Positions 1-64,000 of a DNA stretch of 64,000 bases are shown piece by piece. The notes below the pieces were generated by a model. It searched no databases. It was not told the DNA's origin and saw nothing but the letters and a program-made list of their open reading frames with translations. How positions within the stretch are numbered: the stretch's first letter is position 1; the number at the start of each line of letters is the position of its first letter. The position numbers and the translations under genes were made by a program. Source of the DNA: Pontivivens ytuae (lineage in GTDB: Bacteria; Pseudomonadota; Alphaproteobacteria; Rhodobacterales; Rhodobacteraceae); assembly GCF_015679265.1 (NCBI RefSeq), contig NZ_CP064942.1:1582001-1646000 (forward strand). The letters are read 5' to 3'.

Positions 1-990
1 CAGAACCACCAGCGCCCACCCCACTAAAATCAAGCCCAAGAAAAATGTGTCGCGGAGCCAACTCGTATCCGGAGTAATGCTTTGCAGCACAGTCACCAGT
101 GCCAGGACGCTCAGAAGGCTGAGGGCAAGCAGGCGGTCGCTCCAGACAAGACGCAGGAGCTTGCCCGCAACCGCCTGCGCCAGCTCTCGTACACCACTGC
201 CGCCGTGGCGCGTTTCGAGTTTGTCATTCGGCTCTGTGTGCCCATGCGCCTCCTGATCAGCTAACGCGTCCTTGCGCAAGGTTGCTCCCGACCGCGCCGC
301 CAGTGCGAAGAACAAAGTAGATGCAACAACAAGCACTTCATCACCTGGCCATGACAGGCCCAATCCCGCCGCGGTCCACCGTGCTGCAAACGCCAGAAGC
401 AACGCGGCTGTCCAGAACATGACTGCATCCTCAGGGAGGCGTGTCAGCGGTCTGCGAAGCAGGATACCTGCAAAGAACACGGTCGACGTACCAACTAAAG
501 CGCCGGCAACGGCCGCATGTGGCTCTTCAGCTCCACCGAGGCTCAGAACAATGAGGGTGACCTCCAGCCCGTCGAGCAGCACAGCCTTGCAGGCAGCGAT
601 TCCGGCGATCCAATCGGCTGCAGCGTCCGTTTTGATGCGGCTCGCGGTGCCCATATTCGCTAGCTTTGCCTGATGCCGCCTGAAGCGCTGTTCCTGATCC
701 CGACCTCGGCGCTTTCGGGCTAGCCTTTGTGATGATTTTACGAGCCACGATGCTGCTACCAATGCCAAGAGGCCCCCAACACCAAGCTGGAGAAGCGACT
801 TCGGGATCTGAAGAAGTGCAGCGCCCATGCCCACACCCGCCAGCGCGAGAGTGACCAATGCGATGCCGGCGCCCCAAAACACAGGCCGCCAGCTCCTTGC
901 GAGTGCAAGTGCGAGCAGCACCGTTAAAGCTTCAATGGCTTCCAAAGATGCAGCGAGCAGTGCACCAAGGAATACAGTAAGGGATGTCAT
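1..990 (-). CDS. COG4280-like membrane protein (3' end cut by window)
   Basis: An uninterrupted minus-strand frame of 330 codons runs from an ATG at 990 off the left edge. The product is a polytopic membrane protein. Helix 1 carries a LEAIEAL motif (residues about 17-23), and a second half has LLDGLEVTLIVLSLG (about residues 140-154). This pair of acidic helix motifs is typical of the uncharacterised COG4280 family and recalls the E-x-x-E motifs of metal transporters such as FTR1 and GDT1. A basic linker (RLARKRRGR) separates the halves. It lies downstream of the siderophore-reductase gene on the same strand, 102 nt away with a strong hairpin between them, so it may be the last gene of the iron operon. 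A metal-transport role is inference. The function is unknown. Confidence 0.7.
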   Translation of the reverse strand, partial: MTSLTVFLGALLAASLEAIEALTVLLALALARSWRPVFWGAGIALVTLALAGVGMGAALLQIPKSLLQLGVGGLLALVAASWLVKSSQRLARKRRGRDQEQRFRRHQAKLANMGTASRIKTDAAADWIAGIAACKAVLLDGLEVTLIVLSLGGAEEPHAAVAGALVGTSTVFFAGILLRRPLTRLPEDAVMFWTAALLLAFAARWTAAGLGLSWPGDEVLVVASTLFFALAARSGATLRKDALADQEAHGHTEPNDKLETRHGGSGVRELAQAVAGKLLRLVWSDRLLALSLLSVLALVTVLQSITPDTSWLRDTFFLGLILVGWALVVL

Positions 991-1035
991 CCGCGCGCAC
1001 CAACATGGGGCGACGCGGTCGCTGCGCCGTTACAT

Positions 1036-1059
1036 GGGAGCAGACCTGTATCTGCTCCC
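1036..1059. terminator. 9-bp perfect hairpin between two minus-strand genes
   Basis: GGGAGCAGA (1036-1044) pairs perfectly with TCTGCTCCC (1051-1059) around a 6-nt loop. It lies 33 nt past the stop of the flavin reductase and 46 nt before the start of the COG4280 protein. Read leftwards it has no T-run, so it is not a classic intrinsic terminator. It could be an mRNA-stabilising end, an attenuator or a protein site. Confidence 0.45.
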
Positions 1060-1092
1060 AAAATCAGCACGACCGGGGGCCTGAAAAAGTCA

Positions 1093-1875
1093 CTAAGCCG
1101 CGGTTTCCGTTGGATCTCCGAACCATTTCGGGCTCTGCTTCGCATACGGCAACTCATCCTCCGTCAGACCCCGCTTCCAGTAGCCGGAGGTGAGGAGCGC
1201 CTGCTTAGGCAGGCCGAGCTCGTCCATAAGCCATCGGCGCGTCAGACGCATCTCTATCGCTTCGGATAGGACCAGCGCGATCGTTCCGGCAGGTGGAGGC
1301 GACCGGCGCAGCCATTGAACAAATCCATCCGCTGCGCGACCCGTGCGATGGAGTGTCATCCGAGGTGGCAGCTCGATCGGAGGGTAGTCATCGATCGCGG
1401 AACCCGAAACGAGCGCGACGCCTTCGGTCGCGCGTGGCAAAGCCTCCGCCGTCGCCGCGAGCGCCGGGAGCCCCGTGTCGTCTGCGCAAAGAACATAGAA
1501 TGGTGCCGTCATGTCCGTCAGCTTGCGCCGGCCTGGCCCGCGCAAGCCCAACAGGTCTCCGCGTTGCGCGGATGCAGCCCAAGCGCCTGCTACACCAGCC
1601 GAGCCGTGAAGCGCGAAGTCCATGTCTATCGTTGCCGCGTTCCGGTTGTGATAGCGGATCGTGTAAGTGCGCCGTGGACGCGCATTTATGTCGGCCTCGA
1701 CTGCATCGGTCAGCGCAGCGGCGCTTTCGCCACCCCTGGGAAAGAAGAGTTTGCAATGCCCACCTTCGAAGCCCGTCGGAAAGTCGACAAGGTCGGGACC
1801 TCCGAACGTCACACGACGCATCCACGGCCCCATATCACGGATGCCATGCACTGTGACGATACGGAACGGAGTCAT
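1093..1875 (-). CDS. Siderophore-interacting protein (FAD-dependent ferric-siderophore reductase)
   Basis: This 260-aa cytoplasmic flavoprotein is of the SIP/ViuB family, which reduces Fe(III) in imported siderophores so that iron is released. The N-terminal beta-barrel has the FAD-binding RRTYTIR stretch (about residues 88-94) and an HGSAGVAGAWA segment (about 110-120). The C-terminal NAD(P)H lobe ends with the family's SGYWKRGLTEDE. Length is normal for the family. The ATG start has GAGG 6 nt upstream. It sits at the downstream end of the binding-protein/FecCD/ATPase operon, which fits processing of the chelate after uptake. Family assignment is firm; the actual siderophore cannot be told from the sequence. 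Confidence 0.9.
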   Translation of the reverse strand: MTPFRIVTVHGIRDMGPWMRRVTFGGPDLVDFPTGFEGGHCKLFFPRGGESAAALTDAVEADINARPRRTYTIRYHNRNAATIDMDFALHGSAGVAGAWAASAQRGDLLGLRGPGRRKLTDMTAPFYVLCADDTGLPALAATAEALPRATEGVALVSGSAIDDYPPIELPPRMTLHRTGRAADGFVQWLRRSPPPAGTIALVLSEAIEMRLTRRWLMDELGLPKQALLTSGYWKRGLTEDELPYAKQSPKWFGDPTETAA

Positions 1876-1909
1876 TTGGCCCTCGTGGAGTTTCGCATTG
1901 CGGCAGGCA

Positions 1910-2413
1910 TCATGGCGTTTCAGACGCGAGTGCCGGTGCCATCTCTGAGGGCGCGTCCATGAAGCGTATCAACCGCGCCGCTCGCTCGAGCATTGGATTT
2001 GCGTCGTTGCCCTCGCACAGCAGCAAGGCAGATGTCATCGCTACACTTGCTTCGCCACGGCGCATCGCAGTGAATGCTGTCATGAATTGCCTCTCATGTT
2101 CGGTCAGCACAGAGGCACAACCGCGACACGACGGATTGTTGAAGTGGAAAGTTGATCTGCGACTGCAACGCATCGCCTGGATCATGGCGAGAAGCTCAAG
2201 CACGACCTCCGAGCTCGCACCTTTGGGGAGCTCATGCTCTGCCACGTTGAACGCCATCAGCCAGGACTGGCTCTGTGGTATCGCGAAGCTCTGCAGAAAA
2301 AAGCGGGTAACCCGAAGCAGAGTGATTTCGACGCGGTCGAAGCCAGCGTGGCCAAGGGGAATTTCGTTTCGCCCAACCTTGCGGCCGCATGTGTGATCTG
2401 GCTCATGGCTCAT
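1910..2413 (-). CDS. Conserved hypothetical protein with C-x2-C motif
   Basis: This 167-aa soluble protein of unknown function has a cysteine cluster near the middle: RCSRRSTFHF followed by CRGC and then LTEHERQFM. Three close cysteines plus a histidine suggest a small metal or Fe-S site, but this is inference. The N-terminus also has His and Cys (residues about 3-9). Its ATG overlaps the stop of a 27-codon ORF by ATGA, and it ends 34 nt before the siderophore reductase, so it is probably co-transcribed with iron genes. I could not assign it to a named family. Confidence 0.6.
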   Translation of the reverse strand: MSHEPDHTCGRKVGRNEIPLGHAGFDRVEITLLRVTRFFLQSFAIPQSQSWLMAFNVAEHELPKGASSEVVLELLAMIQAMRCSRRSTFHFNNPSCRGCASVLTEHERQFMTAFTAMRRGEASVAMTSALLLCEGNDANPMLERAARLIRFMDAPSEMAPALASETP

Positions 2414-2493
2414 GCCACGACACTCCAGAGTGGAATGGCAGGCCTTAGGCCAGCTTCGACGTACGCCAAGTATTCAAGATAAGACTGCCGCAT
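2410..2493 (-). CDS. Candidate small ORF, 27 aa
   Basis: A short frame begins MRQSYLEYLAYVE and ends PLWSVVA. An AAGAGG ribosome site lies 6 nt before ATG 2493, and a second in-frame ATG is at 2499. Its TGA overlaps the next ATG at 2413 (ATGA), as real operon genes in this window do. Translation coupling to the Cys-motif gene is likely even if the peptide has no function. The 221 nt upstream, as far as the histidine phosphatase stop, hold no other gene that I can see. Confidence 0.4.
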   Translation of the reverse strand: MRQSYLEYLAYVEAGLRPAIPLWSVVA

Positions 2494-2714
2494 TTCCATC
2501 CTCTTGCTGAAGCACCGAAGCTGTCTGCATCTTCCGGCTGCCTTCACGAGGAATGGTGGCTGAACACATCAAAGCTGACAAAAACACTAAGGAATTGCAA
2601 GCTGTTTTCCGCTTCGGGTATCCGTGTAGGCGACAGCAAGCGGTGCTGGAACTGCAGACTTGGGGCGGATTACGGCGCTGGGAAATCGTCGATAGTCGAG
2701 AGCAAACTTGTGCT

Positions 2715-3353
2715 TCAGTCGTCGATATCGTTCCAGCCGTCTGGTGGAATGCTCCCGAGGACCTCGAACTCTCCGGCCATTGTTGGCCGGATCACGAACG
2801 CTACCCCCATAGGCTCAGGATAGATCCCGGTGGCCGCTTCGAATGGGTCGTCATGGCCGATCAAGATAGTATTCAAGCCTGCCCCTGGATTGTGCGAAAG
2901 AAGAAATGACATTCTGGAACGCATGGCTTCTAGCTGTACCGGCGTGTAGTCTTCGGCTGGCTCAAAGTTGAGGTTGGAATTCGTCTGGTATCGGCCAAAA
3001 GCGAGCGCCGCTGTCTGCCAGCTTCGACAGTACTCACTGCTGATGACATCACCCACCGGTATGCCCAACCGATCGAATGCGCTCCCGATTAGGATCGCTC
3101 TACGCCACCCGGCTTCACTGAGCGTGCGTTGGGTTGAGCAGTCACCCATGACAGCGTCGACCTGATCGGCATAGTCCCGCTCAGTCTGCGCATGTCGGAT
3201 GAAGATGATGTACCCTCCCTCGCGTATGAAAGCGACAAGATCCCTCGGCGGGAGACCCGCATGAGCCTGTGCGAGGGCTGGGGCGGATACAACTACAACG
3301 AGAACGAGGGGAATGACTCTCAACATCATGCGTCGAGCGATAGCAGGTAGCAT
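2715..3353 (-). CDS. Secreted histidine phosphatase family protein
   Basis: This 212-aa protein has an N-terminal signal peptide (hydrophobic run LVLVVVVSAPALAQA) followed by a histidine-phosphatase (phosphoglycerate-mutase fold) domain. The catalytic RHAQTE motif is near residue 53. A second catalytic His lies in IGHDDP near residue 165, and SSEYCRSWQTA fits the usual SSxxxRxxQTA element. The predicted location is the periplasm. The ATG at 3353 has AAGGGG 8 nt upstream; an in-frame TTG at 3359 is a less likely start. It follows the two ThuA-like genes directly. The substrate is unknown; a phosphoester-bearing ligand taken up by this operon is one possibility. Confidence 0.8.
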   Translation of the reverse strand: MLPAIARRMMLRVIPLVLVVVVSAPALAQAHAGLPPRDLVAFIREGGYIIFIRHAQTERDYADQVDAVMGDCSTQRTLSEAGWRRAILIGSAFDRLGIPVGDVISSEYCRSWQTAALAFGRYQTNSNLNFEPAEDYTPVQLEAMRSRMSFLLSHNPGAGLNTILIGHDDPFEAATGIYPEPMGVAFVIRPTMAGEFEVLGSIPPDGWNDIDD

Positions 3354-3355
3354 AT

Positions 3356-4042
3356 TCAATTCCCCTTAGGGCGCGATTTGGGAGTGGCTTGGCCGTTGTC
3401 GAGGTTGATGCATCCGCTCAATCGATCGTCGACGGTCTGTGCGAGCCACGGCAGAAATCCTTCCAGAAATCGTGTCGTCGCAGGCATGAAGCCGGATCCG
3501 TGGTGGTAAATCGGATCCAGCGTCGTGAGCAGTGCCCGGCCCGAACCAAGACGAGCATCGACGACGATGGGGCCGCCATCTTCTCCGTCGTAGCGCGCAA
3601 GGGTCTCCGTCACCCACATCGACCCGAGCGCCAAGGTGCCGTGGACATGCCAAGCCAGATCCGCCTCGCTCAATCGATCGAATAGCGGATGATCTGGGGC
3701 GGAGATACGAACACCAAGGTCTGCATCCGGTTCGAGCCACCACCAATAGTTCGTCGCGATAGTTCGGAAGCCCACATCATCGAGGAATAGGTCCGGGCGC
3801 GTCTCACCCATGACCACAAGAAAGCCACCCTTTTCAACGTAATGCATCAGCCGGGCCCGATGCGCGGCCAGTCTTGCTCCATTAGTGCGGCAGGGAACAA
3901 GCAGGCATGGAATGGTAGCGAAGTCGACTTCGTGAAGAGTCCGCAGCGGAAAAAGCTGCTGGAAATGGTCGGCAAGGGGGCCCTGCCGCAGTGTTCTGGT
4001 GTGATAAGATAACCCGCCGTCAATCGCCGAGATACCAGTCAT
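3356..4042 (-). CDS. ThuA/GATase1-like protein, copy 2
   Basis: This 228-aa cytoplasmic protein has no signal peptide. Its layout resembles a class-I glutamine-amidotransferase-like (ThuA) fold. A strand-helix unit ends at CLLVPCR, followed by HRARLMHYVEKGGFLVVMGE (a 'helix then GG-strand' element). DHPLFDRLSEADLAWHVH comes next, then GSGRALLTTLDP before the C-terminal helix. It shares this plan with the preceding gene, with which it overlaps by ATGA, so the two probably arose by duplication. No catalytic Cys-His pair is evident. The product is unknown, but it is locked into an Fe-chelate transporter operon. Confidence 0.6.
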   Translation of the reverse strand: MTGISAIDGGLSYHTRTLRQGPLADHFQQLFPLRTLHEVDFATIPCLLVPCRTNGARLAAHRARLMHYVEKGGFLVVMGETRPDLFLDDVGFRTIATNYWWWLEPDADLGVRISAPDHPLFDRLSEADLAWHVHGTLALGSMWVTETLARYDGEDGGPIVVDARLGSGRALLTTLDPIYHHGSGFMPATTRFLEGFLPWLAQTVDDRLSGCINLDNGQATPKSRPKGN

Positions 4043-4635
4043 TTGCTCGTCATCCAGTCCAAGAGTTGTGGATAAAGCTTTGCCGCACTCGTTGTGTCGG
4101 CTGCATAACCCCAGAAGTTGTTTCCAGGATGAAAGAACAGCCGACCGCCTCCGTCTGAGGTCCAGACCCAGTCTGCGGGCAGCCTGGACTGCTTGAAATA
4201 GCTCAGAACGATTGCTCCTGGCGGCGGCATCACCGTTCCACGCGCCCAGAAGCCGATGACACCGCGGCGGCGTGTTAGATGATCGGCTTCGATCCCCGCC
4301 GTAATGGAATGAGATGCACCGAGTTCCAGGATCCAGTCTGCCGCGTGACCCTCTCCTACAGGCTCGTAGCTCGACAGAATGGATAGAAATGGTCGCGCAA
4401 TCGGCCCGTTCACGGCAATTGCGCCACCCAAACCCAAGAAAGCGTCAAGGACGTCACGTTGGCTTTGCAGATGCGCCTCGTCAAGATGCTGGCACAACAA
4501 GAGACCATCTGCCGTCACGAGGCTTCCTTCATGCAACTCGTACTGATCGATCACCTCGATGTCATGACCGTCCGGCGGGGCAGCAATCGCGGGTGGAACG
4601 TCGACAGTGTTCTGCAGGTACAAGAATTGCGCCAT
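4039..4635 (-). CDS. ThuA/GATase1-like protein, copy 1
   Basis: This 198-aa protein starts at ATG 4635 (MAQFLYLQNT), where ATGA overlaps the ATPase stop. An open frame extends further upstream but only through the ATPase gene. The order of elements matches its neighbour: LLCQHLDEAHLQSQRDVLD, then FLGLGGAIAVNGP, then SHSITAGIEADHL, then GGRLFFHPGNNFWGY and a final YPQLLDWM helix. A ThuA/GATase-like fold is inferred from this pattern only. It may modify or sense the imported chelate. I know of no described function. Confidence 0.6.
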   Translation of the reverse strand: MAQFLYLQNTVDVPPAIAAPPDGHDIEVIDQYELHEGSLVTADGLLLCQHLDEAHLQSQRDVLDAFLGLGGAIAVNGPIARPFLSILSSYEPVGEGHAADWILELGASHSITAGIEADHLTRRRGVIGFWARGTVMPPPGAIVLSYFKQSRLPADWVWTSDGGGRLFFHPGNNFWGYAADTTSAAKLYPQLLDWMTSK

Positions 4636-5399
4636 CAAGCCTGCTCCGGTGTTGCAACGGCTGCGCGCAAAACGCGACCTGAACCGAAGCTGTCGGCGAG
4701 AACACGTATCGGCGTGTCGTAGAGCGCAGAAAGAGCCTCTTCGCTCAAAGCCTGCGGCACAGGACCCGTGTCGCAATGGTTGGGTCCATGCAACAGCAAT
4801 ACCCTGTCGGCAGCATCGAATGCATGACCTGGAACGTGAGTCGAGAACACCACCGCCAGCCCATTATCTCCCGCGAGCATTCCGAGGAGGTCGAAAAGGT
4901 GTCTCTGATTTCTGAGATCCAGTGCGGATGCTGGTTCGTCGAGCATCAGAACATCGCAGTCACCAGCCAAAGCGCGGGCAATGAGCACAAGCTGTCGCTC
5001 ACCGCCCGACAGCGTGCTGACCCGCCGGTCGGCAAGAGCATGCTGTCCCATGCGATCGAGTGCCGCGTCGGCTGCAGCGTAGTCTTCAGCGCCCGGACTT
5101 CCGAAAAGGCCGATGTTCCGAGCGCGCCCCATGACCACCAAGTCTCGGACACGATAGTCGAAGCTGACGCCGGTCGATTGTGGCACATAGCCGATCGCTC
5201 CTCTAACTATGCGTCTGCCCCGTGACAGAGGCAGCGTTCCGACCATCGCGCGGATCAGGGTAGTTTTGCCGCGGCCGTTTGGACCAAGTATCGCGAGTAC
5301 TTCGCCGGAATTGACATCGAGATCGAGCGCCCGGGCGATGCATCTCCCAGCGACGCGTAACTCTCCCTGCTGGATCCGCAAACGTGTCCTATCCACCAC
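4635..5399 (-). CDS. ABC transporter ATPase, FecE/BtuD type
   Basis: This 254-aa ATPase would power the adjacent FecCD permease. Walker A is GPNGRGKTT (about residues 39-47), the signature is LSGGERQ, Walker B is VLMLDEPASALD, and the switch His is in STHV. An Arg in the Walker A loop where Ala, Ser or Cys is usual is mildly odd. The start is GTG (two GTG codons in tandem at 5399/5396), overlapping the permease stop by about 11 nt. Downstream it overlaps the ThuA-like gene. It belongs to the family that imports iron-siderophore, haem or cobalamin. Confidence 0.9.
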   Translation of the reverse strand: MVDRTRLRIQQGELRVAGRCIARALDLDVNSGEVLAILGPNGRGKTTLIRAMVGTLPLSRGRRIVRGAIGYVPQSTGVSFDYRVRDLVVMGRARNIGLFGSPGAEDYAAADAALDRMGQHALADRRVSTLSGGERQLVLIARALAGDCDVLMLDEPASALDLRNQRHLFDLLGMLAGDNGLAVVFSTHVPGHAFDAADRVLLLHGPNHCDTGPVPQALSEEALSALYDTPIRVLADSFGSGRVLRAAVATPEQA

Positions 5400-6447
5400 T
5401 CCAGCCTCGCAGATGAAGCCGCCGCAGCAGAACCGCGAAAACGGGCGCTCCGATCAGAGCCGTGAGAATGCCAAGCGGGATTTCGGCCGCAGTCGCCGTG
5501 CGGGCGACTGTATCGATGGCGAGGAGGTACAGAGCGCCCAGTATCGCGGCAGCCGGCATGAGAACACGATGATCGGGGCCTACGATCATGCGGGCAATAT
5601 GGGGTACGACGAGCCCGACCCAGCCCACGATACCGGCAACAGCGACGATTCCCGCGACAGCCAGAGCAACAGCGCCCAGAACCAACCAGCGCGATCGCTC
5701 CACTGAAATGCCAAGTGCCGCCGCGTCTTCGTCGCCTAGAGAAAGGACGTTGATGCGAAACCGGAGCAGCCACAAAATCGAAGCCCCGGCTGCGGCTGAT
5801 GCAGTGAGAACGCCGAGCGTGCCGTAACTCATCATGGCAAAGGAGCCCATAAGCCAGTAGACGATCGCTGCGAGAGTGTCGTTGGGATCTGCGAGGTACG
5901 TGAGCAGGCTTACCAGTGAGCTGAAAGCCGCCGACACTACAACGCCCGCAAGCACGAGCGTGAGTGTCGGCGCCTGACCCTCTACTCGTGCCAACAGGTA
6001 GACGACCGCCACCGCCAGCAGGCCAAAAACAAAGGCAAGGCCAACCAGCGCAAAAACAGTTCCAAAAAGTAGTATCGCCAGCGCGCCACCAAATGCGGCC
6101 CCTGATGTCACCCCGATGATCTGGGGTCCTACCAAAGGATTCCGGAACATGCCCTGCAGTGCCGCTCCGGTCAGGCCAAGTGCGGCACCTGCAACAAGAG
6201 CAGCAAGCACTCTTGGCAACCGCACCAGTTCTACCACGCGTTCGGCCGCTGGTGGCCAGTCAGGGACGATCGGCAACGCGTTGCCTGCGAGGATGCGAAG
6301 CACCTGGACAGGCGGCACCTCATAGCGTCCCACACCAAGTGCCAGCAGGGCAGCTGCGGGCACCGCCGCCACGGCGAGCCACCAGAATGCTGCTGTGCCT
6401 GACTTCGTCTTCAGGACCGGAAGAGCGTCAACGAAGGAACTGGTCAT
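5389..6447 (-). CDS. FecCD-family ABC permease (iron chelate)
   Basis: This 352-aa inner-membrane permease has about ten helices. Family hallmarks are RLPRVLAALVAGAALGLTGAALQG, MFRNPLVGPQIIGVTSGAAFG, GWVGLVVPHIARM and EIPLGILTALIGAPVF. It acts as a homodimer with the ATPase. ATG 6447 (MTSSFVDALP) is preferred; an earlier in-frame start at 6498 would overlap the binding-protein gene more deeply. It is the only permease gene of this operon, as in BtuC-type systems. Confidence 0.92.
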   Translation of the reverse strand: MTSSFVDALPVLKTKSGTAAFWWLAVAAVPAAALLALGVGRYEVPPVQVLRILAGNALPIVPDWPPAAERVVELVRLPRVLAALVAGAALGLTGAALQGMFRNPLVGPQIIGVTSGAAFGGALAILLFGTVFALVGLAFVFGLLAVAVVYLLARVEGQAPTLTLVLAGVVVSAAFSSLVSLLTYLADPNDTLAAIVYWLMGSFAMMSYGTLGVLTASAAAGASILWLLRFRINVLSLGDEDAAALGISVERSRWLVLGAVALAVAGIVAVAGIVGWVGLVVPHIARMIVGPDHRVLMPAAAILGALYLLAIDTVARTATAAEIPLGILTALIGAPVFAVLLRRLHLRGWSGG

Positions 6448-7498
6448 AGCCTTCGCTGCCGCCGTTCTTCTCGATCCGTAGGATGCTGTCGATGTCATCC
6501 TGACTGGGCGTCTGGCCGTACAGCATTGTGTAGTTTTCGACGATTTCAGTCCTGAGATCGGTCTCGATCAGACCGGGCTGCAGCAACTGAGTGACCCAAG
6601 TCCACGTGAGCGGGCTCTCCTGATTGGGCGGGTCCCAGCGGTACCCACCGATGGGTAACTTGTAGACCCGCCGATCACGGACGGCCGAAACATCTGCGAA
6701 CACGGGATTGGAGTAGACGTCCTCCGGAGAAAGCTCCTCCTCAAAACCATTGAGGAAGATGACTTCTGGATCCCAGGTCATGATCTGCTCCGCGTTCACG
6801 TCAGTGAAGCCCTGCAGTTCATCCGCCACGTTGGTGCCGCCGCCAAGTTCAATCCAGAAATCGTTGTATGTGCCTTCCCCCGCGACCCGGAGGCTCGACA
6901 GATATCGCAGGAAGTAAAGCGTGCGGGGGCGCGCATCCTCAGCGATCGCGTCTGTAGACGCTCGGATGTCGCTGAGGGCTTTCTGGCGCCAGTCGAGTAT
7001 GGCATTTGCACGCGCCTGCTCACCAACGATCAACCCCATCATGTCTATCCATGCTGAAGCGTCGTCCTCGGTACCGTAGCGTAGCGTTGCTACGGTCATT
7101 CCAGCTGCTTCAATTGGAGCGACGATCTCGACACCCCGGGTGCCCCACTGCAGAACGAGGTCTGGCTCCGTGCTGAGCAAAGCCTCCACATTCGGCATGA
7201 AGCCATCGCCGACGATATCGCTCGGTATATCGCGCGTCGCAGGAAAGAAATCACCCAGGATACCTTCCGTGATTGCAGTCTTCGAAAGACGGTGCATTGC
7301 AACGAGCAGATCGGGAGAGCCGTGCACTGCCACAGCCATCGACGCCGCGGGGATCGGGATCGTGGCCAAACGCTCGACGGGGCCTTCAAGCTCGATCTCA
7401 CGATCGAACTGGTCGACAAACGAGATGTCGTCGCCCGCAGCCGCCATGGGCACGGCTCCAACAAGCATAGTGAGAAGGATCAGAGTGGCTTCGCGCAT
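6428..7498 (-). CDS. Periplasmic iron-chelate binding protein (TroA fold)
   Basis: This 356-aa protein has a signal peptide (MREATLILLTMLVGAVPMAAAG) and then a TroA-type chelate-binding fold. Markers are ISFVDQFDREIEL at the N-terminus, VEALLSTEPDLVLQWG, and YFLRYLSSLRVAGEGTYNDFWIELGGGTNVA. ATG 7498 has AAGGAG 9 nt upstream. An upstream TTG at 7516 would read through this Shine-Dalgarno and is rejected. It is the first gene of the operon, 65 nt below the centre of an iron-type box. The ligand is unknown; an Fe-siderophore is likely from the box and the downstream reductase. Confidence 0.88.
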   Translation of the reverse strand: MREATLILLTMLVGAVPMAAAGDDISFVDQFDREIELEGPVERLATIPIPAASMAVAVHGSPDLLVAMHRLSKTAITEGILGDFFPATRDIPSDIVGDGFMPNVEALLSTEPDLVLQWGTRGVEIVAPIEAAGMTVATLRYGTEDDASAWIDMMGLIVGEQARANAILDWRQKALSDIRASTDAIAEDARPRTLYFLRYLSSLRVAGEGTYNDFWIELGGGTNVADELQGFTDVNAEQIMTWDPEVIFLNGFEEELSPEDVYSNPVFADVSAVRDRRVYKLPIGGYRWDPPNQESPLTWTWVTQLLQPGLIETDLRTEIVENYTMLYGQTPSQDDIDSILRIEKNGGSEGYDQFLR

Positions 7499-7517
7499 GC
7501 GTTTTGGCTCCTTCAAT

Positions 7518-7586
7518 GGAGAACTGCAAACTCGCCTCGGGTAAGCCTGGGTAGCACTATCTTGATAAATTTAGTCAAATAAGCAA
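7518..7586 (-). promoter_or_regulatory. Iron-box promoter block, copy A (TGA-N9-TCA at 7563-7577)
   Basis: The core TGATAAATTTAGTCA (7563-7577) has the TGA-N9-TCA form described for RirA/IRO boxes and the related iron-Rhodo-box of alphaproteobacteria. It sits in a 69-nt block that recurs at 37380-37449 with the same order of elements: TGCAAAC, AGCCTGGGT, the box, then AATAAGCAA. On the minus strand TTGCTT (a plausible -35) lies just upstream of the box and AGATAG (a plausible -10) just downstream, so a bound repressor would block the promoter. Assignment to a specific regulator is inference. Confidence 0.65.
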
Positions 7587-8220
7587 CGAGAGTTTTGCCC
7601 TATCAGAAATTTCAATCTTTACATGTGCTTACGTAGATACAAAGCATTACTCATATACAGTTCAAATATAGGAGGATTTTTCCAATTGTAGTGCGCAGAA
7701 CGCATTGATTTTCGCAATAGTCTCAATAATTAACTCATGAAGACATGGCAGCCTTTTCGAAACTCATTCAAACAGCCTAGTTTTAAAGATACATGCGGCT
7801 TCAGCGCCATCGCAGCGAACCGTCGCTTAGGCAAACTGCATGGCGGGATCGGTGCGAAGCATGGAGTAACAGCTCGAGCGGCGAGCAATGGTACTCTCGA
7901 CGGGATGAGCAGAGAGACTTCAATGCACACACTCCAGACCTTGCCAACCACCGAAATTGAGCAGGTGCGAAGAACGTGGGGAATGCGGATCGCAGCTTCA
8001 AAATATGAAGCCTCTTCTGAAGGGCAAGTTTGGGCCGCCAGCACTATTCCGGTGTTGTGTATGAACGGCCCCAAATCGGGCAGCAAATCTGGATAGAGCT
8101 TGTTTCCATGTCTCTGCAGCGTCCTTCCCGATCTTAGGCCAACGTTCGCCCTTTCTGATGGATAGGTTTGACCTCATAACGCGGCCTTGTCGTCTCGGCT
8201 GGAGTTCCTCATTCTTTGGC
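7587..8220. other. Intergenic region, no confident gene
   Basis: About 630 nt of comparatively AT-rich DNA separates the iron operon from the ABC exporter. Overlapping frames of 118-119 codons exist on both strands around 7730-8096, but neither has a recognisable domain, a good ribosome site or plausible codon use. It may contain decayed coding DNA. Nothing else can be supported. Confidence 0.5.
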
Positions 8221-9849
8221 TTAATCGATGGTTTCTGCGACTGCGAAGCGCCGGAATGCATATTGTAGCGCGACAAATGTCAGAAGTCCGATCAACGTCA
8301 GTGTGAGCCAGCTCGCCAATCCAGGCAGCACCAACGTCGTTCCCATGATCTTGAGCGCGGCCAGCCCGACGGCAATCGATGCGGTGATGGCGGCGAAAAC
8401 GAAGATCGTTTTTGCGATAAACTCGACAATTGAGCGACCAAGAAATTCGAAGTCTGCCCGTCCCATCGCAACAAGCTTAGTCGGGAACAGAAGATGCACT
8501 GTGTTTTCGACTGTATAAATAAGAAACGTCAAAGGAAGCGCAAATGCCACTAATACCAGCGCCACTTGCGGAGTGATGCTCTCCTCAACGACAAGAGCGC
8601 TGGCTATAACCACAAGAGTAATGCCATAGGCCAACAAGGTTTGAACCACAAGTTGTCCTGCGCAGATACGCCAGGGCGCAATCGGCAGCGTCTTGTAGAT
8701 TTCCATCCGACTGAGGTCACCACGAAAATCGCAGATCATGTTACGTGGCAGGATGAATGCGATGAAGACATAGATAATCATCAAAGTCTGGGCTTGCGTC
8801 ACCGGCGCACCGAGCGCCGATGACACCGGCGCAATACACGCGGCGAGACCGGCAAAAACGATGATTAGTTTGAGCGAATTCCGCAATGCGTTGAGGGCCT
8901 GCCGCATGGCAATAGGCCCTAAGCCGTCTAAAACGGGTGCACGACGGACCGAGCGCACCTCCGTCCGTTCCGTCGCCCAGAAGGATCCCCCTTGTTTGAT
9001 GCGCTCCCATCTGTTGCTGAGCCGCGCGTTTTCCGCGAGGGAGCGGTCAGTCGTACGCGCATCAAGCACGATCACAGCCCGCAACAGCGCCGCATTGATG
9101 AACATTGCGACAAAAGCCCAAAGCGCCATATCTGAAACCGAAGATGCCACGAAAAGTTCAGCAAACACGATGTATGGGATCAAGATGATGGTCCCAACCC
9201 ACGAGTGTCGAAACTCGGACAGAAGGTCGAATACCCCAATGTCGGGCGTGGCCCATGCGTAAACCAGGGTTGCCACGGCAATTGCGCAAAGCAACCCAAT
9301 AGTGGGCCATCGTAGCCTTGCGAACTTACTGCTGTCGAGCGCATGCCCAGCCATGCTGATAACGGCACTGTTCAACTGAACGAACACAAGCGTCAGGAGC
9401 GTGGCGGTAAACACAGGCAGGATCGACCTTGCGTCCGGCTGTACAAGGATCGTGACGAACACGCTACTCAAGGTCACACCAGCGACATAGGCCACGAACT
9501 TGTAGACGATCAGATCCTGTCGGCGGAACGGCCCGGTAAAGAGAAAGTTGATCTCATTCGGCGAAAAATGAAACGTCGGACCGGTCGTCATCACTACGGT
9601 GAGGAGCGACAGCCCAAGCATGCTGAGCGGCATGAAAGTAAGGACCTGCTCGCCAAACGCTTGCCGGTCCAGAACCGCGGTTCCGAACAGGCCTGCGCCC
9701 GATGAACTGTTTGAAACGATCAGGAACCAAATGATCCCCACGAACGCGAGAGAAAACAGAAGGCCACGCACGCTTGCTAGCTGAATCAAGCGTTGGCGCA
9801 GACCGCCACGCAGTCGCAACATGAGAAGTTGGCCAAGTGCAGCGTCCAT
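8221..9849 (-). CDS. Putative ABC exporter membrane subunit
   Basis: This 542-aa protein has roughly a dozen hydrophobic segments and matches the pattern of the 'putative ABC exporter' family. It has a long N-terminal helix pair, FHFSPNEINFLFTGPFRRQDLIVYK (a conserved cytoplasmic element near residues 93-117), and repeated C-terminal helices. The starting ATG (MDAALGQLL) lies 3 nt after the stop of the companion ATPase, so the pair is one transcription unit. It presumably exports an unknown small molecule, lipid or peptide. A 400-nt gap and a different family separate it from the iron genes. Confidence 0.75.
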   Translation of the reverse strand: MDAALGQLLMLRLRGGLRQRLIQLASVRGLLFSLAFVGIIWFLIVSNSSSGAGLFGTAVLDRQAFGEQVLTFMPLSMLGLSLLTVVMTTGPTFHFSPNEINFLFTGPFRRQDLIVYKFVAYVAGVTLSSVFVTILVQPDARSILPVFTATLLTLVFVQLNSAVISMAGHALDSSKFARLRWPTIGLLCAIAVATLVYAWATPDIGVFDLLSEFRHSWVGTIILIPYIVFAELFVASSVSDMALWAFVAMFINAALLRAVIVLDARTTDRSLAENARLSNRWERIKQGGSFWATERTEVRSVRRAPVLDGLGPIAMRQALNALRNSLKLIIVFAGLAACIAPVSSALGAPVTQAQTLMIIYVFIAFILPRNMICDFRGDLSRMEIYKTLPIAPWRICAGQLVVQTLLAYGITLVVIASALVVEESITPQVALVLVAFALPLTFLIYTVENTVHLLFPTKLVAMGRADFEFLGRSIVEFIAKTIFVFAAITASIAVGLAALKIMGTTLVLPGLASWLTLTLIGLLTFVALQYAFRRFAVAETID

Positions 9850-9852
9850 CTC

Positions 9853-10605
9853 TTAGACCACCGCTGTCTCTGAGCTTTGCTCTGACGCTTGCGTGATTGA
9901 GAAATACACTTCCTCGAGGGCGGACGTGCTGTCCGTATGGCCGACCTCGGCTAGCAGGTCTTGCATCGTGCCAAACCGGCGGCATTCGCCAAGGTTCAGC
10001 ACCATGATATGGGTGCACAAGTTCTCGAACAGGCTCAAAAGGTGCGAGCTTATGATAATGGCCGCGCCATCCCGCGCGCGGTCGCGAATTGCTTGTTGAA
10101 TCCCCCGGATGCCTTGGGGGTCCAGGCCGGTCAGGGGTTCATCGAACAGGATCACTTTGGGGTCGTGCAAAAAGGCACAAGCGATCGCCACCTTTTGGCG
10201 CATACCGCGCGACAGGTTGTGCACGAGCGTGTCCCGCTTGTGTGTGAGTTCGAAGGACGCCAGTAGCGCTTCGGCATCCTCTTCGAAGTCTGTAAGTTTG
10301 TAAGCGGCCGCCGTAAACACCAGGTGTTCCCAAACCGTCATGGTATCAAAAAGTCTTGGATCATCAGGGATGTAGCCGAGGTTCTTTTTTGCTTCGATGG
10401 GCGCACGGGCAACGTCATGGCCAGCAACCAGCAGGCTCCCGGAGCTTGGCGGGATAATCCCGCACAAAGTCCGCAGGGTCGTTGTTTTGCCGGCCCCGTT
10501 CGGCCCGAGCAATCCAAGAATTTGGCCCGGTTCGACCGAAAAACTGAGATTCTTCACAGCAGTGAAGCCTTTGTACTGCTTGCTGAAGTTCGTGACTGTA
10601 ATCAT
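9853..10605 (-). CDS. ABC-2 type exporter ATPase
   Basis: This 250-aa ATPase has Walker A GPNGAGKTT (about residues 37-45), signature LSRGMRQK, Walker B VILFDEPLTGLDP and H-loop SSHLL. The GLDP after Walker B and the short C-terminus are typical of ABC-2/DrrA-like exporters. ATG 10605 (MITVTNFSKQYKG) has AAAGGG upstream; an open extension to 10668 lacks support. It is the first gene of the two-gene exporter unit. Confidence 0.88.
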   Translation of the reverse strand: MITVTNFSKQYKGFTAVKNLSFSVEPGQILGLLGPNGAGKTTTLRTLCGIIPPSSGSLLVAGHDVARAPIEAKKNLGYIPDDPRLFDTMTVWEHLVFTAAAYKLTDFEEDAEALLASFELTHKRDTLVHNLSRGMRQKVAIACAFLHDPKVILFDEPLTGLDPQGIRGIQQAIRDRARDGAAIIISSHLLSLFENLCTHIMVLNLGECRRFGTMQDLLAEVGHTDSTSALEEVYFSITQASEQSSETAVV

Positions 10606-11018
10606 GTGCCCTTTGCTCAACACTATCCGGTTTGCCGGCATTGAGCGGGCAGGTATGTGGTCCAACACCGCTCAAGCCCTCGGTTGTTTGCACCAGATCT
10701 TGTCAAATCTAAGATCAAGCCATTGCTCGAGGCGGCTCCTGTGCCGGAGCCGAGCGAAGGTCGAAAAGCCCACATTGTCGTGCACCAGTCCTACCTCAAG
10801 GTTCGCGCTCGCAGCGAATGGCTGGAAAGCGGACTGCAAGCGCAGCGTAGCCGGATGCCGCCGAATGTCTCTTATATGGGCCGGTCCTCGACGTGCGTTC
10901 GAGCCAAGCGGCGGAAGATGCCTCGGTGCGTCTGAGGTTCACACAGATCACATCAACGACATTCAACCTGCAATAGGCTATCCCTCTCCGGAGTAGTTAA
11001 TATCCCGATAGAGCTTCC
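10606..11018. other. Intergenic region with hairpin and diverged repeat DNA
   Basis: No gene is supported in these 413 nt. GGCTCC-N6-GGAGCC forms a hairpin at 10734-10751. The stretch 10755-10870, with GCGAATGGCTGGAAAGCGGAC in its middle, resembles the intergenic repeat DNA often seen in Rhodobacterales and may be a third, badly diverged relative of the pair at 11432 and 13103. This last comparison is by eye only. Confidence 0.4.
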
Positions 11019-11408
11019 ATGGATCCGATTAGCCAAGTTGACTTTGATCAACTCCAAGGTGTGTGGTCGCAGACCTATCTTGAGGCGGATGGTCTTATCG
11101 AGCCGCCAAATGACGAGCACACAGCACCTGGGGCAGTGTGTGTCTTCGAGGGCAATGAATTTAGGGTCATTGCGCCCGACGACAGGCTGTTGCTCAAGGG
11201 AACTTTTGAGCTGGATGCGACAACGACACCGAAAGCGATCACATGGGTTGATTCAATCGGTGAAGACGCAGGGAAAGAACTTCCGGCAATCTATGAGCTA
11301 ACCGATCAGACTTTCCGCTTCATCGCTGCGGATGAGGGTGAACCTCGTCCGACACATTTCAAAACTGTAGAAGGGTTAACCATGCGCAAGTTCGTTCGCG
11401 TGGAATAA
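11019..11408 (+). CDS. TIGR03067-like domain protein
   Basis: This 129-aa soluble protein has no signal peptide. It opens with a lipocalin-like LQGVWSQTYLEADG strand and has the family's 'TTTPKAITWVDSIGEDAGKELPAIYELTD' arrangement in the middle (about residues 69-97), then RPTHFKT near the end. This is typical of the TIGR03067 family, whose function is unknown. The ribosome site before ATG 11019 is weak. It stands alone between the exporter pair and an intergenic repeat. Confidence 0.7.
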   Translation: MDPISQVDFDQLQGVWSQTYLEADGLIEPPNDEHTAPGAVCVFEGNEFRVIAPDDRLLLKGTFELDATTTPKAITWVDSIGEDAGKELPAIYELTDQTFRFIAADEGEPRPTHFKTVEGLTMRKFVRVE

Positions 11409-11431
11409 GGCGTAGTCGCTCTGTCCGCCTT

Positions 11432-11521
11432 CCGACCTTGGACGGTTCTCTTCGTTCGCAGGCGCGGCAGATGGCGGCTTTGGTCGGCGCACTGCAGCGG
11501 CGCGCTTGATGGTCAAACGGC
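11432..11521. repeat. Intergenic repeat, copy 1
   Basis: A 90-nt element runs from CCGACCTTGGACGG to GGTCAAACGGC and is closely similar to 13103-13193. Shared blocks include TTCGCAGGCGCGG/GTCGCAGGCGCGG, GCACTGCAGC and GCGCTTGATGGTC. Both copies lie between convergent genes, in the same orientation, flanking the RhtA/Lrp pair. They are probably a dispersed noncoding family. Confidence 0.65.
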
Positions 11522-11533
11522 AGAATCGGGCCG

Positions 11534-12490
11534 CTATTGGAGCTCGCGGTCTGTTGGAGCCGGCATCGGCGCGGGTTTGTGAACGGCCACGCCGATCATG
11601 ACGAGGGCAACGCCGAGGACATCCACGGCGCTCGGTATCTGGCGTAGGACGATCACGCCGATGATCGTGGCGGTTGCAGGCAGAAGCGCGAGCAGGAACG
11701 CGAAGCTCGCGCGTGGCAGGCGGGCCATCGCGAGCTGATCGCAGACATAGGGGATGACGGACGAACAGATACCGACGCCAATCCCGGCCAGAACCAGAAG
11801 CGGTGCCCCGAAGGCTTCGAGAGCCTGTAGGAACCCGATAGGCATCACAAAGATGAAGGCCGCTGTCATGGCTGCGCCGAGACGCTCCACGCCACCTGAA
11901 GCACCACCTTCGGAAATCTTGTGGCCAAGGATGATGTAGAGGACGAACAGCGACCCGTTAAGAACCGCCCAGAATAGGCCCAGTAGGTCAGATGTAAGGG
12001 CAGGTCCATCCGCCGCCAAGAGCGATGGCACGTCGATCAGGAGGGCCACGCCGGTGATGGCGAAGGCGAAAGCAAGATAATTGCGCCCCGTCCGGAGACC
12101 CCAGAGGGCGATCCCGATGGTGCCGACGAATTCGATTGCAGCGACCAGTGAGATCGGCAACCGGTCGAGGGCCAGGTAGAAGGAGCTGTTCATCACGGCG
12201 AGGCAACCGCCAAGCGCGAGAAGCAGAAGACGTTCGCGGGGCGACGATTTCTTGAAGGTGCGCCAAGGCTTCGTGATGGGAGCGAAGACTAGAGCGGCTG
12301 ATGCGATGCGGAACCAGGCAACGCCAAGTACGCCGACGACCGGAAAGAGCAGAACGGCGAAAGCCGGGCCGAGGTAGTGAAAAACAGCGGAGACGCCGAA
12401 CCATGCGTGAGGGGGAACGGCCTCGGACATGCGCGACATGGCTCCGGGGGCGTCGGCGACGGCGGGATCTGCAGGAGCTTGATCTGTCAT
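11534..12490 (-). CDS. EamA/RhtA-like amino-acid exporter
   Basis: This 318-aa inner-membrane protein of the drug/metabolite transporter superfamily has ten predicted helices made of two EamA halves. The sequence resembles the threonine/homoserine exporter RhtA: VGVLGVAWFRIASAALVF early, ISLVAAIEFVGTIGIALWG mid, and PYVCDQLAMARLPRASFAFLLALLPATA in the second half. ATG 12490 (MTDQAPADP) is preferred over 12526. It is divergent from an Lrp/AsnC regulator with 47 nt between the starts, the classic layout for an amino-acid-induced exporter. Confidence 0.82.
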   Translation of the reverse strand: MTDQAPADPAVADAPGAMSRMSEAVPPHAWFGVSAVFHYLGPAFAVLLFPVVGVLGVAWFRIASAALVFAPITKPWRTFKKSSPRERLLLLALGGCLAVMNSSFYLALDRLPISLVAAIEFVGTIGIALWGLRTGRNYLAFAFAITGVALLIDVPSLLAADGPALTSDLLGLFWAVLNGSLFVLYIILGHKISEGGASGGVERLGAAMTAAFIFVMPIGFLQALEAFGAPLLVLAGIGVGICSSVIPYVCDQLAMARLPRASFAFLLALLPATATIIGVIVLRQIPSAVDVLGVALVMIGVAVHKPAPMPAPTDRELQ

Positions 12491-12537
12491 GTATCTATGA
12501 TGCAAGGTATATGCGGATTTGGACATGGAGATCGACT

Positions 12538-13041
12538 ATGCTCAAGGCTGGTTTGAACGCAAGAATGAAGGAAGGAGGGCGTTCTGACCTTCGATCCGAA
12601 GAAACCGGTCTTGACAGCATCGATGCTGCCATTCTTCGCGAGCTTTGCACGGACGCACGTATCCCCCGTGCCGAGCTATCCCGGCGGGTGGGCCTGTCCG
12701 CCCCAAGCGTGGCGGACCGTGTGCGACGTCTTGAAGACGTGGGCATTATCACCGGATACGGCGCTCGCATTGACCCGACTCGCCTTGGCTACAGCCTCAC
12801 GATCCTGATCCGCGCACGCCCGCTGCCGGGCGAAATGAAGAACATGATCGAAGCTATCCGAGAAACGCCTCAGATCGTGGCGTGCGACCGCGTTTCTGGT
12901 GAGGATTGCTTCGTCGCTCGCGCCCACGTCCGCGACGTGGCCGAGATGGAAGCTGTGATCGACCGGATAGTGCCCTTCGGCGCGACAAACTCGTCGATCG
13001 TTCAATCTTCACCGGTCGAAGAGCGACTTATCGAACTCTGA
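12538..13041 (+). CDS. Lrp/AsnC family transcriptional regulator
   Basis: This 167-aa regulator has an N-terminal winged helix-turn-helix (LDSIDAAILRELCTDARIPRAELSRRVGLSAPSVADRVRRLEDVGII, about residues 22-68) followed by a C-terminal RAM/effector domain. It starts at ATG 12538; ATG 12565 is an alternative. It probably binds the 47-nt divergent gap and controls the RhtA-like exporter in response to an amino acid. The effector is unknown. Confidence 0.88.
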   Translation: MLKAGLNARMKEGGRSDLRSEETGLDSIDAAILRELCTDARIPRAELSRRVGLSAPSVADRVRRLEDVGIITGYGARIDPTRLGYSLTILIRARPLPGEMKNMIEAIRETPQIVACDRVSGEDCFVARAHVRDVAEMEAVIDRIVPFGATNSSIVQSSPVEERLIEL

Positions 13042-13102
13042 GCCAGCACGTAGAAGCAGACGTCCGCAGCAACGCAGGAGATTTCGGCTTCGTCCCGCAC
13101 GT

Positions 13103-13193
13103 CCGACGTTGGACGGCTCTCTTCGGTCGCAGGCGCGGGCAATGGCAGCTTTGGTGGGCCGCACTGCAGCAGTGCGCTTGATGGTCGAACGGC
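13103..13193. repeat. Intergenic repeat, copy 2
   Basis: A 91-nt element is closely similar to 11432-11521, in the same orientation and again between convergent genes (Lrp and the EamA exporter). The rest of the 13042-13273 gap shows no gene. The pair could recombine and excise the RhtA/Lrp unit. Confidence 0.65.
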
Positions 13194-13273
13194 GGCTTTG
13201 GTCAGCAAAGTCGCACTCCGATCCAATGCGAACATCCTCGGCAATCGAGCGATCAGGCGCCCAATGCAGCGGC

Positions 13274-14191
13274 TCACGTTCGTTTCGGTGTTTGACCGTC
13301 AATCAGATGAGCGCTCGGCTCGGGGATCCGGCTGCGGTCCTTTGCGGCGATGGCCCACATCGCGGCGATGATCATCGCCGCGGACAGGTAGAAGGCCGCG
13401 CCGGGAACGATGGCGAACAGCGCCGCATCTGCGACAACGGCGAAAATCAGCGAGAGATACTCGAAGGGCGCGAGCTTGGAGACCTCGCTGTGCTGAAGCG
13501 CGAGTGTCATCATGATATGCGCCACGCCACCGGCAACACCGGCACCGCAGAGGTAGGCAAGCTGCACGGGCGTGGGGCGCTCCCAGCCCCAGAAGACCGT
13601 CGCGAGCCCTGCCAGCGCGCAGGTCAGCGCGAAGTAGAAGGCGATGGCTCCAGCATTCTCGGTGAGAGCGAGGCTGCGGATCTGGATCTTGGCGCCCGCC
13701 GTGAAGACCGCCATCGTCAGGGCCAACGCGACGCCGGTCAGGTAGCTCTCGTCCAGTTCCGTCGCTGTCAGCTGTGGCACCACGAGGACCAGCATTCCGA
13801 GGAAACCCAGGACGACAGCGAACCAGCGCAGGCCGGTGACGGTCTCTCCCAGGATCCATCGGGCCAAGACGACAGCCATAACCGGTGCGAGGTAGCCGAT
13901 GATCGAGGCATGGGCGAGCGGCAGGTATGCCAACGAGGCGAAGGAGGCGAAAAGCGCGATGCAGCCCATCGCGCAGCGCAGGACGTGGCCCAGCGGGCGT
14001 GTCGTGCGCAGCCCGCCGGGGAAGTCGCGCGTCCACATCAAGTAGAGGACCAGCGGGATGAGGGCGACGGCGCTGCGGAAGAACACAACCTGGCCCAGCG
14101 GGACCTCGCCGGCCAGCAGCTTCACGAAGACAACCATCACCGTGAAGAAGAGGGTCGCGCCGATACGAAGAAGGATGCCGGTCAGCTCCAT
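13274..14191 (-). CDS. EamA/DMT family transporter
   Basis: This 305-aa DMT protein has ten helices. Markers are VVFFRSAVALIPL in helix 2, AHASIIGYLAPVMAVVLARWILGE closing the first half, and KLAPFEYLSLIFAVVADAALF in the second half. Its ATG lies 3 nt after the stop of the permease gene upstream, so it is the last gene of the Zur-box operon. In pseudopaline/opine metallophore loci an EamA protein (CntI) exports the metallophore, and here an EamA gene sits with a Nik/Cnt-type importer. No CntL/CntM-like synthase is present in the window, so metallophore export is a hypothesis. Confidence 0.82.
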   Translation of the reverse strand: MELTGILLRIGATLFFTVMVVFVKLLAGEVPLGQVVFFRSAVALIPLVLYLMWTRDFPGGLRTTRPLGHVLRCAMGCIALFASFASLAYLPLAHASIIGYLAPVMAVVLARWILGETVTGLRWFAVVLGFLGMLVLVVPQLTATELDESYLTGVALALTMAVFTAGAKIQIRSLALTENAGAIAFYFALTCALAGLATVFWGWERPTPVQLAYLCGAGVAGGVAHIMMTLALQHSEVSKLAPFEYLSLIFAVVADAALFAIVPGAAFYLSAAMIIAAMWAIAAKDRSRIPEPSAHLIDGQTPKRT

Positions 14192-14194
14192 GTG

Positions 14195-15040
14195 CTAGCG
14201 CGCCTCCTGCGCAGCGACGATGTCGCGGAGGCGATCTCCGACGAGGTTGATCACCAGCACTGAGAGGAGGACGGCAAGCCCCGGAAAGATCATCACGTGT
14301 GGCGCCGTCTGCATATAAGGCTTGCCGTCGAGCAGCATCGCGCCCCACTCCGCCGTGGGCGGTTGCACGCCGAAGCCCAGGAAGCTGAGCCCTGACACGG
14401 CCAGGATCGTGCGCGACCAGGTGTTCGTCCAGAGAACCAGTAGCGAGGGGATCACGTTCGGCAGGACGTGCCGCCATATGATCAACGTTGCTGGCAGGCC
14501 GTTGAGGCGCGCTTGGATCACGAAGTCCCGCTCATTCAGGCCGTGCGCGAGGCTCCGCGCGAGCCGAGCGAACTTCATCCAGCTGACGACGGAGAGCGCG
14601 ATGACGAGGTTCGTCGTCGATGGGCCGAAGAGCCCGGCGAAGGCGACGGCGGCGATCAGTTCAGGGAAGGCGAAGAAGCTGTCGGTGACGCGCATCAGGG
14701 CGAAGTCGCCCGCGCGGCCTGCGCGAGCGGCGACCAGTCCCACGGCGGTGCCGACCAGCAGCCCGACTGTAGCGATGGCGAGCGACAGGCCCAGCGACCA
14801 GACCGCGCCGTGCAGCAGCCGCGTGCCTATGTCCCGTCCCAGATGGTCCGTGCCGAACCAGTGGTCGGCGTTCGGGGAAGACAGGCGGTCGAGGAAGTCC
14901 ACATCCCCCGGCGCGTAGGGCGTCAGCCACAGCGCCAACGCGACGAGCGTCGCAAGGACGGCCATCGCCAAGGCCGTGCGGCGGGCGAATAGGCTGATCG
15001 GCGCGCGCGGCGCCGCGGCGGGTAGCCTGAGCACCGTCAC
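14195..15040 (-). CDS. Nik/Dpp-type ABC permease (C subunit)
   Basis: This 281-aa permease of the peptide/nickel/opine family has an N-terminal helix, then DHLGRDIGTRLLHGAVWSLGLSLA, and the cytoplasmic EAA loop within FVIQARLNGLPATLIIWRHVLPN. GFGVQPPTAEWGAML is a strong DppC/NikC hallmark. ATGA overlaps the B-subunit stop. It forms the channel with the next gene upstream. Confidence 0.9.
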   Translation of the reverse strand: MTVLRLPAAAPRAPISLFARRTALAMAVLATLVALALWLTPYAPGDVDFLDRLSSPNADHWFGTDHLGRDIGTRLLHGAVWSLGLSLAIATVGLLVGTAVGLVAARAGRAGDFALMRVTDSFFAFPELIAAVAFAGLFGPSTTNLVIALSVVSWMKFARLARSLAHGLNERDFVIQARLNGLPATLIIWRHVLPNVIPSLLVLWTNTWSRTILAVSGLSFLGFGVQPPTAEWGAMLLDGKPYMQTAPHVMIFPGLAVLLSVLVINLVGDRLRDIVAAQEAR

Positions 15041-15984
15041 CGTGCCACCTCCGCAGGGCGCGTCCGTGGATCGGCGAGGGCCTGCACCGCGTCGATGGCC
15101 GTGTTGATGACCACGTAGGTCGTGGCGAAGAACATCACGAGGAACATCGTCATCGGCAGGTCGCGCGATAGCACCGACGCCGCCAGCAGCGAGCCGAGAC
15201 CCGCGCGTGAGAAGACCAGCTCCACGATCACCGCGCCTTCAAGGAGTGAGGCGAGGTCCAATCCGATCATCGTCAGCGCCGGGATGCGAGCATGCGGGAT
15301 GACATGGGACAGGAAGATCTCGCGTTCCGAGATGCCGCGCAGGCGCAGCGTCTCGATGAAAGGCTGGGCATAGGCGTCGAGCAGGAAGCTGCGCAGAAGC
15401 CGCGTTTGCGACGCCATCACCCAGAGCGCAAGCGTGCAGGCCGGCAGCACCAGATGTGCGGGCGTGCCGGTGCCGTAGGCGGGCAGCCAGCCGAGATGGA
15501 CCGATACGCCCATGATCAACAGGAGCGCCAGCCAATAGCCCGGTATCGCCGCCCCGATGGAGGCGACGAAAATGGCGAAGCGATCGATCAGCGTGCCGGG
15601 GTTGCGCACGGCGAGGCCCGCCAGCAGGACAGCGCCCGTCAAGCCGAGGCCGAGCGCCGAGAGGGTCAGTGCGACGGTCTCCCCGAGGCTGCCGAGGAAG
15701 ACGTCCCAAACGGGAGCGCCGGAGGTGTATGAGGTGCCGAAGTCACCCCGCAGCAGGTTGGCGACCCATTGGCCGTATTGCGCAAGGAACGGGTCGCCGA
15801 GGCGGTGCTCCTCGCGGATTTGCTGAAGCAGCGCGTCAGGAAAGCCGGTCGCATCGGGGTAGAAAGCGGCGGCGATGATCATCGCCTTGTCGCCAGGTGC
15901 GAAGTAGTTGAGCGTGAATGTGATCACGCTGATGCTGACCAGGACCGCCACCAGCCCCGCGATGCGCGACGCGGCCGCCTTCAT
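15037..15984 (-). CDS. Nik/Dpp-type ABC permease (B subunit)
   Basis: This 315-aa permease has DppB/NikB features. ITFTLNYFAPGDKAMI follows helix 1, GDFGTSYTSGAPVWDVFLGSLGETVALTL sits before helix 2, and the EAA loop lies in FIETLRLRGISEREIFLSHVIPH. ELVFSRAGLGSLLAASVLSRDLPM is near the C-terminus. It overlaps both neighbours by ATGA, so the subunits are translationally coupled. Substrate type (peptide, Ni, opine-metal) cannot be read from the permease, but the operator at 19135 suggests zinc or a zinc chelate. Confidence 0.9.
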   Translation of the reverse strand: MKAAASRIAGLVAVLVSISVITFTLNYFAPGDKAMIIAAAFYPDATGFPDALLQQIREEHRLGDPFLAQYGQWVANLLRGDFGTSYTSGAPVWDVFLGSLGETVALTLSALGLGLTGAVLLAGLAVRNPGTLIDRFAIFVASIGAAIPGYWLALLLIMGVSVHLGWLPAYGTGTPAHLVLPACTLALWVMASQTRLLRSFLLDAYAQPFIETLRLRGISEREIFLSHVIPHARIPALTMIGLDLASLLEGAVIVELVFSRAGLGSLLAASVLSRDLPMTMFLVMFFATTYVVINTAIDAVQALADPRTRPAEVAR

Positions 15985-16769
15985 TCTGCCGCCTCCTGCG
16001 TGCGCAGTGCGCCCAAGGTCTCCGCGGCGTCGATCAGCGCGCGCGCATAGGCGCTGGCCGGGGCGGCGAAAAAGGCTGAGCGTGTCTGGCTGGCCTCGAC
16101 ACGCCCGTCCTTCAGGACGAGGACGCGGTCAGCATAGGCCTCGGCGAACCCAATGTCGTGGGTGACGAAGACGAAGGCGGCCCCACTCTGACGGCGCAGC
16201 GCGTCCATGCGATACGCGATCTTCTTCTGTACCAGCGCGTCGAGCGTGCTGAGCGGCTCGTCGAAGAAAATCAGCTCCAGTTTCGCGACTAGGGCCCGTG
16301 CGAGGCAGGCTCGCTGCGCCTGGCCCAGCGAGACCTGACCAGGCAGTAGGTCGTGGAATTCGGGCGACAGCTCGGCCTCGGCCAACGCGTCCAGCGTGGC
16401 GGCCCGTCTCTGCTCGGCCGTCATGGCATGGCGGTGCAGGCTTTCGGCGATGGAGCGGCCAAGGGTCTGGCGCGGGTTCAGAGCGGCGAGCGGGTCCTGC
16501 ATCACCCAGCGGGTCCGCGGCAGGCCGATCTGATCGGGCATCGCGCCAGAGACGTCGATGCCCCCGGGCGCGAAGCGGAAGCGGCGGCAGTCTGCCGGCA
16601 TCAGCCCCTGCATCGCCTTTAGCAGCGTCGACTTGCCCGCTCCGCTTTCACCGATGACGCAAAGCATCTCGCCCCGTGCAACGTCAAAGGAGACGTCGTG
16701 CAGCAAGGTCGCGGTGCCGACCCGGACAGTCAGACCCTCGACCGAAAGGATCGGCTCAGACGGCGACAT
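15981..16769 (-). CDS. Nik/Dpp-type ABC ATPase (E/F subunit)
   Basis: This 262-aa ATPase has Walker A GESGAGKST (about residues 36-44) and Walker B ELIFFDEPLSTLD. The signature is SLGQAQRACLARAL rather than SGGQ, a clear substitution. The H-loop is VTHDIG. It overlaps the D subunit by 14 nt and the B permease by ATGA. With the next gene it makes the usual ATPase heterodimer. Confidence 0.88.
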   Translation of the reverse strand: MSPSEPILSVEGLTVRVGTATLLHDVSFDVARGEMLCVIGESGAGKSTLLKAMQGLMPADCRRFRFAPGGIDVSGAMPDQIGLPRTRWVMQDPLAALNPRQTLGRSIAESLHRHAMTAEQRRAATLDALAEAELSPEFHDLLPGQVSLGQAQRACLARALVAKLELIFFDEPLSTLDALVQKKIAYRMDALRRQSGAAFVFVTHDIGFAEAYADRVLVLKDGRVEASQTRSAFFAAPASAYARALIDAAETLGALRTQEAAE

Positions 16770-17529
16770 GCTGCGTCTCCGCCGTATGCCAATGTCGATG
16801 CGTCACCAGTTCACGCGCATACGGGGTGGCAGGGCGGGTCAGCACGGCCGCGGCCGGTCCCGCCTCGACGATGCGCCCGCCCTCCATGATGGCGATCCGC
16901 GTCGCATAGCGCGCGGCCAAGGCGAGGTCGTGCGTCACCATCACCACCGCGAAGCCCCGTTGCTCGGCCAAGCGCCCGACCTCCTGCAGGACGCGGGCCG
17001 CGACGACGGGGTCGAGCGCCGAGGTCGGTTCGTCCAGGAGCAGAAGCCTGGGGTCGCCCATCAGGGCCATGGCGAGCAGCAGCCGCTGCTGCATCCCGCG
17101 GCTCCACTGGTGGGGATAGCGCGGACCAGGATCGGGCAAGGCAAGCGTGTCGAGCAGCGCGGCGACGTCGCTCCGTGCGCCAAGCCGGCGTTGCAGTTGC
17201 GCGAGTTGCCAGCGGAGCCGACGCAGCGGGTCGAAGCCGTGGGCAGGGCTCTGCGGTACGAAAGCCATGCCGCCCGGCCGCGCAGCGCCGCGCCCTGTGA
17301 CGGTATAGGGGGTCCCGTCAAAGTCGATCGTCCCGGCAGTCGGCACAGCCGGGCGCCGCAGCCCGATCATCGCGCGTAGCAGGGTCGACTTGCCCGCACC
17401 CGACCCGCCGACGATGGCGAGCCAGTCGTCGGGTCCGACCTCCAGATTGATGTCATACAGGACGCCCCGCCCGCCGATCTCGGCGGACAGGGCATCGATC
17501 TTCAGAAGCGGATGCGCCTTACTCGACAA
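16756..17529 (-). CDS. Nik/Dpp-type ABC ATPase (D subunit)
   Basis: This 257-aa ATPase has Walker A GGSGAGKST, signature WSRGMQQRLLLAMAL, Walker B LLLLDEPTSALDP and H-loop VTHDLA. The start appears to be TTG 17529, overlapping the binding-protein stop by 11 nt; no ATG fits. The signature departs from SGGQ, as does its partner's, so both ATP sites of this transporter are atypical. Confidence 0.88.
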   Translation of the reverse strand: MSSKAHPLLKIDALSAEIGGRGVLYDINLEVGPDDWLAIVGGSGAGKSTLLRAMIGLRRPAVPTAGTIDFDGTPYTVTGRGAARPGGMAFVPQSPAHGFDPLRRLRWQLAQLQRRLGARSDVAALLDTLALPDPGPRYPHQWSRGMQQRLLLAMALMGDPRLLLLDEPTSALDPVVAARVLQEVGRLAEQRGFAVVMVTHDLALAARYATRIAIMEGGRIVEAGPAAAVLTRPATPYARELVTHRHWHTAETQHVAV

Positions 17530-19087
17530 CCGTCAGGTCCGGTGTTGCGAGGTAGGTTTCGGCCGGGTGGATGCGGTAGCCTTCGACGCGCCCGTTGCCG
17601 ACCGAGACCTGCGTCTTGTGAAAGAGGGGGATCAGCGGCAGGTCGTCGTTCAGGATGGCCTGCACCTCCGCGTAAATCGGCTGCCGCGCCTCCGTCTCGA
17701 ACAGGCTGCGCCCCTCTTCCAGCAGCGCGTCGAGCGCCGGGTTCGAGTAACCACCGACGTTGTAGCTGCCCCCGGTTGCGACCAGCGTGGAGGGAAAGTA
17801 GTCCGGGTCTCCCTGCGGTGCGGTGCCCCAAGCCTGAAGATGCATGTCAATCTCGCCCGCCTGAAGCGCGTCATTGTTGGCGCCCCACTCGCCCATGGCG
17901 ATCTCGACGCCCAGACCGATCTGGGTCAGCATTGCCTGACTGATCTCCAGCGTCGGGCGCAGGGCAGGACGTCCCTCATAGCTCCGCATCTGGAGGACGA
18001 TGTCCTCACCGTCGAGCTCTCGGATCCCGTTGCCGTCGGTGTCGACGATGCCCGCCTCGTCCAGCATCGCCATGGCCGCCGTCGGGTCGTAGGCCAGGCT
18101 GAGGTCTGTATTTGCCCAGGACGCCATCGTATCCGGGAAGATGCCGTGCGCGACCTGACCGCCGACGCCGACCAGCGCCGCCGCCACGATCGTGTCGCGG
18201 TCGAGCGCCAGAGAGACCGCCTCGCGCAGCGTGTCGTTCGCCAGCGGGCCGTCGTTGACGCGGGCCTGAATGAAAAAGAGCCGCCCCGTCGCTGTCGAGA
18301 AAAGCTGCGCACCGCCTTCTTCCTTAAGGGCGGCGAAGTCCGGCTCGGGATAGTTTGTCACGAGATCCACATCACCCGCCTGGAGGGCGAGGGCGGCCAC
18401 CGACGGATCTACGATGGCGTCGATCACGAGCCGATCCAGCTTGGGCGCGCCGCCCCAGTAATCGGCGAAGCCGGTCACTTGGTAGGTCTTGTCGGTCTCG
18501 GCCATGTCGAACACGAAGGGGCCCGTGCCGATGATCGGCATCGCTTCCGTGCCTTCCCGCAGCACCGCGGCCGAGGGCTCGGTCAGCGACCAGAGGAAGG
18601 CCGAGTTCGGCGTCTCGGTACGGAAGATCAACGTCAGGTCGTCCACAACCTCTATCTCGGATATGCCCAGCAACGAGGCGAGGCGCGGATTGTGGCCCGG
18701 ATGCCCTTCCTCACTCAACTTCGAGAGGCTGTCGCGCACCGCATCGGCTGTCATCGGCGTGCCGTCGTGAAAGAGCACGTCGTCGCGAAGCGTGATGCGC
18801 CATTCCGTCTCCGAAACGTTCTCGAACGCCGCGGCCAGACGCGGGATCATGTTCATTTCGTAGTCGAGGCCGATCAGCGTCTCGGAGACGCCCGCCCGGT
18901 TTGCGAGCCAACCGTTTTGGCGCGCGCGCGGATCCGGCACGTCGCTGGCAGGGCCGAAGGGTGAGGCGATGATCATCTCACGGCCTTCGGCGCCGACCGC
19001 ACCGGCTGACAGAACCAGTGCTGCCGCGAGCCCGGCCCCCAGGAGGCTGCGTGTCCTCGCCGAAGTGGGAGTGGAGTGAATAAGCAT
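17519..19087 (-). CDS. Periplasmic binding protein of Nik/Dpp/opine type (SBP_bac_5)
   Basis: This 522-aa secreted protein (signal peptide ending about ALVLSAGAVGAEG) has the DppA/NikA fold. GVSETLIGLDYEMNMIPRLAAAFENVSETEWRITLRDDVLFHDGTPMTADAV is the classic N-lobe element, and TVLIFRTETPNSAFL-type and YFPSTLVATGGSYNVGGYSNPALDALLEEGR segments follow. ATG 19087 lies 47 nt below the Zur-like box; an in-frame start at 19129 would nearly abut the box. As first gene of the operon it is the determinant of specificity. Zn-chelate binding is inferred only from regulation. Confidence 0.9.
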   Translation of the reverse strand: MLIHSTPTSARTRSLLGAGLAAALVLSAGAVGAEGREMIIASPFGPASDVPDPRARQNGWLANRAGVSETLIGLDYEMNMIPRLAAAFENVSETEWRITLRDDVLFHDGTPMTADAVRDSLSKLSEEGHPGHNPRLASLLGISEIEVVDDLTLIFRTETPNSAFLWSLTEPSAAVLREGTEAMPIIGTGPFVFDMAETDKTYQVTGFADYWGGAPKLDRLVIDAIVDPSVAALALQAGDVDLVTNYPEPDFAALKEEGGAQLFSTATGRLFFIQARVNDGPLANDTLREAVSLALDRDTIVAAALVGVGGQVAHGIFPDTMASWANTDLSLAYDPTAAMAMLDEAGIVDTDGNGIRELDGEDIVLQMRSYEGRPALRPTLEISQAMLTQIGLGVEIAMGEWGANNDALQAGEIDMHLQAWGTAPQGDPDYFPSTLVATGGSYNVGGYSNPALDALLEEGRSLFETEARQPIYAEVQAILNDDLPLIPLFHKTQVSVGNGRVEGYRIHPAETYLATPDLTVVE

Positions 19088-19134
19088 GTTGTGGGTCCCC
19101 GATCCTGGTCTGCGAGCCTCGTGGGTCACTGCGT

Positions 19135-19151
19135 ATGTTACTTTATAACAT
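19135..19151. promoter_or_regulatory. Zur-like operator (ATGTTA-N5-TAACAT)
   Basis: The perfect inverted repeat ATGTTA (19135-19140), CTTTA, TAACAT (19146-19151) has the half-sites and 5-nt spacing of the proteobacterial Zur consensus (ATGTTATAnTATAACAT). It lies 47 nt upstream of ATG 19087 of the binding-protein gene, in promoter position. It is also the only such palindrome I found in the window. It predicts zinc repression of the 19.1-13.3 kb operon. Confidence 0.7.
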
Positions 19152-19430
19152 TTAGCCAGACTGTTTTCGTCGAGATTGGCCTCACTACGTTCGCACGTCT
19201 GCTGACGCTCGGACGCCTCCGCGACGGTGCGAGAGGCACCCTTGTGTTTCCAACACGATCCGCAGGCTCACCGTGCTACTTCGAAAAACTGGACGCGGGA
19301 GGTTGGAGCAGTGGAGACAGATCGCGGCAGGCGAAGCCGATCGACGCGGAAGTCGCCGTTTGCTGCATAGGTTCGGTTTTCGCTCCTTCTCCGATAACGG
19401 CCCCACACCATACCGCCGGACTGAACATCC
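19152..19430. other. Divergent intergenic region between the two importers
   Basis: No gene is supported here. The stretch links the Zur-box promoter (leftward) to the B12-riboswitch promoter (rightward). Short frames on both strands lack ribosome sites or recognisable content. Confidence 0.5.
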
Positions 19431-19459
19431 TTGACCTTTTCACGGTGCTGGAATTAGCT
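19431..19459 (+). promoter_or_regulatory. Candidate sigma-70 promoter for the B12 operon
   Basis: TTGACC (19431-19436) and TTAGCT (19454-19459) are separated by 17 nt, and the riboswitch begins about 10 nt later. Position and spacing fit, though the -10 is a moderate match. Confidence 0.45.
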
Positions 19460-19468
19460 GTCCGCGAT

Positions 19469-19656
19469 GGTTCTCGGCGGCGTTAAGTCGGTGAGATTAA
19501 ATGGGAACACGGTGCGGTGCAGCCATCATGCGCCAACTCCGTGACTGCCCCCGCAACTGTAGGCGGTGAGCGACCCGAAAAAGGCCACTGGGCCCCGGAT
19601 TGAAGGGGCTTGGGAAGGTTCGGGAGAGCTTTGACCCGCGAGTCAGGAGACCTGCC
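19469..19656 (+). promoter_or_regulatory. Cobalamin (B12) riboswitch
   Basis: The conserved B12 aptamer elements occur in order. GGGAACACGGTG lies at 19501-19512 and the core GACTGCCCCCGCAACTGTAG at 19542-19561. GGCCACTGG lies near 19582 and GGGAAGG at 19612-19618. The 3' box, whose last part is GTCAGGAGACCTGCC, ends at 19656. It is followed by a GGCGTC-ggt-GACGCC hairpin (19663-19677) and a CCGGG-N8-CCCGG hairpin (19693-19710) directly before AAGGAG (19711-19716), so translation control through sequestration of that site is likely. It predicts that the downstream importer operon is turned off by adenosylcobalamin, which points to cobalt or corrinoid supply. Confidence 0.93.
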
Positions 19657-19723
19657 ATCTCGGGCGTCGGTGACGCCGCAATGCAACTCGACCCGGGCGG
19701 GGTGTCCCGGAAGGAGAACCGAG

Positions 19724-19819
19724 ATGGATACGAAGGCCCTGGCCCGTTACATGACCGGACTTCCCTGGCCCCGCGCATCGCTGCGGAGGGCGGGATGGGG
19801 CCACTCAATGACCACTTAG
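19724..19819 (+). CDS. Candidate 31-aa leader ORF after the riboswitch
   Basis: ATG 19724 has the best ribosome site of the locus (AAGGAG, 7 nt spacing), placed right after the riboswitch expression hairpin. The frame (MDTKALARYMTGL to GHSMTT) stops at 19819, inside the start of the CbiX-ferredoxin gene in another frame. The peptide has no recognisable domain. Its likely role is to carry riboswitch-controlled ribosomes to the overlapping gene by translational coupling. Confidence 0.45.
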   Translation: MDTKALARYMTGLPWPRASLRRAGWGHSMTT

Positions 19820-20598
19820 GCAATATGCATGGCTCAGCACGTGCTGATGCGGTGCTGTTCGTCGTCTCTGCCTACACGCTGAGCAAGCGAGCGCTCGACC
19901 GTCTCGAAACCGCCGCTGCGGGCGCGGCCACGGGCCTCGCCCGTCTGATCCGGCTGGAGGAGACTGGACCCAGCCTGATCGATGCGCTGGACGAGATGCG
20001 GGCCGAGGGGCATCGGCGGATCAGAGTGCAACCGCTCGGCGTCCCGTTCCCCGAAAGCCTGATGTCCTGGCTGCCCGGCGTGATGGCGGACTGGCGGACG
20101 CGCGGGCAGAATGCCGACACTTGGCTGGAACTGGGTCCGGACCCGGCAACCGATGCCGAGGCGCTGCTGGCCTTTGCCTCTGCGACATTGGCGCATCCCG
20201 ACCCCGCACAGCCGATCGCGGATGTCGCGCCGCGCCTTGGCAAGCCCGGCTGGACCGACCCGCCGGATTTCGAATTCCACTTGCTGGTCTGCACCGGCCC
20301 CCGCTGCGCGATCCACGGCGCGGCCCCCTTCACCCACATGCTGAAGGACGAACTCAAGGCCGCCGGTGTTTTCGACCGCTGCCTGACCACCCGGACCGGC
20401 TGCATCTATCCCTGCAATCGCGGACCCGTGCTCGCGCTTTACCCGCATGGCCACTGGTATCGCTTACCCGATCAGGAGGCGACGCGCCGGTTCGTGCGCG
20501 AGGTTCTGGTCGAAGGTGGCACCGCCGAGGACCTTCGCTTCCACACCGCCCGCGCGGTTCGAGACTCCCACACGCCCAAACAGGAGGCAGCTCAATGA
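19795..20598 (+). CDS. CbiX-like / [2Fe-2S] thioredoxin-fold ferredoxin fusion
   Basis: This 267-aa protein has two parts. Residues about 18-155 resemble a CbiX/sirohydrochlorin-chelatase-like domain (ADAVLFVVSAYT, then VQPLGVPFPESLMSWLPG). Residues about 160-245 are a thioredoxin-fold [2Fe-2S] ferredoxin with C166-x4-C171 and C203-x3-C207 ligands and the GP-x-LALYPHGHWY segment. Such ferredoxins accompany cobalamin genes. ATG 19795 has GGAGG 5 nt upstream; ATG 19825 is the alternative. It overlaps the binding-protein gene by ATGA. A role in cobalt insertion, metal delivery or corrinoid reduction is inferred from domains and the riboswitch. Confidence 0.8.
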   Translation: MGPLNDHLGNMHGSARADAVLFVVSAYTLSKRALDRLETAAAGAATGLARLIRLEETGPSLIDALDEMRAEGHRRIRVQPLGVPFPESLMSWLPGVMADWRTRGQNADTWLELGPDPATDAEALLAFASATLAHPDPAQPIADVAPRLGKPGWTDPPDFEFHLLVCTGPRCAIHGAAPFTHMLKDELKAAGVFDRCLTTRTGCIYPCNRGPVLALYPHGHWYRLPDQEATRRFVREVLVEGGTAEDLRFHTARAVRDSHTPKQEAAQ

Positions 20599-22115
20599 TC
20601 CTCAAACCTATCTTGCTCGGCGGTGCGATCGCCCTGACGGCCCTGCCGGCCGCTGCGGACGACATCATCAACATGGCGACGAGCTTTCAGATCCGCTCCA
20701 TGGATCCGGTCGAGCAGGGCTTCTGGATGCAGGAGTTTGGGCAGGGCGAGTTGCTCATGCAGTTCCAGCCGGATGGCACGATCACGCCTTGGCTTGCCGA
20801 AAGCCTCGAACGGACGGACGACACCACTTGGGTGATCACGATCCGGGACGGCGTGACCTTCCAGAACGGCTCGGCGATGGACGTGCCCGCGGTGCTCGAG
20901 GCCATCGCCTATCACCGCGAGCGCAACAGCGGGACGCAGGCCGTGCTTCCCGCGGAGGCGACATTCACCCAGACCGGCGAGCGCGAGATCACCGTGGAGA
21001 CGGGGGTGCCGGTTCCCGAACTTCCGAGCATCCTCGCCCATGAGAGCCGCCTGATGATCATCGACGTGGATCCGGTGCTGGAGGCAGGCGAGGACTTCGA
21101 GGCACTCGAAGGGGCGGGCATCCACACCGGGCCCTATCGCCTCGTCGATCTCGACGATCAGCGCATGATCGCGGAGCGATACGACGGCTACTGGCGCGGT
21201 ATGCCGGCGATGGAGGGGGTCGAACTGCGCTTTGTCTCGGACGCCAATGCCCGCATCCTCGCGGTGCAGAACGGCGAGGTGGATATCGCGCTTTACCCGC
21301 CGATTTCCGCGGCACCGGTCTTTGCTGCCACACCGAACGTCAATCTGGCCCTCGGCGCGCCCTCTACGGGTGGCTTCCTGTCGGTGATGGATGTGACCAA
21401 CGGTGCCTTTGAAGAGGTTGCCGTGCGCCGGGCCGTGATGCTCGCCGTGAACTACGAGGAACTCGCCAACGACGTGTTCCATGGCGCCAAGATCCCGGCG
21501 ACGGGCCTCTACAATCCGCGCTTTCCCTTCGCGGTAGAGAACTATCGGCACGATCCGGAGGAGGCGAACGCGATCCTCGACGCGGCCGGCTGGGTCCGCG
21601 ACGGCGACACGCGGACGCGGGACGGCGAGACGCTGTCGGTGACACTGATGATCTATCCCCAACAGCCCGATCTGGTGCCCCTTTCGAATGCGATGCAGTC
21701 CTACCTGCGCGAGATCGGCATCGCCTCCGAGATCATGTCCGTCGACAACGTGAACGAGGCGGCGATGAACGATCTGGTCGCGTGGGATCTCGCCATGGTC
21801 GCGACGGGTACCGCCACCGTCGGGTCGGTCAGCGGGTTTCTCAACCGCTACGTCGCCTGCGAAGGGGACCGGAACTACGGCGGCTATTGCAACGACCGCG
21901 TTCAGGAGCTGATCGAAACGCTTGATGTCACCGTCAATGAGGAGAGCCGCTATGAGATGCTGCGCGAGATCCAGGCCATCCTCGTCGAAGACGATCCCTA
22001 CGTCTTCAACGCGACGATCCTGATCGAGCGTGCTCTCGTGAGCGATGCCTGGTCGGACTATGTCCCAGCTGTTGCGTGGAACCACATCAAGTGGGACACG
22101 GCGCCGAACCCGTGA
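20595..22115 (+). CDS. Periplasmic binding protein, Nik/Dpp type (B12-regulated)
   Basis: This 506-aa secreted protein (signal peptide MILKPILLGGAIALTALPAAA) has the SBP_bac_5 fold. SLERTDDTTWVITIRDGVTFQNGSAMDVPAVLEAI is its N-lobe hallmark, and NLALGAPSTGGFLSVMDVTNGAFEEVAVRRAV lies in the hinge region. It is paralogous to the zinc-side protein at 17519 but clearly diverged. ATG 20595 is in an ATGA overlap with the ferredoxin fusion and GGAGG precedes it. Cobalt or cobalt-chelate binding is inferred from riboswitch control. Confidence 0.9.
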   Translation: MILKPILLGGAIALTALPAAADDIINMATSFQIRSMDPVEQGFWMQEFGQGELLMQFQPDGTITPWLAESLERTDDTTWVITIRDGVTFQNGSAMDVPAVLEAIAYHRERNSGTQAVLPAEATFTQTGEREITVETGVPVPELPSILAHESRLMIIDVDPVLEAGEDFEALEGAGIHTGPYRLVDLDDQRMIAERYDGYWRGMPAMEGVELRFVSDANARILAVQNGEVDIALYPPISAAPVFAATPNVNLALGAPSTGGFLSVMDVTNGAFEEVAVRRAVMLAVNYEELANDVFHGAKIPATGLYNPRFPFAVENYRHDPEEANAILDAAGWVRDGDTRTRDGETLSVTLMIYPQQPDLVPLSNAMQSYLREIGIASEIMSVDNVNEAAMNDLVAWDLAMVATGTATVGSVSGFLNRYVACEGDRNYGGYCNDRVQELIETLDVTVNEESRYEMLREIQAILVEDDPYVFNATILIERALVSDAWSDYVPAVAWNHIKWDTAPNP

Positions 22116-23086
22116 CGGCGCGCACACGACCCATTCGGCACGGCGGCCTCTTTGTCGCCGCGTCGAAACGGATCGGCCAGGCGATCCTGACGGCGCTCGC
22201 CGCCAGCGTGCTCGTCTGGGCACTGCTGCCGCTCGCGCCGGGTGATGTGGCTGAACGGGTCCTGCTGGCGCGCGGGATGCAGGACCTCACGACCGCGGAA
22301 ATTGACGCCGCGCGGGAACAGTTGGGTCTGAACGACCCGCTTGTTATCCAGTTTCTGAACTGGCTCGGCGGCGTCTTTCGGGGCGATCTGGGACAAAGCT
22401 TCACCAGCCAGGCACCGGTCATGCAGGAGATCATGGAGCGATTGCCGGCCACCCTGATGCTGTTGGGACTGGCGCTGGTGGTGTCGATCCTCTTCTCGCT
22501 GGCGCTGGCCCTGATCGCGGCGGCCTATCGGGACCGCTGGCCGGACCAAGCCATCCGGCTCTACACACAGATCGGTGCGGCGCTGCCGACCTTCGTCTTC
22601 GCGCTGCTGGCGCTGACCTTCGTCGTTGTCGGTTTCCAGATGGGCCGGGTCCTTGCCGAGCCATCTTGGTCCGCCGCGTTGATCCCCGCCTTCATCATCG
22701 GGCTGGACCGCGCCGCGAGCTGGACCCAGCTGTTGCGCGCGGGCCTGCTGGAGGCGATGGCGAGCGGCTATGCCGAGGTGGCCCGCGCCCGCGGTGCGTC
22801 CGAGCGGCGGATCCTGCTGCGCCATGCGCTGCCTAACGCGCTGCTGCCCTTCCTGACCGCGATCGGTGTCAGCGTCGGCGCGCTGATCGGAGGCGCGCCC
22901 CTGATCGAAGCGATCTTCACCTGGCCGGGCCTTGGCGCTTACCTGTTGGAGGCGCTGACGGCCCGCAACTATCCGGTGATCCAGGCCTATGTGCTAATCG
23001 CCGCGCTCTCTTATGTGACCGCCGCGCTTCTAGTGGATCTGGTGGCTTTGGTGCTCGATCCCCGGCTGAGGGGGCAGACCGGATGA
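22112..23086 (+). CDS. Nik/Dpp-type ABC permease (B subunit, B12-regulated)
   Basis: This 324-aa permease starts at GTG 22112 in a GTGA overlap with the binding-protein stop. Features are LLPLAPGDVAERVLL after helix 1, FRGDLGQSFTSQAPVMQEIMERLPATLML, and the EAA loop in YAEVARARGASERRILLRHALPN. EAIFTWPGLGAYLLEALTARNYPV closes the family pattern. It pairs with the C subunit that overlaps its 3' end by ATGA. Confidence 0.9.
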   Translation: MTARTRPIRHGGLFVAASKRIGQAILTALAASVLVWALLPLAPGDVAERVLLARGMQDLTTAEIDAAREQLGLNDPLVIQFLNWLGGVFRGDLGQSFTSQAPVMQEIMERLPATLMLLGLALVVSILFSLALALIAAAYRDRWPDQAIRLYTQIGAALPTFVFALLALTFVVVGFQMGRVLAEPSWSAALIPAFIIGLDRAASWTQLLRAGLLEAMASGYAEVARARGASERRILLRHALPNALLPFLTAIGVSVGALIGGAPLIEAIFTWPGLGAYLLEALTARNYPVIQAYVLIAALSYVTAALLVDLVALVLDPRLRGQTG

Positions 23087-23958
23087 GCGTGCTCGACATC
23101 ACCCGGCCGGAGGTCTTGCCGCACAGCATGGACCGGAGCCTCCTGCGTCGGCTCTGGCGGCACCGGTCCGGACGCTGGGGCGCGCTCATTGGGCTCGCGC
23201 TGCTGCTCTTTGCAACGGTGGGCGCGTTCTGGACACCGCACGCACCCGATGTGCCGGATTATGCCGACGCCCTCCAGAGTCCGAGTGCTGCGCATCCCTT
23301 CGGTACCGATGCGAGCGGTCGCGACATGTTCAGCCGGATCATGGAGGGCGCGCACCGGTCCATTGGCGCGGCTCTGATGGTCCTCGGGGCGGTGTTCGCA
23401 ATCGGCCTCGTCGTCGGCACGCTGGCTGGGCTCACAGGCGGTTTGACCGATACAGTGCTGATGCGCATCGCGGATGTGGCCATGACGCTTCCGGGCCTTG
23501 TTCTCGCCTTTGCGGTGCTTGGTCTGCTTGGCCCCGGCTTCCTGAACCTGCTGATCGCGCTCATCATTGCCGACTGGGCCTGGTATGCGCGGCTATCGCG
23601 GTCGCTGTCTCTCGATGCGCGGCGAAGGCCCCATGTGATCGCGGCGCGGATGGCTGGGATCCCGCAGTGGCGGATCGTTCTGGGACATATCCTGCCGGGG
23701 GTCGCACTTCAGGTTGGCGTTGTCGCGACGCTCGCGCTTGGCGGCATGATCGGCGCGATCTCGGGGTTCTCCTTTCTGGGCCTCGGGGTCCAGCCGCCCG
23801 CGGCTGAATGGGGCGCTCTTCTGGCGGAGTCACGGCTGTTCTTTTCGATCGCACCTTGGCTCCTCATCGCGCCGGCGGGGGCTATCTTCCTTTCGGTGCT
23901 GTCAGCCAATCTACTCGGCAATGCACTGCGAGACGTTGCCAGTCCGGAGGAGGCCTGA
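23083..23958 (+). CDS. Nik/Dpp-type ABC permease (C subunit, B12-regulated)
   Basis: This 291-aa permease has FGTDASGRDMFSRIMEGAHRSIGAAL near residue 68, and the EAA loop in PHVIAARMAGIPQWRIVLGHILPG. GFSFLGLGVQPPAAEWGALLAESR is the DppC/NikC signature. ATGA overlaps the B subunit, and the ATPase ATG follows its TGA without a gap. Confidence 0.9.
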   Translation: MSVLDITRPEVLPHSMDRSLLRRLWRHRSGRWGALIGLALLLFATVGAFWTPHAPDVPDYADALQSPSAAHPFGTDASGRDMFSRIMEGAHRSIGAALMVLGAVFAIGLVVGTLAGLTGGLTDTVLMRIADVAMTLPGLVLAFAVLGLLGPGFLNLLIALIIADWAWYARLSRSLSLDARRRPHVIAARMAGIPQWRIVLGHILPGVALQVGVVATLALGGMIGAISGFSFLGLGVQPPAAEWGALLAESRLFFSIAPWLLIAPAGAIFLSVLSANLLGNALRDVASPEEA

Positions 23959-25401
23959 ATGGATCATGTGCTGGCCTGCCAAGGTCTGACGGTGAGCTAT
24001 CCGGGCGGCGCCACGCCGGTGCGGGAGATATCCTTCCGCGTGAAAGCAGGCGAGTGTTTTGCCCTCGTTGGAGCTTCGGGCGCAGGCAAGTCCACCATAG
24101 CGAAGGCGCTCGTCGGGCTGCATCGCTCGGGCACCGCCATTGCAGGTGGGATGCAGATCAACGGGTGGGACATGGTCGGGGCGACCCGCAGTCAGTGGAG
24201 AGATGTTCGTGGCCGACAGGTGGGCTTCATCGCTCAGAACCCATGGGCCAGTTGCGATCCCCTGCGCCCGGTGCAGGACCATGTTGCCGAGGCATGGCGC
24301 TGCCACGGCCTCTCTGTCTCCTGGGACGAGATCGCAGCCCGGCTGGCGGGGCTCGGGGTCGTAGGTGCAGAGGACCGCATCGCGCAACACCCGCACACCT
24401 GGAGCGGTGGCATGCTGCAACGCGCCTCGATCGCGGCGGCCGGAGCCCTGATCCCGCCGCTTCTGATCGCCGACGAACCGACCAGCGCGCTGGACGCGGA
24501 CCGCGCCCAGTCGGTCCTGACGGCGCTCAAGTCGCTGGGCTCCGCGGTCGTGCTGATCAGCCACGACATCGGGCTGGTCCTGCGCAACGCCGACCGGGTG
24601 GGGGTCCTGAACGAGGGCCGTTTGGTGGAAGAGGGCACGCCCGGATCACTGGGAACAGCCCCCAAGCACCCCGAGACGCAGCGCCTGCTCGCGGCATTGA
24701 CCCCCTTGCCGCCGCGCACGACCCGGGCCGCCCCAACATCGCTCCTGCGCATGACAAAGGTCTCGGCGCGCTACGACAGCGGGCGGGTAAACGCCTTGGC
24801 CGAAACCGATCTGGAGATCGGCGCAGGCCAGATCGTCGGTGTCCAGGGCCCGTCCGGCTGCGGCAAGTCCACCTTGCTCCGGCTGGCCATGGGGATCGAA
24901 CGCCCGACCGGGGGCCACATCTGGCGGTCGGAGACGCTGGCGAGACCCGGCGCGATCCTGCCGGTCTTCCAAGACCCTGTCGGAAGCCTTGTGCCGCACT
25001 GGCCGATTTGGCGGTCGGTTGCCGAGCCGCTTACCGCGCCCAGACGCCCGCGCAAGCCCGCGAGGCTCCGACGACAGGACGCGCGAGCGGCCCTCGCTGG
25101 TGTCGGGCTCGAGAATATCGATCCTGAGGCGCGCCCTTCGGAACTTTCGGTAGGCCAGTGCCAGCGCGTGGCCCTTGCGCGCGCCACCATCGCTGACCCC
25201 GCGATGATCGTGGCGGACGAGCCGACCAGTGCGCTCGACAGCCCTTCGACATGGCTGGTCGGCAAGCTTCTGCGCGACGCGGCCGAACGCGGAACGGCGG
25301 TCCTGGTCGTGAGCCACGACAGCACTTTTCTGGAGCGCGTCGCCGATCATGTCGTCATCATGAATGTCGGACGAACGCTGCCGCCGGCTCAAGTTGCCTG
25401 A
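23959..25401 (+). CDS. Fused double ATPase (NikD-NikE type)
   Basis: This 480-aa protein joins two complete ABC ATPase modules. Module 1 has Walker A GASGAGKST (about residues 36-44), signature TWSGGMLQRAS and Walker B PPLLIADEPTSALD. Module 2 has GPSGCGKST (about 298-306), signature ELSVGQCQRVALARA and AMIVADEPTSALD. Each has an H-loop (LISHD, VVSHD). In the neighbouring Zur-box importer the same two functions are separate genes, so the two systems differ in architecture. The start ATG follows directly on the permease stop. Confidence 0.92.
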   Translation: MDHVLACQGLTVSYPGGATPVREISFRVKAGECFALVGASGAGKSTIAKALVGLHRSGTAIAGGMQINGWDMVGATRSQWRDVRGRQVGFIAQNPWASCDPLRPVQDHVAEAWRCHGLSVSWDEIAARLAGLGVVGAEDRIAQHPHTWSGGMLQRASIAAAGALIPPLLIADEPTSALDADRAQSVLTALKSLGSAVVLISHDIGLVLRNADRVGVLNEGRLVEEGTPGSLGTAPKHPETQRLLAALTPLPPRTTRAAPTSLLRMTKVSARYDSGRVNALAETDLEIGAGQIVGVQGPSGCGKSTLLRLAMGIERPTGGHIWRSETLARPGAILPVFQDPVGSLVPHWPIWRSVAEPLTAPRRPRKPARLRRQDARAALAGVGLENIDPEARPSELSVGQCQRVALARATIADPAMIVADEPTSALDSPSTWLVGKLLRDAAERGTAVLVVSHDSTFLERVADHVVIMNVGRTLPPAQVA

Positions 25402-25422
25402 TTTTCAAGAAGGAGCGCCGCC

Positions 25423-26322
25423 ATGAGCTTGACCGACATGATCGAGGCCGGGAGCGCCAACCCCATTTTGTTGTTCGCGTTCGCGCTCATTCTCGGGGCG
25501 CTCCATGGGCTGGAGCCGGGGCATTCGAAGACCATGATGGCGGCCTACATCATTGCGGTCCATGGAACGGTGAAACAAGCCATCCTGCTCGGTATCTCGG
25601 CCGCGTTCAGCCACTCGATCATCGTGTGGGTTCTGGCGCTTATCGCGCTGACCGTCGGAAACGAGATGATCGGCGAAGAGCTTGAGCCCTGGTTCATGAT
25701 CGTCTCGGGCCTTCTCGTCCTGGGTATCGCCGGTTGGATGTTGTGGCAGGTGATGCGCCCGAAAAGCGGGCACCATCATCATGAACACGAACACGAGCAT
25801 GACCGTGAAGGTCACCATCACCACCAGGCACACGACCATCACCACGCCCACGATCGCGGCACACATCCTCATGGCCACCACGAGCATACGGCAGCCCAGA
25901 GCGTAGCGGCGGAACTCGACGATCCGAAGATGGATGCCCACGCGCGCGCCCACGCCTCCGAAATCCGCGCGCGGCTCGCTGACGGGCGAACGGGGACCTG
26001 GCAAACGATCCTCTTCGGGCTCTCGGGCGGGCTCATCCCATGTCCCGCAGCGATAACGGTCTTCATCCTGTGCCTTCACCTGGGACAACTGGCCCTGGGG
26101 ATCACTCTGGTCAGTGCATTCTCGATCGGCCTTGCGATCACGCTGGTCGCCATCGGCATCGTGGCCGCAGTCGGCCTGCGTGTCGTCTCAGCTCGGACGT
26201 CGCGCTTCGAAGGCCTGTTTCAGGCAGCTCCCTGGATCTCTGCCGCCTTGATCGCTGCCATCGGCATGCTGATCATCTGGTCCGGCCTGTCGCATCTGCA
26301 TGTGCTGCCGCACTCGCATTGA
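25423..26322 (+). CDS. RcnA/NicO-family Ni/Co transporter with His-rich loop
   Basis: This 299-aa membrane protein begins with the family motif HGLEPGHSK (His28, His34), has six or so helices, and carries GLSGGLIPCPAAITVFIL in the second half. A cytoplasmic loop at about residues 117-154 is mostly His, Asp and Glu, a metal-binding linker typical of RcnA. RcnA of E. coli exports Ni/Co, whereas other NicO proteins import. Here it is the last gene of a B12-riboswitch operon, 21 nt after the ATPase with AAGGAG upstream. That regulation favours cobalt uptake or buffering over detoxification. Confidence 0.88.
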   Translation: MSLTDMIEAGSANPILLFAFALILGALHGLEPGHSKTMMAAYIIAVHGTVKQAILLGISAAFSHSIIVWVLALIALTVGNEMIGEELEPWFMIVSGLLVLGIAGWMLWQVMRPKSGHHHHEHEHEHDREGHHHHQAHDHHHAHDRGTHPHGHHEHTAAQSVAAELDDPKMDAHARAHASEIRARLADGRTGTWQTILFGLSGGLIPCPAAITVFILCLHLGQLALGITLVSAFSIGLAITLVAIGIVAAVGLRVVSARTSRFEGLFQAAPWISAALIAAIGMLIIWSGLSHLHVLPHSH

Positions 26323-26690
26323 TGAGATGCCGCACGCATAATATTTCTTTCTTTCTGATGGGCGGCCACGGAGATAGTAGCTTAACTTATAGAGGAAGCT
26401 GAATTGTCGCAGATCATCTTGTGCGGCCGAAGCCAGTAGAGTTCTGGCCAATGTTGAAATCGTCATCGAAGAATGGCGAGTTTCTCTCGATCAGTGCGCG
26501 TCAGCACTTCTGCATTTTCCAAGAAGGACTGCAGGCTGGAGTGTAGTCGAAGCATTCGGGTGCCGTCGCGAATAGTAGCTGAAGGCAGTGGGTTCTGCAG
26601 GAATTTACGCTGGCTTCGAGAGGCGCAGTTGTGCATCGCAGGGTTCATGAAGGGCTTTCAAGGCAACTCTTCCAGACCGACCACGAGCAG
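26323..26690. other. Convergent gap without a confident gene
   Basis: About 370 nt lie between the RcnA/NicO gene and the end of the five-binding-protein operon. Overlapping 61-73 codon frames at 26463-26694 occur on both strands with no recognisable features. No clear intrinsic terminator was found. Confidence 0.45.
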
Positions 26691-27656
26691 TTAGTCTGGA
26701 AGGTTCCTCGCCATATGCGTTGTCGCGAGATGCACGGTGGTATTGAGCTCAGCAAAAGAGAAGCCGCCGGCATATTCGCGCGGCAGCACGATGTAGCGGC
26801 CCTCTACGCAGGCGCTCAGCATCTCGCACCATGCCGGAAACACCTCAGCCATTCGAGCCGCAGGATCGGCCAGCGTGTCGCCGTAGGCGATGGTGTAGGT
26901 GTCGAACAGGAAGTCGGCGTCGAGATCGGAGAGCACTTCCGGGCTGACGATTTCGCCCCAGACCACACCGCGATCAGCCATCTCCTGCGCTAGGGGAACG
27001 CGCTCCAGACCGAGTTGTCCGAGGATATGCGTCAGGCCACCATAGCCTGCAAAGACGTTGAGCTCGCCCTCCCAACCCTGGATCTTGGCGTAGGTTGCGC
27101 CGCTCACATCGGGGAGGGCCATCCGCGCCCGCTCCAACGTTGCCTCGAAGGCGGCGTTCATCCGCTCCCATGTTGCCAGGCGTCCGGCGGCATCCGCGAC
27201 ACCGCGGGGAAAGGCGAGCGGGTCCTCGACGTCGTTGGGGATGAAGACGGTGGGGGCGATCGCCTCGAACTTGTCCCGCGTCTCCAACTCCCACTCGCGG
27301 CCGATAATCAGATCGGGCTCGAGAGCTGCGATCGCCTCGAAGTCCATGGCATCGAAGGTCCCGATATATCCGATGCCGGAGTTCTCGAAGTCCAGCCCGT
27401 GGACAAGGCGCACGCCGCGCATGAAGGGCCCGTTATCGCCCAACCGCCCGTGGCTGCCGACAACCGGCGCTCCGATCTCTACGAGGGTGAGTGTGACCTG
27501 CTGATCATGCAGTCCGACGATCCGCTGCGGGCTCGCTGGAATGCAGGCGGTTCCGCCGAGATGCGAGAACGCACGCTCGCCATCAGCGCAGTCCTGTGCT
27601 TGCGCCGGAGTGGCGATCAGGAAAACGGAGGCAACGAAGAGAGCAGCCCGCATCAT
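26691..27656 (-). CDS. TroA-type periplasmic binding protein, copy 5 of 5
   Basis: This 321-aa protein has a signal peptide ending at AQAQ, then a paired-Cys N-terminus (DCADGERAFSHLGGTACIP) and PQRIVGLHDQQVTLTLVEIGAPVVGS, an element shared by all five copies. DFEAIAALEPDLIIG is the central FecB-like element. Two further Cys lie near the C-terminus (FPAWCEMLSACVEGRYIVLP). It overlaps the preceding copy by ATGA. It is the last gene of the operon. Fe-chelate binding is inferred from fold and operon; a distinct ligand for each copy is a hypothesis. Confidence 0.88.
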   Translation of the reverse strand: MMRAALFVASVFLIATPAQAQDCADGERAFSHLGGTACIPASPQRIVGLHDQQVTLTLVEIGAPVVGSHGRLGDNGPFMRGVRLVHGLDFENSGIGYIGTFDAMDFEAIAALEPDLIIGREWELETRDKFEAIAPTVFIPNDVEDPLAFPRGVADAAGRLATWERMNAAFEATLERARMALPDVSGATYAKIQGWEGELNVFAGYGGLTHILGQLGLERVPLAQEMADRGVVWGEIVSPEVLSDLDADFLFDTYTIAYGDTLADPAARMAEVFPAWCEMLSACVEGRYIVLPREYAGGFSFAELNTTVHLATTHMARNLPD

Positions 27657-28618
27657 GGTCTTGTCCCTCCGGCTGAACCCATGTCGGGCTGCGCATAGGG
27701 GTTCGAGAGGAGTGTGGTCAGTGCGAAGATCGCGGCGCCCACGGCGTCATAGGACGGTGTCGTCAGCTCCTCCCGCGGCAGAACGATGTGACGCCCCTCG
27801 CGGCAAGCGGTCAAAGCGTTGCAGAAACCTGGAAACACATCCTCAAGCCCGGCAAGCGCGTCCTGCGGTGTCTCGCCCCGGTCCGTCCGGTAAGTGGTGA
27901 AGATCCAGTCCGCGTCGAAGTCCTGCAGCCGCTCGGCGGAAAAGCGCGGGCAGGCGCCACTCTCAGCCTCGGCAATGATGGACGACGGATCGAGGCCCGC
28001 GTCCTGCAGGATGAGCTCGAGGTTGCCATAGGGCTTGCAGGTCCAGAACTCGCCCTCTCGGCCATGTAGCACGCTGTAGGTCGTGCCCGCGGGGATCAGT
28101 CCGGAGAGCTGCGCGATCTGTGCGTCGTACCGGGCGCGGTTTGCGGCCAGCCGTTCATGCCGACCGAAGAGCTCGGCAAAGAAGGCCTGCGCGTCGTGCA
28201 GCGTGGCGTCGGTCTCGTAAGCGACGGTGGGCGCGATCAGCGAAAGCTGGTCAAGGCTGACTTCGTCCTGCCAATCGGGCCAGACGATGAGATCGGGCGC
28301 GAGGCTGGCGATCAGCTCCAGATCGACGGGAAAGTCGCCGATATAAACGATATCCGAGTTGTGGAAGTCGACGCCGGTGGCAATGCCGGACGCACGGATC
28401 GTGGGTTCGCCACTCTCCGGCATGGTGCCCTGGCTGCCAACGGGCATCACGCCGAGCTCGATCATCGGCACAGTGACATTCTTGGAGCCGAGCGAGACAA
28501 CACGCTGTGGATCAACAGGGATCTCGACAGTGCGTTCGAGGTGGTCTGTGAAGACGCGCGTCTGAGCCCACGCGGGGAGGGCCAGAAGCATAGCGCAAGC
28601 AAGGATCAGTCGGGTCAT
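27653..28618 (-). CDS. TroA-type periplasmic binding protein, copy 4 of 5
   Basis: This 321-aa paralog has a signal peptide (MTRLILACAMLLALPAWAQ). FTDHLERTVEIPVDPQRVVSLGSKN replaces the Cys-pair N-terminus of copies 1, 2 and 5. DLELIASLAPDLIVW and FPGFCNALTACREGRHIVLP match the other copies. ATG 28618 has GGAG 9 nt upstream; ATG 28627 abuts that site and is less likely. Confidence 0.87.
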   Translation of the reverse strand: MTRLILACAMLLALPAWAQTRVFTDHLERTVEIPVDPQRVVSLGSKNVTVPMIELGVMPVGSQGTMPESGEPTIRASGIATGVDFHNSDIVYIGDFPVDLELIASLAPDLIVWPDWQDEVSLDQLSLIAPTVAYETDATLHDAQAFFAELFGRHERLAANRARYDAQIAQLSGLIPAGTTYSVLHGREGEFWTCKPYGNLELILQDAGLDPSSIIAEAESGACPRFSAERLQDFDADWIFTTYRTDRGETPQDALAGLEDVFPGFCNALTACREGRHIVLPREELTTPSYDAVGAAIFALTTLLSNPYAQPDMGSAGGTRP

Positions 28619-28667
28619 CTTGGTCATCTCCGGATGTTGGACGAAGCCGAAAGGCGGGGGGGTGTGT

Positions 28668-29639
28668 TCATCCGGGTGGCGCCAGCCCTGGCCGGCCGGC
28701 CACATTGGTGACGATGTAGTAGATGTTGGCATCCAACGTTCGGAACGACAGCGCCACGTGTTCCAGCGGAAGGACGATCAAGCGGCCTTCGGCACAAGCC
28801 GTCATCAGGTCGCAAAAGCCCGGGAGCACTTCTTCGAAGGCGTCGAGCGTCGAGACGGGGCCCACTTGAGGTCCCTGATCGATCCGGAAGGTGGTGAATA
28901 CGAAATCGGCATCCTGGTCGGGAAGCGTTTCGGCGCTTATTACTTCGCCATCCCAGGTCGAGCCGCGCGCCCGCATGGCCACGCCATCGCCGATCAGTTC
29001 GAAGCCGAGGTCGTTGAGCGCGATCGTGAGCGCACCGAAGTTGCCGTAGACATGCAGATCGCCGCCATACGCGGCGAGCTTGCTGTATGTGTAGCTATGA
29101 TCGCCAAGCCAGCCACGCGCATCCTCCACAAGGGCGTGATAGTCGACGAGCAGGTCTTCGAACTCGTCGATCCGCCCCGTGGCGTCGGCGATGTCGCGAT
29201 AGAGTTCCAGGCCGCTCTGGCTGTCGTCCAGCATGACCGTGGGGGCGATCTGCTGAAGCCGGTCGACGTGATCTGCGTCGTTGCTAACCAGACCGATGAT
29301 GAGGTCCGGTGCCAGCGCGGCGATCGCCTCGAAGTCGGGAGCGCTTTCGTGGGTGAAGGCGATGTCTGAATTGTCGAAATCGATCTTCATGACCGTACTG
29401 ACCATGCGCAGGTAGGGCGTGCCGTCCTCGGCCAGGGTCCCCTGGCTGCCGACTAGAGGCGCGCCGAGTTCGATGAGTGGCGGAGTAACCGAGCCGGAAT
29501 ACATCGACTGTATGCGCTGCGGATCGACAGGAATGTCGACAATGCGGCCGAGCGCGTCCTCATAGCTGCGCATCTCCTGTGCGACGGCAGGTAGGGCCAG
29601 CAGCGCTGCGATCGCGATTGTGCAAGCTAGCGACGTCAT
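28668..29639 (-). CDS. TroA-type periplasmic binding protein, copy 3 of 5
   Basis: This 323-aa paralog has a signal peptide ending at AVAQ. The N-terminus (MRSYEDALGRIVDIPVDPQRIQS) lacks the Cys pair, like copy 4. DFEAIAALAPDLIIG, YGNFGALTIALNDLGFELIG and LPGFCDLMTACAEGRLIVLP are shared elements. GGAGG precedes ATG 29639. A 49-nt spacer follows before copy 4. Confidence 0.88.
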   Translation of the reverse strand: MTSLACTIAIAALLALPAVAQEMRSYEDALGRIVDIPVDPQRIQSMYSGSVTPPLIELGAPLVGSQGTLAEDGTPYLRMVSTVMKIDFDNSDIAFTHESAPDFEAIAALAPDLIIGLVSNDADHVDRLQQIAPTVMLDDSQSGLELYRDIADATGRIDEFEDLLVDYHALVEDARGWLGDHSYTYSKLAAYGGDLHVYGNFGALTIALNDLGFELIGDGVAMRARGSTWDGEVISAETLPDQDADFVFTTFRIDQGPQVGPVSTLDAFEEVLPGFCDLMTACAEGRLIVLPLEHVALSFRTLDANIYYIVTNVAGRPGLAPPG

Positions 29640-29697
29640 GAAGGCCTCCGGGTTTGGAGGCTGGCTGAGGCGCGTGCGCCCTGGCTCGCCGTTGAGA

Positions 29698-30639
29698 TCA
29701 GTCGAAGTCGCGCCCGGCTGTGAGCGCGGTTAGGAAGTCGATGGACCGGTCGAGCGACGCGAAGGTGTAGCCCACGAGGATGTCGCGCTTATACCAGTAG
29801 ACCTCACCGTCGAGGCTGCGCCAGAAGGGAGCGGTCTCGTCCCAGAGCGTCGTGAGCCTCGGGATCGTCTGGCCGAAGCGTGGAGCGTGGCTGGCAACCA
29901 GCACGTCGCCGTCGAACTCCGCCATCCGCTCGACGCTGATACCGTTCATGTTGTCGGTGGCGTCAGCTTGCACAGACGGCTTTGCGAAGCCGATATCCTC
30001 AATGACCTGCGCGATGGCGCCCCAGCCGGGGTAGTACCACAGCCCATCCTCCCAAATGTCGAAGCGCGAGACGGTGATGTCGCCGGGGTTGCCTATGATG
30101 TCTCGCGCCTCCGCGATCCGGGCCTCGTATCGGGCGCGCTCCGCCTCAAAATCGTCGGCGACGCCTGCGGCATCGGCCAGGAACTCCAGGTTCCCGAAGA
30201 AATCGAGCACATCGGGCATGAAGACGGTTGGAGCGATCGCGTTCAACTGGTCCGCCGCCTCCGACTGGTATGTCCGTGCGATGATCAGATCGGGGCGCGC
30301 CGTGGCCACCGCCTCTACATCCGGCGGATTGTGACTGCCCAGATCGATGAGATCCGCCGCTGCAACGACGTCCTCGCCAAAGATGTCTGAGGCGCCGCGC
30401 ACGTAGCGATGCCCGTCTTCCGGATCGTCGCGCATGACGGTGGCGATGATGGGAGCATCGATATCCATCAGCGCGGTCGTGATCGAGTCGTCGCGCAGGG
30501 ACGCGATGCGCTGCGGTACCTGTGGGATGCAGATAGATCCCAACGCGTGCTCGAACGCACGAAAGTCCTGAGGACAGTCCTGTGCGGCGGCAGGACCGGT
30601 AAGTATCGCGATGACTGCGATGGCTGCGATGCGGATCAT
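29698..30639 (-). CDS. TroA-type periplasmic binding protein, copy 2 of 5
   Basis: This 313-aa paralog has the signal peptide MIRIAAIAVIAILTGPAAAQ, then a Cys pair (DCPQDFRAFEHALGSICIP) and PQRIASLRDDSITTALMDIDAPI. It is the most diverged copy at the C-terminus: the GFC...TAC element is replaced by FWRSLDGEVYWYKRDILVGY, so that Cys pair is lost. ATG 30639 has GGAG upstream. Confidence 0.86.
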   Translation of the reverse strand: MIRIAAIAVIAILTGPAAAQDCPQDFRAFEHALGSICIPQVPQRIASLRDDSITTALMDIDAPIIATVMRDDPEDGHRYVRGASDIFGEDVVAAADLIDLGSHNPPDVEAVATARPDLIIARTYQSEAADQLNAIAPTVFMPDVLDFFGNLEFLADAAGVADDFEAERARYEARIAEARDIIGNPGDITVSRFDIWEDGLWYYPGWGAIAQVIEDIGFAKPSVQADATDNMNGISVERMAEFDGDVLVASHAPRFGQTIPRLTTLWDETAPFWRSLDGEVYWYKRDILVGYTFASLDRSIDFLTALTAGRDFD

Positions 30640-30664
30640 GTGGTGGCTCCGGTTCCACGAGGGT

Positions 30665-31624
30665 TCATTCGACAACAAGCTCCCGGTTCAGCGTCGGATC
30701 GGTCAGCGCGGCGGCGACCTGATCGAGGCCATTCATCGCCTTGCCCCAAGCCGATCCGACCATCGCGATGCCGTTGAGCGCGATGATCTGATCCGCCTGC
30801 GCCACGGGCAGCACTTCGACGAGCGGGTGGCTCGTGAAGGCCTGATGCGCGTCGGAGGTGCCTCCGTCATCCGCATCGAAGACGAGTTGGAACATCACGT
30901 CCGCCTCATGCGCGCCGATCGTCTCCATAGCGCGATATTCGCGTTGCGTGCCGAGGTTCTGTTCCGGCTCGGGGCGCACGGGCTGAAGGGCGCGCAGCAC
31001 CATGCCGAGCGCCTGCGTTGGGTTGGCCGGATAGAATTGATCATCCTCCTCGGCGTAAGTCAGGAACGACGTGGTGGTCGTCTGCAGCGCAGCGCCGAGA
31101 TCGATGCGGACGGCCTCGGCCTTCGCCGCGAAATCAGCCTGCAACGCTTCGGCCTGCTCCGTTCGGTTTACGAGATCGGCGAACTGCATCAAGGCGACGT
31201 CGAGGGGCTGTTCGAACATGTCGATGACAACGACCGGCGCAATGCCACCAAGCATTTCGGGTGCTTCGGGCGGCCAGGGCGAGGCGACGATCAGGTCCGG
31301 CTCCATCGCCGCGATTGCTTCGGGATCGATCGGGCCACGGTAGGATCCGACCCATTCCACCTCGGACGTATCATAGCCGTCCATGCGCCGGAAAACGCGC
31401 GTCCCATCCGCCTGAACGTGCCCGAGGCTCGCGACGGGAACGACCCCGAGTTCCATCAAGGGCAAGAGGGCGTTCTGGTCGTGCAGTGAAACGATCCGCT
31501 GTGGGTCTACTGGAACACAACTTGTCCCGGCTGCATGATCGAAGCTTCGTTGCCCGTCGATGCAGTCCTGCGCAGCGGCCGCGAAGGGAAGCAGTGAAAC
31601 GAGAAGCGGTGCGAGAGCGCGCAT
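30665..31624 (-). CDS. TroA-type periplasmic binding protein, copy 1 of 5
   Basis: This 319-aa paralog has a signal peptide (MRALAPLLVSLLPFAAAAQ), Cys-pair N-terminus (DCIDGQRSFDHAAGTSCVP) and PQRIVSLHDQNALLPLMELGVVPV. DPEAIAAMEPDLIVASPWPPEAPEML follows. Its C-terminus (VLPVAQADQIIALNG) resembles canonical FepB/FhuD proteins and lacks the second Cys pair. It is the first of the series, 37 nt after the sucrase/ferredoxin-like gene. Confidence 0.87.
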   Translation of the reverse strand: MRALAPLLVSLLPFAAAAQDCIDGQRSFDHAAGTSCVPVDPQRIVSLHDQNALLPLMELGVVPVASLGHVQADGTRVFRRMDGYDTSEVEWVGSYRGPIDPEAIAAMEPDLIVASPWPPEAPEMLGGIAPVVVIDMFEQPLDVALMQFADLVNRTEQAEALQADFAAKAEAVRIDLGAALQTTTTSFLTYAEEDDQFYPANPTQALGMVLRALQPVRPEPEQNLGTQREYRAMETIGAHEADVMFQLVFDADDGGTSDAHQAFTSHPLVEVLPVAQADQIIALNGIAMVGSAWGKAMNGLDQVAAALTDPTLNRELVVE

Positions 31625-31661
31625 GGCTTGTTCTTTCGTGTCTTTCCGGAGCTAGCTGGGT

Positions 31662-32621
31662 TCAGGTGGTAGACGCTGGCGACGGCTGGGACCGGAGGAT
31701 GACTTCGGTCGCGCGCCAGACGGTGCGTGTCTCCGGAGCCTGGCCCGAATGCAGATCCACGCAGGCACCGTGATCCGCTACCTCGCCACGAGCCAACGTG
31801 ACCTCCGCACATCGCCCCGCCACCTCGACGTTGAAGCGAGGCGTGCCTTCCGGACTTGCAAGAATGGCGACATCGGCCGTTCCCCAGATGCCGACCTCGG
31901 CAAGGGCGCGCAGCCCGGCAACCTCGGCCACCTGCGCGATCGGGTCCAGTGATGATGCACCGCGATAGCAGGGGAGGTAGGGGCGATCCTCCGCCTCCGC
32001 AGCGAGCAGAGGGGCTGCATGGATGGGCGTGATCCGCCCGTATTTCCGCCGCACCGGCAGGACGAGCGCGCCTGCAGCAATGCGGCAGCCGCCCAGATGA
32101 GTGCACTCCCAGACGTCGAAACGATCCCCGGCCGCGGCAGCCAGCGCCTTGTAGGCAGCGAAACCCCATTTGGCGCAACACCGATCGTGAACACCATGGG
32201 TGCACACAAAAACCGTCGGTGTCCGGAGCGGTGTCGGGCCGAAGCGTCCAAGCTCGTCACCGGCAGCGATCGCGGCGAGGACGTCAGGCAGATCCTTGGG
32301 CACGACGTCGATACCGACGTTCTCCGGAAAGAGGAGTGCGCGAACCGTGTTCTCCGCACCATCTTTGCGATCGATAAGGTTGACCCGCCGACCGCCCGCG
32401 AAAACGGCCTCCAGCCCGTCTGCTACGGCCCCTTCCATCCCATCGGCAATCCGCAGTGAATGGCGCCAGCGCCCCTTGGGCCAGCGCAACCAGAGCGTTC
32501 GCTCCTGATGAGCGCCGATCCCCGCGAGCGGCGTGCCTGCCGCCTGGGCATAGGCGGCGCAGAACCGGTTCGGATCTGCGCCGCCCAACGTGGCCGGTGC
32601 AATGGGATCGGGCTTGGTCAT
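31662..32621 (-). CDS. Sucrase/ferredoxin-like (Apd1-type) protein
   Basis: This 319-aa cytoplasmic protein of the Suc_Fer family has a thioredoxin-like [2Fe-2S] domain. FVCTHGVHDRCCAKWG (about residues 142-157) and WECTHLGGCRIAAGALVLP (about 175-193) hold the conserved Cys and His. The C-terminal part is less conserved. ATG 32621 overlaps the permease stop by ATGA; a longer open frame upstream runs antisense-free through the permease in another frame and is ignored. In this operon a role as redox partner or ferric-chelate reductase is plausible, which would make it a functional analogue of the SIP flavoprotein at 1093. Confidence 0.83.
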   Translation of the reverse strand: MTKPDPIAPATLGGADPNRFCAAYAQAAGTPLAGIGAHQERTLWLRWPKGRWRHSLRIADGMEGAVADGLEAVFAGGRRVNLIDRKDGAENTVRALLFPENVGIDVVPKDLPDVLAAIAAGDELGRFGPTPLRTPTVFVCTHGVHDRCCAKWGFAAYKALAAAAGDRFDVWECTHLGGCRIAAGALVLPVRRKYGRITPIHAAPLLAAEAEDRPYLPCYRGASSLDPIAQVAEVAGLRALAEVGIWGTADVAILASPEGTPRFNVEVAGRCAEVTLARGEVADHGACVDLHSGQAPETRTVWRATEVILRSQPSPASTT

Positions 32622-33667
32622 AGCTGGCTCCGCGCCTGAGATCGCAGGATGAGCCAGACGAAGACCGGCGCTCCGATCACCGCTGTGACCAATCCTGCGG
32701 GAAGTTGCACCGGGGCAAAGAGCAACCGACCCAGAAGGTCGGCCGTGCTCACCATCAGCGCCCCGGCAGATGCGGAGAGCACGAGGTGCAGCCCCGGCCC
32801 GGACCGGGCAAGCCGCCGCGCGATATGAGGTGCGACGAGGCCGACGAACCCAAGAGGTCCGACTGCCGCGACGGCCAGGGCCGCGAGCGCGACCGATACG
32901 ATCACCAGCAGGTTCCGGTCGCGCCGGACGGATGCGCCGAGCCCGACCGCTACGTCCGGGCCCATACGAAGCGCAGTCATGGGCCGCGCAGACCAGATGA
33001 GGATCGGCGAAAGAAGGGCGAGGCCGAGGGCGAGACTGCGCACCTCGCCCCAGCCTGCCGCGTGCACGGAGCCGGCAAGCCACCCAAGGGCCGCCAGCGC
33101 CCGGTCGATCTCGCCATAGGTCAGCAGCGCCTGCGTACAGGCTGATATGAAAGCAGCGACACCGATGCCGGTGAGGATGAAGCGCATCGTGGCGCCGCCC
33201 GCCCGTCTGGCGGAGATCGACAGGATCACGACGGCGACCGTCAGCGCACCTCCGAACGCCAGCAGTGGGCGCAGCGCCGGCGGCGTCTCAGGGAAGGCGA
33301 TCAATGTCGCGACGACGGCCAGCCCTGCGCCCTGACTGACGCCAACGAGGCTCGGATCGGCAAGGGCATTCCGCGTGACCGTTTGCAGGATCGCGCCGGA
33401 CAGCGCCAACAACGCGCCAGCCATCGCCGCAACCAGTGCGCGTGGGAAGCGGAACTCCCAGACCACCGTCGTCGCTGTGTCCGACGGCGCGACCCCGAAG
33501 AGGGTGGCGATGGATTGAACCGCTGTCAGGGGGAAGCTGCCCGACATCAGGGCCACGACCAGCACACCGAGGCTGGAGGACAGCAACAGCGCCACCACCG
33601 ACAGCGCCCTCGCTGGCACGCGAAAGGTGAGGGGGCCCTCCAGCCGCTCCACAACCTCGGCGGTCAT
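32618..33667 (-). CDS. FecCD-family ABC permease, second subunit
   Basis: This 349-aa permease has FPRALVAAMAGALLALSGAILQ, RNALADPSLVGVSQGAGLAV, GPLGFVGLVAPHIARRL and LPAGLVTAVIGAPVFVWLILR. ATG 33667 is in an ATGA overlap with the first permease. The pair forms a heterodimer, unlike the single-permease system at 5389. Confidence 0.92.
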   Translation of the reverse strand: MTAEVVERLEGPLTFRVPARALSVVALLLSSSLGVLVVALMSGSFPLTAVQSIATLFGVAPSDTATTVVWEFRFPRALVAAMAGALLALSGAILQTVTRNALADPSLVGVSQGAGLAVVATLIAFPETPPALRPLLAFGGALTVAVVILSISARRAGGATMRFILTGIGVAAFISACTQALLTYGEIDRALAALGWLAGSVHAAGWGEVRSLALGLALLSPILIWSARPMTALRMGPDVAVGLGASVRRDRNLLVIVSVALAALAVAAVGPLGFVGLVAPHIARRLARSGPGLHLVLSASAGALMVSTADLLGRLLFAPVQLPAGLVTAVIGAPVFVWLILRSQARSQL

Positions 33668-34650
33668 AGCCGCGCCCTCACGAGCCAAACGAAGAACGGT
33701 GCACCGAGAAAGGCGGTGACAAGGCCTGTCGAGATCTCGATCGGCGCCAGCACCAGGCGCGCCGCGATATCGGCAATCAGCATGTAGAGCGCGCCGGCAA
33801 AGGCGCTCCACGGCACGATGCGGCGGTAGTCCTGACCGATGAACAGCCGGACGACATGCGGGATGACGAGCCCGACGAAGCCCATCGGCCCTGCCACGGC
33901 AACCGCCGCTGCGGTCAGGGCGACGACCGCGAAAAGGACCGCGACTTGCAGTTTGCCGACGTCCACGCCAAGGCCCGTTGCCGTCTCCTCCCCCATGGCG
34001 AGCGCCGTGACCTGGCGGGCGCAGAGAAGAGCGACCCCCAGTCCCGCAAGCGCCCATGGCAGGGCCCAGAGCGCGGTCTCGATCCGACGTCCTGCCAGCG
34101 TTCCGGTGAGCCAGACGCGAAGCTGCTCGAAGCTTTCCTCGTCGATCAGGTGCAGGACGGAAATCAGCGCGCCCAGAAACCCGGTCAGCGCCGCCCCCGA
34201 CAGCACCAGCGTGAGCGGTGTCGCGCCGCCCGGTGCGGCCGAGGCAACGCCCCACACCACCAAAGCGCCGCCAAGCGCACCAAGGGCCGCGAAAACCGGG
34301 ATCGAAGCCGCACCCCCCAATCCCAGGAAGCCATGAAACAAAACGACCGCGAAGGAGGCCCCGACCAGCAGGCCGAGCAGCCCCGGATCGGCCAGTGGAT
34401 TACGGGTGACGCCCTGCATCAACGCGCCGGCCACCGCGAGTGCTGCACCTACTCCGATCGCAACCAGCGCGCGCGGCATCCGCAGGTCGCGAACGACCAC
34501 ATGATCGAAGGTCCCCGCATCATAGGCGACCAATGCGTCCAACACTGTGCCGAGCGGGATGGTCTTCGCGCCCACTGCGATGTGCCAGCCAAAGGCGAAG
34601 GCCAGCGCCGCAAGTGCAGCGATCCAGGGAAGGGTGCGAACGGCAATCAT
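33664..34650 (-). CDS. FecCD-family ABC permease, first subunit
   Basis: This 328-aa permease has LRMPRALVAIGVGAALAVAGALMQ, RNPLADPGLLGLLVGASFAV, GPMGFVGLVIPHVVRLFIG and ISTGLVTAFLGAPFFVWLV. ATGA overlaps the ATPase stop, so ATPase, two permeases and the reductase are tightly coupled. Confidence 0.92.
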   Translation of the reverse strand: MIAVRTLPWIAALAALAFAFGWHIAVGAKTIPLGTVLDALVAYDAGTFDHVVVRDLRMPRALVAIGVGAALAVAGALMQGVTRNPLADPGLLGLLVGASFAVVLFHGFLGLGGAASIPVFAALGALGGALVVWGVASAAPGGATPLTLVLSGAALTGFLGALISVLHLIDEESFEQLRVWLTGTLAGRRIETALWALPWALAGLGVALLCARQVTALAMGEETATGLGVDVGKLQVAVLFAVVALTAAAVAVAGPMGFVGLVIPHVVRLFIGQDYRRIVPWSAFAGALYMLIADIAARLVLAPIEISTGLVTAFLGAPFFVWLVRARL

Positions 34651-35498
34651 GTCGCAACCTTCGGAATGCAGACAGGCCGCCCGCTGCCGGGATCGGTGAG
34701 CACCGTCGCGTCGAGACCGAAAACCCTTCTGAGCGTAAGCTCGGTGAAGACGTCGGCAACGCCGCCCTCCACTTCGATCCGCCCGCCGCGCATCATGACA
34801 AGGCGGTCGGCGAACGCTGCGGCGACGTTCAACTCGTGCATGACGATGACGAGGGTTCGACCCTCGTGATGCGCGATACGGCGCAGAAGCGTCATCAGCT
34901 CGACCTGCACCTTGAGATCGAGGAATGTCGTCGGCTCGTCGAGAAGCAGAATAGGCGTCTCTTGCGCCAGGACCATCGCGATCCAGCAGCGCTGTCTCTG
35001 GCCGCCGGACAGGGACTCGATGGGCCGGTCGGCCATGTCGGAGACATCGGCCGCTGCCATGGCAGCATCCACGGCCCGCGCGTCGTCACGCGACCATTGC
35101 CGCAGAAGCGACTGGTGCGGGAACCGGCCTTGAGCCACCAGTTCACGCACGCGCAGTCCTTCAGGCGCGATCGGCCCCTGCGGCAGCAGGGCGAGACGCT
35201 GGGCGACAGCCCGTGTGGGCAGGGAATGGATATCATCTTCGCAAAGCGTCACACGGCCGATGGACGGCTTGAGAACCCGCGCCATCGTCTTCAGCACCGT
35301 GCTCTTGCCGCAGCCATTCGGCCCGACGATTGCCGTCAGCGCGCCGTTCGGGATCGCGAGCGAAATCTCGTGGATCACCGGGGTGCCGCCATATCCCGCC
35401 GACAGGTTCTCGACCCGCAAGTCCGCCTTGAGATCGACCACAGGCCCCGCAGGAGCCCGCGGCTTTGGCACAACGGCATTCTGTAGGCGGAGATCCAA
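34647..35498 (-). CDS. Fe-chelate ABC transporter ATPase (FepC/FhuC type)
   Basis: This 283-aa ATPase has Walker A GPNGCGKST (about residues 60-68), signature SLSGGQRQRCWIAMVL, Walker B PILLLDEPTTFLD and MHELNVAAAFAD after the H-loop. QRCWIAMVLAQ is the wording typical of siderophore ATPases. The listed start is TTG 35498 with GAGG 9 nt upstream. Internal GTG codons could shorten the N-terminal tail (about 25 residues), which is not needed for the fold. Confidence 0.88.
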   Translation of the reverse strand: MDLRLQNAVVPKPRAPAGPVVDLKADLRVENLSAGYGGTPVIHEISLAIPNGALTAIVGPNGCGKSTVLKTMARVLKPSIGRVTLCEDDIHSLPTRAVAQRLALLPQGPIAPEGLRVRELVAQGRFPHQSLLRQWSRDDARAVDAAMAAADVSDMADRPIESLSGGQRQRCWIAMVLAQETPILLLDEPTTFLDLKVQVELMTLLRRIAHHEGRTLVIVMHELNVAAAFADRLVMMRGGRIEVEGGVADVFTELTLRRVFGLDATVLTDPGSGRPVCIPKVAT

Positions 35499-35564
35499 CG
35501 GCGCGCCCTCAAGCCTTGCTTGTTGCGGCTGGCGTTCGGCTTGCCGTTCTGCAGTGCACTATAT

Positions 35565-35577
35565 CTGAGTATATCAG
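35565..35577. promoter_or_regulatory. Palindrome upstream of the ATPase gene (CTGA-N5-TCAG)
   Basis: CTGA-GTATA-TCAG is a perfect inverted repeat 67-79 nt before the ATPase start, in an AT-rich island of the 165-nt gap. It resembles the iron box in its half-sites but has N5 rather than N9 spacing. It may be an internal operator or promoter element of the operon. Confidence 0.35.
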
Positions 35578-35663
35578 TCGGATAAAGGCCCGGTTTTCAA
35601 TCCACCTTGCTCGCCGATGGCCGCATGGAACACGAGACGAGGTGGTTGCAGAACTCCTCTCAC

Positions 35664-36668
35664 CTAACGGGGTTGCCGCTGATCCGTCCCAACCACGTGA
35701 GCGCGCGCTGGAGCAGGACGCTGACTGTGTGCTGCGGATACCGCGAGCGATCCAAGGATCATCAGGGCGCCGAACCCGGTGCTCCATGTGATGATCGAGA
35801 CGAATGGGAGCCACCCCGCTTCGGCTGCGACGGCTTCAAAGAGCATGCTGGTCAACGGCAAGGCTGCCATCCCGGCGAGGTAGTTCGTCGTCTTCACTCG
35901 GTGGATGGCCATGAGCGCGAGAAACATCGACGGCCCGCGCAAGAGTGTGCCGACCAGGATCGCGGCTACCCACAACGCCGGATCCAGCAGAACTGTTGGA
36001 TCAGCGATCCAGGCCAGATCGTTCGGCAGCAGCCATGTCAGGCCCGGGAAGGCCTGGGATAGCATTCCCAACGCGAACACGGCGGCCAGCATCGCCCCTG
36101 CGCTTGCGAGAAGCATGGCTCCCGTAAGCGCCGCGCGCTGCCGCCGATCGTCGGTTTGGTTTTGGGGATGAAGCTCCGCAATCAGCGTCGAGAGCACCAC
36201 GCACAGTTCCGAAAGCAACATCAGGATGAGAGCCGGATTACGGAACCCGCCCTCCAACGAGGCGGCCAGCAGCAGGAGACCCGCGAGGATGATGAGATGT
36301 CCAGGCAACTCCGCTCTCCGCGGCGTTCGCGACATCACCAGCCAGACGACGAGCACGCTGGTGGGAACCGAGACGATGGCGAGGAACGCCGCATTCGCAG
36401 TCGTGGTGTGGAGCAGCGCCGCCGTAAAAAAGGCCGCCGTTGCAACACGGAGGAAGCCGTAGAGCCATGTGATGGGTTCGCCCAAGGTGCGCCAGACCCC
36501 ACGCGTCCGACCCGAGGCCAGCATCAGGAACAGTCCACCCGCCATCATCTGGATGAAGGTGAAGAGCCAGGGATCGAGCGCGAGATTGACCAGGATGATC
36601 CGACTGACGACAAGCAGGATTGACCAGCTTACCAGCGCGGCTCCAACGACCAGTATGGCACCGGGCAT
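35664..36668 (-). CDS. DMT/EamA-like transporter
   Basis: This 334-aa inner-membrane protein has about ten helices in two halves. Markers are WLYGFLRVATAAFFTAALLHTTTANAAFLAIVSVPTSVLVVWLVM in the first half and GPSMFLALMAIHRVKTTNYLAGMAALPLTSMLFEAVAAEAG in the second. It lies between the iron-box promoter and the transporter genes on the same strand (95 nt and 165 nt gaps), so it may be iron-regulated and export a chelator or intermediate. The substrate is unknown. Confidence 0.75.
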   Translation of the reverse strand: MPGAILVVGAALVSWSILLVVSRIILVNLALDPWLFTFIQMMAGGLFLMLASGRTRGVWRTLGEPITWLYGFLRVATAAFFTAALLHTTTANAAFLAIVSVPTSVLVVWLVMSRTPRRAELPGHLIILAGLLLLAASLEGGFRNPALILMLLSELCVVLSTLIAELHPQNQTDDRRQRAALTGAMLLASAGAMLAAVFALGMLSQAFPGLTWLLPNDLAWIADPTVLLDPALWVAAILVGTLLRGPSMFLALMAIHRVKTTNYLAGMAALPLTSMLFEAVAAEAGWLPFVSIITWSTGFGALMILGSLAVSAAHSQRPAPARAHVVGTDQRQPR

Positions 36669-36762
36669 CGCGGGGTCTCTCAGGCTTTGAGCGCTGCGCG
36701 ACAGACAGCGGGTCGGGCCGGCTTTCTCGAACCATCCGCCTTCATGGAGTGTGCGGCATGGC

Positions 36763-37179
36763 TCACAACCCGGCAGCGGAGCCGAAAGGTGGTTCCATCG
36801 CCATCCGTCCTGCGCAGACGGAGTGATCCTCGAACCCGCTTCCCAAACGGCAGGCCCCGATGACGAAGTCGTAGCGGGTCACCTCATCGCAGGGGGCATT
36901 CGGTGTCTCGAAGGTCGCGCTCACTGCGCCACCGGGCGGCACGTTCATAAAGGAACTGCCCTTGCTGCGCCCCACCTGCTCGTCCTCCACGAAAGACAGA
37001 AAGAAGCCGTTCACCTCGGTCAGGGGCGCGTCGGTCTCATTGGTCAGCGTCACCGTGATCGTGCAGTAGTATTCCCGCAGGCCCGTGTCCGTCAGGGTGA
37101 GCCGGTAGTCGGCCGCTGCGGTGGTGCCCGAGCCAAGGCCCAAGGCAAGCACTGCAGTCCGGATCAGCGTGTTCCGCAT
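36763..37179 (-). CDS. Small secreted protein with four cysteines
   Basis: This 138-aa protein has a signal peptide (MRNTLIRTAVLALGLGSGTTAAA) and a predicted beta-rich domain. Four Cys occur in the mature part (EYYC, NAPC, IGAC, HSVC), probably two disulfides. TITVTLTNETDAPLTEVNGFFLSF suggests an Ig-like sandwich. ATG 37179 has GGAG upstream. It is the first good gene after the copy-B iron box, with a 250-nt leader. It may be a periplasmic accessory of the transporter. I do not recognise the family. Confidence 0.65.
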   Translation of the reverse strand: MRNTLIRTAVLALGLGSGTTAAADYRLTLTDTGLREYYCTITVTLTNETDAPLTEVNGFFLSFVEDEQVGRSKGSSFMNVPPGGAVSATFETPNAPCDEVTRYDFVIGACRLGSGFEDHSVCAGRMAMEPPFGSAAGL

Positions 37180-37637
37180 AGGGGTCTCCACTCGTCTTGA
37201 AGTTCTGTTTTCGGGGGCACCCGCCGGCTCAGCAGGATGGGCCGTCTGCATGGCTCTCGCATCCACAGCGGCGCGGAGCCCGTTGCAGAGAGGCAGTCCT
37301 CCCGCCGAGGCAGCGAGGGGTAGGGTTGGCATGAAGCGAAAGCCCGGGCTGTCCGTCGACGGCATGCATGATCTCCATCGGAGAGGGTGCAAACATGCCT
37401 TGGACTAGCCTGGGTCCCTCTAATCTGACAAATTCAGTCAAATAAGCAAGCCCGGCAGGTCTCATACTCCTGTTAACCGGCCACTGTCTGTTCCCAGACC
37501 GGGCCATCGGGCGTGATCCATCCTCATCATATCCCGATAGATTTTATCGACAATAACGCTGTGATGATGTAGCAGCCCTTCGGACCCAGCCCCAATGCCA
37601 GGCGATCTCGAAACGACTCTTTTGGGGGAGCTCGCCA
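37180..37637. other. Divergent promoter region between secreted Cys protein and RTX gene
   Basis: The region holds the copy-B iron-box promoter (37380-37449) and, nearer the RTX gene, a CGATA-GATTT-TATCG palindrome at 37535-37549 in an AT-rich stretch. A minus-strand frame ending at 37229 starts right after GGAG (about 37369) and would give a short Cys-containing peptide. It is open but unconvincing, and could be a leader. Confidence 0.5.
37380..37449 (-). promoter_or_regulatory. Iron-box promoter block, copy B (TGA-N9-TCA at 37426-37440)
   Basis: TGACAAATTCAGTCA (37426-37440) is a TGA-N9-TCA box inside a 70-nt block matching 7518-7586, including identical TGCAAAC, AGCCTGGGT and AGTCAAATAAGCAA. 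It points leftward to the secreted Cys protein and probably the whole 37.2-26.7 kb unit. Plausible promoter hexamers, TTGCTT and GATTAG on the minus strand, bracket the box. Confidence 0.65.
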
Positions 37638-40600
37638 ATGGCGAATGACGTGGGCCGCGTGCCGAGTGGAATTCTGATCGGCGACCAGCGCAGGGATCAG
37701 ATCCTGCTGGTTCAGGACATCGACGGTGATGGAGCCGGAGCGGGAGGTGGTGAGACCACCGTCTTCTTCGATGGTGAGAATGCCTCAGGGCTCGAAAGCC
37801 CGACGACCAACGTCTTTACCCTCCATCAGAGCAGTGACAAGTCGGTCTATTTCGGAGACGGCGGCAGTGACGCCGTCTACCGCCTGCGCGATCTGAACGG
37901 AGATGGAGATGCGCAGGACGCGGATGAGGCCATGGTTTGGCTCTCTGCGGCCAATGCAGCGGGACTTTCGACGGTGACGCCGAATGGCGTGCACGAGGGC
38001 GCTGATGGGGCGATCTACGTCGCGAATGCCGGCACAGCCTCCGCCCCGCAGGACGCCATCTATCGCACCGTCGATCTCAACGGCGACGGCGATGCCAATG
38101 ACATGGACGAGGCGACGGTCTGGCTCGACGTCCAGACGGTCGTCGACACGGCTGTTCCCTTCGATCTCAGCTTCGATGGAGATGTCGCGTATCTCAGCGA
38201 TCTCGCAGGCACTGCGACGGACGTGATCTACCGGATCGAGGACGTGGATGGTGATGGCGCGATCCAGGAGGACGAGGTCGCGGCCTATGTCACCGACGAC
38301 ATGAGCTTCGGCGCGCCGGTCGACATCGCGAACGCTGTCGGCGTGGACGGTGCGCTTTACACGCTGACCTGGTTTCCGGATGCGGGCGACATCGTGCGGC
38401 TCTATCGCCTCGCCGATCTCGACGGTTCGGGCCAGATCGACGACGCAGCGGAAGCGGTGGAGGTTTGGAACGGCGATGCAATGCCGGACGGCTTCGCCAT
38501 CGATATCGGTTTCTCGGTTACCGCCGACGAAGATGACCGCCTGGCGCTGACTGCGAACACCTTCGCGGGCGACGGCAACGTCGTGGAGCTGACCGACCTG
38601 AACGGAGACGGGGACTATCTGGATGCGGGCGAGACGGCTGTCTTCGCCTCCAGCAGCTTCGACGGTCAGCTCGATCGCCCCCGCGCGGTGGAGTTCTATG
38701 AGGGCGCGTCCAGTCCCGCGGCGACAACCGTGGGTGGGGGTAACCACTTCTCCGTCTTCCTCGACCGGGCGACGAACACGCTCTACACGAGCGGGGAGAA
38801 TGTCGTCGGCCAGCTCGGCATCGGCGCCACCGGTTTCGACGTGAAGACAACGGTGGAGGTCGACCTGCCCGAGGCGTTCGATGCCAAGATCGTTTCGGTC
38901 TCCGCCGGTCTGCTCCACACCACGTTTCTCACGGATGACGGCGACGTCTACGCCTTCGGCTTCAACAACAACGGGGCCTTGGGTCTCGGCGATGAGGAGA
39001 CACGGACAGAGGCGGTGCTCGTCGAGGCGCTGGACGATGTCGATGTGGTCGGCATCGTGAACGGGAATGGCACGTCCTACGCCATCGCCGCCGACGGCAC
39101 GCTCTATGCCTGGGGCTCGAATTCGAACGGGCAACTCGGGCTCGGAGATCGGGAGGAGCGCCTCACACCGACCGTCGTTGAGGCCCTGTCGGAAGAGACC
39201 GTGGTCGATGTCTCGGCAGGCACTTCGCACACGCTCGTTCTGACCGCAGATGGCCAAATCTATGCCTTCGGGAGCAACCGGGACGGCCAGCTCGGCGCGC
39301 CGGAGGGGCTGGATGCCGACGGCACGCCGCTTCGTCGGGTCGAGAGCCCGATCTTGGTCGAAGGACTGCCGGACAACGTGGTCTCGGTTACCGCGGATAC
39401 CCTGACTTCATTCGCCGTAACCGCGGACGGGCGTCTTTTCGGCTGGGGCGAGTCCCGGACGGGCCAGCTTCTACAGGGCACTGATAACGGTGACGGCACC
39501 TTCACCGCGGACCCGGCGGACGTGCTGTCGCCTGTCGAGCTGACCGGTATTCCGGGCCATGTCGTCGATGTGAAGGCCGGCGCGCGCTGGGTGATGGCCC
39601 TGACGGCTGACGGTGACGTTTACGGCTGGGGGCCGAATGATGTGGGGCCGACCGGTGGTCTCGACGGTGACCCGGCGGCGGAAAGCGATGCGATCTTTTT
39701 CCCGACGCTGATCGCGGAGCTCGACGATGTGAACGTCGTGGAGCTTCAGACCGGCCCGAACTCCATCATCGCCGTAAGCGACACGGGCGAGGTCTTCACG
39801 TGGGGCTCCAATCCGGACGGGCGGCTCGGCTTCGCCACCGATGGATCGGTCTACACTCCGCAGCAGGTCGAGCTCGGCGGGCCGGCAGACCCGTTCCTCG
39901 TTTCCGCAACGCCCGGTGACAACGATCGCGATGTGTCAAACGATGCTCGACTGAAGCTGGAGTTCACGGAAGACGTCTTCGCGGGCACCGGTATGCTTAC
40001 CCTCGTGAACCGGGATACCGGACAGCGGACCGAGATCGATATGACCGACGAGCGTCTCGTCACCTTCGATGGCTCCACAGTCAGTGTGACGCCGCCGGAG
40101 CACCTGGACGCCGATGCACGCTACGCGGTGGAGATCGATGAAGGTGCGTTCGTCGATGCCGATGGAAACGCCTATGCGGGCATCGCCGAGGGCGACGTTT
40201 CGACCTTCAACTTCTCGACCTCCGAGATCGAGGCTACGTCCCCCGATGATCTCAGAGGCGGCTTCGGCGACGACCTGATCCGGGGCGGAGCGGAGGATGA
40301 TCACATCAGCGGCCGCTTCGGTGACGACATCCTGTCGGGTGGCGAGGGCGACGACCGCATCTTCGCGGGCTGGGGCGACGACTTCGTGCTCGGAGGCGAC
40401 GGAAACGACCGACTGTCCGGCAGCCTGGGCGATGACGATCTGCGCGGAGGACGCGGCGATGACGAGCTGAAAGGAGGCTGGGGCGAGGATACCCTCTCTG
40501 GTGGTGCAGGCGATGACGATCTGCGGGGCGGCTTGGGAGCGGATGCCTTTGTCTTCGATGGCGGTCACGACACGATCCACGATTTCGATACCGGGTTTGA

Positions 40601-40793
40601 GTTCTGGTTCTTCTCGCGCCCGTCCGAGACCGTCATCGTCGACATCGACGGCCTCGACAGCTTCGAGGCGCTGATGGACACGGCATCGCAAGCGGGCCGC
40701 GACGTTATCTTCGACGTGAGCGAAGAGGACAGCCTGACACTCCGCGATGTCCGACTCGCTCACCTCGACGCAGATGCGTTCGACTTCGTTTGA
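37638..40793 (+). CDS. Secreted RCC1 / Ig-like / RTX calcium-binding protein
   Basis: This 1051-aa acidic protein has no N-terminal signal peptide and is probably a type I secretion substrate. Residues 1-355 contain repeated calcium-type loops (DLNGDGDAQDADE, DLNGDGDANDMDE, DLDGSGQIDDAAE). Residues about 365-745 form RCC1-like repeats (YAWGSNSNGQLGLGD and five or so relatives), a beta-propeller. Residues about 748-858 are an Ig-like (Big_5/SwmA) domain. Residues about 873-970 are RTX nonapeptides of the GGxGDD type, and the rest is a T1SS-like tail. GGGGGAG precedes the ATG. Role unknown: surface adhesion or ligand binding. No secretion genes are nearby. Confidence 0.85.
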   Translation: MANDVGRVPSGILIGDQRRDQILLVQDIDGDGAGAGGGETTVFFDGENASGLESPTTNVFTLHQSSDKSVYFGDGGSDAVYRLRDLNGDGDAQDADEAMVWLSAANAAGLSTVTPNGVHEGADGAIYVANAGTASAPQDAIYRTVDLNGDGDANDMDEATVWLDVQTVVDTAVPFDLSFDGDVAYLSDLAGTATDVIYRIEDVDGDGAIQEDEVAAYVTDDMSFGAPVDIANAVGVDGALYTLTWFPDAGDIVRLYRLADLDGSGQIDDAAEAVEVWNGDAMPDGFAIDIGFSVTADEDDRLALTANTFAGDGNVVELTDLNGDGDYLDAGETAVFASSSFDGQLDRPRAVEFYEGASSPAATTVGGGNHFSVFLDRATNTLYTSGENVVGQLGIGATGFDVKTTVEVDLPEAFDAKIVSVSAGLLHTTFLTDDGDVYAFGFNNNGALGLGDEETRTEAVLVEALDDVDVVGIVNGNGTSYAIAADGTLYAWGSNSNGQLGLGDREERLTPTVVEALSEETVVDVSAGTSHTLVLTADGQIYAFGSNRDGQLGAPEGLDADGTPLRRVESPILVEGLPDNVVSVTADTLTSFAVTADGRLFGWGESRTGQLLQGTDNGDGTFTADPADVLSPVELTGIPGHVVDVKAGARWVMALTADGDVYGWGPNDVGPTGGLDGDPAAESDAIFFPTLIAELDDVNVVELQTGPNSIIAVSDTGEVFTWGSNPDGRLGFATDGSVYTPQQVELGGPADPFLVSATPGDNDRDVSNDARLKLEFTEDVFAGTGMLTLVNRDTGQRTEIDMTDERLVTFDGSTVSVTPPEHLDADARYAVEIDEGAFVDADGNAYAGIAEGDVSTFNFSTSEIEATSPDDLRGGFGDDLIRGGAEDDHISGRFGDDILSGGEGDDRIFAGWGDDFVLGGDGNDRLSGSLGDDDLRGGRGDDELKGGWGEDTLSGGAGDDDLRGGLGADAFVFDGGHDTIHDFDTGFEFWFFSRPSETVIVDIDGLDSFEALMDTASQAGRDVIFDVSEEDSLTLRDVRLAHLDADAFDFV

Positions 40794-40801
40794 GCACTTG
40801 T

Positions 40802-40830
40802 GACCGGGTCTTGCTTCCCAAGGCCCGGTC
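40802..40830. terminator. Bidirectional terminator-like hairpin
   Basis: GACCGGG-t-CTTG (40802-40813) pairs with CAAG-g-CCCGGTC (40819-40830) around a 5-nt loop, a 12-pair stem with one T-G wobble. It lies 8 nt after the RTX stop and 17 nt before the convergent monooxygenase stop, in the right place to end both. There is no T-run. Confidence 0.6.
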
Positions 40831-40846
40831 GCTGGATCTGGACCAC

Positions 40847-41146
40847 TCAGATCTCGATTCTCCCACAGATGAAGTCGTGCTCCATCGGCTCGGCGAGGAG
40901 CACGTTACGCTTCGCGTGCATGTCCTTGTGAACCGCGTTCTGTTCGATCGCGACCCAGTCATCCCTCGATTCCCAGAAGGTGACATGCATGAACGTTCCG
41001 GGCGTCTTCTCCTCCTCGATGACGTTGGAGTGGGTGAGCCCTTTTGGCTTCACCGAGGTTTCGTAGCCTTTCATGAGGTCAATGAATGCGTTTCGGTTCT
41101 CCGGCGCGACAACGAACTTCCCAATGTGCATGAACTCTTCGGACAT
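40847..41146 (-). CDS. Antibiotic-biosynthesis-monooxygenase (ABM) family protein
   Basis: This 99-aa alpha/beta-barrel protein has HIGKFVVAPENRNAFIDLMKGYETS at the start and THVTFWESRDDW-like FMHVTFWESRDDWVAIEQN in the middle, typical of dimeric ABM enzymes including quinol and haem monooxygenases. ATG 41146 has AGGAAGAG upstream; the open extension to 41350 lacks domain content. No cofactor residues can be assigned. It is a single gene, convergent to the RTX gene. Confidence 0.75.
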   Translation of the reverse strand: MSEEFMHIGKFVVAPENRNAFIDLMKGYETSVKPKGLTHSNVIEEEKTPGTFMHVTFWESRDDWVAIEQNAVHKDMHAKRNVLLAEPMEHDFICGRIEI

Positions 41147-41371
41147 CACTCTTCCTTTCTGAACGGGTGGCGAGATGCTGGCACAGCCTGCTGCAGCCGG
41201 GTTGAGCGGCATCAATCCGTCGGCAAACGGGAATGCGACAAAGGCTTCTTGCGAAACGTTGTCCACCGAGACCGTGGGCATTAAGCTTCCGGCTGAGCAA
41301 GCACCTGCACTGCCAGCCGGAAACCGATCAGCCCCCCGCAAAGTCGACAAGGGCGGGAACAGGTGGCACCT

Positions 41372-42334
41372 ATGCTCGCTTCTCCATTCCCGAACTGGAA
41401 CGTGCTCGCTCTTGGTGTCGTTGCGAGCTTACACTGCCATATAGTTCAAGCCGATATCATCGAGATCCCGGGTCCGGGCGGTGCGCTTGCGGGCGAGCGC
41501 GTTCTCGTCGAGGGCGCCGCGCAGGTCGTCGTGATCGTCCCCGGCTCCGGGCCGATCGACCGCGATGGGAACGGAGCGCAGGTCGGGCTGCACTCCGACA
41601 CGTATCGACTGCTGGCAGAGGCTTTGGCCGATCAAGGCATCTCGTCGATCCGCATCGACAAGCGTGGGCTTTTTGGAAGTGCTGACGCCGTCACGGATCC
41701 AAACGACGTGACCATCGCTGAGTACGCGGACGACGTCCTTGCGTGGGTGGAGACAGCGCGCGAAATCGCGCCCTGCGTCTGGGTCGCTGGTCACTCTGAA
41801 GGCGGCCTCGTGGCCCTCACGGCCGCGGAGCGGGAGCCGGAGGCGATCTGCGGGCTGGTGCTTCTGGCGACGGCCGGACGGCCAATCGGGCAGCTCATGC
41901 TGGAGCAGATGCATGCCAACCCTGCAAACGCGGCCTTGATGCCGGATCTGGAAGCCATCATGGCGGATCTGCAGATTGGGCGCACGCGCCCGCTGGACCA
42001 AATCCCCGAGGCACTTCGCGCGCTGTTCTCGCCGAGCCTCCAGCGCTTCATGATCGATCTTTTCAGCCACGATCCGCTCGAGCTCGCGAGAACATGGAGC
42101 GGCCCGGCTCTCATCATCCAGGGACGCGCTGATCAGCAGGTCCGCCCCCTCGACGCAACCCTTCTGAACGGCGCCATGCCGCAGGCCGATCTCCAACTGA
42201 TCGAGGGCATGACGCACATGCTGAAACCTCACGTGCCGGGCGCGCCGCTCGCGACCTATACCGACCCCTCAATCCCTCTTCACCCCGCCATCGGTGCGCT
42301 CATGGGCGTCACACTCAAGGGAGCGTTGGATTGA
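41372..42334 (+). CDS. Secreted alpha/beta-hydrolase
   Basis: This 320-aa protein has a probable signal peptide (hydrophobic VLALGVVASLHCHIVQA) and then an alpha/beta-hydrolase core. VVIVPGSGPIDRDGNG holds the oxyanion loop, GHSEGG (about residue 143) holds the nucleophile Ser, LIIQGRADQQV the acid Asp, and GMTHML the catalytic His. It resembles the S9/YhhW-like secreted esterases. ATG 41372 is preferred to GTG 41363. The substrate is unknown; siderophore esterases share this fold, but nothing in the sequence shows that. Confidence 0.8.
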   Translation: MLASPFPNWNVLALGVVASLHCHIVQADIIEIPGPGGALAGERVLVEGAAQVVVIVPGSGPIDRDGNGAQVGLHSDTYRLLAEALADQGISSIRIDKRGLFGSADAVTDPNDVTIAEYADDVLAWVETAREIAPCVWVAGHSEGGLVALTAAEREPEAICGLVLLATAGRPIGQLMLEQMHANPANAALMPDLEAIMADLQIGRTRPLDQIPEALRALFSPSLQRFMIDLFSHDPLELARTWSGPALIIQGRADQQVRPLDATLLNGAMPQADLQLIEGMTHMLKPHVPGAPLATYTDPSIPLHPAIGALMGVTLKGALD

Positions 42335-42560
42335 GCGGAGGTCCGGCAAGACGGTTCGCTCCACATATCCCAGCGCCTGATTTACGCAGCATGTGAAAAG
42401 CATTACCCTACGCTTGGCTTCGATGTAGCCAGCCGCTTGCGCCCACCGGGTTTGGTGAATGCATCGCCTGTTCCTCACGATCCTTCGGCTTTTCGGCGAA
42501 CGGGTCGGTAATGCAAGCACCGATCATCTCCGTTCGCACTGAAAGCAAAGGATCATATCC

Positions 42561-43112
42561 ATGCGGACGTATCTTGATGCGAAGGCGATGGCCAAATCGC
42601 TACGTACATCCATGGCTGAGCGGCAAATCGACCTGACCCACAGCGAATGCCTCGAACTGGTGTCCCGGCAATTCGGGCTGAACGACTGGAACGTTCTCTC
42701 TGCAAAAATTGATGTCGCCCAAGCCGCACGGCCGGCGGTCGATCTGAAGGTGCCGATCCCCATCCTGCGCATCTTTTCGCCGGCCAAGGCCACCGAGTTC
42801 TACGTTGATTTCCTGGGTTTCGGCGTCGATTGGGAGCACCGTTTTTCAAAGAATGCGCCGCTCTACATGCAGATTTCCCGGGGGCAGACGGTGCTGCATC
42901 TCAGCGAGCATCACGGCGATGCCTCCCCTGGTGGAACAGTCTTCGTATGGATGGAAGGGATCGAGGCCTATCACGCTGAGCTGATCTCGAAGAACTACGC
43001 CTACAATCGCCCTGGGATCGAGGATGCACCTTGGAACGCGCGCGTCATGCACGCGCTCGATCCGTTCGGAAACAGGTTGCGTTTCAGTGAGCTCAAACAG
43101 AGCGGACACTAG
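42561..43112 (+). CDS. Glyoxalase superfamily protein with N-terminal helical domain
   Basis: This 183-aa protein has a short helical N-terminus (KAMAKSLRTSMAERQIDLTHSECLELVSRQFGLNDWNVLSAKI) followed by a VOC/bleomycin-resistance-like domain from residue about 62 (VPILRIFSPAKATEFYVDFLGFGVDWEHRF, then FGNRLRFSE). This two-part layout is recurrent in the 'glyoxalase superfamily protein' group. It may bind a toxic small molecule or a metal. It stands alone; the 226 nt before it hold nothing recognisable. Confidence 0.78.
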   Translation: MRTYLDAKAMAKSLRTSMAERQIDLTHSECLELVSRQFGLNDWNVLSAKIDVAQAARPAVDLKVPIPILRIFSPAKATEFYVDFLGFGVDWEHRFSKNAPLYMQISRGQTVLHLSEHHGDASPGGTVFVWMEGIEAYHAELISKNYAYNRPGIEDAPWNARVMHALDPFGNRLRFSELKQSGH

Positions 43113-43221
43113 TCTGAGCTACGCACCATCTGCCGGGCCGGTTGGAGGATGCCCGCCAGCCCGGCGTTGATATCCTGCGAGGAGGTCGATGATGCGAAAC
43201 CCTCTGCGGAGATTACACGGG

Positions 43222-43995
43222 TCATCTCATCCGAAACCGCTCCCGCTCATCGGTCCAGCGGCGCAGTTCGAGGGCGATGTTCGCGCGGATGCTGATCGCC
43301 GTGACCGCGGCGATCAGCGCCATGATCAGGATCTGGTAGCGGATGGCCTCCGCTGGGTCGGCACCTGCGATGATCTGGCCCGACATCATACCGGGGATCG
43401 TCACCATGCCGGTTGCCGCCGTCGCGGTTACCACAGGCAGCATTCCAGCGATAACGGCCTGTCGTGCGATGTCGCGCGTCGCCTCGGTAAATCGACGGCC
43501 GAGCGCGAGTTGTGCTTCGACCTCGGCGCGACCGTCTCGCAACATGCGATGCAGGGTCGTGACGGCCACGGCGCTACCGGTGATCGAGGAGCCGACGGCC
43601 ATGCCGAAGATCGGCACCACGAGCCGCGCCTCGTACCACGGATCCGGGGATACGGTGAGCAGCACGCTCGGCAAGGCGACCAAGGCGCCAGCCGCCATGA
43701 GAATCGCGACAGATCTCAGGATCACTTGCCTCTTCCGCAGGCCGCCGACTCGGTAGGCCGTCTCTAGCCCGCCCAGCAATGCGATCGCGGCCAGCGCCAG
43801 CACCGTCGTGAACGGATCGTTGCGGGCCAGAAGCCAGCCGAGAATTGCAGCAAGGATCGCGAGCTGCAGCGCCATACGAGCGAAGGCGGTGATGAGCTGC
43901 CGTGGGAGCCGCCGGTCGATCGCAACGACAAGAGCCGTCGCGGCAATCAGGGCCGCGATGAAAACCAGCCCTGAGGTCCCGATGGAAGGGATCAT
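43222..43995 (-). CDS. fetB: FetB-like ABC permease (UPF0014)
   Basis: This 257-aa membrane protein has seven or so helices. RLPRQLITAFARMALQLAILAAILGWLL, GGLETAYRV, VPIFGMAVGSSITGSAVAVTTLHRM and ATGMVTIPGMMSGQIIAGADPAEAIRYQI are hallmarks of FetB/YbbM. E. coli FetAB exports iron and protects against peroxide. ATGA overlaps FetA. It is the last gene of an Fe-chelate import operon, an unexpected partner. Confidence 0.88.
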   Translation of the reverse strand: MIPSIGTSGLVFIAALIAATALVVAIDRRLPRQLITAFARMALQLAILAAILGWLLARNDPFTTVLALAAIALLGGLETAYRVGGLRKRQVILRSVAILMAAGALVALPSVLLTVSPDPWYEARLVVPIFGMAVGSSITGSAVAVTTLHRMLRDGRAEVEAQLALGRRFTEATRDIARQAVIAGMLPVVTATAATGMVTIPGMMSGQIIAGADPAEAIRYQILIMALIAAVTAISIRANIALELRRWTDERERFRMR

Positions 43996-44570
43996 CCGGT
44001 CAACGCCTCCAGCGACACCCGCCGGGCGCCAAGCCGCTCGGCCTGTTGCGGGTCATGAGACACGACAACGGCACAACGCGTGGTCCCCACTTGGGATGCC
44101 AACCAGCCTTCGACACGTGCGGTCGCCTCCGGGTCCAATGCTGATGTCGGCTCATCGAGCAGGAGCACATCCGGCATGGGTTGAAGTGCTCTGAGCAGGG
44201 CCAGCCGCTGCCGCTCCCCGGTCGATGTTTCGGTGACGGAATGCTCCAGAAGACTGACGTCGAGGCCCAATATATCCAGTTCGTCGCGATCGGGCGGCTC
44301 TTCGAAATGGTCGCCGACGCGCGGCGCCCACCAGGCGGGTTCGGCAGCACAGTAACGGACACGCGCCCGCCAGTCCGGTCCCGGCATGTCCCCGCGCCTC
44401 CGCCCGCTCAAAACAGCGTCGCCTTCGGCGGCATCGAGATCGGCGAGGGCGCGCAGCAGGCGACTCTTTCCGCTGCCGGACGGGCCGGAGATGCAGAGGA
44501 TCTCGCCGGGGTCCAGCCGAAAGGTGAAGCCGGACCCGCCGGGCCACCGGAGATCCCGCACCTCTAGCAT
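43992..44570 (-). CDS. fetA: FetA-like ABC ATPase
   Basis: This 192-aa compact ATPase has Walker A GPSGSGKSR (about residues 31-39), signature ETSTGERQRLALLRAL, Walker B DVLLLDEPTSALD and H-loop VVSHDPQQAERL. The short length fits FetA/YbbL. ATG 44570 overlaps the stop of the importer ATPase by 7 nt, so it is translated from the same message. Confidence 0.87.
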   Translation of the reverse strand: MLEVRDLRWPGGSGFTFRLDPGEILCISGPSGSGKSRLLRALADLDAAEGDAVLSGRRRGDMPGPDWRARVRYCAAEPAWWAPRVGDHFEEPPDRDELDILGLDVSLLEHSVTETSTGERQRLALLRALQPMPDVLLLDEPTSALDPEATARVEGWLASQVGTTRCAVVVSHDPQQAERLGARRVSLEALTG

Positions 44571-45361
44571 GCGCCCTCGCGTGGATAGGTAAGGCACAGC
44601 GGGCGGCCGGTCCTTGGGTCTCTCATGATCGTGCAATCCACGTCGAAGACCGACCCGATCAGTTCCGGATGGAAGAGGGTCTCGGCGTCGCCCTCCGCCA
44701 CCACCCGCCCCTCTTTCCAGAGCACGATGTTGTCTGCGTGGCGAGCGGCGAGGTTGAGGTCGTGCAGGACCATCACGATCGTCCGCCCGTCCTCCCGGTT
44801 CAGGCGTGCAACGAGGCTCAGAAGGTTGTGGGCATGGGCGACGTCAAGGTGATTGGTCGGCTCGTCGAGCAGGATCGCCGGGGCGTCCTGTGCGATGACC
44901 ATCGCGATCCAAGCCCGCTGAAGCTGGCCGCCGGACAGTGCCCCGAGCGCTTCGTCGGCACGTCGGCTCAGGTCGCAAAGGGCCAGCGCCCGATCCACAG
45001 CCTCGATATCCGCCGCCGAGGGTCCGCCAAAGCGGGCACGGTGGGCGAAGCGGCCGAGCATGGCAAGCTCCCGAACCGTGAGCTCTTCCGGCGCGGAGGG
45101 GGCCTGACCGAGCATCGCCATCTCGCGCGCCAGCGCTTTCGCGGGCCACGCGGCGAGCGGTTTGCCCGCAACCTCGATCGCCCCGTTGCTCAGCCCGACC
45201 AGGCGGCGGAGCGCCTTCAGCGCCGTCGACTTTCCGCTGCCATTCGGGCCACAAAACGCGTTGATCCGACCCTGCGGCAGTCTCAGCGACAAATCGGCGA
45301 TGACCGGCGTTCGGCCGTAGCCGATATCGGTGCGCTCGAACCGGGCGAAGGGGTCAGACAT
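44564..45361 (-). CDS. Fe-chelate ABC transporter ATPase, third system
   Basis: This 265-aa ATPase has Walker A GPNGSGKST (about residues 38-46), signature ALSGGQLQRAWIAMVIAQ, Walker B AILLDEPTNHLD and LHDLNLAARHAD after the H-loop. The ending PRTGRPLCLTY matches the tail of the ATPase at 34647 (SGRPVCIP), a shared siderophore-ATPase trait. It overlaps the permease gene by 8 nt. Confidence 0.91.
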   Translation of the reverse strand: MSDPFARFERTDIGYGRTPVIADLSLRLPQGRINAFCGPNGSGKSTALKALRRLVGLSNGAIEVAGKPLAAWPAKALAREMAMLGQAPSAPEELTVRELAMLGRFAHRARFGGPSAADIEAVDRALALCDLSRRADEALGALSGGQLQRAWIAMVIAQDAPAILLDEPTNHLDVAHAHNLLSLVARLNREDGRTIVMVLHDLNLAARHADNIVLWKEGRVVAEGDAETLFHPELIGSVFDVDCTIMRDPRTGRPLCLTYPREGAC

Positions 45362-46355
45362 GGGCAGGACGTCTCAGCAGCAAGTAGAGGAAGTAGGGTG
45401 CTCCGATCAAGGCCGTCACCAGCCCGGTCGGAAGCTCGATCGGGGCAAAGGCCAGCCGAGCCACGATGTCGGCGCACAGCACGATCGTCGCACCAAGCAG
45501 CGCCGTCGCCGGCAGGTGCAAGGCGGCGCGTGGCCCCACAAGCCGGTGGGCCGCGTGCGGCGCGATGAGCCCAACAAAGGCGATCCCGCCAGCGAAGGAC
45601 ACCGCCGCCGCGGTCAGCACCGCCGCCATCGCGAGCGCCACGATCCGGGTTGCAATGGGCCTCAGCCCCGTTGCCATCGCGCTCCCACCATCAAGCAGCA
45701 TCTGATCGAGCGGACGCAGCATCAGGACAAGCGCGGGCGCAGCGATGGCCAGCACCCCGGCCAGCACGGCCACGTCCGCCCAGTGCGCCTGATGCACCGA
45801 GCCCGCCAGCCAGATGAGAGCCTGTCCAGCCCGATAGACAGGTCCCGCAATCATCAGGAGGGTCGCGATCGCAGCGCAGAATGCAGCGACGGCGACGCCG
45901 TAGAGGATCAGCTCCCGCGCCTGCCAGCCGCGTCGCTGCGCCAGAATGCCGATCACGGCCGCGGCGGCGAAGGCACCGAGGGCCGCGGCCACCGGCTGCC
46001 ATGCGATGGACACCGTCAGCGCATTTGCCTCATCGGAGAACACCAGCAGGAAGACAAGCACGCCGACCGCCCCTCCATCGACCAGCCCGAGCACCGCCGG
46101 CGACGCGAGGGGATTGCGCGTGGCGCGCTGGAGGAGCGCTCCCGCCAAGGCGAGGGCAGCGCCAGCCAGCAAAGCCAAAAGGGCACGGGGCGCCCGAAGC
46201 GTGCTGACGATGATCGCATCGGTGCGGCTCCCTTCCCCGATCAGCACCGCGAGGATCCTCTCGGGCCCGATCCACGAGCTCCCTAGCCCGATGGCGGCAG
46301 TGAGGGCCATGAGCAGCCCGAGGCCGAGCGCGGGGATGGCAGCGGACCGGCTCAT
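45354..46355 (-). CDS. FecCD-family ABC permease, third system, second subunit
   Basis: This 333-aa permease has LRAPRALLALLAGAALALAGALLQR, RNPLASPAVLGLVDGGAVGV, GGIAFVGLIAPHAAHRLVG and LPTGLVTALIGAPYFLYLLLR. ATG 46355 sits in an ATGA overlap with the first permease; an open extension to 46613 is in the wrong context. Confidence 0.91.
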   Translation of the reverse strand: MSRSAAIPALGLGLLMALTAAIGLGSSWIGPERILAVLIGEGSRTDAIIVSTLRAPRALLALLAGAALALAGALLQRATRNPLASPAVLGLVDGGAVGVLVFLLVFSDEANALTVSIAWQPVAAALGAFAAAAVIGILAQRRGWQARELILYGVAVAAFCAAIATLLMIAGPVYRAGQALIWLAGSVHQAHWADVAVLAGVLAIAAPALVLMLRPLDQMLLDGGSAMATGLRPIATRIVALAMAAVLTAAAVSFAGGIAFVGLIAPHAAHRLVGPRAALHLPATALLGATIVLCADIVARLAFAPIELPTGLVTALIGAPYFLYLLLRRPAHV

Positions 46356-47338
46356 GCTTCGGCCCGTCCGGCGCGGCGGCGATCGAGGAGCACAATCAAC
46401 GTCGGCGCCCCGAGCAGAGCAAGCAGGACACCCACCGGCGCTTCGCCAGGCATGATCACCATGCGCGCCGCGACATCGGCAAGAAGACAGGTCAGCGCGC
46501 CGAGCAGAGCTGCTATGGGCAGCAGCTGCGCATGACCGCGCGCGCCCATCAGACGGGCCAGATGCGGTGCGAGAAGGCCCGCAAACGCGACCGGTCCTGC
46601 CAGCGCGACGCAAAGACCGGCCATCAGCGCGGCGAGCCCAAGACCCACCAACCGCGTCCGCGTCACCGAGACGCCTATGGCCTGTGCGGCCTCGTCCGAC
46701 AGCGCGAGCGCATCCAACGCACGGATCATCGGCACCAGCGCGACGGTGGTCAGAAGCAGGAGGGACGCGCCTGGCAGGAGCACCTCCACAGGTCGATCGG
46801 CAAAACTCCCTGCGAGCCAGAACAGCAGCGCCTCCAATGCCTGCTCATCCGTCACCAGCAGCATTTGCGTCAGCGAGGCGAGCAGTGCTGCCACGGTGAC
46901 ACCGGCAAGAAGCACCTGTCCGGGCCCCACCGCGCGTGCCGAGAGGGCGAGACCGAAGACCAGAAGGCTTGCCAGCACCGCACCTGCCGCCGCAATGGCG
47001 CTGAGCAGCAGAAAGGTCTCGACACCGAAGAGGCTGAGGGCCGCGACCAGTGCGAAGGCAGCACCTGCATTCACCCCCATCAATCCCGGCTCGGCCAGCG
47101 GATTGCGCGTGCAACTCTGCATGACCGCCCCCGCAATGCCCAGCGATGCGCCGACGAGACAGGCAAGCACCGTGCGCGGCACGCGCAGGTTGCGGATCAC
47201 GATATCGGTCGTCTCATTCGACGGAGAAAACAGCGCCGTAGCGACGTCTCGGGGGCCGTACATGTTCAAGCCAAGATGCAGGCTCGCGATCGCTGCCAGC
47301 GCCAAGAAAGCTCCCAGAATGAGCAAGCGCGCTGCCAC
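46352..47338 (-). CDS. FecCD-family ABC permease, third system, first subunit
   Basis: This 328-aa permease has LRVPRTVLACLVGASLGIAGAVMQ, RNPLAEPGLMGVNAGAAFAL, GPVAFAGLLAPHLARLMG and APVGVLLALLGAPTLIVLL. The start is GTG 47338 with a weak ribosome site. It is divergent from its binding protein across 147 nt, in which I found no TGA-N9-TCA box. Confidence 0.9.
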   Translation of the reverse strand: MAARLLILGAFLALAAIASLHLGLNMYGPRDVATALFSPSNETTDIVIRNLRVPRTVLACLVGASLGIAGAVMQSCTRNPLAEPGLMGVNAGAAFALVAALSLFGVETFLLLSAIAAAGAVLASLLVFGLALSARAVGPGQVLLAGVTVAALLASLTQMLLVTDEQALEALLFWLAGSFADRPVEVLLPGASLLLLTTVALVPMIRALDALALSDEAAQAIGVSVTRTRLVGLGLAALMAGLCVALAGPVAFAGLLAPHLARLMGARGHAQLLPIAALLGALTCLLADVAARMVIMPGEAPVGVLLALLGAPTLIVLLDRRRAGRAEA

Positions 47339-47485
47339 TGGCTGATACCCGACTGTTTCACTTGGTATTGACTCGATTTCCGCGAGCCGTCAAGAAATCC
47401 GGTAAACCCAGACGCAAGGCAGCCTGCGCAACCCACGTCTCCACCATGCAATCCAGCGCCCGTTCCGGGCCGGTCGGAGCATATC

Positions 47486-48385
47486 ATGCGGTTGATCGCC
47501 TTCACCTTTTCGTCCCTCCTCTGCGCTGTCGCGGCCATCGCCCAACCTGTCGAACACGCGATGGGAACGACGGAGGTGCCCGAGGATCCACGACGCGTCG
47601 TCGTGCTGACGAACGAGGGGACGGAGGCGCTGCTCGCCCTCGGCATCACGCCAGTGGGAGCGGCACAGTCCTGGACCGGCGATCCGTGGTACGACCACAT
47701 TGATGCGCAGATGAGCGATGCCGCTCCTCTAGGCAAAGAGAACCAGGTCAATCTCGAACTGCTGGCCGCGCTTGAACCCGATCTGATCCTCGCCAACAAG
47801 CAGCGACACGAGGAGATCTACCCTCAGCTCTCCACCATCGCCCCGACTGTGGTGTCGGAGCGTCTACGCGGCGACTGGCGCGCGAATTTCGAGCTCTATG
47901 CGGAGGCCGTGGGCGAGGCGCAGACGGGTGCGCGCCTCCTTGCCGCGTTCGATGAGCGGGTGCAGGATCTCACCGACGCGCTCGGCCCCCGTCTCGATGA
48001 GGAGGTCTCCGTCATCCGCTTCATGCCCGGGCACATCCGGATCTACCAGAAGGACAGTTTCTCAGGTTTCATTCTTCAGGAGATCGGCTTCGCCCGGCCC
48101 GAATTGCAGGACGTGGACGAATTCGCGATGCGCGTGGGCAAGGAGAGCATTCCGCAGATGGGTGGCGACCGCATCTTCCACTTCACCTATGACGCAGGCG
48201 ACGGCGAGGGTCTCGCGAATGCCGAGGATGCGCTGTCCGACCCGCTCTGGCAGGCGCTGCCCGCCGTTCAGCGCGGTGATGTCGTTCCTGTGAATGACGC
48301 GGTCTGGAACACCGCAGGCGGCATCCTCGCGGCCAACCTGATGCTCGACGACATCGCGCGGATCTATGATCTGCCCGAGCAGTGA
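47486..48385 (+). CDS. Periplasmic iron-chelate binding protein, third system
   Basis: This 299-aa secreted protein (signal peptide MRLIAFTFSSLLCAVAAIAQ) has the FecB/FhuD-like TroA fold. DPRRVVVLTNEGTEALLALGITPVGAAQS, LELLAALEPDLILANKQRHEEIYPQLSTIAPTV and GKESIPQMGGDRIFHFTYD are typical of siderophore-binding members. It is divergent from the permease-ATPase operon. It ends 4 nt before the convergent IclR gene. Confidence 0.9.
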   Translation: MRLIAFTFSSLLCAVAAIAQPVEHAMGTTEVPEDPRRVVVLTNEGTEALLALGITPVGAAQSWTGDPWYDHIDAQMSDAAPLGKENQVNLELLAALEPDLILANKQRHEEIYPQLSTIAPTVVSERLRGDWRANFELYAEAVGEAQTGARLLAAFDERVQDLTDALGPRLDEEVSVIRFMPGHIRIYQKDSFSGFILQEIGFARPELQDVDEFAMRVGKESIPQMGGDRIFHFTYDAGDGEGLANAEDALSDPLWQALPAVQRGDVVPVNDAVWNTAGGILAANLMLDDIARIYDLPEQ

Positions 48386-48388
48386 TCG

Positions 48389-49117
48389 TCAGGACGCGGC
48401 GAACGCCACCAGCCTCATCCTGGCCGGATGCTCTTCATCCAGAAGATCGCGGGTGGTCGAGATCAATGTGACGACGGCCGCCGGGCGCGACTGGAGATCG
48501 AGGATCGGCGCGGCAAGCGCGAAGAGGCCAGGGATGAAGTCCTGATCGGCCATCGCGAGGCCAGCTTCGCGAACGCTCATACGCAGATCACCGAAGTCTT
48601 CGAGGGTGCGCTCGGGTGCTTCGGCTGCAACAACGTCTGTCAGCAGCCGGTCCGGCATATGAGCCATGAAGGCATGCCCTGTTGCCGACCGTGTAACCGG
48701 CAGAACGGAGCCGAGCCCGAGCATCGTGACGAGCGGTACGGCTGCCTTTTCCCAGCGCACGATCGTCGGGCCGAGATTGCCCCAGACGGCGAGCAGGGCC
48801 GTGAATCCTGTGGCCTCCACCAGTTCGGGCAGCGCATCGGCGGCCCGGTTCACCGGATCGATCCGTGCAATCGCGGCGGTTCCGATCTCCGCCGCGCGCG
48901 GACCGAGGTCATAGCTACCGCTTCGGCGATGCTGAACCATGCCTGTCTCGACGAAGCTCGCCAGATAGCGATGCACCTTGGCGGGTGCCATCCCGACCTC
49001 GGCTGCGAGTTGTGAGAGCGCCATAGGACCAGGGTGGCGCGCAAGAGCCGTCAGCAGGTTGACGGAGACCTCCACCGATTGCACGCCGCGGCCGCGGGTC
49101 GGGCTCTGATCAGTCAC
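48389..49117 (-). CDS. IclR-family transcriptional regulator
   Basis: This 242-aa regulator has an N-terminal winged HTH (MALSQLAAEVGMAPAKVHRYLASFVETGMVQ, about residues 34-64) and an IclR effector domain with GLGSVLPVTRSATGHAF. GTG 49117 overlaps the thioesterase stop. It lies next to the salicylate pathway and probably binds the palindromes at 49552-49579. Effector candidates are salicylate, salicylyl-CoA or gentisate (inference). Confidence 0.88.
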   Translation of the reverse strand: MTDQSPTRGRGVQSVEVSVNLLTALARHPGPMALSQLAAEVGMAPAKVHRYLASFVETGMVQHRRSGSYDLGPRAAEIGTAAIARIDPVNRAADALPELVEATGFTALLAVWGNLGPTIVRWEKAAVPLVTMLGLGSVLPVTRSATGHAFMAHMPDRLLTDVVAAEAPERTLEDFGDLRMSVREAGLAMADQDFIPGLFALAAPILDLQSRPAAVVTLISTTRDLLDEEHPARMRLVAFAAS

Positions 49118-49523
49118 GATAGGTCTCCAGCAAAGCTCGGATCTTCGGTGGAAGAGGTGCCTTGGTGATGCCACCGTCAGCCTCTTGGCGGACGCATACC
49201 CGATCTTCGCGTCCCTCGGCAATCGCGCGACCTGTATCGGTGAAGGCGTAACCGAGCGAAAAGCTGGACGTGCCCATCCGAGTGATGCGTACGGACAGGT
49301 CGAGGTGAGCATTGGGGCGCGCTGGCGCATGGAACGTTGCGCCGGCGTCGCGCAAAGGCGTTGCGAAGACTCCATGCGCTGGAAGCGCCGCCTGATCGAA
49401 CCCAAGCGCTGTCGTCATCTCGTGAAAAGCCGAATCCATCCAGCGAAAGAACGTTGGATAGAACACGATGCCGGCCGGATCGCAGTCCCCCCAGTCCACC
49501 AAGCGCTTCGTTTCAAAAGGCAA
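49110..49523 (-). CDS. 4-hydroxybenzoyl-CoA-type thioesterase (probable gentisyl-CoA thioesterase)
   Basis: This 137-aa hotdog-fold protein has the 4HBT active-site segment DWGDCDPAGIVFYPTFFRWMDSA (about residues 8-30) with the catalytic Asp. The likely start is TTG 49523 with GGGAG 7 nt upstream; no ATG fits. The open frame beyond it crosses the operator. In context it would hydrolyse gentisyl-CoA to gentisate. It is divergent from the pathway genes and precedes the IclR gene on the same message. Confidence 0.82.
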   Translation of the reverse strand: MPFETKRLVDWGDCDPAGIVFYPTFFRWMDSAFHEMTTALGFDQAALPAHGVFATPLRDAGATFHAPARPNAHLDLSVRITRMGTSSFSLGYAFTDTGRAIAEGREDRVCVRQEADGGITKAPLPPKIRALLETYRD

Positions 49524-49551
49524 ATCGCCGCTCCCTCTCGGATCTCTTGAC

Positions 49552-49579
49552 TTACGTATAATGTAACTGATTACGTATA
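49552..49579. promoter_or_regulatory. Candidate IclR operator in the divergent gap
   Basis: Two direct TTACGTATA copies (49552-49560, 49571-49579) frame interleaved palindromes: TTAC-N7-GTAA (49552-49566) and GTAA-CTGA-TTAC (49563-49574). The site lies between the thioesterase and monooxygenase starts, where an IclR dimer would control both directions. Confidence 0.55.
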
Positions 49580-49613
49580 GGAAGATGCCAGAGAGTGTCG
49601 CGAGGAGGAAGCC

Positions 49614-50753
49614 ATGAGGATCGCCGTGATCGGCGCAGGCCCAGCCGGGCTCTACGCCGCCATTCTGCTCAAGCGGATGCGGGCTGATCTGGAACTCCGC
49701 GTCTACGAGCAGAACCCGCCGGATGCGACCTTCGGCTTCGGGGTGGTCTTCTCGGATCAGGCGCTCGATTTCCTGAGGGCTGATGACGCCGACACGGCGG
49801 ATCTGATCGAGCCGCATATGCAGCGCTGGTCCGACATCGTCCTCAACCATCAAAGGACCCGGATCACCATCGACGGCGTCGGCTTTGCCGGGATCGGGCG
49901 CCTCGAACTGCTGCAACTCCTGCGTCAGCGGGCAGCGGAACTCGGCATTCATCCCGAATACGGCGCGCGGATCGGTGTTGACGCGCTGCCCGACGCTGAT
50001 CTCGTCATCGGCGCCGACGGGCTGAACAGCATCATCCGGGAGGCCGCACCGGCCGCGTTCGGCGCACGGATGGAAGAGCTGGACAATCGGTTTGTCTGGT
50101 ATGGCGCCGACCGCGAATACGATGCGCTCACGCAGACCTTCATCGAAACGCCACATGGGCCGATGAATGCGCACCACTACAGCTACGCGCCCGGGCGCTC
50201 GACCTTCATCATCGAGATGGGGCCTGACACATTCGCCTCATCAGGCTTCGCGAACATGCCCGAACCGGACTACCGGGTCGCTTGTGAGGTCCTCTTTGCG
50301 GAGCATTTGGAGGGCGCGTGCTTGATCCCGAACAATTCGGTCTGGCGCCGCTTCCCGAACCTCTCATGCGAGACCTGGCATCACGGTAACCAGGTCCTGA
50401 TCGGGGACGCTTTGCACACCGCACACTTCTCCATTGGCTCCGGCACGCGGCTCGCGCTGGAGGACGTGATCGCGCTGGCGCGTGCACTTGAGGACGCCGA
50501 TTGGAACATATCCGCCGCGCTGCCGGCCTATCAGGCGGCGCGGGCTCCGGTGCTTGCCAAGATCACTTCGGCGGCCCGCCGCTCCGCCGCTTGGTACGAG
50601 GATTTCGGCGACCATATGGCGCTCGACCCCTGGCCGTTCGCACTGAGCTACATCCGCCGGGCAGGCCGTCTCGACAGCGCCCGCCTCCGCCAGCTGGCCC
50701 CGGATTTCAGCGCGGCGCTGGAAGCCCGTGGCATCAACTTGGAGGCCGCGTGA
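49614..50753 (+). CDS. FAD-dependent monooxygenase (probable salicylyl-CoA 5-hydroxylase)
   Basis: This 379-aa flavoprotein hydroxylase has the FAD dinucleotide motif GAGPAGLYAA (residues 7-16), GFGVVFSDQAL (about 42-52, typical of aromatic acyl-CoA hydroxylases), the DG motif GADGLNS and the GD motif VLIGDALHTAHFSIGSG. With the CoA ligase and gentisate dioxygenase next door the best reading is conversion of salicylyl-CoA to gentisyl-CoA, as in the Streptomyces sdg pathway. Similar 2-aminobenzoyl-CoA and benzoyl-CoA enzymes cannot be excluded by sequence alone. Confidence 0.83.
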   Translation: MRIAVIGAGPAGLYAAILLKRMRADLELRVYEQNPPDATFGFGVVFSDQALDFLRADDADTADLIEPHMQRWSDIVLNHQRTRITIDGVGFAGIGRLELLQLLRQRAAELGIHPEYGARIGVDALPDADLVIGADGLNSIIREAAPAAFGARMEELDNRFVWYGADREYDALTQTFIETPHGPMNAHHYSYAPGRSTFIIEMGPDTFASSGFANMPEPDYRVACEVLFAEHLEGACLIPNNSVWRRFPNLSCETWHHGNQVLIGDALHTAHFSIGSGTRLALEDVIALARALEDADWNISAALPAYQAARAPVLAKITSAARRSAAWYEDFGDHMALDPWPFALSYIRRAGRLDSARLRQLAPDFSAALEARGINLEAA

Positions 50754-52327
50754 TGACACCCGAAGCCCTCGCCGATGCGACGGAATTCGTGCTGCCCGAG
50801 CGCTACAACGCGTCGCGTCTGCTCTGGGATAACCTGCCGGAGCGCGGGGACCGCACCGCGGTTATCCACGAGGGGGACCGGCTGACATATGCCGAGCTGG
50901 CGGCCGAGGCGGCGCGGATCGGCAACCATCTGCTCAGCCTTGGATGCAGACCCGGCGAGCGTGTCCTTCTCTTTCTGGATGACGAGCTCGCCTATCCGGC
51001 GGCGATCATGGGGGCGATGCGCGCCGGGCTGGTGCCGATGCTCATCAACACCCTCTCGCCCGCCGACCTCATCCGCTTCTTTCTGGAGGATAGTGAAGCG
51101 GTCGCTGCTCTCGTGTCCGAGCCGTTCGTGGGGCTCTTTTCCTCGGGAGCCATGGAGGGAACCCAGTGCAGGTATGTGCTCTCTGCAGCCGATCGGCCTT
51201 GGGCGGAGGCGCCCACTGTTCTTGAGGAATATCCTACCGGTCGCCGCGATATGGCGTTCTGGATGTATTCCTCCGGTTCGACCGGACGTCCGAAAGGCGT
51301 GGTCCACAAGCATGAGGATGCCGCCTATACGGCGCACACCTATGCGCGGCGCATCCTGCGCATCGGTGCTGGAGATGTCTGTTTTTCCATCCCCAAGATC
51401 TTCTTCGCCTATGGCTTTGGCAACTCGGTGACCTTCCCTATGAGCGTCGGGGCGGCGGCTGTTCTGCTCTCCGGCCGCCCGACGCCGGAGCGGTGCTTTG
51501 CCGCCATACGCAATGGGCGTCCGACGCTGCTTTTCGGGTTGCCGACGCTCTACACCGCACTCGCCGCGGATCCCGGGATCGAGACGGCGGACATGTCCAG
51601 CGTCCGGCTCTTCATCTCGGCTGCTGAAGTCCTGTCCTCAGAGCTCGCCCGGGACTGGAAAGGCCGGTTCGACCGCCCGATCATCGAGGGGCTCGGCTCC
51701 ACAGAGATGCTGCACATCTACCTGTCGAACGATGCGGACGAGCAGCGCGCGGGGTCTGCCGGGCGCGTCGTGCCGGGCTATGACGTCCGGCTCGTGACAC
51801 CTGAAGGGCGCACCGCAGAACCGGGCGAGGAAGGTGTCATGCAGGTCATGGGCCTGTCAGGCGCGGAATTCTACTGGAACCGCCCCGACAAAACCGCCGA
51901 GACGATGAAGGATGGCTGGCTCGACACGGGCGACCGTTTCATCCGGGATGCCGACGGTTTCTACTTCTTCCGGGGTCGGGCAGACGATCTCGTCAAGGTG
52001 TCCGGGCAATGGGTCCATCCGCTGGAAATCGAGTGGGTGCTGAACGACCACCCCGATGTTCGGGAGGCTTGCGTTCAGGCGGTCGAGCTCCCTGACCGCC
52101 GTTTGACCATCAAGGCCTGGATCACGCCCGTGGACACCGGCAGCGACGCGCTCGCCCGCGATCTGCGTGCCTATGCGAAGTCCCGCCTGCTTCCCCACAA
52201 GTACCCGCGCGAGATCGTCTTCCTCGATCATCTGCCGAAGACCGGGACCGACAAGATCGATCGGCAGGCGCTGCTGCGCATGAACGCCTCCGAAAACCCG
52301 CCCGCACAGACAGGAGAACTGACATGA
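50753..52327 (+). CDS. Benzoate/salicylate-CoA ligase family protein
   Basis: This 524-aa acyl-adenylating enzyme has the P-loop YSSGSTGRPKG (about residues 168-178), LGSTEMLHIYLS, YFFRGRADDLVKVSGQWVHPLEIE and the C-terminal catalytic Lys in LPKTGTDKIDRQ. The FWMYSSGSTG wording is that of benzoate-CoA ligases. Its ATG overlaps the monooxygenase stop by 1 nt (TGATG). In context it would activate salicylate to salicylyl-CoA. Confidence 0.88.
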   Translation: MTPEALADATEFVLPERYNASRLLWDNLPERGDRTAVIHEGDRLTYAELAAEAARIGNHLLSLGCRPGERVLLFLDDELAYPAAIMGAMRAGLVPMLINTLSPADLIRFFLEDSEAVAALVSEPFVGLFSSGAMEGTQCRYVLSAADRPWAEAPTVLEEYPTGRRDMAFWMYSSGSTGRPKGVVHKHEDAAYTAHTYARRILRIGAGDVCFSIPKIFFAYGFGNSVTFPMSVGAAAVLLSGRPTPERCFAAIRNGRPTLLFGLPTLYTALAADPGIETADMSSVRLFISAAEVLSSELARDWKGRFDRPIIEGLGSTEMLHIYLSNDADEQRAGSAGRVVPGYDVRLVTPEGRTAEPGEEGVMQVMGLSGAEFYWNRPDKTAETMKDGWLDTGDRFIRDADGFYFFRGRADDLVKVSGQWVHPLEIEWVLNDHPDVREACVQAVELPDRRLTIKAWITPVDTGSDALARDLRAYAKSRLLPHKYPREIVFLDHLPKTGTDKIDRQALLRMNASENPPAQTGELT

Positions 52328-53373
52328 GCCTCGAGACGCCGCCAGCCACGACTGCGGAGCGACAGGCCTTCTACGACGCGATCGAGCCCGAGTCGATGCG
52401 CGCTCTGTGGTCGGTCATGGCGGGGATCATCACGCCGGAACCAAGGTCCGACTGCGTGCCGGTCAAATGGTCTTACGACAGCGTCCGCGCCAGGCTACTG
52501 GAGGCGGCGGACCTAATTACCGCGAAAGAGGCCGAGCGGCGGGTTCTGATCCTGGAGAACCCCGGGCTCAAGGGGTCGTCGAAGGTCACGACATCTCTCT
52601 ATTGCGGCATCCAGTGCGTCATGCCGGGCGAGGTCGCCCCGGCCCACCGGCACACTCAGTCCGCGCTGCGGTTCGTGTTGGAGAGCGCGGGCGGCTTTAC
52701 CGCCGTGGGTGGGGAAAAGACCGAGATGTCGTTCGGCGATTTCGTCATCACGCCCAACTGGGAGTGGCACGACCACGGCAACGACACGGACGCGCCGATC
52801 TTCTGGCTCGACGGGCTCGACATTCCAGTGGTTCAGTTCCTCGATGCCAGCTTCGCAGAGGGACTGGGCGAGGACCAGCAGGCGATCACGCAGCCAACGG
52901 GGGACAGTATCGCCCGCTACGGCGCCAACATGCTGCCGCTGGGCTACGAGAAAGCGACTCCGACCTCGCCGATCTTCAACTATCCCTATGAGCGGTCGCG
53001 CGAGGCACTGGAGCAGATGCGCAAGGCCGAGGAATGGGATCCGTGCCACGGGCTGAAGATGCGCTACGCGAATCCGGTCGACGGGGGCTGGGCCATGCCC
53101 ACCATCGGCACCTTCCTGCAGCTTCTCCCGAAAGGCTTCGCCACCACGCCATACCGCTCGACCGACGCGACGGTCTACGTCGGTGTGGAAGGTGCCGGGC
53201 GCGCCCGGATTGGTGATCAGGTCATCGAGTGGGCGCCGCGCGACGTGTTCGTCGTGCCCTCCTGGCACGAGGTCGTGCATGAGGCGCACGAAGACGCCGT
53301 CCTTTTCTCGTATTCCGACCGTCCGATCCAGGAGAAGCTGGGCCTCTTTCGCGAGCGGAGGGGCAACGCATGA
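52324..53373 (+). CDS. Gentisate 1,2-dioxygenase
   Basis: This 349-aa bicupin Fe(II) dioxygenase has the metal-binding HRHTQSALRFVLE (about residues 101-113) and WEWHDHGN (about 146-153) in the N-terminal cupin. The second cupin (PYRSTDATVYVGVEGAGRARIGD, then VPSWHEVVHEA) completes the family pattern. It cleaves gentisate to maleylpyruvate. ATGA overlaps the ligase. Length fits the family. Confidence 0.92.
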   Translation: MSLETPPATTAERQAFYDAIEPESMRALWSVMAGIITPEPRSDCVPVKWSYDSVRARLLEAADLITAKEAERRVLILENPGLKGSSKVTTSLYCGIQCVMPGEVAPAHRHTQSALRFVLESAGGFTAVGGEKTEMSFGDFVITPNWEWHDHGNDTDAPIFWLDGLDIPVVQFLDASFAEGLGEDQQAITQPTGDSIARYGANMLPLGYEKATPTSPIFNYPYERSREALEQMRKAEEWDPCHGLKMRYANPVDGGWAMPTIGTFLQLLPKGFATTPYRSTDATVYVGVEGAGRARIGDQVIEWAPRDVFVVPSWHEVVHEAHEDAVLFSYSDRPIQEKLGLFRERRGNA

Positions 53374-54065
53374 GCTACGTCTTCCCGCCTCCGCCCCAGG
53401 CGAGCGTTGCGGTGCGCGGCACCGCTGACCGCTTTCCGGTCCGCCGGATCTTCTGCGTCGGGAGGAACTACGCGGCCCATGCCCGTGAGATGGGCCGCGA
53501 CCCGGACCGCGAACCGCCCTTCTTCTTCACCAAGCCCGCCGACGCGGTCGTCGATACGCCCGCGACCATTCCCTATCCGCCGGAAACGGACAACCTGCAC
53601 TACGAGATCGAGCTCGTGGTCGCCATTGGCCGGGCGGGCACGGACATTCCCGAAGAAGCCGTTATGGACCATCTGTGGGGCGCGACGGTGGGGATCGATC
53701 TGACACGCCGGGACCTCCAACTTCAGGCCCGGGAGCAAGGGCGCCCATGGGACTGGGGCAAGGCCTTCGATCGCTCTGCGCCCATGGCGCCTTTGGTGCC
53801 GATCGCAGGCGTTCCGAGCGTCGAACAGGGGCACATCTGGCTTGCCGTTGACGGTGAGGTGAAACAGGACGCGGATCTCTCCGATCTCATCTGGTCGGTA
53901 CGCGAGCACGTCTCGATCCTGTCCCGCTCCATGGCGCTGGCACCTGGTGATCTGGTGATGACAGGGACGCCCGCGGGCGTTGGTCCGGTCGGTCCCGGCG
54001 ACCGAATCACAGGCGCGGTGGATGGACTTGCCGAGATCGAGATTTCGATAGGAGCCCGGGCGTGA
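53370..54065 (+). CDS. Fumarylpyruvate hydrolase (FAH family)
   Basis: This 231-aa enzyme has IFCVGRNYAAHAREMG (about residues 27-42), a metal-binding YEIELVVAIG, GIDLTRRDLQLQAREQGRPWDWGKAFDRSAPM and GDLVMTGTPAGVGPVGPGD, the FAH core. It hydrolyses fumarylpyruvate to fumarate and pyruvate. Overlaps with both neighbours (ATGA, GTGA) place it in the gentisate operon. Confidence 0.9.
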   Translation: MSYVFPPPPQASVAVRGTADRFPVRRIFCVGRNYAAHAREMGRDPDREPPFFFTKPADAVVDTPATIPYPPETDNLHYEIELVVAIGRAGTDIPEEAVMDHLWGATVGIDLTRRDLQLQAREQGRPWDWGKAFDRSAPMAPLVPIAGVPSVEQGHIWLAVDGEVKQDADLSDLIWSVREHVSILSRSMALAPGDLVMTGTPAGVGPVGPGDRITGAVDGLAEIEISIGARA

Positions 54066-54706
54066 CCCTGGTCCTCCACAACTTCTTTCGCTCGTCGACC
54101 TCGTTCCGGGTGCGCGCCGCGCTCAACATGAAAGGGCTGTCCTATGACTACGTATCCTATGCCCTCCGCAAGGGGGAGGCGCGTGCTCCAGGCTACCTTG
54201 CGCTGAACCCGCAAGGCTTGGTGCCTACACTGGAAACGCCTCGTGGGTCGCTGACGCAGTCTCTCGCTATCCTCGAATGGCTGGATGAGACCAGCCCCGA
54301 GCCACCGCTGCTTCCGGATGATGCGTGGGGCCGTGCGCGTGTGCGGAGCCTCGCGCACGCGGTCGCCCTCGACATCCATCCCGTAAACAATCTCCGGATC
54401 CTTTTCGCCCTACGGGACCGTTTTGGCGCCGATGAGGCCGCGCAGGCAGACTGGTTCCGCCACTGGGTCGCCGAGGGCTTCACTGCCATCGAGGCGCGCC
54501 TCGCGCAGGAGTCCGAGACCGGGTCGTTCTGCCATGGCGAGGTGCCCGGCCTCGCTGATCTGTGCCTGGTGGGACAATGCCTGAACAACCGCCGGTTCGA
54601 CGTCGACATGTCGCCTTATCCAACGATCGCCCGGATCCACGCTGCCTGCATGGCGCTGCCTCCTTTTGCGGAAGCCGCACCCGAAAACCAACCGGACGCC
54701 GCCTAA
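54062..54706 (+). CDS. Maleylpyruvate isomerase (zeta-class GST)
   Basis: This 214-aa GST-fold protein has the zeta-class active-site element RSSTSFRVRAALNMKGL (residues 10-26), NPQGLVPTLETP and DIHPVNNLRIL, all as in maleylacetoacetate/maleylpyruvate isomerases. GTG 54062 is in a GTGA overlap with the hydrolase. It isomerises maleylpyruvate to fumarylpyruvate. Confidence 0.9.
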   Translation: MTLVLHNFFRSSTSFRVRAALNMKGLSYDYVSYALRKGEARAPGYLALNPQGLVPTLETPRGSLTQSLAILEWLDETSPEPPLLPDDAWGRARVRSLAHAVALDIHPVNNLRILFALRDRFGADEAAQADWFRHWVAEGFTAIEARLAQESETGSFCHGEVPGLADLCLVGQCLNNRRFDVDMSPYPTIARIHAACMALPPFAEAAPENQPDAA

Positions 54707-54743
54707 GCGGCGCCAGCTCGAAACCGTCCATAGGGAGGACACC

Positions 54744-55694
54744 ATGAAACAGCTTCTGACCGCAGCGCTCCTGTCGCTCGCCGTGCCTGTGAACGCGCAA
54801 ACCGTCTCGATCGCGACACTGCCGCAAGGCTCGGTCTGGAACACCATGGGCAACGTCATAGCCGGGGCAGTGCGCGACGATGGCGTCCGCATGGTCGTCC
54901 AGCCCTATGGCGGTAACCTCGCCATGATGCAGGCTCTGGAGCAGGATCTCGCGGAGTTCTCCATCAACGACATCAATGACGTGATCGCCGCTGCACAGGG
55001 CATCGACCACTATGACGGTCAGGCGCTGAACGACCTGCGGGTCGTCGCCAAGCTCAACCCGCTGCCGATCGGGCTCTACGTGCGGACCGACAGCGGCATG
55101 ACGGACATGAGCGAACTTGAAGGCAAGCGCGTCTCCTCCGGCTGGGACGCATTCCCGCTGGCCAACTCACACGTCGCCGCAATTCTTTCGACCGGTGGGC
55201 TAAGCTACGATGATGTCACCGGAGTACCTGTGCCCGGTCTGATCCGCGGCTCAGATGATCTCGCGTCGGGGCGGACCGATGCCGCATTCTTCGCGGTTGG
55301 TGGGCCGAAGGTGGCAGAGGTCGCCGCAACGGTCGATGGCGTTCGCTTTCTGGCGGGCGCATCTGACGAGGCCGCGCTGGAGCGGATACAGGCGATCCGC
55401 CCGGCGTTCTACTTCTCTGAAGTGCAGCCGGCGCCGTTTCGCGTCGGCGTCGAAGAGCCAATGATGATGGTGACATGGGACAACGTCCTGCTCGCCGGCG
55501 CGCATGTCTCAGATGAAACGGTCACTGCGATGCTCGAAGCACTGGCCGCGCGCAGTGCAGAGATGGGCGAGGCCTACCCTCCGCTCCGCGCCTTTTCGAT
55601 CGAGCAGGCCTACGTGAACTATCCCGGTGCCACCTGGCATCCGGGTGCCGTCGCCTTCTTTGAGGGTCGGGGTATCGCCCAGCAGGATCTCTGA
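54744..55694 (+). CDS. TAXI-family TRAP solute-binding protein
   Basis: This 316-aa periplasmic protein (signal peptide MKQLLTAALLSLAVPVNAQ) has the TAXI pattern: IATLPQGSVWNTMGNVIAGAV, then LEGKRVSSGWDAFPLANSHVAAIL and GRTDAAFFAVGGPKVAEV. AGGGAGG precedes ATG 54744. It follows the gentisate genes by 37 nt and should feed the TRAP permease with salicylate or a related aromatic acid (inference). Confidence 0.88.
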   Translation: MKQLLTAALLSLAVPVNAQTVSIATLPQGSVWNTMGNVIAGAVRDDGVRMVVQPYGGNLAMMQALEQDLAEFSINDINDVIAAAQGIDHYDGQALNDLRVVAKLNPLPIGLYVRTDSGMTDMSELEGKRVSSGWDAFPLANSHVAAILSTGGLSYDDVTGVPVPGLIRGSDDLASGRTDAAFFAVGGPKVAEVAATVDGVRFLAGASDEAALERIQAIRPAFYFSEVQPAPFRVGVEEPMMMVTWDNVLLAGAHVSDETVTAMLEALAARSAEMGEAYPPLRAFSIEQAYVNYPGATWHPGAVAFFEGRGIAQQDL

Positions 55695-55697
55695 GCG

Positions 55698-57560
55698 ATG
55701 ACAAGGTGGGCCGGACGGATCGGCGGTGCCGTCGCGGCGCTGCTCACCTTGGCCGCCATCGCCTGGGCGGCTGACCTCCCGTCCCGGCTCGGCTTTGCAC
55801 CTTACTCCGAGCAGTTCCTCGCCCTCGTGCTGGGTCTGTCGCTGGTATTGGTGTTCCTCCAGAAACCCTCCGCTGAGCCAAGGTTGGACTACGCACTGGC
55901 GGCCATTGGTGGAGGGGCCGCGCTGTGGGTCATGGCGGCCTACCCAAGTCTGATTGCGCGTCAGATGTCGGTGCCTCTCGATGGGCTGGTTCTGGGTGGC
56001 ATCCTCGTTCTGCTGGTGCTGGAGGGCCTGCGCCGCACCGTCGGCTGGGCCCTCGTGCTGGTGGTGGTGACCATCGTCGTTATCGGTCTTCTGGGGCACC
56101 ACATCCCAGGTGCCTTGCAGACCCGCGAGGTCGCGCCGGAGCGCCTCCTCCTCTATGTCGGCTTCGACGCGAACGGTCTCTTCGGCAAGGTGCTCATGGT
56201 CGCGGCCGCCGTGGTCATCTCCTTTGTCCTGTTCGGCCAGCTCCTCTTGAAATCCGGTGGCGCCGACTTCTTCAACGACATCGCCATCGCGACGATGGGT
56301 CGGCGTCGCGGCGGTTCGGCCAAGATCGCTGTGGTCGCATCGGGGCTCTTCGGCTCGATCTCCGGCGTTGTCGTCTCCAACATCGTAGCGACTGGCGTGG
56401 TGACGATCCGCATGATGACCCGGTCGGGCTATCGCCCTCACCAGGCCGCCGCGATCGAGGCTGTGGCGTCCACCGGCGGGCAGATCGTGCCGCCTGTCAT
56501 GGGCGCGGTCGCCTTCCTCATGGCGGATATCCTGCAACGTCCCTATGCGGAGATCGTAGTCGCCGCGATCGTGCCGGCGCTTCTCTACTATGTCGCGGTC
56601 TTCGCGCAGGCCGACCTGCAGGCGGCCAAGGACGACATCGCCCTGGTTGATCCATCTGAGATCCCGTCCGCCCGAAGCGTGCTGCGGAAAGGCTGGGTAT
56701 TCGCAGTGCCATTCGCAGCGATCGTCCTTGCCCTCTTCACCTTTGGCCAAAGGCCCGAGACAGCGGCGCTGTGGGGGGGCGGCACCGCGCTCGCGATCGG
56801 GCTTCTCGTCGGCTACGGCCAGCGCATGAGGCTTGCGGAGGTCTGGTTGGCGCTGATTGAGACCGGTCGGTCCGTCACTGACATCATCATGATCGCCGCC
56901 GCCGCCGGTTTCATCATCGGTGTATTGAATGTGACTGGATTGGGCTTCGGTCTGACTTGGGTGCTCGTCGATCTGGGCAGTGGCAGCCTGTTTCTGCTGC
57001 TCCTGATCTCAGCAGTCATCTGTATCGTGCTGGGCATGGGGATGCCCACTGTCGGAGTTTACCTGCTGCTCGCTGTCCTCATCGCGCCGAGCCTGGTGCA
57101 AAGCGGCGTCGATCCGATCGCGGCACACCTCTTCATCTTCTACCTCGGCATGATGTCGATGGTGACCCCGCCCGTCGCAATCGGCGCCTTCTTCGCAGCC
57201 TCCATCGCCAAAGCGCCGCCAATGAAGACGGCAGTCACCGCGATGCGCTACGGTTGGACGGCCTATGTGATCCCGTTTCTCTTCGTCATGTCACCGACTT
57301 TAATCCTGCGCGGACCACCACTCGAGGTCGCCTTTGATGTGTTAATGGCCGTCCTTGGAGTTTACGCAATATCGGCCGCGGCCGTCGGCTGGTTGAGAGG
57401 GCCGCTTCATTCATGGAGCCGTGCGGCCCTTTGTCTCGCCGGTGCTTTGATACTGGCGCCCTCCGGAAGCATATGGATCATGATCGTCGGCGTTGGCGTC
57501 TTCGCCTCCATTTTCTGCTTCAGCGCATCCAAGTCGGCGCAGCCCGCAATAGGCGAGTGA
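55698..57560 (+). CDS. TRAP transporter fused permease (4TM/12TM)
   Basis: This 620-aa protein has about 16-18 helices. An N-terminal DctQ-like part (to about residue 130) is followed by a DctM-like part with FGSISGVVVSNIVATGVVTIRMM and ASTGGQIVPPVMGAVAFLMADIL, plus GMGMPTVGVYLLLAVLIAP. The fused form goes with TAXI binding proteins. The start lies 3 nt after the TAXI stop. A sodium- or proton-driven uptake role for the salicylate operon is inferred. Confidence 0.9.
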   Translation: MTRWAGRIGGAVAALLTLAAIAWAADLPSRLGFAPYSEQFLALVLGLSLVLVFLQKPSAEPRLDYALAAIGGGAALWVMAAYPSLIARQMSVPLDGLVLGGILVLLVLEGLRRTVGWALVLVVVTIVVIGLLGHHIPGALQTREVAPERLLLYVGFDANGLFGKVLMVAAAVVISFVLFGQLLLKSGGADFFNDIAIATMGRRRGGSAKIAVVASGLFGSISGVVVSNIVATGVVTIRMMTRSGYRPHQAAAIEAVASTGGQIVPPVMGAVAFLMADILQRPYAEIVVAAIVPALLYYVAVFAQADLQAAKDDIALVDPSEIPSARSVLRKGWVFAVPFAAIVLALFTFGQRPETAALWGGGTALAIGLLVGYGQRMRLAEVWLALIETGRSVTDIIMIAAAAGFIIGVLNVTGLGFGLTWVLVDLGSGSLFLLLLISAVICIVLGMGMPTVGVYLLLAVLIAPSLVQSGVDPIAAHLFIFYLGMMSMVTPPVAIGAFFAASIAKAPPMKTAVTAMRYGWTAYVIPFLFVMSPTLILRGPPLEVAFDVLMAVLGVYAISAAAVGWLRGPLHSWSRAALCLAGALILAPSGSIWIMIVGVGVFASIFCFSASKSAQPAIGE

Positions 57561-57652
57561 AAGTCTAAGAACGTCCGCCCAAGTCCGATAACACGTGAAA
57601 CTGACACTTTCCGCGAGATCCTTGAACAAACGTAAGGTAGCTCGCCTTGCGA

Positions 57653-58723
57653 TTAGTAGAGAGCCACAAGGTGATTGTCCCAAGCCACCGGATGCGCTTT
57701 TGGTAAATCGTGCTCGTTGCCCAGCATGATGATGTCCCCGGTGCCCTGTGTCGCCAAAAGACCATCGCCATGCCGCGCAACGCCGCAGATATCGGTCGCT
57801 GCTAAAACATTGCTCAGGCTGCCTGTCTCGGCGTCGAACAGCATCAAGCAATCGCCTCTTGGTGCTGTCGCAGCTACCAAGCGCCCATCACCGGAAAATG
57901 CAACGCTACCCACATAGCCTTCGATCCTTTGCACGAGGCTCTCCGGGATCGTGCAGAGGATTGGCGATGCATCCTGTGTTACGAGGGCGATCGGCGGAAC
58001 GGTGTGATCGGTCAGACCGTTCCACTGCATCGCGAGAGCAAGAAGACCATCGGATCGAACGGCAAGGTGTCGGATCGAATTCTGCTTCAGCCATGTCGGA
58101 AGGCGTATTTGACCCGTCGTGGCGAGGTCCGCGCTCATCAGGGTCAGGTTCGGAGCCATCGTGTCGAGGTTCAGCTTCTCACGACCCGTGTCGGGATGCG
58201 TGCGGATGCCGCCATTGGCAATTGCGAAACCGCCGTCAGGCCGCCGGAGGATTTCGTGTGGGCCTATGCCGCCAGAGGGGATATCGCCGCGGCGTTCATA
58301 GCCATTCTCAACGTCCCACAGGCTAATACGGCCATCGCCATCCTCAAATTGGTTCTCGGTCAACAGCAGTAGAGATCCATCTGCAGTGTATACGCCGTGA
58401 CCGTAGAAATGCCGACCCTCGGGTGCGGCAAGTCGCACGCGCAGAGATCCTGTCAGGCAATCGACGACGAAGGCAAAGGTGCCTGGACGCCGCGCGATGG
58501 CGACCGCTTCTGCGCGGTATGGATGCGCCGCCGCGGCGTGTCCCCGTTCCGGCAAGTCGATGGAAAACGCGGAGCTTGCGTCTGATCTGAGGCCATGGAG
58601 CACGTGGCGATCTGAACCGTGCCGGGCCGCAGCGAGATATCGGGGATTACCGGCAGCTGCCCAGCCTTGTGCTGGAAGTGCGGCCGAAGCCCCGATGGCG
58701 CCGAGAAATGCGCGCCGCCGCAT
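57653..58723 (-). CDS. DUF1513 protein with twin-arginine-like signal
   Basis: This 356-aa protein starts MRRRAFLGAIGASAALPAQGWAA, a probable Tat signal. The rest has beta-propeller-like strands: GHGVYTADGSLLLLTENQ, GIGPHEILRRPDGGFAIANGGIRTHPDTGREKLNL, and GYVGSVAFSGDGRLVAATAPRG. These are DUF1513 features. DUF1513 genes normally end the imelysin (IrpA)/di-haem operon, involved in iron uptake. It overlaps the imelysin gene (TGATG). Confidence 0.87.
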   Translation of the reverse strand: MRRRAFLGAIGASAALPAQGWAAAGNPRYLAAARHGSDRHVLHGLRSDASSAFSIDLPERGHAAAAHPYRAEAVAIARRPGTFAFVVDCLTGSLRVRLAAPEGRHFYGHGVYTADGSLLLLTENQFEDGDGRISLWDVENGYERRGDIPSGGIGPHEILRRPDGGFAIANGGIRTHPDTGREKLNLDTMAPNLTLMSADLATTGQIRLPTWLKQNSIRHLAVRSDGLLALAMQWNGLTDHTVPPIALVTQDASPILCTIPESLVQRIEGYVGSVAFSGDGRLVAATAPRGDCLMLFDAETGSLSNVLAATDICGVARHGDGLLATQGTGDIIMLGNEHDLPKAHPVAWDNHLVALY

Positions 58724-59715
58724 CAGTCGCCGTCCAGCGCGTTGAAGCTTTGTGACACTCCAAGTCTTGGCGCAACCTGCGTTGCCAGTGTCCCCCGTAT
58801 CTCCCGCAGGGCGCTTTGGATGGCTTCGATCCGAAGGCGACCCTGCGGCGTCGAGACACCTGCGAATGCCGGGTCATCGAGCGCCTCGAGGCGATCTTTC
58901 AAGCGATCGAACTCATCGCGCAGCTCTTCTGCGACCTCTGACTCGACAGCGGTCAGGAACGGGTCGGTGTAGTCGGAAAGGGCCGCGACTGACAGGGCCA
59001 CGTTGCGCGCCGACCGTTCCGACCGCCACGCCTCAGCCCGTCGTGGACGCGGGCGCTCGAAGGTGCCGAGCGGGCGGGCGAGGCGTTGATCGATAGTGAC
59101 TTCGAGGCCTGTGATTAGCGCGCCATAGAGGGCGCGCACAGCCTCCTCGGGCACGAGGTAATCGAAGTTACCTTCGGCACCTGCACCGCGCATCAGGCTC
59201 GTCTCAGCCCGCCATGCCAGGTCGAGTTCCTCTGCAATCCGGTCGATATCTTCCGCGATGGCCTGGGCTAACCTGCATTCGTAGCTTCCGATCGCAGGCG
59301 GTGTTCGTTCGGGATCAAAGAGTAGCCAGTCAAGGGCCAAGAACCCCCGGCCGGCGACTGAGATCTCAGCGAAGGCGGTCGGGTCATCCACGACCGGATC
59401 TTCGGCGGCAATCAGGCCCGCCAGTGTCCTGGGCGTGGCGCCGCGCTCGTCGGGCCAGAATGCCAGCGCGAACCCACGGTCACCGTCCTCCGTTGGACCG
59501 AAGCGCAGATGGCTCATTCGCATCCAGGCATCAAATGCGTCGTGATAGGCCGTCCCCATATCGTTGCAAGGCATGGCTGCGAGCGCGTCGGCAGCTGCGT
59601 TGAACGCTGCAAAGCCGGGTCGGATGAATTCTGCAACCTGTTTTTCGACGATATCCGCAGGTTCCTGGGCCGCGACGGCAAGCGGCAGAAGTAAGGCGGG
59701 AGCGACAAAGCGCAT
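58723..59715 (-). CDS. Imelysin family periplasmic protein
   Basis: This 330-aa protein has a signal peptide (MRFVAPALLLPLAVAAQE) and is mostly helical, of the imelysin/EfeO-related family of metal-binding periplasmic proteins. MSHLRFGPTEDGDRGFALAFWPDERG (about residues 68-93), LDWLLFD and YECRLAQAIAEDIDRIAEEL are typical. ATG 59715 has GGAGG 7 nt upstream; GTG 59718 is the alternative. The usual upstream genes of this operon are missing except for a remnant. Confidence 0.87.
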   Translation of the reverse strand: MRFVAPALLLPLAVAAQEPADIVEKQVAEFIRPGFAAFNAAADALAAMPCNDMGTAYHDAFDAWMRMSHLRFGPTEDGDRGFALAFWPDERGATPRTLAGLIAAEDPVVDDPTAFAEISVAGRGFLALDWLLFDPERTPPAIGSYECRLAQAIAEDIDRIAEELDLAWRAETSLMRGAGAEGNFDYLVPEEAVRALYGALITGLEVTIDQRLARPLGTFERPRPRRAEAWRSERSARNVALSVAALSDYTDPFLTAVESEVAEELRDEFDRLKDRLEALDDPAFAGVSTPQGRLRIEAIQSALREIRGTLATQVAPRLGVSQSFNALDGD

Positions 59716-59873
59716 CACAGGTCCTCCACATAAGGGGTTAGCTCAACGCAGTGCCGTCGCGTCGTTTGCGGAAGCATAATGCCACGCATTTTTGCCTTGT
59801 TACTCTGCCGCATGACCGCCTCACGCAGCGAGCGGGCACTTCCGTTGCGAGGTCCGAAGGTATTGCCCTTCAT
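59715..59873 (-). pseudogene. Remnant of di-haem oxidoreductase C-terminus
   Basis: The frame that stops by TGATG overlap at the imelysin start reads NGSARSLREAVM, then LPQTTRR and ends TPYVEDL. This resembles the end of the di-haem 'thiol oxidoreductase' that precedes imelysin in intact operons (DGRARSLxEAI to LPxxxRxxLxxFVEDL), but the HGGEA core is corrupted and nothing homologous lies upstream. It looks like a 3' scrap left by a deletion or insertion. The comparison is from memory of the family. Confidence 0.45.
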
Positions 59874-60226
59874 CACCCTGGTTGATCTCCTAACCTTGGG
59901 CGCCGCCATGCGCAGGGTCGAAACCGACGTCCGACTCTCCGTGCGCCCATCTACAGTTTTCGACCCCTATCGCACAGCAACGTGCAAGTGTCGTATGAGA
60001 TAACCTGCGAGCTTGTCTCGGGCGGCTCTACCAGGCGCGCGGTCACGAAGCTGGGACGATACCAGCCTGCGCGCCGGAGCAGCGCTCTTCCGCCAAACAC
60101 ATGCGGGTTCGCCGTGTTATGACGAGCCGGTAAGACCGGCTTGCGGACGTGCACGGAGATTGAAGCTCCTGCTTGTGGCATCCAGGTGTCGTGCAGACCC
60201 GCTTTGCCGGGATGCTTCAGTTTTGA
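59874..60226. other. Intergenic region at the broken imelysin operon
   Basis: About 350 nt without a credible gene. Short frames occur on both strands. The lost 5' part of the di-haem gene and the operon promoter should have been here. Confidence 0.45.
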
Positions 60227-60517
60227 TCATTTGAACACCGCCTCCGGATTGTCGAGGCTGTCGGAGTCCTCGAAGACGATGGCCCGCTCGAGGTTGAGGG
60301 TCTGGTCGATCATCACGCCCGCGCTGCCTATGATCAGCGCCTCGCCTTGCATGTTGGGGCGCTCCAGCATCATGTCACATTTGAAGCCCGGGCTTGGAGC
60401 GCTCGCCGGGGTGGACGCTGGACGCGCCGTCATCGTTATCGCATCGCTGGGTTTCATCGGGCCTTTAGCCAATACGGGGCGGCCGTAGTGGGGCGCTATG
60501 ATCCACCAATACCGCAT
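60227..60517 (-). CDS. Hypothetical protein, 96 aa
   Basis: ATG 60517 (MRYWWIIAPHYGRPVL) has AGGA just upstream. The middle is rich in Thr, Ala and Pro, and the end is acidic (AIVFEDSDSLDNPEAVFK). No domain is recognised. The readable N-terminus and acidic C-terminus favour a real protein over a chance frame, but the Pro-rich centre may hide a frameshift. Confidence 0.45.
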   Translation of the reverse strand: MRYWWIIAPHYGRPVLAKGPMKPSDAITMTARPASTPASAPSPGFKCDMMLERPNMQGEALIIGSAGVMIDQTLNLERAIVFEDSDSLDNPEAVFK

Positions 60518-61053
60518 GTTCCTGTTCACGGAGCCACGGCTGGTGATGCCCCCGGTCCTGGCCTGAACCATGGTCTCGGCGCTGCTACACGGCACCCTTG
60601 ACCGAAAAGCGACGCGAAGTTGCCTCGAGTGCTCGCCACCCCTTCGACAACCGACTAGACGAGGCTCTTCCTGCCTGGCCTGGACAGGCACATGAAGTCA
60701 TATATTGAGCATTGTTTGGCCGACAGGGAGATCTCAAATACTGGATCACAAATGGCCGCTCGCCCTCTATTTATAGACGGCGCTCTGCTTCAAGAGCCAT
60801 ATGACTGGAGGCCGGACTTGTCTGCCGGATTGGACTTCGCCCTGTATTTGATCTGAGCTTTACGCCGCATTTCAGGCTGCGTTTTCGAGCGATCCTGGAG
60901 GCGGCCTCCATCTCTCCATGCGAGAGTTCTCTCCAGCGATGGGCGTTGCCTGGTGAGGACGCTTCCTTGGGGTGTCGAGGTGATGTTGCGTGATGACTTG
61001 GTGCCGTTAGCAGATGCGTTATGCGTCTGCACGTCATCGATGGCGAACAAGTT
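60518..61053. other. Region without a confident gene
   Basis: Two overlapping minus-strand frames of 86-88 codons (60771-61050) and several plus-strand frames lack domains and ribosome sites. The DNA leads into the hairpin cluster and repeat array. Confidence 0.4.
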
Positions 61054-61172
61054 CCGCCCGCGCAGAGCGCGGGCGGAGTGCCTCTTTATCGAGGTAAGAG
61101 TGCGATCCCAGGATCATCCTGAGGATGGTCCCGACACTGGCGCCGCCACCCCGCAAGGTGGTGGATCGCACT
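61054..61172. ncRNA. Structured leader: nested hairpins before the tandem array
   Basis: Four perfect or near-perfect stems occur in 119 nt. CCGCCCGCGC-aga-GCGCGGGCGG (61054-61076) has 10 bp. CCTC-N6-GAGG spans 61081-61094. A long-range stem AGTGCGATCC (61099-61108) with GGATCGCACT (61163-61172) has 10 bp. Inside that stem lie CAGGAT-c-ATCCTG (61109-61121) and CCACC-N6-GGTGG (61146-61161). This makes a compact multi-branched fold abutting the first array unit at 61174. It could be a noncoding RNA or a protein-binding DNA structure. No known RNA family is recognised. Confidence 0.5.
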
Positions 61173-61173
61173 T

Positions 61174-62156
61174 ACCGCCTGTTCGGCGGCTCAGGGGCAC
61201 GGCCGGCGCACCGGCGACCGCATGGGCTTGGACGCTTGTCCGGACCCTTTGTTTTCTCAGCCGCCTGTTCGGCGGCTCATCATGCGCAGTTGCCTCTCGG
61301 ACAACTCCCGGGAAGGCGCGAACGCCTGTCGCCGTTTCTTTTCAGCCGCCTATCCGGCGGCTCATCGAGACCACGCTCGCCACCAGAACGGCGGCTTGTT
61401 CGAACCTGGCCTCCACCGCCTGTTCGGCGGCTCAGGGGCGCGGCCGGCGCACCGGCGACCGCATGGGCTTGGACGCTTGTCCGGACCCTTTGTTTTCTCA
61501 GCCGCCTGTTCGGCGGCTCATCATGCGCAGTTGCCTCTCGGACAACTCCCGGGAAGGCGCGAACGCCTGTCGCCGTTTCTTTTCAGCCGCCTATCCGGCG
61601 GCTCATCGAGACCACGCTCGCCACCAGAACGGCGGCTTGTTCGAACCTGGCCTCCACCGCCTGTTCGGCGGCTCAGGGGCGCGGCCGGCGCACCGGCGAC
61701 CGCATGGGCTTGGACGCTTGTCCGGACCCTTTGTTTTCTCAGCCGCCTGTTCGGCGGCTCATCATGCGCAGTTGCCTCTCGGACAACTCCCGGGAAGGCG
61801 CGAACGCCTGTCGCCGTTTCTTTTCAGCCGCCTATCCGGCGGCTCATCGAGACCACGCTCGCCACCAGAACGGCGGCTTGTTCGAACCTGGCCTCCACCG
61901 CCTGTTCGGCGGCTCAGGGGCGCGGCCGGCGCACCGGCGACCGCATGGGCTTGGACGCTTGTCCGGACCCTTTGTTTTCTCAGCCGCCTGTTCGGCGGCT
62001 CATCATGCGCAGTTGCCTCTCGACAACTCCCGGGAAGGCGCGAACGCCTGTCGCCGTTTCTTTTCAGCCGCCTATCCGGCGGCTCATCGAGACCACGCTC
62101 GCCACCAGAACGGCGGCTTGTTCGAACCTGGCCTCCACCGCCTGTTCGGCGGCTCA
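61174..62156. repeat. Four tandem 241-bp units built around GC hairpins
   Basis: Units begin at ACCGCCTGTTCGGCGGCTCA at 61174, 61415, 61656 and 61897, with a terminal partial copy at 62137. Copies are almost identical; copy 4 lacks one base and copy 1 has a base change near 61200. Each unit contains three hairpins of the form (A/G)CCGCC-TGTTC-GGCGG(C)T or CCGCC-TATCC-GGCGG, at 86, 85 and 70 nt spacing. Since 241 is not a multiple of 3 yet no stop occurs in any plus frame, all three frames stay open for over 1 kb. It has no coding character. It could be a noncoding RNA multimer or a binding-site array. Confidence 0.9.
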
Positions 62157-62235
62157 CACGAGAGCCGATGCTGCATCATGCCCCCTTGTGAACAAGAGTT
62201 GGTTCCATGAGCGGCTGGACGGAAACGCCAAGGTC

Positions 62236-62266
62236 AAAAAAAATGCATTCGATGGCGATTTTTTTT
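62236..62266. terminator. A8/T8 inverted repeat below the array
   Basis: AAAAAAAAT (62236-62244) and ATTTTTTTT (62258-62266) form a 9-bp AT stem, with CGCC (62226-62229) and GGCG (62254-62257) offering an alternative GC stem followed by T8. Read rightward the GGCG-A-T8 end looks like an intrinsic terminator for transcripts crossing the array. Confidence 0.45.
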
Positions 62267-62269
62267 CAT

Positions 62270-62845
62270 AGCCCGTCCTCTGGCGGCCTGTCGCTGTCGA
62301 TAATCAGATCTCGGAACGACGCCATTATATCCCGACGTCATCAACTCTGACGGTCGAGATAGGGAGGCCCCGCAGGGTTGAGGCGAAGCGGAGATGTCTC
62401 ATGCGGCGCGCTGACAGGGAGCGGAGGGAACGCTCAGTTCTCTCCCTGGGACGAGCGCGACGCACTGCCGAACCCATCCTTCCGGCGGCCTGATCCGACT
62501 GTTTCCAGGGGGTTCTTAGGTTCTAAGGGGTTTTAGGCGGAGATTTTTCAGGCTGTTCAAAGGCCTGAAAGCCGGGATCGCACCGGCACGCGGGTTTGGG
62601 GGTCGCCGATGCGGGTGGATCGCCATCGGATGCGGGACGATCCCGCGAGACTTGCAGCTCGGCCCGCATCCTTTGCGGCCCGCACCCCACGTCTTCCGTT
62701 CCTCTATCCGCCACAGCGATCCGATCTCCCGCACAGCTTGGTTTACTCGACGCCGATCTCGCGACCTTACCTGCCTGCGATATCCTATTTGATCTTCGTG
62801 TGACCGAGTATTCTGGCAGGACATCTAACTGCGCAGAGATAGCCT
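62270..62845. other. Mostly noncoding region with one doubtful frame
   Basis: A TTTCAGGC-N9-GCCTGAAA hairpin lies at about 62547-62571. A minus-strand frame (62523-62849, TTG start in a TTGA overlap with the next frame upstream) reads MKAISAQLDV to PEKSPPKTP. Its tail is rich in Pro, Ser and Lys and has no domain. Coding status is open. Confidence 0.35.
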
Positions 62846-63088
62846 TCAAATCGGCAACAACTCGGCCAATGTAGTTGGCCAGAAGGAGGTCGGACCGATT
62901 GCCGCGGGATCATAATGGGGTCCGCGTAGGGCCGAGATTGGCGCATCGGCTTGGGGGATCGGCGCGCCGGTATCTGGTAGCAGCAGGATGTCACCGGCGC
63001 GCCGGTGCCGGGCTTGCAGGCCCGGCGGGAGGCTTCGGCAGGCAATGGGAACTGCCGAAGCGTCAAGAGGCGGCGCGCCGGGGCGCAC
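62846..63088 (-). CDS. Doubtful hypothetical protein, 80 aa
   Basis: GTG 63088 starts 12 nt after the preceding gene on this strand. The sequence includes RRAGDILLLPDTGAPIP and ends FWPTTLAELLPI, which reads like protein. It contains a 16-bp perfect palindrome in the DNA (CACCGGCGCGCCGGTG, 62992-63007). There is no recognised family. Gene spacing supports it; the start codon and ribosome site do not. Confidence 0.35.
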   Translation of the reverse strand: MRPGAPPLDASAVPIACRSLPPGLQARHRRAGDILLLPDTGAPIPQADAPISALRGPHYDPAAIGPTSFWPTTLAELLPI

Positions 63089-63100
63089 CGCGGAGGAAGA

Positions 63101-63535
63101 TTAGTTGGGTTGGATGAGATCGAACGCCACGCTTTGTGCCTCACGCGCTGCGCGGACAGCGCAGAGTGCTGCATCGAGGGCACGGATCGGCACGCTGGCA
63201 GCGACGAGCATCTCGGCTTCGGGCGAGCGGATGATCTGCCAGGATCCGCCCGGCAGGTCATCGGGCTTCGGCTCCCAGCATCTGAACGAGCCAGCCGCGA
63301 TCCGGCCATCGATCTGCCCGAGCAGATGGTCGAGGTCGTCGCGGAACCGGTCGGTGAACAGCTCGCGCCTCTCGATCATGCGCAGCACACGTGCGCCGGC
63401 CAGCCGACGCGCCGGCGGCAGATGCGGCAGGACACGGTCCTGGAGTGCGATGCGTGCCTCACGCGCGGCCAGAAGAGCAGCCTCGATGAGCGTGGTGAGG
63501 CGGTCGCCGCTGCACGGATCAGCCATCGTCCTCAT
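63101..63535 (-). CDS. Hypothetical helical protein, 144 aa
   Basis: ATG 63535 is in an ATGA overlap with the PemK-like gene. The product is mainly helical and charged (LIEAALLAAREARIALQDRVLPHLPPARRLAGARVLRMIERRELFTDRFRDDLDHLLGQ), with AVRAAREAQSVAF at the end. No family is recognised. Overlap with a toxin-like gene suggests a two-gene unit, but it does not look like a MazE/PemI antitoxin, which is usually shorter and encoded first. Confidence 0.6.
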   Translation of the reverse strand: MRTMADPCSGDRLTTLIEAALLAAREARIALQDRVLPHLPPARRLAGARVLRMIERRELFTDRFRDDLDHLLGQIDGRIAAGSFRCWEPKPDDLPGGSWQIIRSPEAEMLVAASVPIRALDAALCAVRAAREAQSVAFDLIQPN

Positions 63536-64000
63536 GCGACACCTCCGAGCGTGACCAGCGGCTGCTGGCCGTTGCCACTGGCACAGTCGGCTTCGGCCAG
63601 CTCGACGCACCGCCGCGCGACGGCGATGTCCTTCTCCGCTTGGATGCGCGCCCGCACAGCCTGCATACGCGCCAGTGGCCCACCGATCAGCCGTCCGAGC
63701 ACCGGCGACCCCGTCGCCCCGCAGATCGCGAAGCCGCCATTCTGCAGCGACACGCTCAACCGCCGCTTGCCGACGAAGCGCGTCGACCGGTCGAGCCCCG
63801 CCGCGAGACGATCGCCGCGGGTGCGGACATGGGTCTCGTAGCCGATATTCGTCTTCCGCCGGGAGGTCGTGCCGTAAGCGAGGACGACGCGGCGGTCGTC
63901 ACCGCTCCGCTCGACATCGAGCACGAGACAGGGTCGGGCCTTCGGATGGCCAACATCATCTTCTTCGGCGAGCGGAAAGCGGAACGAGACGACATCGCCG
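63532..64000 (-). CDS. PemK/MazF-like protein (5' end cut by window)
   Basis: The frame is open from the right edge. The visible N-terminal part reads GDVVSFRFPLAEED and then ARPCLVLDVERSGDDRRVVLAYGT, matching the first strands of PemK/MazF-type proteins (GDVV.. and RP.LVL). A long C-terminal helix follows (ARMQAVRARIQAEKDIAVARRCVELAEADC). It is longer than usual for MazF toxins, so it may be a PemK-like domain with another role. The true start lies outside the window. Confidence 0.5.
   Translation of the reverse strand, partial: GDVVSFRFPLAEEDDVGHPKARPCLVLDVERSGDDRRVVLAYGTTSRRKTNIGYETHVRTRGDRLAAGLDRSTRFVGKRRLSVSLQNGGFAICGATGSPVLGRLIGGPLARMQAVRARIQAEKDIAVARRCVELAEADCASGNGQQPLVTLGGVA

Follow-up and report, generated by a model that had tools for sequence, protein, structure and literature searches.

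A tandem array of type I-F CRISPR-repeat-like hairpins on a tRNA-Pro island of Pontivivens ytuae and its relatives in Rhodobacterales

Analysis of a 64,000-nt stretch of the Pontivivens ytuae genome (the window; G000:C1:1582001-1646000 of a single-contig genome of 4.2 Mb), together with searches of related genomes and plasmids, revealed an unnamed family of CRISPR-repeat-like hairpin loci in Rhodobacterales, often located on mobile elements, with many of its loci on plasmids, integrative elements and islands. The tandem array of the window is among the largest seen in this analysis. Such hairpin arrays probably represent a class of small RNA, so far without a name, that is carried by mobile DNA.

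Tandem Repeats Finder (TRF) resolved the array with a period of 241 bp, 4.1 copies and 99% matches, in agreement with the first-pass annotation, which had described four near-identical units, each with three GC hairpins at 86/85/70-nt spacing; the hairpins are strong. Units 2 and 3 do not differ from each other; a single-base difference (position 26) marks unit 1, and unit 4 is one base short. Thirteen canonical hairpins were recognised in the array by a hairpin pattern, and the covariance model R1, built from 20 hairpins, likewise gave 13 matches, all on the minus strand; with 21 pattern matches against 0.28 expected, array and hairpins alike far exceed what chance would produce. The minus-strand consensus of the hairpins is CCGCC-GNRNA-GGCGG with TGAG in front; behind it, one copy has the tail CTGAGAAA and the others carry variant tails. 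The closing pair of H1 is G-U on this strand, and a further H1 copy with a different tail, at 61158, forms the end of the array. The linkers between the hairpins fold on their own. The structured flank holds a 13-pair hairpin (61051-61079) and a long-range stem (61099-61108/61163-61172), and a plus-strand terminator-like site lies at 61051. On the other side, the A8...T8 near-palindrome could act as a bidirectional terminator, judging by its sequence. The coordinates of these features are collected in Table 1.

Table 1. Features of the hairpin array and its surroundings, in window coordinates; bits are scores with the covariance model R1.
Feature	Position	Strand	Basis
Duplicated segment, copy A (1.9 kb)	60810..62732		genome self-comparison
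Strongly structured flank, 3' side of the minus-strand array	60934..61174		folding z -4.8 plus / -3.6 minus
Array, four 241-bp units (last 240) and a 20-nt partial unit	61174..62156	-	TRF, hairpin pattern, R1
Hairpin H3, loop GAACA, tail CTGAGAAA	unit 1 61244..61284; again 61485, 61726, 61967	-	R1 42.9 bits
Hairpin H2, loop GGATA, tail CTGAAAAG	unit 1 61329..61369; again 61570, 61811, 62051	-	R1 39.7 bits
Hairpin H1, loop GAACA, tail TGGAGG	61399..61439; again 61640, 61881, 62121	-	R1 30.3-35.6 bits
A8...T8 near-palindrome, 5' side of the minus-strand array	62236..62266		read from the sequence by eye
PemK/MazF-like gene, 177 aa (L014:32-565)	63532..64000, past the window end	-	PF02452, E 0.0038, below its cut-off

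All three plus-strand frames of the array lack stop codons, as the first-pass annotation had stressed. This openness is real and, unlike the array and the hairpins, not remarkable. It was shared by 10% of 5000 dinucleotide shuffles of the 241-bp unit, and the window has further three-frame-open stretches of 241 nt or longer, 8 on the plus strand and 10 on the minus strand; moreover, because 241 = 1 mod 3, it amounts to a single fact about one unit. A coding repeat was rejected on the grounds that 241 is not divisible by three, that shuffles are so often open, and that a protein search with an array ORF, in which scoring was confined to the 8000 candidates with the most shared words, gave no match.

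Self-comparison of the genome revealed that the array lies within a duplicated segment with sharp edges, the second copy of which (copy B; G000:C1:1552265-1553947) is inverted, located 90 kb away and composed of 3 units instead of 4, being otherwise identical to copy A; the two copies contain 10 and 13 hairpins, respectively. Recent amplification, proposed at first pass, is borne out by these two island copies, which differ by one 241-bp unit; the inverted second copy itself and the minus strand as the informative one go beyond that annotation. Since both copies share the first-unit base variant and the last-unit deletion, the segment must have been copied as a whole, with an inner unit gained or lost afterwards. 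Neither a target-site duplication nor a terminal inverted repeat was recognised by eye at the duplicated segment. Copies A and B both belong to a ~103-kb island integrated at tRNA-Pro. Its borders are marked by identical 53-bp direct copies of the 3' portion of tRNA-Pro(CGG) (1543805-1543857 and 1647096-1647148), and a Phage_integrase gene adjoins the tRNA. One end of the island lies 8.4 kb from copy B, the opposite end 2.4 kb from copy A. Among the cargo are genes for siderophores and iron uptake, including IucA_IucC, a TonB receptor, Peripla_BP_2 and imelysin.

At the DNA level, the window region had no match among plasmids and phages at E 1e-5; the search of 101 relatives returned its own genome and one short match, and that of 394 family genomes returned 50 matching at E<=0.01, its own included and all others short. 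Three of these short-match genomes (G332, G226 and G117) contain hairpin loci. The search of relatives and plasmids for the 241-bp unit, recommended at first pass, found no DNA relative of the whole unit in the collections searched; it is the hairpin alone that recurs, in 15 further loci of 14 genomes or plasmids, with irregular spacing and unrelated linkers (the two clusters of Roseovarius counted once). Scanning 345 family genomes with Rfam family RF01317 gave one genome over the cut-off (G178, three matches 88 nt apart) and 72 at E<=1, the window's own included. Eighteen RF01317 loci were retrieved, and nine, judged noncoding by eye, were kept as members (L117-L123, L127, L133); their tails are mostly window-like and their prefixes more varied. 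L128 and L130, with R1 scores of 27-28 bits, are not among the members, and L124-L126, L129, L131, L132 and L134 nowhere exceed 20.5 bits with R1. The loci comprise four hairpins in G178 (88-bp unit), seven in G235 (148-bp unit), six in G117 (157-bp unit), two each in G332, G358 and G248, and one each in G226, G177 and G232. Application of R1 to 230 relatives gave 117 genomes at E<=0.01. Nine further stretches were read, the others (up to 28.2 bits, e.g. G143 and G029) being left uncounted, and three of the nine are new members: G050 (two hairpins), G005:C1 (three) and a second G178 locus, on C14 (one). The other six (G126, G051, G167, G142, G164 and G005:C3) were rejected as coding by eye. 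Searches with short GC-rich hairpins are noisy: matches that read as coding reach 31 bits with R1, and outside the family no genome among the listed matches exceeds 27.5 bits, below this false-positive level. The assignment of the G-numbered genomes to the order Rhodobacterales is based on their named relatives.

The remaining members were found on plasmids. A blast search with the G235 array led to the plasmid of Sulfitobacter sp. OXR-159, which carries 18 hairpins in ~245-bp units; each unit has three hairpins, like those of the window, and the linkers are unrelated. A blast search with the Sulfitobacter repeat led in turn to a Roseovarius indicus plasmid with two clusters and to a plasmid of Thioclava nitratireducens. 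When the 41-nt window hairpin was compared by blast with 72,556 plasmids, the Sulfitobacter array ranked first (27/27 identical, E 8e-5), and the runners-up among the best 40 of 45 records were Thioclava electrotropha (E 0.01), left out of the locus count as a blast match only, and Roseovarius (E 0.1). Exact hairpin patterns gave no match in viral contigs; the five matches of a two-hairpin pattern there were all rejected by eye as coding Ala/Glu-rich repeats. A literature search found no tandem I-F-like hairpin family of Rhodobacterales in the titles or abstracts listed. On the Thioclava plasmid (L187, between 8300 and 9058), the intergenic region that contains the hairpin array also has other GC hairpins (e.g. 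CCCCCGCATGTGCGGGG) beyond the array.

Picking by stem only yielded 60 hairpin entries in 15 stretches (with window copies A and B taken as separate stretches). G...A pentaloops are present in 47 of these entries, and all 47 follow the GNRNA rule, in loci that had originally been found with models favouring such loops; the other 13 are mostly neighbouring partial stems. On the hairpin strand, stem changes amount to G-U pairs in 10 of 120 cells and four unpaired cells at the outermost pair, and the G005 stem contains one T-A for C-G swap. No covariation was found in the hairpin pair count, the members having been chosen by stem pattern. Overall, stem and tail sequences are conserved and linkers are not, with one to 18 hairpins per locus at a spacing of 47-184 nt. 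The short motif GGGATCGCAC was discarded, its frequency being at chance.

Several properties point to the minus strand as the probable sense strand of the array RNA. Compared with shuffles in six rotations of the unit, minus-strand folding gave z values of -3.4 to -4.0, and plus-strand folding -2.0 to -2.7; a z of -3.5 was reached by 2 of 320 random windows. T-run terminators on the hairpin strand occur within 220 nt downstream of 5 of 17 loci (G178-C7, G117, G005 and both Roseovarius clusters), upstream of none of the 17, and downstream on the opposite strand in a single case, which is the window array. Promoter-like boxes were seen by eye immediately 5' of the first hairpin in G178 and G005; at the window array, neither a promoter on its 5' side nor a terminator on the hairpin strand was found. 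Among the functions offered at first pass, a multimeric RNA survives, moved from the plus to the minus strand, and nothing was found to support a partition or replication site. Of the 28 modules in the first set, 9 had a significant closing outer stem (Fisher p 8e-7, with modules within a locus non-independent); of 15 held-out modules only 1 did (Fisher p 0.63), and the three window modules all lacked it. A general outer stem or three-way junction was therefore rejected, and no larger common fold is established.

Mobile-element or toxin genes are found near 8 of the 15 further loci. They include a MobA_MobL relaxase (G235), a VirD2-type relaxase (G005), AAA_25 and an integrase recognised by eye, with no Pfam match (G332), a D5_N primase and a resolvase (G177), a DDE transposase (G358), ParDE (Sulfitobacter), CcdA/CcdB and a tyrosine recombinase homologous to one of the window's island (Roseovarius), and an integrase, a PemK-like toxin and a homologue of the window island's methyltransferase (Thioclava). 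For both G178 loci, G117, G050, G226, G248 and G232, where few or no neighbours were scanned, no mobile gene was identified close by, and the surroundings of G117 and G050 look by eye like ordinary metabolic genes. No protein family is common to all the neighbourhoods compared.

In a permissive Rfam search (E<=5), RF01317 (CRISPR-DR4) was the sole family named for the array, matching each unit on its minus strand. The best window hairpin, H3 of unit 1 (61253-61280), aligns over 28 nt end to end, including stem, pentaloop and AGAAA tail; the Csy4 substrate likewise has a loop of the GNRNA kind. The score of the window hairpin is 24.7 bits against a cut-off of 35, with an E of 0.52 over the whole window, and in 60 kb of other stretches (one with copy B) a chance family reached a better E of 0.041; taken alone, the match of the window array is weak. 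The cut-off is passed by two relatives, namely G178 (35.1 bits) and Sulfitobacter (39.4 and 36.1 bits). No Rfam family exceeds its cut-off in the array, so that identity with a known repeat family, which would speak against the first-pass reading, appeared neither here nor in the plasmid and phage DNA search. Within the window only a cobalamin riboswitch elsewhere passes (19451-19673, plus strand, 123.8 bits, E 1.2e-30). Arrays of true I-F type with similar repeats were found in Vitreoscilla, where csy1-3/cas6f are annotated, and on a plasmid of Pseudomonas sp. Leaf58 (CCGCC stem, 60-nt spacing, L189:7696-8276); no cas gene is annotated within 8 kb of the Leaf58 array, and csy3 lies elsewhere on the same plasmid. 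Type I-F arrays possess a regular 60-nt spacing, unique spacers of ~32 nt and cas genes, whereas the hairpin loci are spaced more variably and the window linkers are duplicated along with the hairpins. Profiles of Cas1 and Csy4 (Cas6f) had no match in the window's genome, and Csy4 had none in 228 family genomes, the window's own included; the same Pfam model does detect Cas6f of Vitreoscilla, with an E of 2e-58. The first-pass statement that the array does not fit CRISPR holds for the spacing and the missing Cas1 and Csy4, but the best Rfam match is precisely the type I-F CRISPR repeat.

One explanation of this likeness is a strict RNA anti-CRISPR (Racr): the hairpins would mimic I-F repeats, the recipient's Cas6f would bind and cut them, and with Cas6f and Cas7f tied up the arriving element would be protected. 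The closest experimentally tested precedent is RacrIF1, a prophage-borne solitary I-F repeat to which Cas6f and Cas7f bind; it blocks Cascade, and its stem-loop is essential (PMC10651486). The arrays share with RacrIF1 and other solitary repeat units an I-F-repeat-like hairpin without adjacent cas genes in an intergenic position on a mobile element, which in the window is the tRNA-Pro island with its 53-bp att repeats and integrase; some relatives also have their own terminator, as in Racr. The end-to-end repeat match, the relatives above the RF01317 cut-off and the true I-F-type arrays with similar repeats speak in the same direction. Against it stand the tandem arrangement, with 13 and 10 hairpins in copies A and B and up to 18 elsewhere at irregular spacing where Racr units are solitary, the sub-threshold score of the window hairpin, and the sampled hosts, in which no I-F system was found: Cas6f is missing from the window's genome and from the 228 family genomes, and none of 36 plasmids with a Csy3 match belongs to Rhodobacterales. 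A strict Racr is accordingly considered unlikely, and since Cas1 and Csy4 were not found in the genome, nor Csy4 in any of the 228, the array was classed as RNA-decoy-like rather than as a Racr. Protein-sequestering RNAs of the CsrB/RsmZ type offer another parallel, as they present many copies of one hairpin in one RNA, which is presumed here as well; their loops obey a GGA rule, which is lacking in the loops of the window family.

The amplification itself might instead be neutral, a functional three-hairpin RNA gene having been multiplied by recombination into a satellite and copied to the other end of the island. The 3 versus 4 units of otherwise identical copies and the relatives with one to three hairpins (G226, G177, G332 and G005) are consistent with this, but separate tandem expansions in G235 (148 bp), G117 (157 bp), Thioclava and Sulfitobacter (245 bp) suggest that high copy number is favoured, and we regard the neutral satellite, too, as improbable. 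Much less probable is an element acting at the DNA level, such as a transfer origin or hairpins for single-strand initiation or recombination: relaxase genes do lie near the G235 and G005 arrays and the inverted copies are close to the island ends, but terminators downstream on one strand, G-U stem variants and the GNRNA rule argue against it, the orientation to neighbours varies, and at the other loci no relaxase was found among the selected neighbours scanned or annotated. REP/BIME palindromes are likewise short, GC-rich and intergenic; they are, however, scattered genome-wide, whereas the 23 exact copies of the window hairpin are all in the two arrays, with two more at 2 mismatches, and no Y1 transposase, as in REP/BIME with RAYT, was found in the window's genome. 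Least credible of all is a type III-like toxin-antitoxin pair in which the array RNA would be the antitoxin and the PemK-like 177-aa protein the toxin. PemK-like genes do occur in the array stretches of the window's genome, G235, Roseovarius and Thioclava, but at 1.4-6.6 kb from the arrays and in varying orientation, and no homologue was present in the other stretches compared. In the window the gene lies 1.4 kb off with the array downstream, and not, as in type III systems, with the repeat RNA directly upstream of the toxin; furthermore, in the window's genome and Roseovarius it overlaps a second small gene, which would be the more natural partner.

The reading we prefer, on balance neither better nor worse than even, is a noncoding RNA that presents many copies of one protein-binding hairpin, like an RNA decoy. 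A repeated protein-binding site is what would be expected from conserved stems and tails between unconserved linkers, the absence of a protein gene accompanying all the loci compared and a high copy number that was raised independently at several loci. According to this decoy model, the window array would be a noncoding RNA locus of the mobile island, and its transcript would come from the minus strand; each unit would present three copies of one hairpin to a binding protein, the many copies would titrate or occupy that partner as a multivalent decoy, comparable to an RNA anti-CRISPR or a CsrB-type sponge, and recombination between units would alter the number of sites. More tentatively, and with rather less confidence than in the decoy as such, the loci may form a shared class of multivalent mobile-element RNA of Rhodobacterales whose Cas6f-site-like hairpin serves a different host RNA-binding protein or nuclease, in counter-defence or control, having arisen from the CRISPR-repeat blueprint in hosts that lack this CRISPR. 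If transcribed, the loci would constitute a new RNA family, often of mobile elements, and either a multi-copy anti-CRISPR RNA directed against systems outside the sampled hosts or a pointer to a Rhodobacterales RNA-binding protein that sees nearly the same hairpin as Cas6f. Automatic annotation could mistake such loci for CRISPR repeats.

The tRNA-Pro island contains further repeated sequences. A 5-kb module is present twice in the genome with 97% identity, on the island (L011:10534-15483) and beside tRNA-Ser(CGA) (G000:C1:3179605-3184554); besides an HTH protein and one that is PemK-like, it encodes proteins of 725 and 461 aa that are tyrosine recombinase-like by eye but matched no Pfam family, and its relatives in G116 and G349 are also located beside tRNA-Ser. 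The array is not, as a rule, part of this recombinase module, since R1 gave no match above 15 bits at the tRNA-Ser copy or in the other stretches that contain relatives of the module (L097-L106). At the edge of the copy A segment, 48 bp (window 62728-62775) match the start of the 725-aa recombinase-like gene with 81% identity, inverted with respect to copy B. A 92-bp direct repeat, 87% identical, occurs in the island cargo (window 11431-11521 and 13102-13193). Finally, a 45-bp dispersed island repeat resembling a small palindromic repeat was found at L012:6415-6458, L012:8119-8162 and window 10802-10846, with 87-89% identity.
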